Source: Chromera velia
Lineage: Eukaryota; Sar; Chromeraceae
Reading direction: 5' to 3'
DNA: 30,000 bases
Assembly: GCA_018398765.1 (NCBI GenBank)
Contig: JAHBMJ010003549.1
Span: 42,712-72,711, forward strand
Part shown: positions 1 to 30,000 of the stretch, piece after piece
Position numbering within the stretch: position 1 is the stretch's first letter
Layout: every line of letters starts with the position of its first letter
Program-made: the position numbers and the translations under genes
The notes under the pieces: model-generated
Database searches by the model: none
Told to the model about the DNA's origin: nothing
Seen by the model: only the letters and a program-made list of their open reading frames with translations

Positions 1-412
1 TTGAGAGCAGGCGTGCGTCACAATTTGCTTCCAAAAGGGCATTCATTTTGTTGTGCGAGTCCAGCTCCCCGCGACTGCCGAGACGGTGTTGCTTCGTGTA
101 ACTTAACCAGCTAAGAGTGTTTTTGGTTTCCCGCATCTTTCCTTCGTATGTGTCTGGTATTTTCCTTTTGTGTGTTTTTTCCCAAGCCATGAAACCATGA
201 GGGAGGGGTTTTTCGTTCCGTTCGTGAGGTTGAGTGGTCAAACTTTTTGTTGGGCAAGGCTGGGCAATCAGGATGGGAGAATCCAAAAGAGGAGAGTGAC
301 TCGAATGTCACGAAGAGTTTGCCTCAAAAAAAAAGGACTGACTGCACGACTTTCCTTCAGTGTCCTTTCCTTCTGTTCCCTTCTCCTTCCGCGTCTCTTA
401 CTTATCTCGCAG
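1..412 (+). other. Probable intron or upstream part of the ubiquilin-like gene; no exon recognised
   Basis: I see no conserved coding segment here. The last about 60 bases are pyrimidine-rich and end in ctcgcag, which makes a good 3' splice site for the exon that begins at 413. The stretch is therefore most simply the end of an intron, with the N-terminal ubiquitin-like and STI1 exons of the gene lying outside the window. Confidence 0.5.
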
Positions 413-904
413 ACTACGGAGGTGAATGCTGAGGCAATGCCGAATCCTTGGGGGGGTGGAGGAGGGGGGGGGGCTGGAGCTGGCAGAGGAACAGCACCAC
501 AACGACCAGCGGGGGGCCTTGAGGGACTGCCGGGGGCACAGCGGCCTCCAGGGGGCATGCCGGGGCCCATGGGAGGAATGTTCGGCTTCCCCCCCTTCGG
601 AGGCATGGGGGCCGTTCCCCCCCGTCCTCCCCAGGCGACGGCGACGGGCGGCACGACCGGAACGACGCCGCCGGGGACAGGGACCGGGGCCCCGGCCCAG
701 GCTGCTTCCACTGGCATGCCGGGGACCGGAACGGAGGGTCTGGGACAGCGGCAGCAGCCTGGACAGGCCCCCAATCCCTTCTTCCCTTTTTTTGTCAGTC
801 AGTCAGTCGGTCAAATGTGATACAGACAGGTAGGGAGACGTCGAGATGAAGACCCTCTCTCCCTTTCGTGGCTCCTCTCTCCCTTTCTACAGGAGACGCA
901 TCTC

Positions 905-980
<76 letters not shown>

Positions 981-2001
981 TTGTTTGATTGTTTGTTCTG
1001 TTCTTTTGTCTTTATTCTTTCTTTCTTTTTGTCTCTTGTGTATATGAAGAAAACGAGGGAGAAGAAGAGACTTACAGTCTGTCTGTCTGTCTGTCTGTTT
1101 GTTTGTATTTGTGTGTTTGAAATAAGAAAACAACCAGGCAGGCAATTCAACAAAATTGTCTACTCTACTCCGTCTTTCTGCCCGGCTCTCATTTCCTCTC
1201 TTCTCCCTCCTCTGCCCATAAAATTTGTTTCCACAAGCAGCCTATGGGAGGTCCTCTAGGCGGCGCCACAATGCCGGGGGTCCCTCGGCCTCCTGCACCG
1301 CCAGCTGCTGGGGGAGGGGGTGGGACCCAAACTGGCACAGGAACAGCCACAGGGGGGTCGGGCCCGTCTCCGGGTGGTGCGACGGCAACAGCAACTGCAC
1401 CGGGGGCGGCTGAGGAGACAGGCGGTGCGCAGGGGGCGGAGGGCACAGGGGCCACTCAGGCGGCGCCGCCCACAGACCCGTTCCTCTTGATGATGCAGCA
1501 GATGACAGAGAACATACGGAGAGCCCAGCAACAGCAGCAGCAGGGAGGGGAGGGGACAACACAAACGCCCTTCCAACAGCAGGCCGCAGGGACGGGGGGG
1601 GTCGGAGGAGCGCGTCCGCCCTTTGCCCCTTTCCCTTTCTTCAACCCCTTTCTAGCTCAGCAGATGCAACAGGCAGCACAGAGAGGACAGCAACAACAAC
1701 AACAAGAGCAGGCAGGAGGAGGGACGACAGGAGCTCCAGGTCAAGGTTCGTTGGTTGCCACGTGGAGTGAGAGGGGTCTTGACAGAAGGGCAATTTGTTT
1801 CGTAAACAGTGGAGAGGATTGCACTGCTCTTACTGCTGGTCTATCTTTCTGTTTCTCCCACTTTCTCTCACGCTTGCGCGGTGTATGACTGCATCTGAAA
1901 GTGTGCCCCAACGGCCAGAATGAAGCCCTGTCTGCCTGACTAGATGCACGCTTCGACTATCGATCGACCGCTCGAACCTCTGCATGAATGGACGGACGAG
2001 A

Positions 2002-2036
<35 letters not shown>

Positions 2037-2975
2037 GATGGATGGATTGATGGCTGCAGCTCCCCCAGCGGCCCCCCCGGCAGCCCCGACTGCTCCTCCA
2101 GAGGAGAGGTACCGCGGGCAGCTCGCGAGTCTGAGGGACATGGGCTTCACTGACGTTGCCCACTGCGTGAGGGTACTGGACGAGTGTGGAGGTCAGTCAG
2201 TGAGTGAGTATAATTTATTTACAAGCAATTCAGGGACGCCATGGATGGATTTTTTTTATTGTTCTGTGTTCGTGATTGTTGTGCGCGGTTGTGATTGGCA
2301 AGTGCGGGGTGGAGGGATGCATCGATTGGCTGAGTCTCTTTGAACAGACAGCCATGCGAAGGACGCGTGAATGAATCGTGTCGACTCATACAGGAGTATC
2401 GCGTGTTCTTTGTGTCCTTTGAGTAATCGTTGCAACTCCGTAGGTGAGAAATCAATCAACCAAATCGATCGACACATGCATTCATCCGTTCTCGTTCTTG
2501 TCCCCTTTTCCCTTTGTGTGTTCCTTCCGTTCTGCTGCTGTAAGCGCCTCTTTCTTTCCTCCCCCAGTTCTCTCTCCTTGTATCGTCATCTGAAGTGTCT
2601 GTTTGTCTTAGTGTCTGGTCCTCCTGTCTGGCTGACACGGTAGAAAACAAACCGGGGCCCACGTGACATTGTCATTCGATATTCCGTTTTTCTATAAAGC
2701 ACTGATGCACTCATACGACCTCCTCTGCTTTTTCCTGTCTGGTGATGCATATGCGAATGAATGGGTATGTATCAATAAGGAAGGAGATCGATATTTGCAA
2801 AAGGGACGGAAGGAAGGGAGAAGGAAGACAAACATGTGCCTGCCGGCCTGCTTGGTGACCCGTTCATGAATTCCTTTCTTTCTGTGTGTCCTCATTTAAT
2901 TTTCTTATCTTACCTGCGTGGGTGCCTGCAGGGAACCTGAACCGGGCCCTGGATCGTCTTCTCGGGGGGGGCTGA
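413..2975 (+). CDS. Ubiquilin/Dsk2-type ubiquitin shuttle protein, C-terminal part (5' end outside window)
   Basis: Four exons thread in phase: 413-793, 1241-1739, 2060-2191 and 2932-2975 (TGA at 2973-2975), giving 351 visible residues. Intron phases are 0, 1 and 1. The first exon opens with a PNPW motif, typical of the linker that follows the second STI1 region in ubiquilins, then a Gly/Pro-rich stretch. Exon 2 has MQQMTENIRRAQQQ and repeated NPF/PFF and Gln runs, as in Dsk2 linkers. Exons 3 and 4 form a UBA domain with the canonical MGF loop (MGFTDVAHCVRVLDECGG) and helix-3 sequence NLNRALDRLLGGG, ending the protein exactly as in the family. Ubiquilins carry ubiquitinated clients to the proteasome: the UBA binds ubiquitin and an N-terminal UBL, not visible here, binds the proteasome. 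The Gly-rich linker is longer than usual. Assignment as a UBA shuttle is firm; the precise orthologue is inferred. Confidence 0.85.
901..975. repeat. (TC)n microsatellite in ubiquilin intron
   Basis: This is a nearly pure TC tract with two TGTC interruptions inside the intron 794-1240. A shorter (CTGT)n run follows at 1077-1100. Confidence 0.9.
2004..2034. repeat. (GT)n microsatellite in ubiquilin intron
   Basis: A GT dinucleotide run lies about 25 bases upstream of the 3' splice site at 2059/2060. Confidence 0.9.
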
Positions 2976-3830
2976 CGCGAGGAGAGGAGCCGAGAGTGGT
3001 CGCTCTCTCTTGTGCCTCTCTTCAATTAACTGATTGATTCATCCATCCGGCTTTTTTCATAAATCGGGTGTCCTTGTCCTGCAGTGATTTTGCGCCTTCT
3101 TGTCTCTCTTTCAGGCGTCTGAGATGCGTTTTTTGTCCTTCTTTGTTTTTCTGGTCCATCGAGCAGTCAGTTCTCTCACCCCCTCTCCCTGCTTCGAGGA
3201 TTTGCGCTTCTTTTCAGTCAGGCAGGCAGACAGGCAGACAGGCGTGCTCCCTCCAATCAGGTGGGTGGGCAGGCAGTGAGAGAGACTCACGTTGGTCCAA
3301 GGAGGTCGTGCATTCTGTCTATCTCTCTGTCTTTCTGTCTTCCTGTCCTTGGATCAATCCATGTATCTAGATGCCTAGCTGGCGTGTGGGTGGACATATA
3401 TGTCATTGGGGGTGCATGAGACAAGGCAGTGAAGTGAATCTCCGGGAGGCTGCATGGGCCGGCAGAGACATGCAGAAGGATAGCACGAGGGCGATGGAGG
3501 AAGGCGTCAAAGAGAGAGTGCGAGCAGAGTCACTGGCGTTGGGACAGTTGGGTGACGTTGACGTGCTTGAGGGAGGGAATGGGAGGTTTTTTGTCTGTTC
3601 ATGGAGCGGATGGGCAGGGGGGGAATGGTCGAGGGTGTGTGCAGTACTGTGCACAGAGGGTTGACTCAATTAAAGGGCAACAAAAAGATGGATGATCGAA
3701 TATCACTGGCATTTGGAGACATATATCCGTGAAGACAGCTGTGGAGGTGGGGGTGCGTTGCCATCCTCTCGCGTTGCCCCTATGCAGTGTTTGCCAGATG
3801 GGCAAGTAAATACAAATAGATCTTTTTACG
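2976..3830. other. 3' flank of ubiquilin gene; no gene recognised
   Basis: The base composition stays close to that of the gene introns. There are short CAGG/CAGA repeats near 3217-3245. An open frame at 3371-3664 has a competing open frame on the other strand and no recognisable domain, so I do not call it. Confidence 0.5.
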
Positions 3831-4440
3831 TAGTGAAATATTAAAAACAAAACTCCGCTTTATATCAAAAAGTCAACACTGAGTGAACACTCGACGAAAT
3901 CACAACTAAGCTGATATATATACTTATACCATAAGCTAGCTAAATACACTCTAAAATCTGCTCTGCAAGATTGAGTAATTTAGAGTAATTTAGCTTCGTA
4001 ACTAACTTTGATTGATTGATTGACTTTGTAATTTAAAGTAAAGAAATTAAAAACATAAATTGTACTTTTAGGTTAAACTTGGGATGTCGGTCGACTCTTA
4101 GATTCTAGAGTTGATTTCTAGTGAACAATAAAGAGTTATAGACGTTCACACTAATAGCGCTTATAAGTCTATCCATAAATTTTATAAAAGTCTTCCTTTA
4201 TCCTCCTTTAAACTACACTGGAACTATAGTGTGACACAATTCAAATTGTGACACAATATCCTATACACTAGTACCAGTAACACAAATAATTGTATCACAA
4301 TAGGTGTGATGAAATAGTTAGAGTAAGTTAGGTATGATGAAATTGTCAAGCAAAAATTGAACTTGAAGTGATCCTAGACTTTTAAAGTGACTTGAAGTCT
4401 AGTTTGAAGTCTTTAGAGTCATTGAAGATCAGACTCTCGA
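3831..4440. other. AT-rich intergenic block
   Basis: Composition shifts abruptly to AT-rich near 3830. The block holds short palindromes, for example CACAATT/AATTGTG around 4234-4249, and no coding frame. It ends where the ACTC array starts. Confidence 0.6.
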
Positions 4441-5173
4441 TCAGACTATTCTTCTACATTCACTCACTCACTCAGTTACTCGATCATTCACCCACTTATC
4501 TCATTCACTGCTAGAACTCACTCACTCATTTCACTCACCCACTCACCCTAGTACTCACCTCACTCACTTAATCTGACACCTCTAGCAATTACCTGACTCA
4601 CCCACTCATTCACTCACCTAGTCTCTCACTCATCCCAGTCACTCATATATTTACCTACATATTCACTCACTGTCACCTTACTCACTCACTCCTAGACTCA
4701 CTCACTCGACTCACTCACTCACTCACTCACTCACTTACCCACTCACTCAGTTACACTCAGTGACTCACCCGCTTACTCACAGTGACTCATTTACTCACTC
4801 ACTAGTGCTAGCACTAGTGAGTGCACTCACCCACTTATACTCACTCACTCACTCACTCAATCACTCACTCGATCACTCACTCACTAGCTCACTCACTTAC
4901 TCACTTACTCGCTCACTCACTCACTCATGTGTGCATGTTTGGAATCTCCGTGGTTTGCAACGTTCGGTTATGACGCTGCAAGCCTGCGGCCTCCCGATGC
5001 GTGTCAAGTCGCGTCAAAACACCGAAAACATTTTTTTCACACATAATTATGATTTAATTGAAGCAGTTACAAATTTCCTATCAATCAATCAATCAATCAT
5101 TGTGACATACAAAAAAAAAAAGGTTCTAGAAATTCTCATTGTGATACACTATATAGTTCCAGTGTACTTTAAA
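4207..5173. repeat. Inverted-repeat pair bracketing the ACTC array
   Basis: The segment 4207-4240 recurs in reverse complement at 5138-5173 with two extra bases and about three mismatches. An exact 14-mer, ACACTGGAACTATA, lies at its centre. The arms enclose about 900 bases that include the ACTC array. This could be an old MITE-like element with degraded ends; no convincing target duplication is visible, so the family is unknown. Confidence 0.4.
4450..4927. repeat. Degenerate (ACTC)n tetranucleotide array
   Basis: Nearly 480 bases consist of ACTC/CACT units with scattered point changes, becoming most regular at 4680-4925. Read on the minus strand it is (GAGT)n, that is, repeated GTGAGT. A perfect 28-bp palindrome sits inside at 4796-4823. 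Confidence 0.9.
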
Positions 5174-5389
5174 CTATACAAACAAATATGTTAGTTCTGA
5201 AATGAATTAAAGTGAACAATGAGAGAAAATTTAGAAAAAAAAAAAACGTATCTCTAGACGTATCTGCTAAAACTAGATCAAACAAAGTTATTTTCTCTGG
5301 CTCTTTGCCACTTTCTACAAGCCATTTCATAATATTCTATCTAATTATGTTTTTTTCATGTATCCAGTCTTGTTACAACTCTGTACAAC
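4928..5389. other. AT-rich spacer, 3' flank of the minus-strand gene
   Basis: No coding frame is recognised. It contains (TCAA)n near 5081-5099 and A-runs. It is the region where the minus-strand gene ending at 5390 would have its 3' untranslated region. Confidence 0.5.
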
Positions 5390-7198
5390 TTACACAAGGC
5401 TGCGGGGAGTAGAAACACTTTTACTGTTGCTGTCTCCTTCCTCTGCGCTGTGGCTTTCGTTGTCTTCTTCTTCTAACTCCCGCCTCCCGGCCTCTGCTGC
5501 GGTCTTCATACCCCCCCTTCTCCATCGGCTGTGCGCACCTCCTGCACCCCTGCCGTAAGTGAGAGACGGGTGAGTACCTTGCCCACTGCGTGAAGCAGCA
5601 GCGGCACGTCTTGCGGTCAGATGGTGCGGACCGGAAGAAGGGGGCGGTGCATGGACAGATGCCCCCTCCTCATCCTCATCCCCATCCTCCTCCTCCTCTT
5701 CGTCCTCCTCCTCGCTCTCACCACTGACGCTGGCCGCGTCATCCTCACTCCCCCCAGCACCCCCGTCTGCGTGGCGGTGCGACACACCTCGGAAGGCAGA
5801 CGGGGAAATGCCGTGGCCGCCTCCATGCCTCGACTTCAACCCCCCGTGCTTCAAATGTTTCTCCTTCTCCCCCCCCCGACCCGAAACCAGGGCCTTCTGG
5901 AGAGAAGAGATCGGGAACGCACCGCTACTCTGATTGGTGGTCGTCCGTTGAGATTGTAGTTTCTCCCCCCTCTCCCCTTTCTCCCTCTTCCCCCCCCCCC
6001 TGTGCCCACGAGACGAAGAGGATGCGGACAAACGACGGGCGCTCCCTGCTCGCACACCCCCACGCTCATTCTCCCCTGTCTCGATGCTTCTCACGCCAAG
6101 AGAGGCCAGAGAGGGGGCAGGGCTAGGAGAGAGGAGAGGAAGGCACAGAGAGACCAGACAAGGCAATAAATGCCGAAACGCAACCCGAGTTGTGAGGGCT
6201 TCAGATCCCAAATCGTGAGGAGACGAGACGGCAGACAAAGAGGAGGGCTGTAGCGAGTGGCGATTCGCTGAGAGGAGCGCGGCAGCTTTGCAAATCGCGG
6301 CATCGATGATGCTGGACGGTGGGACGGGTAGGCAGGAAGGCAAACACGTCCCTGTTCTTTGTGTCACCCCTGCCGTCTCTCTTCTCTTTTCTTTTTCTTT
6401 CTCCTCTCCCACGATGCTAAGAGAAGGAGGAGGGTACAGGAGAGATGACGCACACCTAAAGTGACCCAAAAGTCTTTGAATTTCGACTTTCAGGGTCTTC
6501 ACGTTGATGTCGCTTCTCTGTGCGACTGCCCGTCTCTGGGCGATCTTGGCAGGTTCGGAGTGCAGACCTAGCACGGAGCTGATTTCCTGTACTTGCCATA
6601 TCGACCCTGTCCGGAGTCTTTCGGGGCCCTCCCTCACAGGCGGCAGGCACGAAGAGTGGGGTACCCGAAAGATTTCCCGTAGGAGTGCGACAAACTCTCC
6701 GAAAACGACGCAAAAGCGCACAGAGTCGAAGAGAACTGATGGGCAAAAAAGATCCACCTCCCCCCCCTCGGAATCGTTCTGCTGCTGCTGCTGTTGGGAT
6801 AAGGGTGCGAATGACTGAACGTGTAATGTGGGACTCCAGAGGGATGCCTCCTCCAGGAGACTCAGGGGGACGTCCGGGAAAAGGGGACGGAGCCAGTCGT
6901 ACAAGTCCAGCAATGCAACACCAGACTGTTGCAGACTGGGGAGGTCTTCCATCAAAGTGCAACACACACGATGAATCACACGCGCAGTCGCTTTCCGATT
7001 CTGTAGCGTTGCCTCAGTAACGCTCCAATTCTGTTTGATGGTCTGTCTGCACTCCACAACGTCTTCAAAGTACTCTAAACAGAACTGAACAGGGTTCGGG
7101 GGACGCAGCACGATTAAGTGCTGGAGAAGGTCCCCCACGTAGAAGTCCAGCCCCGTGCGCTTTCGGTAAGCGCTGATCTCCTCAGTTAACCAATCCAT
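5390..7198 (-). CDS. TPGS1-like protein with RIIa-type N-terminus and acidic/Ser-rich tail
   Basis: A 602-codon open frame runs from ATG at 7198 to TAA. Residues 18-48 (the part GDLLQHLIVLRPPNP followed by CLEYFEDV) match the RIIa-like docking helices of TPGS1, in which a helix ends in LxxRPxxPxxFxxxYFE. A second block, residues 157-178 with CVVFGEFVALLREIF, matches the later TPGS1 motif CFVLLEFVARAGALF. TPGS1 is a subunit of the tubulin polyglutamylase complex that modifies ciliary and cytoplasmic microtubules. About 300 C-terminal residues are Ser/Gly/Arg-rich with a run of acidic residues and are unlike the family, which is normally about 300 residues. A 144-nt in-frame intron is possible at 6455-6312 (GTGTGCG...TCCAG on the minus strand); removing it deletes an odd Lys/Glu/Pro-rich stretch. 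Function is inferred from my recall of family motifs; any RIIa-fold ciliary protein is the alternative. Confidence 0.5.
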   Translation of the reverse strand: MDWLTEEISAYRKRTGLDFYVGDLLQHLIVLRPPNPVQFCLEYFEDVVECRQTIKQNWSVTEATLQNRKATARVIHRVCCTLMEDLPSLQQSGVALLDLYDWLRPLFPDVPLSLLEEASLWSPTLHVQSFAPLSQQQQQQNDSEGGEVDLFCPSVLFDSVRFCVVFGEFVALLREIFRVPHSSCLPPVREGPERLRTGSIWQVQEISSVLGLHSEPAKIAQRRAVAQRSDINVKTLKVEIQRLLGHFRCASSLLYPPPSLSIVGEEKEKEKRRETAGVTQRTGTCLPSCLPVPPSSIIDAAICKAAALLSANRHSLQPSSLSAVSSPHDLGSEALTTRVAFRHLLPCLVSLCLPLLSPSPAPSLASLGVRSIETGENERGGVRAGSARRLSASSSSRGHRGGGKREKGERGEKLQSQRTTTNQSSGAFPISSLQKALVSGRGGEKEKHLKHGGLKSRHGGGHGISPSAFRGVSHRHADGGAGGSEDDAASVSGESEEEDEEEEEDGDEDEEGASVHAPPPSSGPHHLTARRAAAASRSGQGTHPSLTYGRGAGGAHSRWRRGGMKTAAEAGRRELEEEDNESHSAEEGDSNSKSVSTPRSLV

Positions 7199-7796
7199 TA
7201 GAGTTAATTCCTACTTGAAGGTCTCTGTATTCTCACTCAGTGTGTAGTCTTGGGAATCGCTGAACCATCGTTTCAAGAGGGGAATCCTGGAGACGGACGA
7301 ATGGGATCGGACAACACTTTCTGACGCAGTCTCGAGCCGGTACAACAAGGCCTGGAATAATTCTGGAAACATGAACGTGTGAGAGATTGTAATCCAAACC
7401 AAAAGCCGTAAGAGGATTTTCTGGTCTGCATGGTCTCCTCATGAATCTGTCGATCACTGAAAGTCACTGTGACTCACTGAGATTCACTGAGCATCACTAT
7501 ACTAAGCGTACGTGGCGGCGCCATGCATTCGGCCGCCATGCAAGTTTAAATTCCGCGCGACGCCGCGCATAATTTTCGATCTTTGATTTTGGTGCATTTG
7601 AGTCATCATCCACAGTTTCAATCACACACTTCAAAGCCCAGAATGTCGACCATTGCTGACGTGAGTGTCGTGTGTGGGGACTGAAGGCGCCGTTGTTTCT
7701 GCGCTCTTCATGCTTTGCTCTGACTGTTTTTTTCGCCAAGAACAACGGAGAGAGGAGACAAGCTGATTCCATCTCGCTAGCTCCTCGACCAGAAGG
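7199..7796. promoter_or_regulatory. Divergent promoter region between the TPGS1-like and CLASRP-like genes
   Basis: There are 598 bases between the two opposed start codons. Open frames within it (7211-7402, 7233-7457 and 7497-7772, minus strand) are short and overlapping and show no domain, so I read the region as two 5' untranslated regions plus a shared promoter. A GTGACTC/ATTCACTGA-type repeated stretch near 7453-7495 is the only visible structure. No TATA element stands out. Confidence 0.4.
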
Positions 7797-10700
7797 ATGA
7801 ACGCTTCCAGCCTGCAGCAGATGCAGGGGATGGAGGTCATCCGCAAGAGGGCAGAGCGGAGAACAGAGTTCTACAAAACCATGGTGAGTCCTTTGGTATC
7901 TGTGCAGCTAGTCTGTCAGTTGGTGAGGCGAGAGATAGGAGACGGCCAAAGCACATGGAGTAGACCGAATTCAGGATGTATTCGGAAGACGGGGGAAGTA
8001 CGTGCGGGAACCACACCTTTTCTTGCAAGAAGGGACTGCAGGATTCCAGTTTAAGAGATCTGTCCGGGACTGGTGCTGCATATATGCTCCCTTGAGTCTG
8101 ACTCTAATTCTTCATACGGGTAGAAAAGAGCTTTGGGATTCGCTCAGTCTGCCGGAGCATGCGTCCTTTCAGACGGTTCCCCTATCTTCTTTTTTTGATG
8201 AAGGGAAGAGGAGAGGTGAGGCGTGCATTTCCTCCTGGTATTCGAGAGCGTGCAGATTGTTCGTGATTTGTGCTCAGACTTTCATTTGAATTTCTTCGAA
8301 GACCTAGACGCATTCTTCTTCGTGGCACACGTTTCCCTGAAAGAATGAATGAATGTCCACTGGGTGTTTGCATGGTGACTTCATTGCTTAATGACACTCG
8401 TTTTCCTTTCAATCTGACAGGAATCTGATTGTTCCAGAGAACTTCTGGTGACTGGACAACAATGCCAGACAGTGGTCAACAGGAGAATGTACGATACTGT
8501 GGAGACCCGGCAACAATTGTGAGTGAGTAGGTGAGCGGGAAGAAAGGAAGTATCAAGTGGGTGGGTGGGAAGGGGCACTCTTCCTTTCTGAACACGCCCG
8601 AAAGGATTCTCGTGAGGGAGGTCCAATGCCGTCTCTCTCTGCCTCTCTGGCTTTTTCTCTCTCCTCTTCTCTTCTCTTCTCTTCTCCGCGGTCGTGCTTG
8701 TCGACCTGTTCAAACGCACACATGATCGTTATAGGCTTGATGGAACATGTTAATATGAAGGAGAAAGATCCCCACCACCCTGAGTTCAGGATGCCCTGTC
8801 ACGGCGACCCAGAGAACCTTGTTAACAAATACGCGCGTACAATTATTTTCATAAGAATTCTGTATGAAAGTAAATGCATGCACGAGTTCAGGATGCCCTG
8901 TCACGGCGACCCAGAGAACCTTGTTGACAAATACGACGTGCGGCTGGCCCTGTTGGATTCCTCAGAGTGGCAGCTGCACGTTGAGTCTCTGGGGGAAGGA
9001 GACGAGGAGGTGGGGGGGGGGTTGGATATCCATGATGATTTACGAGATGAGCAGGGGCACCGGGCGTCTCCTTCTGCTTCCTTTGAGGGACAGGCGAACA
9101 AAATGAAGGAAGATGAGCTGGGTGGTGTGCCGACTTTCCGTTGCGGGGACGGGAAGAGGACCAGAAGTGGAAGCAGACATCTTTCGAATGTACGTCAGTC
9201 GTTTAGCCGGCTCTCTCCTCTTTTCCTTCCTTTCCCTTCTCCCTCCCAACAGAATTCTGCCAAGCGATTCACGGCTTCCCCTCCTCCCCTTCCGCCCATC
9301 TGTGACTGTCCGTTTGTGATTATCTGGTTCTGTGTCTGGCTCTGTGTGCACACGTGCATGTGAGGGTGCGCGCGTATGTCAATGTATCCTTTCGTCTCTC
9401 TCTTCCTCTTTCTCTCGTTCTCTCCCCCCCGCCCCTCTATGTGTGAGTGTATGTGTATGTGTGTGTGCGCAGGAAGAAAAGGACATCGAAAGCCTAAGCA
9501 ACTACGAGAGCTTCAAATACCTCCTGGAGGCCAAAAAGTTTGGAGGTCGGTATGTCACCCCCTTGCCTTCCTTCGAAGACTCAAACAAACAAGTCCACGC
9601 AGGCACGATGGCAGGCAGGCAGGATGGCATTTCATGAACCCGCTCCCTTCCTACTCAGCTGGGCTGTCGCTGATCACGTCTAGACTTACACATGTGTACT
9701 TGGGTGAGAGAGTCGCTCCAAGAACAGGCTTGTCGACCCTCTTATCCAAGTACAGGCTTCCCAATCAATTTCTCTCAGTGAGAAACTTTGACAGGCAGGC
9801 ATGCATGGATGAATAGACGGATCCATGAATGAGAAAGAGAGCGTGAGGGGCTGAATAGACGACCAAATGCGAATGAACGCAGTGCCTGAGGACGTGCACT
9901 TGGAGTGGGTGCATGATCGGATTGTGTCTGTGATGGTGATGGCGGAGGAATCTTCGAAAATCGAGAGGGCGGCGGGGCTCCCTCCGGGACCTTCTGTGGC
10001 GTCTGCCCTCTGCAACAGGAAGTCCTACAGGGCACAGGACAAAGCAAAGTCAGTCAGTCAGTCGACACAAAGAAGCTAGCTAGGCGCTGAGTATCTCTAG
10101 CTCTCTCTGCGAGGGGAGGGGGTGCAGAGCCCGACTTGCATGATGGACATTTCATTGCCGTCTTCTCTTCTGTTCTCTTCCCTCCTCTGTCTCTTCTGTC
10201 TGGGTTCATTCATCCCTTGCAGGAACCTCCGTCAGATGCGGTTGCAGAAGGCGAGGGGAATGGAGGGACTCGGGGAGAGGGAGAAGGAGAGGGGTCTCGC
10301 AATGTTTGGGTTCGTCCGTAGCTAGGCGTGTCTTCGTGCTGGTTTCTCTCTCTGCTTTTTTTTTTTTTTGGCGTTGCTTTGGCCTGTTTTTGATTCCTTC
10401 ATCATTCCTTTGCTCCTTGAGGCTTTCTTTCCTTCTTCGTTTGGCGGCAAATTGGGGAGGAGGACTAAACACACAACAGACAGAAATGCGTTGATTCGAT
10501 CAGTGTTTTATCGAAGAAAGATCGGCTCGGCCTTTTTCGGACTCTCTGTAAATTTTCGTTTTGTTTGCGTCCTTCCTTCCTTCCTCCCTGCCTCGAGATG
10601 AATGTCTCCCCTTCTCCGCACCGTCTGTGTCTGTCGGCACGTGCATCCATGCATCCATGAATGCAGCGGGGGGGAAGCAGAGAGAATAGCGGCGTCTCTG

Positions 10701-11051
10701 GATTCCGAAATCCTCGGTCGGTCGGTCGGTCAAGAGGGGGATCATTATGTGGAAAGTGGTCACTGTGGCTGAATGACGAGTTTTCGCGTTCCCTCTCTCT
10801 CTCTCTCTCTCTCCGGGTGTGTCTGTCTGTGATTCTCTGTGTGGATGCGAAGGGATCATGCTTGCTTGTTGTTTTTCCGTGTTTGCAATTCTTTTGATGC
10901 TCTGATTGTCTGCTTGTGCCTGTTTTGACGGACGTGGAGTCTCTTCTGGCTTCCTTCTCTCTCTGCATATGTATGCAGCATGTGTGTGTGTGTGTGTGTG
11001 CGTGCGTGCGTGCGTGTGTGTGTGTGTGCGTGTGTGTGTGTGTGTGTGTGC

Positions 11052-11088
<37 letters not shown>

Positions 11089-11550
11089 GCAGCTCTGTTG
11101 GGTGATGACGAAGAAATGGGAGAGGGCGGTGATGAGTGGGAGGAGGATCTCGAGGGAGACGGGGAGGGAGAAGATGGGGAGGAGGAGGAGGACGGCATGG
11201 CCCCCGTCTCCCTGACGGCTCTTGAAGCACTGTGCTCTGCGAGGCGTGAGTCAGTCAATATACATGCATGCATGCCAACATGCTTGCAGCCCTTTCTGTG
11301 TTTGTGTGAGTGTGTGGAACTGCAATTGCATCGATTTGTTTTTGTTCCGCCACGTGTCTGTCAATGTGCCTGTCTGTGACGTGATACTGTGGAAGAGAAA
11401 GAAAAAGAAAATGACAATTCACCCAGGGGGTCTCTTTCTCCCTCTTGCCACCTCATCGGTCACTCCCTGTGTCTTTGGTGTTTCTCCGACCTCGTCCTTC
11501 TCTCTTTCTCCTCTCTTCTCATCTCCGGCTGTGCAGCCAGACAGGTGAAG

Positions 11551-11590
<40 letters not shown>

Positions 11591-14500
11591 CAAGTATACT
11601 CTTTCGTCGCTGTGTGTGCGTGTATGAGTGTTTGCAGCGGCAGCTGAGGTCTCTGACGTTTCTTTGGAGACCGCGGCTTCGGTCCTCTTCGGGATTCCCT
11701 CCTTTCTCTTGATGGAGAGGTCCGACGCTCTGCAGCAAGAGGTGGGTGTGCGGGTGTGTGCATTTTCGAAGGGAAAGGAAAGGACAGAGGAAATGGACGG
11801 AGTGGAAGGGTCTATTTCGATTCTGGCTTACCTCTGTTGCTGTTTTTCTGCATTGCTGCATGACGTGTCCCTGTTCTGTTCTTGTCATTGTAGTCTCTTC
11901 TCTGTGCCCCCGCCTGCAGATGGACCCACGGATCCTCCGCATGTTTCTACCATGCGTGTATTTTCATACAGAATTCTCGTGTATTTTCATACAGAAAAAA
12001 GAATTCTGTATGAAAATAAGCGCTGTGCCCCCGCCTGCAGATGGACCCACTGATCCTCCTCCGCATGTTTCTACCATGCATGAAGCGGTGCTTTCTTTGA
12101 TCACACTCTTCAGTGTTCATGCTGACCATCATCTGCCCCCCCCCCCTGCAGGTCGAGAGGGCACACGGGAAGTTTGTGAAGAGGTACCGAGGGAGGGAAC
12201 TGTTGAGAGCCGAAATTCCGCAATTTCGGGTTCTGAAGAGAAAAATGGAGGTACGCAGGAAGAGATGGGAAAGGTTCGAGATCTAAGTTGAAACATGGAA
12301 GGAAGCAAAATGGAGTCAACACATTATTTGGGATTGCCACAGGGCTCGTGTGAGGTAACGCATGCAGAGAGTTAGGCATTTCAGAGACATGTCCACAAAA
12401 GCAGAAGCCAACGCTTTGATGAGAGGAGAAATCCTTTCCGTCTCTTCGTGTGTTGATTCAAAAACATACACACCGCTCATCTTCTTGTCACCCCCGCCTG
12501 CCTGCCCCTCTGCTTGTCTACAGAGAGCTCGTCGCTCTGCTGACACGGAGACATTGAGGGAGGCTGAGCGAGAGGGTGGGCGTGCCGTGATGAAGCTCCT
12601 GCTCCCAAAGGGCAGAGAAGCCAAGTTGCTTGGTCTGGCTCAGGACGCTGTGGACGCCCTTGGGGGGGAAGGGAAAGCGTTCGTGTCGTCTTTGTGCTCC
12701 TCTCCGGGGGGAGGAGCGGGAGGTGGACGTTGGAAGGATAGAGACAGGTACATGGGAAGGGGGGGCGGTGAAGTCAAGCCAGTATTTGTTCGGTCAAGTA
12801 TTGGAATGTTTGGATAGATTTGGTTTGATTCGGGTTGAGAGTGGTTGTAGGATTCCCCTTCCTTCCTTCTCCTCGACATTGTTTGTTTGGGGGTGGACAG
12901 GTTTTGGTTATCTTCTTTTTTTTCCTTTCCTTACTGGTTGGGGCGTTTGTTCATGGCGGTTTTCTTTTTTTTTGTGGCCTGTTTGACTTTTGCCCTTTTA
13001 TCCCTCTCTCTTCCGTTCTTTCCCTTTTTCATTTTGAAGAAGCATTTGTATTTCCTGAAGGGAGGATTTTCGTCGTTTCGAGTTTCTGGGGCAACACGCT
13101 ACTTGTAGGTGTGAGGTGTGTTTCTGTGAGTAAGTCTGTTCGTGTTGTGATCGAATAGAGAAACGGAAAGAGGGCACCACCCTGCTGTCATCTTATGAAT
13201 GGAAGGAGGTGTGTGAGAGTGTCTGCAGGGGAAGTGGGAGGGAATCCTCAGGTTCTGATGGGGAGAGGGGAAGGGGAAGGGGGGGGAGAAGAGACACACC
13301 CGAAACTGGAGGGTCTTCTCGCTTTGGGTGAGTGTGGAATGAATCTATGTATCAAATGTCATGTGTGGATGGACTCTTGTCATCGTGGAACACCACCGTG
13401 TGCAGTCTCTTACACAGGGGAAAAGCTGGTCATGCGATTCGTTCTTGGTTTGTGTGATTTGTGTGACGTGACAGAAGGGCGGAGACTTTGATGCATCGGT
13501 AGGAACCGTCGGCGCATTTCTTTTTGCCTTTCATCCGTGAATCATCTTCTATTTCAGTTCATCCATTCACTTTAGCATTTTTTCTTTTCTCCATCTTTTC
13601 TCTTGATTCATTTGAGCTCAGCTCTCCGGCCCTGGCACCCCCCTCGTTCTTCTTGAGCTCCATATCTTCTTCCCCATTTGAATACGCTCGGATGTTGGAA
13701 GTTGAAGTTTCGCTTTGGAGATGATTGTGTTGTCCGCATGCAGGGGTGTGCGTCGAGTGGCGCTGGATGAATTGACGATCGGCACCACCTACTCCGGGGG
13801 GGCGTCCTCCCTGATGAGTGGGGCGACACCGTCGGGGTGGGGGGGGAAGCGGACAGGGGGTAAGGGAAGAGGGGGGCTCTGTGTGGGGTTGGATATCTTC
13901 GAGGAGTTCTACCCTGCAGGTGAGAATATATTTGCATGGATAAATATTCTCATTGGGTTCGGCTGGGACGTCTGGGAGGAATTGAATTTCTTCTACGGAA
14001 GGGAGATTGTCCTGAATGAATCCTGCCTCGTGTTTTCTCTCTCTCAGTTCCGACGTCGCCTTCTTCCCTCCAGTTCTTTTCGCCAGTATTTTCCTTACGG
14101 CATCTTTACAGGGAAGCTGCGACCAGTTATTAATTTTTGCTGTGTCCCCTCATCTGCTTCATTTCTTGCACGTACTGCAGCCGTCGCAGCATTTCGGGAT
14201 TTGGAGCCGTCAACGAAATTGGAAGAGGAAGAGGAGCGCTCCCGCAAGTAGGAAGGGAAAAGCTAGGGAGAGGTACCGGGCATGTATGTTTGGTGTTTAG
14301 GGACATGCACCTGCTTTTTTGATGTAGAGGGACGTTTTCTTCGATCTCTTTGAGAGGCCTCGGTTGGCGTATTTATTCGATCTTCCTCCTGCGTTCCTTC
14401 CTTTCTTCCTTCGCTCACTCCTTTCTTCCTTCGTTCCTTCATTCGTTCCTTCCTTCCTTTCTTCCTTCGTTTCTTCCTTCCTTCCTTTCTTCCTTCGTTT

Positions 14501-17500
14501 CTTCCTTCCTTCCTTTCTTCCTTCGTTCCTTTCTTCCTTCCTTTCTTCCTTCGTTCCTTCTCACTTGATCATTCTGCAGAGGTGTCTCGAAAGTGACCGG
14601 TGGGGGCCGCGCTTCTGCTTCTTCTTCTTCTTCGCCCACCCGTGGCATGGAAGAGGGGAGAAGGGGGGGTTCTCTGAAGGAGGAGAGGGAGAGGGACAGA
14701 AGAAAGAGGCAGGGGGGGGGAGACATGCGGGAGGACGAGAAGAGGAGGAGACAGTATGAAGAGAAGAAGGATGGAGAGAGGAGGAGGAAGGAGATGGACA
14801 AAGACGGCAGTGAGAGAAGACGCCAATTGGTCGAGAATTCCTCCTCTTCCCTTCCCTTTTCTTCCAAGGAGAAGGAAGGGAAAGGGTCTGCTGGTTTCGG
14901 TGGCGTTGGAGCAGGGCTGTCTTCTGTGTCCAAGGTTGACTCCTCTTCTCTGCCTCCCCATCTTCTATTCGCCATAAAATGCCGGTATGTGCGTTTTCTT
15001 CTTTTTCTTTCCTTCCTCGATCTTCACCCTCCTTGCCCTCAATTCCTTCTGGTCGGTCGAAAGAAGACCGACCCCCAGATTCTGACGAGACGCCACCGGC
15101 CTGGCTGGTTGGCAAGGAAAAGGCCTCACTCACTCTGCACGACAGATGATGCTGAGGGTGTTATAGGGATATGATTCAAAGAGAGAGATGGGAAAACCAA
15201 GTGGGAGGGGAATCTTCATTGGTTTGCCTTCCTCCCTTCTCTCCTATCTGTCCTTTTGGCTCCTCCTCTTCCTCTTCCTCGGAAGTGGAGCTTGGCGTGA
15301 GTGAGTAAGTAGCTCTCTTTCGCCTCGATCGCTCTCTTTCATTGGCCGTTTCCTTCTTTCCTTGTGTGTTTCCTGGCGGCATGTGCTTCGCTCATGTTTG
15401 CTTATTCTGCAGAACATATTGAAAAGACGGCAAAGAAAAAAGTAAACGATTTGTGTGTCCTGTCGTCCTTCGGTAACGCTTCGTGTCACACATTTTCCCC
15501 ATGCATCTTCCGGTCTTTCTCTTGCATGCTGATTTTCTTTTGGACATTTCAACTGGATGATTGTGTCTCGTTGTGTTGTGTGGTTTTCCTTTTCTCTACA
15601 GGCAGAAGGAGAAGGATTCGGGTGACAACAAGGTAGGGCAATTTGGGGGTTTGAATTTGGGTAGCCGTCTCCTCCGTCGTTCTTTTGAGGAGGATGATTC
15701 AGACAAAGGAGAAGAGTACGCAGGAGAGGAGGAAGACGATCAGCCTGCAACCTCCAGCAGAGGACTTTCTAAGGGAAGAAACGGAGCACACGCGTCCGAA
15801 CGAAACCGTACCAATGGATTATTCGGAAAAGAACAAAAGAACGATACAGCAGAGGACAGAGACGTGTTTCAAGGTAGAACAGAACAAAGACGCATGCCCC
15901 CCAACTCCCCACCCATGAACAGAAAAGCGCGTCGGCCCCTGAGTCGCAGTGTCAGCCGCTCGAGTTGGAGCCGGTCACCCCCCCCTGTCAGAGGCCGAGG
16001 AGCCCAAAGCCCCCGGACACACAGAGGAGGCCTGAGAGGATGGGGGGATCTGGACAGAGACAGAAGCAGAAGCAGAAGCGAGAACAGTCGTGCCGATTCT
16101 CCAAAAAAGAAAGCGCCCCTGATGACAAAAAGGAGGCCCGGACAGCATCCTGCAGAAGCGCTCCGCGATGATTTTGAAGAGAGAGAAAGAGAAAGGGAAG
16201 CAGAAGAGAAAGAAAGACAAAAACGACTCGGTGTTGGTGGCTCTTCGAGACATGCCGTGGCCCTTCCGGGTTCCGTCGCCCCACAGGAGGCCCTAAAGCT
16301 GAGGATGCAACAAATGCTCAGCAGCCAGAGTGAGTGAGTCAGTGAGTGAGTGAGTGAGTGAATCAATGGAGGTGTTATTCATGGAAAGTGAGGCAGGCAG
16401 TAAGGAACAAAATTACGCACACAGAGAGAAAGCAGGAGGCACGAATGCGTTCGGACCGAGGCCACCAGCACCCGTTCACGCACGCTCCAGAGCGGTTCAA
16501 GTAGAGGGATGGAACAATCCCGGCTGGCTCTTGAAAGAAACTCTAGGCTCTTCTTGATTATTTATTCCTGCCGTCAATCAATCAATGGGTCCAACCCTCG
16601 TTCGTTCTTTGACCTGTTTCCTCTCGGCTTGCGAACTGCTGCACTCACTGCCTTTCCTCTTTTTCTTGTTATTACCCTCCGACAGACAGACAGACACACA
16701 ACGTCGGACACAAACTTTCCCCTCCCCTCCCCTCCCAGAATTCATTTTTTAAAAATGCAGCTATTTTGCACTGAACTTCCTCTTCCTCCTTCCGCTCCTC
16801 TCTCTGTCTTCTCGCTCGAGCAGACAGACCCTCGATGCAGCTTCTCTCTCTCTCTGTGATCAACCAAACCCACTCACTCACTCACTCATTCACTCACTCA
16901 CTCATTCACTCACTCACTCACTCACTCACTCATGCATTCACTCACTCACTCACTCACTCACCCACTCACTCACTCACTCACTCACTCACTCTACATGAGA
17001 CAATCAACTGCTTCACAGACTGCACGCATCCCTCCCTCCCAACCTCCAAACTTGCTTGCAGTTGAGAAGAACAAGACCCTTGAGGAGAAAAAACGGAGAG
17101 AGCGTCTAGAGCAGGAACGGGACGACAGGCAGAAGATCAGAGAGAAGGCAGAGGCAGCAGCAAGGTCAGACAATTTAACCAGACAGGCAGGCAGACACAC
17201 AGGAGAGCGGTGGGGGAGCAGACAGACTGACGGAGACAGAAAAATATTTGGACTTCGAGACTAAAAGACAGAGAGGAAAAGAAAAGACCGAGAGAGAGGG
17301 ACGAGTTGCCCGAAAAAACTATGCCGATACGCGAAAAACATGGAAAGTCAGCCAAGTAACGTGAGAGAGAGAGACAGAGAAACAAACGCACAGACAGGGG
17401 GACAAGACGAACAAGTGCGGAAACTCACAAAAAGTCAGACTAGTACGTAGAGAGACAAAAAATATATACCCATCTGAATTTGTTATATTGTTTGGTTTAC

Positions 17501-18183
17501 TATCTGACTTGACTGACTGACTGACTGAAGGAAGGAAGGAAGGAAGGAAGGAATAAATGAATGAATGAATGAATGAATGAATGAATGATATGAATGAATG
17601 AATGAATGAATGAATGAATGAATAAATAAATGAATAAATGAATGAATGAATGAATGAACAAATGAATGAATGCAGGGGGGGTCTCCACCGATCGACCGAC
17701 CGTCACGACCCCCTGCAAGCCGAGGAGGAGGCGCGGCTGTCTGCTGCAACCAAAAGAGAAAGAGACAAAGATGAAGATTCTGGGAGAGGGCGGGGAGCTT
17801 CAGCAGAGAGGGAGAGGGGGTGGAGAAGAAGCAGGAGTCGAGAGAGGGATAGGGACAGAGACAGAGAGAGGGACAGAGACAGAGACAGAGACAGAGAGAG
17901 GGATAGGGACAGAGACAGAGACAGAGAGAGGGACAGGGACAGAGACAGAGAGAGGGGCAGAGACAGAGACAGAGACAGAGAGAGAGACAGAGAGAGGGAC
18001 AGGGACAGAGACAGAGACAGAGAGAGGGACGGGGACAGAGACAGAGAGAGGGACAGGGAGAGAGACAGAGAGAGAGACAGGGACAGGGACAGGGACAGAG
18101 ACAGACAGAGGGATAGAGACAGGGGCAGAGACAGAGATAGAGACAGAGACAGATATACGGAGAGGCATGGAAGATTTCGATGA
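7797..18183 (+). CDS. CLASRP/SWAP2-type SR-related splicing factor (20 exons)
   Basis: My exon model, with every junction in phase: 7797-7883, 8421-8518, 8856-9189, 9473-9545, 9883-10048, 10223-10317, 11093-11245, 11638-11741, 12152-12250, 12524-12747, 13229-13327, 13744-13919, 14048-14085, 14181-14272, 14580-14984, 15167-15200, 15413-15441, 15602-16329, 17062-17164, 17676-18183. It totals 3645 nt, 1214 residues plus TGA. The N-terminus (GMEVIRKRAERRTEFY, then MPCHGDPENLVDKYDVR and NYESFKYLLEAKKFG) matches the SWAP N-terminal DRY_EERY domain of CLASRP (KKRAERRREYY, DRFDVR, NYERYRGLV). Exons 18-19 match its QRLQMKALLQ and Lys/Glu-rich coiled region. Exons 18 and 20 are RS- and RD/RE-rich. The family acts in nuclear alternative splicing and binds CLK kinases. 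Exons 13 and 16 and the exon 3 border are the weakest parts; the exon 3 acceptor lies in an inserted palindromic element. Confidence 0.8.
8782..8935 (+). repeat. Palindromic mini-insert between two 52-bp copies of CLASRP exon 3
   Basis: Copy 1 is 8782-8833 and copy 2 is 8884-8935. They differ at one base (GTTAAC against GTTGAC). The 50-bp insert 8834-8883 contains TTATTTTCATA and, reversed, TATGAAAGTAA around GAATTC, making a near-perfect hairpin. The copy offset is 102 bases, so both copies are in the same frame and the peptide PEFRMPCHGDPENLV would appear twice if the whole stretch were exon. Confidence 0.9.
8856..8871 (+). promoter_or_regulatory. 3' splice sites supplied by the palindromic insert
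   Basis: TTATTTTCATAAG ends at 8855 and CTGTATGAAAG ends at 8870. Either gives an exon beginning with the third base of a codon, which is what exon 2 (ending with two leftover bases at 8518) needs. The apparent older site, gttatag at 8738, is out of phase and meets a TAA after six complete codons. I infer that the insert now provides the working acceptor. Confidence 0.5.
10980..11088. repeat. (TG)n tract next to the exon 7 acceptor
   Basis: About 110 bases of TG with CGTG interruptions end directly in ttgcag at 11092, so this microsatellite forms the whole region where a polypyrimidine tract would be expected. Confidence 0.9.
11537..11544 (+). other. Candidate 8-nt microexon in CLASRP intron 7
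   Basis: A strong pyrimidine tract and gtgcag are followed by CCAGACAG and then gtgaag, so an 8-nt exon is bounded by good splice signals. It is left out of the main model: including it shifts the frame and brings exon 8 to a TGA within its length. If used, it would act as a poison exon. Confidence 0.3.
11551..11591. repeat. (CT)n tract in CLASRP intron 7
   Basis: An almost pure CT dinucleotide run with one TTT interruption lies just after the candidate microexon. Confidence 0.85.
11902..12079 (+). repeat. Palindromic mini-insert between two 54/57-bp copies in CLASRP intron 8
   Basis: Copy A is 11902-11955 and copy B is 12023-12079. They differ by one substitution and a 3-base indel. Both carry the acceptor cgcctgcag. 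The 67-bp insert 11956-12022 holds TATTTTCATACAGAA twice in one direction and GAATTCTGTATGAAAATA once in the other. Copy A is bounded by cag at 11919 and by a GT donor formed by the first bases of the insert at 11956, defining an optional 36-nt phase-0 exon (MDPRILRMFLPC). Confidence 0.9.
14393..14566. repeat. (CTTC)n polypyrimidine repeat before exon 15
   Basis: About 170 bases of CTTC/TTCC units with CG interruptions fill the 3' end of the intron and act as its pyrimidine tract; the acceptor is at 14579. Confidence 0.85.
16866..16992. repeat. (ACTC)n array in CLASRP intron 18
   Basis: This is a regular ACTC tetranucleotide run, the same unit as the intergenic array at 4450-4927. It lies between exon 18 and exon 19; the acceptor follows at 17061. 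Confidence 0.9.
17518..17672. repeat. (GAAG)n and (GAAT)n array touching the last CLASRP acceptor
   Basis: A short GGAA run is followed by GAAT repeats with a few variants. The array runs straight into the 3' splice site gaatgcag at 17675, leaving no pyrimidine tract. Confidence 0.9.
17826..18162 (+). repeat. GACAGA-type hexanucleotide repeat coding for the RD/RE tail
   Basis: Imperfect GACAGA/GAGAGG units encode an Arg-Asp/Arg-Glu dipeptide tail of about 110 residues in the last CLASRP exon. Because the unit is stop-free in most frames, other frames on both strands are also open; those are shadows. Confidence 0.9.
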
Positions 18184-19850
18184 TTGACCGTGAGTCGCCA
18201 AAGGCCGACATGTCACTGCGGCGTTTCAATTCTTTGCTGCATTCGTTGATCAAATGACAAAACTTGCTTCAAAAAGAATTGTCGTGTACGTATACCATTG
18301 AAATTGATGAATAATGAAACTAAATTCCAGCAGATCAAAGATTAAAATGATGATTAAGATTATGCACCTAGTTCATTGATTTTCGTATTCAATTGAATTG
18401 AGCTAGGAATTGAGGCAGTTGAAGCCAGCTAGTGGGCACACCATTTGGGCTCTGGCCAAGTGCGGGGCATATAAGTTACAGTGTTACAGTGATGCAACCA
18501 GTTGGGTGAATGCTTCGGGGAGTATGAGGGGGTATTGGTAGATGACCGGTTTGAACTATAAAATACAGGCTCGCAAGTTATGAGTTGCAACCGCATGCAC
18601 ATGTTTACATGCGTTTATCTATAAGTGTACAATTTTATACATGGCCCTTTCGGAGTACTAGGCGGAGTAAATGTATAATTAAATGAGAATGAGCTGCCCT
18701 CTGGTACCTCAGGGGACCTCTGGGGCGAGATGTAGCGAGATGTATATAATTCGTAATAGTTTACGCCTCTGTGTAAGTTGATTCAAAGATATATTTTAAA
18801 TTCAAATTTTTTGGAATTTTGGTGACATTGTAACAGATAAAGACCGAGATAGACAGAGATATACAAAGATAAATACCGCCTCCCCCCGCGGGCCGCCGGC
18901 TCCCTAAATTAGCTAGTAAATTAGTATGCAACTAGGTCGTATTTTAGAAAAGGCATGAAAAGGCTTTGTAAGAAGTAAAATAGAAATGCTATGATTGATC
19001 ACTGTGTCGCAATCAAGACAAATCAGATCTAGAAGGAATCTGACAGGCAGAAGAACAAAAAATTTATAACATCTGATTTGTTCCGTGCCTCAGCTAGGTC
19101 GTTTTCTTAATAGAGACATTAAACAGCTAGCTGTATTACATATCGACAGAAGATGCTGCGTATATTGGGGCCGCATTGGTACATGTTGCTAACAACTTAC
19201 TGTATACATGTATTGGGTATAGCCTTTAATAATCGAGGCTAGGATCGAGGTTTTTATTATGTATGTCGTGTCCCCATATATGACTCAATAATATGAGGGG
19301 CAGATCTAGCTTAGTTTGTCCGAAGGTTCCACTTTTTCCTGTTGTTCGCAATTTTATAGCATAATTTCTAGGAGCAAGCTGATTGATCACTTTTCACTGC
19401 ACAGTTTATCATGTGTGGTTTCAAAAGCTATAGCCTTATTTTCTGATAACTTAATTTTTTTTTTAATGCATTCTGCTTTGTCCCTCCTGTCCAGCCGCCT
19501 TATGATATCCAGACAGAAGGTAAAGCGAGGACAAGAACCTAGGGAAGGTTAAGAGAAGAAACGTGAGCAACACTAATTTAAGCAGCACCTTACAAGTTCA
19601 CATAAACCAGGTCTCAATCCTACTTTAACTCTAGGAGGTTCTATTAAGCTTTGTCTTCAGACTTCTTCCGACTCCACATGAATCCGACTCTATAGATTTA
19701 ACTAGAGATTCAATAACTTTGGCTGACTTCAACTCGAACCTGCCGTAGGATATTGCTGAGACAACATGTTGTTAAAGAGGCCAAACGTTGACTTGTACGC
19801 ATGCGAAGGTCTAGAGGGCGGCGCCATAGGGTAAGACTCCACAATTCGCT
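18184..19850. other. AT-rich intergenic spacer, no gene recognised
   Basis: The CLASRP 3' flank turns AT-rich near 18240. I see no exon-like GC segment, tRNA fold or clear terminal inverted repeat. An open frame at 19316-19552 has no recognisable feature. Confidence 0.5.
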
Positions 19851-19856
19851 TAATTC

Positions 19857-19904
19857 ATGCATGAACAAGCATGACCCCGAAAAGCAAAGCGGGGGGTACT
19901 TACA
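19857..19904. repeat. Intergenic hairpin repeat, copy 1
   Basis: GCATGA, then CCCCGAAAAGCAAAGC, then GGGG and TACTTA, with a CCCCG/CGGGG stem. A close relative occurs at 27058-27113. Both copies lie a few hundred bases upstream of a plus-strand gene. Confidence 0.6.
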
Positions 19905-20455
19905 AAATATTCTATCCGAGAGCCCCCTTACGCGCTGACAAACCTTGCGCGCATGCTGCTCGCATGCATACAGTCGCCAAAAAAAGGCCCTAAAAAGCAC
20001 TGGAAAGTTGAGGGGGCATTTATTCGTTGTAGTGTACGAGGGAAGATGGATTTCGCACTTTCTGGAGTCGTTCGTACACTTGCGTGCGTCAGATAGATGC
20101 ATCAATCGCAGAAACGAGAATTTTCGGAGGCGCACGAATTGTGTGCTCGCGCGGCCATACATAAAAAGTTTTGTTATGCAGTGGCAACATGTTGATCGTC
20201 GATCGATCGCACGCCATCTAACAATTTAAGTATAAACCTACCTTCACTGCCTCTTGTTTGCATTGAAGGGCACGCCCTTCAAAATTAGCTACTGCTCTAT
20301 GTCTGCTGTTTGTATGTGAAATGAACCGTACGGTGCCTGTAGTACTATCATCCTGTATGCTCGCTACTCAGATGGTTGTTTGGTGATTCAGCAGTGAATT
20401 CAGTGAGTCAGGCTATCATGTTCTCTTTGCACTGCTCTGCTCTGCTCTTGCTAAG

Positions 20456-21860
20456 ATGCTGACAAAAAACGCAACAGCTTTCGCTGCCGTCCGGGAAGAG
20501 CTGGAGGCTGTGGCTATGAGTCTGTTGGAGGTTGCCGGGATAGTCCAAAATATGGGGAGGATTTTGGGGACCTATAATGTCCCTCCTGTCAGCGACGGTG
20601 GGAGAGACGAGTCTGCCTCCGATTCGGATTCGGGGCTTGGCCTCCTACCTCATCCCTTGGCGGCTATGGCTGCTACGGCTACTGCGGGCGGGCCTCCTTT
20701 AGTACCCCTTCAGGAGAGTGCTACCTTTACAGAGTTGAGGCAGCAGGTGAAGACGATGAGGAAGGGGGCCAGAGTACAACTGAACAGGATTATGAACGCC
20801 CGGTATTGCATGGACCTGTCACCGCTGTTCGCGTATCACATCGGAAACGTGTTTCGGTCCTTTGTGCTGGTTGGGGCTGATCAGCTGCACGAGACACTTG
20901 ATGACTAGTTGTAGGCTTGATGAATTTTTTGATGTGGGAGAAGGGGAGGAGACGAGGGCAAAAAGGGAGGACCTCACCCTTCTTTTTTATGTGGGTGCAG
21001 ATGTACATGGGTTGGTGGACGGTCAAACAGCGCTGACGAAGGCTGTGTTAGCAACTAACCTTGAAGCAGTGAAAATCTTAGTCGAAACAAGGGCAGGGCT
21101 TGGTACGAGAAGTTCCGATGGCAACTCCACTCTCCACATTTCAGGAATCGCATTTGAGATTGCAGAGTTTCTCGTCTCCTGTGGGAAGGACATGAATGTA
21201 GAGAACCGAGAGGGGTATCAGCCGCTTTTGGTAGCTGCACAAGACAACCAGACGGATCTGATCGGTCTATATCTGCAACACGGTGCAGCCATCAATGCAG
21301 CAGATGAGGAGGGGGACACGGCCCTCCATGTGGCTGCTATGACAGATCACAGAGATGCAGCACAGCTGCTCCTTGACCGTGGTGCTAACTGTAACGTAAC
21401 GAACAAAAGTGGGTGGACACCACTCCTCTGCACAGTCATTCCATACGGTGATGCCCCAACCGATTACAAAGACGTGGCCGAGCTTCTCATTTCTTGTGGG
21501 GTGAATGTTAATCCTGCCACATTGGCAGATAATGGTGGAACTTCGATCTTTTATGAGGCAGCTTTGTACAGGTCTGCAGACGTTCTTGAACTTCTGCTTA
21601 AGAACAGGGCAGACCTGCACGTGACGGATAACCGTAGATAGACTGCTCTGCATTATGTTGCTGAAACTTGTTCCCAAGAAGGCTAAGTCGAGGAGAAGAA
21701 GCTGCGGATCGCCCAGTTCCTCATCTCAAGGGGCATCGATACAGGGGCCTTAACTCATGCAGGACGTATGACACGTGCAATAGCGGAGATCCAAAGACTA
21801 CAGACATTGCCACTCCGCACTTTTCTTGCTGGCACAGCCCTTGTACAGCAGCAGCAGTAG
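20456..21860 (+). pseudogene. Decayed ankyrin-repeat gene, paralogue of the minus-strand gene at 25258-26382
   Basis: The frame starting at ATG 20456 encodes an alpha-helical N-terminus (LEAVAMSLLEVAGIVQNMG, then LFAYHIGNVFRSF) and stops at 20906-20908. Coding similarity continues in the next frame from about 20909 as ankyrin repeats (LLFYVGADVHGL, GDTALHVAAMTDHRDAAQLL, LLLKNRADLHVTDN), then through an in-frame TAG at 21639 and TAA at 21684 (TALHYVAETCSQEG between them) to a final TAG at 21858. So there is one frameshift and two premature stops. The order of parts matches the intact paralogue in minus orientation, including GADVxGL after the helical region. Ankyrin repeats mediate protein binding; no specific partner can be inferred. 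TAA is the normal stop of two other genes here, so reassigned stops are an unlikely explanation. Confidence 0.75.
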
Positions 21861-22340
21861 CAACAGCACCAGTAGCATCATGAAATTACGGTTGCACAAA
21901 CAATGCTAGACCTAGAGCTAGATAAAAGCTAGTTGCTTATGCATTTTCTACGTATGTCTCTGCCTTTTTGGTGTGGCCTGCACGTCTCTGCCTCTTCTTT
22001 GCTGACTCCCTGCTCCCATTGGTTCTGAGTGCGGTTTGTCTGGCTTCACTTTTCTGCTGTGGCCTGCTGTCTCTGCCTGTTCAGTGCGGCCTGATCGTTT
22101 TTGTCTTTATGCTTTGACCTGCCTGCGTCTGTCTGCGGTCCGTCGTTACCGCCTGGCAGTGACTGCCTCTTTGTTGCTGCCTGTCAGTGCCCATGCCTAT
22201 TAGAAAGCTGCGTTTAGTCTGCTCGTATCTGTTTCTGGCACCCTCTGCCTGTATGTGCCTCTTTGTTGTGATTGGCCGGTCTCTCATTCTTTATTGCTAT
22301 CTGGTGTGTCGATCTGCCTGAGACTGCCTCAAAAAAGTTT
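21861..22340. other. Cryptically repetitive CT/TG-rich spacer
   Basis: Downstream of the ankyrin pseudogene there are many variants of CTGCCT(C/G)T and GTGGCCTG with no fixed period. No gene is supported. Confidence 0.4.
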
Positions 22341-22413
22341 GCGACCCTCTAGTTTTGGGCTATAAGGGGGGGGGGNGGGGGGGGGGGGGGTCTGCGACCC
22401 ATCGGGTCGCAAA
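22338..22413. repeat. G-run with an ambiguous base, flanked by inverted GCGACCC motifs
   Basis: A run of G from 22366 to 22390 contains an N at 22376, so its true length is uncertain. TTTGCGACCC (22338-22347) and GGGTCGCAAA (22404-22413) are inverted copies around it, and TGCGACCC-atc-GGGTCGCA at 22393-22411 is a tight hairpin. Confidence 0.7.
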
Positions 22414-22518
22414 TGAATATTTGGATCATAAATTGGATGGCCCTTTACAAACTTATAATTGTATAATTTGCATTTAAAATGGATGTTGAATATTAATTTA
22501 AGATAAATTTTTATTATG

Positions 22519-22526
22519 ATTATATA

Positions 22527-22606
<80 letters not shown>
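22519..22606. repeat. Compound (TA)n(TG)n microsatellite
   Basis: A TA run of about 45 bases with one TACATA break is followed by a TG run of about 40 bases. Confidence 0.95.
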
Positions 22607-22612
<6 letters not shown>

Positions 22613-22788
22613 ACTTATTCTTTTTTTTTATTTCTAAAATTTTTTGGAATTTATGTTTAAAACAATAAAACTTGAAGTTCATAATTATACTCTGAGAAGT
22701 TCTGAGAGAAGTTGCATACTAATAATTGTATATGCTGTAATATGCTGTATGCTACTGCATGCATAGACCTCCTTGAACCTAACTACCA

Positions 22789-22953
22789 CTTAAAAGTTCA
22801 AGCCGTATTTTGAGATAAGCTGGAAAGTTCATGCCGCAGGTGCGGATCATTTATGGTGTCTTGAAAGCCAAAGCCGCATATCTGGACGGTGTCTTGACTG
22901 TCTACACCGTAGGGGTGGATGGTCTCTTGAAAAACGATGCCACAGATAGAGAT
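22789..22953 (+). repeat. Degenerate 33-bp tandem repeat, possible coding-repeat remnant
   Basis: GGTGTCTTGA or GGTCTCTTGA begins units at 22855, 22888 and 22921, exactly 33 bases apart; a weaker unit starts at 22822 and another near 22791. The stretch lies in an open frame (22831-23076) and translates to an 11-residue pattern: GVLKAKAAYLD, GVLTVYTVGVD, GLLKNDATDRD. This suggests a fragment of a repeat-protein gene. No domain is recognised. Confidence 0.5.
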
Positions 22954-23435
22954 CATCTTGATTATGTTTTTTCAAGTGGCACTGAGGTTCAGGGAGGTTC
23001 ATGCATGCATGACAATATACTACTATTTGCAAACATTGCATGCATAGTCATTACAGACCTACTTGTAGGTTATTAATAATTTACTCAGAGTATGATGCAC
23101 TCTTATATACTTACATAACACTTGCAGTTCAAGCCTTGTAAAATACTAATAATATAATTAAATAAGAATTAATTATTAAACTTGGGCCACACAATATATA
23201 TGTAACGTTTGTTTGTTAAATTATAAAAGATGGTCTCGAAAATCCGAGTCTGCACTGGCAATGCATGACTGCCAATGAGGCCTAGTAGTAGAGTGAGGCA
23301 AAATTAAGGGCAGTCTAAAAAATTTTAGAATTTGAAGTTTAGTTCTAGATTTTGAATTTTTAGAATAAAAAAGTTTGGTTATTGCTAGGGTTATTGCTAA
23401 GGTACGTTATTGTAATGTTACTATAATTTTGGCTA

Positions 23436-23677
23436 GGCTCTGCACTCCATGAATAAAAAAAAAGAAAAAAAAGAGAGTTTCCAATCTTTTATTTTTTCTA
23501 TTTATTAACTGAAAAGCATATGGTTTTTAATGCAATTAACACCCTATGCAACCCTCTTGGAACACTTGAACAATTAACAGTTGCATGTTTGCTTATTGAA
23601 TGCCATAATAAATAAAAATAAAAAAAAAAAACTTTTTCTCTTCTTCTTTTTTTTTTTTTTATGTATAGTGCGGAGCC
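23436..23677. mobile_element. MITE-like element 1, TA target site
   Basis: The ends are TA-GGCTCTGCACT and AGTGCGGAGCC-TA, an inverted pair with one mismatch, followed by A/T-rich arms that stay complementary for about 80 bases. Length is 242 bp with no coding capacity. The TA flanks fit a Tc1/mariner-type non-autonomous element; superfamily is inferred from the TA duplication only. Confidence 0.65.
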
Positions 23678-23714
23678 TAAAATTTTTGTAACCAACTTAG
23701 TAACTCATGAATAG

Positions 23715-23740
23715 CATACTACTACTACTACTACTACTAT
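23715..23740. repeat. (ACT)n trinucleotide run
   Basis: About eight ACT units lie between the two MITE-like elements. Confidence 0.8.
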
Positions 23741-23967
23741 GTAACTAAGCATATAACTATAACTTAGTCAAATTTTAAGCTAAATGAGAGAGTTTCAGCC
23801 TCCAATTTAGCTCCAAAGGCTTCATACGGTCTCTACCACTAGTATATCCAGTATTATATACCAATATAACTATGATAGTAATTACTAGCTAACTGATAGC
23901 GGTCCCAGCATTTTAAATTCAAATTAATGATTAAAAAAAAATTAAACACTTCATTAGAAAAATTTTA

Positions 23968-24452
23968 GGCGATGCACAGTGGTAAAAAAAAAAAAATAGA
24001 CCTTTCTAGATTTTTCTTTTTTTTCTTTTTTTCTACGAAAGATTTCCTAGAGTACCTCTAGGAGCACCTAAAGGAGCACCGAGAGACGCAGGCGAAGGGA
24101 AAAGGGGGCTCTCTTTTGTTCTATGTAAAGAGTGACAAGAAGGATGGATGTATGGATCATGGATGCAGACAGAAGAGCAGACAGAGGACAAGTTCTTTGA
24201 CTAGCTCTTTGACGATATCCGAGTCTAGGACGATATACATTTCGAAGCTCTAGTCGAAGCTAGTTTTGATCAATCTTTTTAAGCGTCTACCAAACTAAAA
24301 GTGAAACTGGGATCCTAGATATGATTCAAACTCTAGTTGAAGCTAGTCATTTAACCTTTATTTTTTTTTATATATACAATAAAATTTTAAATTAAAAAAA
24401 AAAAAGAATAGACGTTTTCAGATTTTTTTTTTTTTTACCACTGTGCGTCGCC
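23968..24452. mobile_element. MITE-like element 2, TA target site
   Basis: The ends are TA-GGCGATGCACAGTGGTA and TACCACTGTGCGTCGCC-TA, inverted with one mismatch over 17 bases, then poly(A)/poly(T) arms. Length is 485 bp with no long open frame. ATAGAC(C/G)TTT recurs inside both ends. The ends resemble those of element 1 (GGC...GCAC), so the two may be related families mobilised by the same transposase. Confidence 0.75.
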
Positions 24453-24764
24453 TAGTTTTCTATTGCATATATAATATATATATGCATCAAAGTGACAAAG
24501 TTTTTTCTAGAGTTTTTTCATATAAAAATCTGATTATGTTCTTTATCTGCTGGAGAAGTAAACAGAGTCTCTGTGGTCTTAACCACTAGTTTAACGAAAG
24601 ACTCAAGCCTGAGGTAGCTTCCGTGTCTAACAGTCTGAAATGCATATTTCGCCGAAGAGGAGGACTCGGAGCTCTAGCACAAATCGCAAACATAGATTGA
24701 AGGCATTCTTCATGCATTCGCAAGCTGACTCTACGATAAAACGTCAATGAAAAAGTGAAGTTGC
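24453..24764. other. AT-rich spacer, no gene seen
   Basis: It contains a (TA)-rich stretch near 24466-24483 and no feature I can support. Confidence 0.4.
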
Positions 24765-24986
24765 ATGAACGGCCTATCTTGGAAAGATGAAGAGAGAGGG
24801 ATTGAAGTTGATTTCACGGGGGCTTGCACGTACTACGAAGAGAGTGCTCCAGCCACAGTGATCGATTTGTTTTTGGTTGATCCTCCCCTCCTCAGTCTGT
24901 GGGACTCCTTTGAAGTCGAGCTGCAACCAGACGCAGCACCTCAACACACTGCAGTCTCTTTTCTCTCAACCTCTCACCTCCATTGA
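24765..24986 (+). CDS. Possible small hypothetical gene or first exon
   Basis: A 73-residue frame starts at ATG 24765, just where composition turns GC-rich. The peptide begins MNGLSWKDEERGIEVDF and is well mixed rather than low-complexity, which is why I list it. I recognise no domain. A minus-strand frame overlaps at 24892-25185, and a further plus frame follows at 24983-25243; splicing could join parts, but no junction is convincing. Confidence 0.25.
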   Translation: MNGLSWKDEERGIEVDFTGACTYYEESAPATVIDLFLVDPPLLSLWDSFEVELQPDAAPQHTAVSFLSTSHLH

Positions 24987-25257
24987 AGCCGAACGTTAAC
25001 CCTGCCCCCCACCCTTCCCCTTTTCCTTCTCCCGCCTTCTCGAAACCGGAGAGGAAAACTCCAGTCGCAGACGAGGATTTGATGGCAGCCTCTTGCCGCC
25101 TCTGTGAAGGACTTGGCAGAGACGTGCTTGCTGCCCCGGACTCTAAGAGTTCCCCTGCATGGTCGAAGTTCACCAGACAATCCAAACCCTCACAACATGA
25201 TCGAATCGATCATTCCCCCCTCCCCACTCCAGCCCATAGATAAAGGGGTTTCCCTTA

Positions 25258-26382
25258 TTACTCCCAACCTGCCTCGCAGTCCATTTCTCTCTGTGCCTCC
25301 CTTTTTCTCTTTGCCTGTTCCCTCGCTCCTTCTATCTCTCCGCTGAGGACCACAGCGAGAACCCAGAAAGCCATAATAAAGATGAAAGAGATGAAAGGGG
25401 TGAAAATAGCATAAGTTACTGGCAGCAGAAGGGAGCACACAACTGTGACAGCGACGAGAACGCTCAACGCGACAACCGGACAGAGTATCATATAATGGTC
25501 AAGCAGGAACTCACACCCTCTGCGGATGCATCTGAAAAACCTGGGGCAGACGCGAGCCTCTGCCTCATCTGCTGTGCATGATTGGGGTAGATCAGCTCCG
25601 TGTCGTACAAGGAATGCCACAACTTTCTTCGGCATGTTGGGGGCAAGCTGTTGCAGCTGACTGTGATGTGCCTGAAGGTCTGCTCCCCTGGAAACTAAAA
25701 ATTTCAAAATCGCAAAGCGGCGTTCTCGGCAAGCCACGACCACCGGTGCCCAATTCCCCATGCGATCTGCCAAGTTCACGTCTGCACCTGCGTCTACCAG
25801 CAGCTGCACTGCAACTAGACTGCCTAGATACACAGCCCTCATGAGAGTAGTATGGACCCCTCTGTACAAACCATTCACATCCGCACCCACAAAGAGAAGC
25901 AGTTCAAGGTCCCTCTTGTCGCCTGTCTGCGTCAACTCTTCCACGGTCCTGTAGAGAGTCTTTGGGGACACGGCCTGAAAGGATCGGATGACACTGCTGA
26001 CGCCATCGCAAGAGAAAAGAGGTCCAATGTTGAGGAAGTAGTTCTGACTCACAATACTCTCAAGGCGAGTGCGGAGGGTTCCCTTCACTTCATGCACTGC
26101 TTGAGACATCTCACGAAGGGCCAGGTGGTCAGCAGGAGAAGGCTGGCGAGCTCTCAGTGAGGACCCGGAGGCCTGGAGGCACAGAGCGCCTTCTTCTGCG
26201 CGTTGCTCAGATACACCCTCAGGGTTCCCATCTACACGGCGAGGAAGTGCCTCCGGGCCCTTCAGGCTTCCAAGAAGCTCCCTGTACCTGAGGACTGTCT
26301 TGCCAATCTCAAAAAGATTCAACTCGATCGTGTCGAGGAGATCAAGTACGGGAGCAAGCCTTGTTTCATCTCTTCTTGGCAA
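25258..26382 (-). CDS. Ankyrin-repeat protein with C-terminal membrane segments
   Basis: An uninterrupted 374-codon frame ends in TAA. The N-terminal helical region (LDTIELNLFEIGKTVLRYRE, then LFSCDGVSSVIRSF) and the ankyrin region (LLLFVGADVNGL, LVAVQLLVDAGADVNLADRMG, AILKFLVSRGADL, VVAFLVRHGADL) parallel the pseudogene at 20456-21860. After about four repeats come a Cys-rich stretch and two to three hydrophobic segments (around residues 293-345), then a charged Lys/Arg/Glu tail, so it is probably membrane-anchored. The frame has no ATG at the expected start: the position aligned with the paralogue's Met reads TTG at 26382. A catgcag at about 26424 could be the acceptor for a short upstream coding exon. 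Function is unknown. Confidence 0.65.
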   Translation of the reverse strand: MPRRDETRLAPVLDLLDTIELNLFEIGKTVLRYRELLGSLKGPEALPRRVDGNPEGVSEQRAEEGALCLQASGSSLRARQPSPADHLALREMSQAVHEVKGTLRTRLESIVSQNYFLNIGPLFSCDGVSSVIRSFQAVSPKTLYRTVEELTQTGDKRDLELLLFVGADVNGLYRGVHTTLMRAVYLGSLVAVQLLVDAGADVNLADRMGNWAPVVVACRERRFAILKFLVSRGADLQAHHSQLQQLAPNMPKKVVAFLVRHGADLPQSCTADEAEARVCPRFFRCIRRGCEFLLDHYMILCPVVALSVLVAVTVVCSLLLPVTYAIFTPFISFIFIMAFWVLAVVLSGEIEGAREQAKRKREAQREMDCEAGWE

Positions 26383-26424
26383 TGCGCCACTGGCAAAGAG
26401 GTCCGTGACTTCAAGTTTCGGCCC

Positions 26425-27057
26425 CGTGCGGACTGCATGATTCTCATATGTATATATATATGTAATGCAGTCAGGCTGATCGAACCAGGCCGTCTATATA
26501 TATACGTCTTCCAGGTCAGGACACCGCTTGAGAGAGGCGGAGCAAGGTCTGTTGGGAGAGCTGTTGAAGATCACAGGACGCTTCTTTTGGCCTGCGGCCG
26601 GATGCTGTCAACGAGCGAAGAAGAAAGATATGCAAGCCCAGGCGACAGACGAAGATTCAACGAACAACTATATGATTGACTGGTGTATCCAAAGAGGCAG
26701 AGTTCGGTCCTTCGCAAGAAAGAAGGATACCTGAAGACGCTGAGACTGCCGACTTGTAGCAGCACGTCTTATGGCTAATAATAGACGGAGTTCCCCTGGC
26801 AGTCTGACCATGCATGCAGCGCTTGAAAAGTCGATCATGCAGTGCTCGAAACGATCGATTCAAATCCTATAGACACAGTTCAAGTGCATAGTCGCAATGC
26901 ATGTTCAATGCCATGTTGCACAGTTGCACATATATGTAATATATTTGGACACAGTATATAGCTATATAGCTTTGTTTGTTTTCGCGCGCGCTGCGCGCGG
27001 AATTAATTCAATGCGCGCGCGCGGGGCGGAAAGCTGCATGCGCTGAAAATGCGCTGC
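26425..27057. other. Spacer upstream of the ankyrin gene, no gene supported
   Basis: It contains short TATA runs (26447-26460, 26495-26504) and, at 26985-27027, alternating GC palindromes such as GCGCGCTGCGCGC. Small open frames on both strands (26528-26863) overlap each other and have no recognisable content. The 5' exon of the minus-strand ankyrin gene may be here. Confidence 0.4.
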
Positions 27058-27113
27058 ATGCATGAAAACATAATGCATGGCCCCGGAAAGCGAAGCGCGG
27101 GGGGCACTTATAC
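27058..27113. repeat. Intergenic hairpin repeat, copy 2
   Basis: GCATGA, then GGCCCCGGAAAGCGAAGC, then GCGGGG and CACTTA, with a CCCCG/CGGGG stem; relative of 19857-19904. It lies about 400 bases upstream of the CFAP52-like start. Confidence 0.6.
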
Positions 27114-27131
27114 TAAACTGTACGTCGCCAA

Positions 27132-27165
27132 CAACTGATCGACAGGAAGAACTGATCGACAGGAA
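27132..27165. repeat. Tandem 17-bp duplication
   Basis: AACTGATCGACAGGAAG occurs twice back to back in the presumed 5' region of the CFAP52-like gene. Confidence 0.8.
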
Positions 27166-27518
27166 GCACTGTATAGAGCAGCAAACGAACGGATGTCTGT
27201 ATAATTGACAGTGGCGGATCGAGGCTGCCTGAGCCGTTGTTTCTTCCCTCGGTTGGTCGATTGAGCGCTTGATCTGTCAGCCAGGCAGGGACCGCTGACT
27301 GCGTTCGAGCTGTCTGTGAGCACTTTGAAAGTGTTGTGCAACACTCCCGTGTCCGTATATAATATATATCTTTCCGTTCAATCTCCTCTTCCTTCGTCCG
27401 TCTGAAGCCCACTATCTGTGTGTCGTCGGCTCGCAGTAAGCAGACACTAGAGCAAGGACACAATCGTCCTTTCTTCTCCGTATACGTGTGATTCTGATCA
27501 GAACATTCCCGGAGGAAA

Positions 27519-30000
27519 ATGGTATTGGAACTGGATCACGTGATTGGCTGCAACGGCCAGTACTCCCAGACCGCCCTCTTTCACCCGGTACAGCCCCATA
27601 TCGTCATCTACGGCCTCGGTGCCGCGGTAGTTGTCGAAGATTCGAGAGTTCGGGACGCGAGGTGCGAGGGAGGGGAAGTCCCTGAGAGCGTTGCTCAGGA
27701 GTTCCTTCGGCACCATGACGCTCCTGTCTGCTCCCTGGCGGTGTCGGACGACGGTGCCTACATCGCCTCGGGGCAGGTCCGTTGGTCTGTTTGCGCGTGT
27801 ACACTTGTGCCGATCTCTCTCAGTCGGGCTCTCCAGGGAGGAGGGCTGTGCTTATTCGTGCAGATATCTCTGTATCTCTCTGCGTGTGTGCGTATACGTA
27901 CCCGTGTTCGTGTACGTATGTGTGTGTGTTTCCCTCTCAGTTGGGGTCTCCTGTGAAGAAGGGCGCTTCTGCCCTCGTCTGCGTGTGGAACTTCGCGACC
28001 AAAGAGCTGGTGGCTTCGTTCTCTGGGCTCGGAGGGCAGGTCCTCTCTCTGGACATCTCGCCTGACGGAAGATTCGTGGCGGCATCCGGGGCCAATCAGG
28101 TCGGTGCATTTACTTTAAATCTGTATGAAAGTAAGGATTCTGTATGAAAGTAAAAGGACATCTCCCCTGACGGAAGATTCGTGGCGGCATCGGGGGCCAA
28201 TCAGGTCGGAAGGGAACGGAAGAGAAGGGTGCTCAAACTTGCAGCTGATTGCTCGTCTGGTTCTTTGAGAGACAGACGGTTTCCGACGCGATTTGATCCC
28301 GGAAGGCAGCGGTGTATTCACTTTTTTCGGTATCGTCGCTCCCAACAAACCATATTCGCTGCATGCCGCCAGGCCTGCTCGGATGTGTTGCTGCTTGTCT
28401 TGTCGTATCTTCTCTTGTCTTGCATCAACTTCATGCAGGTGACATACATTTGGGACACGAAGACAGCGGAAATCATTCTAGGCAAGCGCACTGAGCAGCC
28501 GTGCACACTGCTGCTGTGGGCGCCGATTTTGGAGGCGTTGGAGACGCGGGCAGATAGGGAGAAGACGGCCGTGAACACTGGGTGCAGACTGAGGACCTCA
28601 GCAGGATTCCAGTCGAATAGTCAGGAGCTCTTCGGGGGAAGAGGGTATCCGTCGTACTGTCTGGCTGCGTTCATCGGGTCCGAACTGTTCCTTCTGAATT
28701 TGGACTTCGAAATCGCAAACATGGCATTTCAGGTCGGTGGCATTTGCTCCCCCCTTCCCATTTGATTGGAGTCTTCTTCGTCTCTGTCGCCCTTCCTCTC
28801 TTCCCATCCCGTCCATCTCCTCGCCCTCTTGTCTGTCTGTAGACGTGCAAATTCGGCGCCATGCGCTCTTTCCTTCCCCGTCTCTCGTTCCCTTTCCCTC
28901 TCCCCCCCCCTCTCTCTGTGCATACACGTAGAGGTGACAGCTTCGCTCTCTCTCACTCACTCTGTGTGTTTGCACCTGCATGATCGGGAGAAATGCAGGT
29001 GAGGACCTCGAGAGGCCTAGTCCCGGGCAAGGGCCTCCACCGGAAACACCTGTGCGGTTCCTTCAGGGCCTACCCGTACCTTCTCTCGGGCACGGAGCAG
29101 TCTGAACTGTGCGTCTTCAGAGTTACCCTGGAACCTGCAGAGCTCACTGGACACCCTTCTCAGGTCTGTAGGTCGGTGGAGGGATACGTCGGCGTGCATG
29201 CGTCCTTTGTGGTCCTTCTGTCCGTCTGCCTGTCTGTTTGTCTGGTGTGCACATGGCAAGAAGGAGGGGAAAGAAAGACACCTGTGGTCTATCTTTCTGT
29301 CTCTCTGAAGAAAAAGGGGGAAAAAGAAAGGCTTGCCTGGTCTTCCTGTCTGTCTTACTTGTCTGTCTGTGTGAAAAGGAGGAGGGAGAAAGAAACAAAC
29401 ATGTGATCTGTCGGTCTGTCTGTGCCCCTCTTGTTCCTTGATCTCTGTTTCTTTCTTCCTTTTTGTCTGTTGTGTAGTATATCAAGAGAAAGAGGGAAAA
29501 AGAAAGAAAGAGAGAAACATAGTGTCCGTCTGCATGTCGGTCTGTTCCTTCCATGCAGGTGACTGCGGTCTTCCGTGCCGCCATCCCTGTGACAACAAAC
29601 GGGCTGACCTCGATGTGTCTGGCCGGCATTGTGCCGCCCTGTGAGTCGGGTGACAGCCCAGAACTGCAGGCGTATGTTGGGGGAGGGGACGGGTCCTTGC
29701 GACTGGTGGTGGGTCGGGACGCGTCATGGGAGGTTGTGGGGGTAGGAAGGACTGGAGGGGTGTGCGGGGTGGAGGGCGCGTTTGGAGGGGGAGGCAGAGA
29801 AGAGGGTGTGTGCGCGCTCCAGGGGTGTGTGGGTTCGTTGTGCCTGTCTGCACAGACGGAAGGGAAACCTCAGGAGATCCTGGCTTGCACGAGTGCGGGC
29901 CGAATGTTCCGCATTTTGCCTTTGAAGCAGGACGTGGGGGGGGGACCCTGCCCTGCCAGTGCAATGGCTGTGAATGTCTTCGCATACGCACACACAGGGA
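27519..30000 (+). CDS. CFAP52: CFAP52/WDR16-type ciliary WD-repeat protein, N-terminal part (3' end outside window)
   Basis: Exons 27519-27776, 27941-28099, 28439-28732, 28999-29163 and 29559-beyond 30000 join with all four introns in phase 0. The start MVLELDHVIGCNGQ and the first blade (FLRHHDAPVCSLAVSDDG, YIASGQ) match CFAP52 (LELDAVIGFNG; VSCLAIS...YIASGQ), and later blades follow (LVCVWNFATKELVASFSG; LSLDISPDGRFVAASGANQ; VTYIWDTKTAEIILG). CFAP52 is a structural protein of ciliary doublet microtubules, which implies a flagellated stage. Exon 5 is Gly-rich between blades. Exon 2 is followed by a duplicate of its last 49 bases plus donor inside the intron. The ATG chosen is the first in frame and aligns with the family N-terminus. 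Confidence 0.8.
28051..28209 (+). repeat. Palindromic mini-insert between two 54-bp copies of CFAP52 exon 2 end plus donor
   Basis: Copy A is 28051-28104 and copy B is 28156-28209, with two mismatches. Each holds the exon end GRFVAASGANQ and the donor CAG/gtcgg. The 51-bp insert 28105-28155 has CTGTATGAAAGTAA twice, preceded by TTTACTTT that pairs with the final AAAGTAAA. Reading on through copy A meets TGA, so copy B is intronic when donor A is used. Confidence 0.9.
29204..29550. repeat. Alternating TGTCTG / GAAAAAGG repeat in CFAP52 intron 4
   Basis: Pyrimidine-rich TGTCTGTC blocks alternate about four times with purine-rich GAAGAAAAAGG-type blocks, with an irregular period of about 80-110 bases. 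The blocks are roughly complementary to one another. Confidence 0.5.

Follow-up and report, generated by a model that had tools for sequence, protein, structure and literature searches.

Introner elements are short non-autonomous genic inserts that bear inverted repeats in some families, and their target duplications can supply splice sites; the duplications described earlier for them are 3–9 bp long, and the direct repeats in Amoebophrya 3–5 nt (PMC9860276, PMC7789003). L1 twin priming and the dual priming proposed for it are described as leaving inverted pieces between target duplications, with microhomology at the target junctions (PMC2837659). Penelope-like elements occur in inverted and in partly tandem arrangements, with palindromes marking the inverted junctions; they have duplications of 8–10 bp or none and encode proteins of several hundred residues (PMC3846280). 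The genome of Chromera velia holds many tiny inserts made from pieces of a sequence of about 34 nt, TGCATTTAYTTTCATACAGAATTCTTTTTCAGGG, referred to here as X. The inserts read pieces of X inward from one or both ends, and nearly all of those sampled lie between duplications of the target that are tens of bases long.

Results

Three inserts in the window

The window is a 30,000-nt stretch of Chromera velia DNA. The initial annotation had placed in it three inserts of 50, 67 and 51 bp (sites A, B and C), beside direct repeats of 52, 54/57 and 54 bp. The coordinates check exactly, and the repeats are confirmed at 98%, 93% and 96% identity, respectively; all target copies are given on the forward strand. 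At site A, the left target copy (8782–8833) starts with GAGTTCAG, a possible 3′ splice site, and the insert (8834–8883) has a damaged left X and an intact right X (motif at 8857–8873). Over the right copy (8884–8935) lies a DRY_EERY match of 22.7 bits, under its cut-off of 25; since the match spans 8893–8967, the right copy probably continues into an exon. At site B, CTGCAG at 11914–11919 within the left copy (11902–11955) looks like the 3′ end of an intron. The insert (11956–12022) contains three X cores, two in the same direction (11958–11974 and 11981–11997) and one opposite (12003–12019), and the right copy (12023–12079) differs from the left by a 3-bp indel as well. At site C, a weak WD40-type match, under curated cut-offs, enters the left copy (28051–28104) as far as 28096, and a donor-like CAG/GTCGG, with its GT at 28100, lies 3′ of that match. 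Two same-direction X cores (28118–28134 and 28137–28153) and a truncated opposite X make up the insert (28105–28155), which is followed by the right copy (28156–28209). The motif has 7 matches in the window at up to 3 mismatches, against 0.17 expected; one of them, at 5031 with 3 mismatches, has no comparable repeat (score 19). No known RNA family reached its gathering score in the window.

Genome-wide copies and their duplications

The motif matches 1,970 places in the genome at up to 1 mismatch, and its reversed control 1; the longer end of the motif matches 1,497 at up to 2 mismatches, and its control none. Sites were sampled in contig order from the first listed places rather than by random draw, giving 73 clusters. 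Among the 68 sites with at most three hits of the motif, and with low-complexity alignments removed, 65 have a flanking repeat score of at least 24, compared with 167 of 4,000 random places (4.2%); a score of at least 40 is reached by 57 of the 68 and by 47 random places. Under a stricter complexity filter, judged too strict, the counts are 52/68 and 75/4,000. When the complexity filter is omitted, 58/73 sites and 89/1,500 random places score above 40, and no site exceeds the 99th percentile of the null (183), which is inflated by microsatellites. Three sites score lower than 24: L060 is a tandem array with a 47-bp repeat; L062 shows, by eye, only a decayed repeat of about 12–16 nt; and L067 is a paralogous copy of L071 with 16 bp.

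A set of 64 sites remains after nine of the 73 clusters are dropped: the arrays L055, L063, L064:5277, L077 and L079, then L060, L062 and L027:1501, and L067 as a paralogous copy. Removal of five two-copy arrays (L012, L021, L028, L073:3001 and L080:3001) leaves 59. Duplications in the 64 sites are 12–68 bp long (median 41, mean 39, SD 12) and uncorrelated with insert length (r = −0.004). The recurrent process proposed at the outset, which duplicates tens of target bases around a short hairpin-like insert, is supported, and flank duplications, predicted for motif copies across the genome, accompany nearly every copy sampled; their lengths vary, however, and a constant size near 54 bp is rejected. 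A coding-frame constraint on insert plus duplication was also discarded, the summed length modulo 3 being 0, 1 and 2 at 22, 23 and 19 of the 64 sites. None of the 73 clusters was recognized as a long element, and the inserts of the 64 sites are at most 145 bp long, which is also the size limit of the set.

Splice-like motifs, which were picked after inspection, occur in the duplications of 34/59 sites, compared with 17% of random windows. Judged from sequence, the inserts often look as if they sit at an exon edge. Inserts of about 60 bp between target copies may represent a perhaps undescribed route of DNA insertion into genes.

Architecture of the inserts

The inserts do not appear to have been copied from a single element, X pieces being arranged individually in each. 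Heptamers of X cover on average 77% of insert bases, and between copies X stops at variable points, its pieces are repeated and the joints are irregular. Among 1,711 pairs of inserts, 5 resemble each other over nearly their full length. In a limited comparison of 136 pairs, drawn from the 17 of 59 inserts with a non-X stretch of at least 12 nt, no common sequence was found outside X (highest local score 8). Among unmasked interiors, 56 of 1,326 pairs score at least 14, against a shuffled mean of 0.05. We read this likeness as repeated X pieces. Alternatively, it could reflect a degenerate common interior, which could include some of the same-direction "second cores" (for example in L046, L049 and L056).

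By a strict rule, X cores run in one direction only in 33/59 inserts and in both directions in 26/59, and 21/59 have two or more same-direction cores. By a loose rule, 23/59 carry a single X end only and 35/59 both inverted X halves. The halves are not independent, since their types concord (13 CC, 8 TT and 1 CT by the strict rule; 13 CC, 11 TT and 5 mixed C/T by a looser one). The concordance is consistent with re-use of one RNA and also with an inverted repeat that was inserted ready-made. The age of subtypes was rejected as its reason, as the mean duplication identities (CC 0.937, TT 0.969, T 0.939, C 0.936) show no clear waves. The single conserved palindrome first envisaged is likewise not upheld as the unit: arrangements differ between sites, and the perfect 32-bp form has two exact places genome-wide, of C type, and none of T or mixed type, although such palindromes may also vanish in sequencing or assembly.

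Past GAATTCTTTT, 28 continuations at 24 sites diverge; four run into CAGG and three into CATACAG. Two of 85 X ends extend through CAGGG, the furthest point measured; by eye, the sequence beyond it differs. Ten sites have identical duplications of at least 20 nt, and they comprise five inserts with repeated cores, three one-sided and two simple ones, so that the irregularity is not only decay. L067 and L071 are 92.6% identical over 3.7 kb and hold the same irregular insert.

The start of X overlaps the target by 1.55 nt on average (42 ends), compared with 0.84 nt in simulated inserts with one fixed start, and 2 of 5,000 simulated samples of 42 ends show an overlap as high. X starts within one base of TTTA in 26% of cases, against 6.8% in the simulation (1/5,000). 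The fixed-start simulation replaces a shuffle test, in which the repeat boundaries take up shared bases and so bias the overlap.

Searches for an enzyme and a source

No partner enzyme tied to X was found among matches to reverse transcriptase, GIY-YIG, LINE-type endonuclease and telomerase RNA-binding domains. Reverse transcriptase matches are abundant (150 scored of 1,759 candidates); among the 150 listed, none lies near the six TGA-variant places, and the one that shares a contig with such a place is 55 kb away. GIY-YIG has one match in the genome, LINE-type endonuclease seven, and the telomerase RNA-binding domain none over the cut-off. A viral source was rejected, exact TTAYTTTCATACAGAATTC being in 0 viral contigs.

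Discussion

The reading that best accommodates these sequences, which we hold tentatively, is RNA-templated extension of staggered 3′ ends followed by annealing, a mobile process in which no element would be copied end to end. Each strand would be nicked, at positions about 40 bp from each other, and a reverse transcriptase would use the 3′ ends so exposed as primers for copying a short RNA from its 3′ end, with pairing at TGCA; the proposed template is about 5′-CCCUGAAAAAGAAUUCUGUAUGAAARUAAAUGCA-3′, ending ...GUAAAUGCA. The same RNA or RNP would then serve the other end, or sometimes one end again. The extensions would anneal through GAATTC or chance microhomology, and fill-in would produce the target duplication. 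In genes, copies would persist mostly where a splice site falls within the duplication, since splicing could then remove the insert together with one target copy. It is conceivable, if doubtful, that a stable, telomerase-like RNP with a template of about 34 nt appends one and the same sequence to each 3′ end of staggered genic breaks, preferably in exons or at exon edges, so that every event would write a new insert and duplicate its target, with no DNA element copied whole.

Templated extension is favored by duplications that vary and are uncorrelated with insert length, by inserts that are mostly X with non-X stretches lacking a common sequence, and by one-direction cores, repeated same-direction cores and diverging continuations. 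The irregular forms between identical duplications, the irregular insert kept in L067 and L071, and X starts that overlap the target beyond the fixed-start simulation also favor it. It is weakened by the failure to find a template RNA, an enzyme or a source locus, by the concordance of the halves in type and by the likeness among unmasked interiors.

The latter two observations, together with the 35 of 59 inserts that the loose rule scores as having inverted X ends, would be explained by a MITE, for which an unseen transposase makes unusually long and variable duplications while palindrome instability scrambles the interiors; duplications of the bacterial IS1202 group do reach 16–28 bp (PMC10132070). 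This is unlikely, however, as the spread of duplication lengths is wide (SD 12), inverted repeats on both sides are confined to those 35 inserts, or 26 by the strict rule, and one-sided inserts retain their duplications. Irregular forms occur between identical duplications, the L067/L071 pair retains its insert, and the overlap of X starts with the target exceeds that expected of a fixed start.

Somewhat less probable still is ordinary target-primed reverse transcription, with twin or dual priming, of a LINE or SINE resident in the genome, each insert being an extremely short tail of it. That process is expected to give duplications and truncations of variable extent, as seen here; reverse transcriptase and the seven LINE-type endonuclease matches are at hand, and for L1 a dual-priming mechanism has been proposed (PMC2837659). 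However, long truncated copies are expected and none was seen in the 64 sites or the 73 clusters, few X ends reach the end of CAGGG before differing sequence follows, and none of the listed reverse transcriptase matches is near the TGA-variant places. Host break repair at adjacent nicks, in which polymerase-theta-like joining takes up a short, abundant fragment of DNA or RNA and no mobile element is involved, is improbable: the joints do show microhomology and filler, and a few similar duplications hold inserts without X, but X is in 57/80 duplication-plus-insert pairs of the scanned sequence, whose loci were chosen for X, and one defined filler with a preferred start is atypical of random capture.

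If RNA-templated extension is true, the inserts represent an insertion class in which no element is copied from end to end, a short template is inherited and every insert is made afresh, and they would be a source of exon-edge duplications able to feed intron change. Paired prime editing offers a parallel, of which the process would be a natural counterpart. Small irregular inserts of this kind may evade ordinary repeat annotation. The view that no described family has these properties agrees with the portions of the literature searched, and even under the rival explanations inserts of about 60 bp with duplications of 12–68 bp, many of them with splice-like sites, have no match there.

As described in those sources, the introners of algae, dinoflagellates and Amoebophrya are likewise short genic inserts whose duplications hold possible splice sites, whereas the duplications here are longer and the likeness among inserts is limited to X pieces. 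The inverted pieces between target duplications and the junction microhomology recall twin priming and the proposed dual priming of L1; unlike L1, no long element and no poly(A) are seen, both pieces derive from one sequence of about 34 nt, and X is repeated. The inserts resemble Penelope-like elements in their inverted and partly tandem arrangements and their palindromes, yet the duplications here are longer and the genome has only one GIY-YIG match. The IS1202 group illustrates that long duplications are possible with a DDE transposase, although its members, unlike the inserts here, are full-length bacterial elements carrying a transposase gene (PMC10132070).

Results

The three inserts of the window lie where the initial annotation had placed them, between direct repeats of target DNA at 8782–8935 (site A), 11902–12079 (site B) and 28051–28209 (site C), and their sizes of 50, 67 and 51 bp are likewise as it had given them. 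Since the two copies of the duplication diverge at these sites by substitutions or a 3-bp indel, a simple doubling in the assembly is ruled out. The inserts are built from pieces of a sequence of about 34 nt, here called X. Across the 177.8-Mb assembly, ATTCTGTATGAAARTAA has 997 + 973 matches with at most one mismatch (reversed control, 1) and GCRTTTAYTTTCATACAGAATTC has 722 + 775 with at most two (control, 0). X inserts are a real, numerous and strange type of insertion. An A-T-rich inverted-repeat cluster at window 23434–24446, whose two pairs of arms measure 43 and 47 nt and are 77% complementary, may be a MITE-like repeat unrelated to X.

The results on inserts and duplications rest on 73 motif clusters, sampled in contig order and counted after overlap removal, within 326,942 bases (60 loci of 3 kb, 20 regions of about 4–6.5 kb and the window, overlaps included). 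A weaker motif search found 28 places outside the clusters; 27 are overlapping loci already in the count, and one (L009:1301) is an additional site with a 33-bp repeat.

Where a site holds no more than three motif hits (68 sites), flanking direct repeats scoring at least 24 are present at 65 and those scoring at least 40 at 57, versus 167 and 47 of 4,000 random places. Without a complexity filter, 58 of the 73 clusters score above 40 versus 89 of 1,500 random places, a null inflated by microsatellites whose 99th percentile is exceeded by none of the 73. At 64 sites the duplication has a median length of 41 (mean 39.1, SD 12.3, range 12–68; fullest bin 40–44) that is uncorrelated with insert length (r = −0.004); the copies are identical in 16 of the 64 pairs, and the median identity over all pairs is 0.953. 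The base just outside the duplication is T at 47% of 104 boundaries, and sequence preference is otherwise slight. Tandem arrays of duplication plus insert occur with periods of 103 (L063), 120 (L064), 74 (L077), 77 (L079) and 96 (L060), as expected from later unequal exchange. When the sample, whose loci had been chosen for the motif, was scanned for any insert between duplications, 57 of 80 pairs contained the motif. Inserts of 40–53 bp between duplications of 18–60 bp also occur without the X core (L076:3180, L027:467, L047:2327, L064:3210), perhaps because another template was used or a break was repaired in the ordinary way.

From the target inward, many ends start with TGCATTTA or TGCATGCATTTA, followed by YTTTCATACAGAATTCTTTTTCA(GGG), and this sequence is X. 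Extension beyond TTTCATACAG stops after any of 0–15 bases among 85 ends with a core, 2 of which reach 15, the limit of the measuring script. Continuations after GAATTCTTTT diverge (28 from 24 sites: CAGG 4, CATACAG 3, the others different). The variant CCCTGAAAAAGAATTCTGTATGAAAATGA (TGA for TAA) is found exactly at six listed places (C1137:10926, C1293:32288, C1716:7910, C3433:75926, C3464:52287, C3774:47700), where a longer repeat, or an element from which X derives, might terminate. X 7-mers cover on average 77% of insert bases. Near full-length likeness is seen in 5 of 1,711 insert pairs. Unmasked interiors are alike beyond shuffles (score at least 14 in 56 of 1,326 pairs versus 0.05 shuffled), which is attributed to repeated X pieces; a degenerate interior common to the inserts may also produce it, and the non-X stretches of at least 12 nt in 17 of 59 inserts have no common similarity among their 136 pairs (best score 8).

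Under a loose rule, 35 of 59 inserts contain both X halves and 23 contain one. Under a strict rule, cores run in both directions in 26 and in a single direction in 33, and 21, including sites B and C, have at least two same-direction cores. This irregularity is original at least in part, because it is present where the duplications are identical (at the 10 sites with at least 20 nt: repeated cores 5, one-sided 3, simple 2) and because loci L067 and L071, 92.6% identical over 3.7 kb, have the same irregular insert with one base of difference. The comparison of these two regions suggests paralogous or allelic copies that arose after insertion.

X begins without some of its own first bases where the target end provides them. 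The overlap averages 1.55 nt over 42 ends versus 0.84 in simulated fixed-start inserts at the same loci, and when 42 simulated ends were drawn 5,000 times, 2 draws were as high. Of the starts, 26% lie no more than one base from TTTA versus 6.8% simulated (as high in 1 of 5,000). The overlap fits priming via short pairing at TGCA.

Discussion

The anatomy of the inserts agrees with a model in which a very short template is copied by target priming. A staggered break would offer one or both 3′ ends for such copying, the template would be re-used during insertion, and the extended ends would join by annealing. X halves are of two variants, C and T, and paired halves are C/C 13, T/T 8 and C/T 1 on a strict reading, or C/C 13, T/T 11 and mixed 5 on a looser one. 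A random draw of templates for each end would give about half mixed pairs; therefore either one RNA was re-used at both ends or a ready inverted repeat was inserted. The perfect 32-bp palindrome occurs at two places genome-wide, and the genome-wide search found none of T or mixed type. We give the templated model less than even confidence, mainly because the two ends are not independent.

TGCAG occurs in 22 of 59 duplications and donor-like motifs in 14, versus 13.1% and 4.6% of matched random windows, and either of the two in 34 versus 17%, with both strands read, motifs taken in place of gene models and random windows mixing exon, intron and intergenic DNA; the binomial p of 2e-12 for either motif is post hoc, since the motifs were picked after viewing these duplications. 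Eleven of 22 donor-like matches (some overlapping at one site) keep just 5–6 intron bases within the duplication, and 13 of 32 TGCAG matches end 5–11 bases from its start. Insertion into exons plus selection would explain the pattern, and direct guidance by splice sites may also do so. The window weakly matches WD40 and DRY_EERY, the latter a regulator of alternative splicing, and neither match reaches its curated cut-off. Because the WD40 match extends into the left copy at site C and the DRY_EERY match continues out of the right copy at site A, use of the donor in the left copy, or of the acceptor in the right one, could let splicing discard the insert along with one copy. Open frames at window 27498–28104 have weak WD40 matches below cut-off; they look similar to a WD40 protein of cilia, a likeness that would point to a host with flagella. 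The host may be a chromerid-like alga.

Profile matches in the genome include many reverse transcriptases, 7 LINE-type endonucleases and one GIY-YIG, none of them linked to X. Retrotransposition of a short RNA would account for most of the anatomy; a categorically new system of templated end addition is a live possibility, though at well below even odds. In the portions of the literature retrieved, a search for long or variable duplications found no matching system. In the excerpts available, duplications of introners are 3–9 bp (PMC9860276) or 3–5 nt (PMC7789003), and those of bacterial IS1202-group elements reach 16–28 bp (PMC10132070). Excerpts from two further papers put forward dual priming as a proposal for L1 (PMC2837659) and report that Penelope elements have inverted structures and palindromes at their junctions (PMC3846280).
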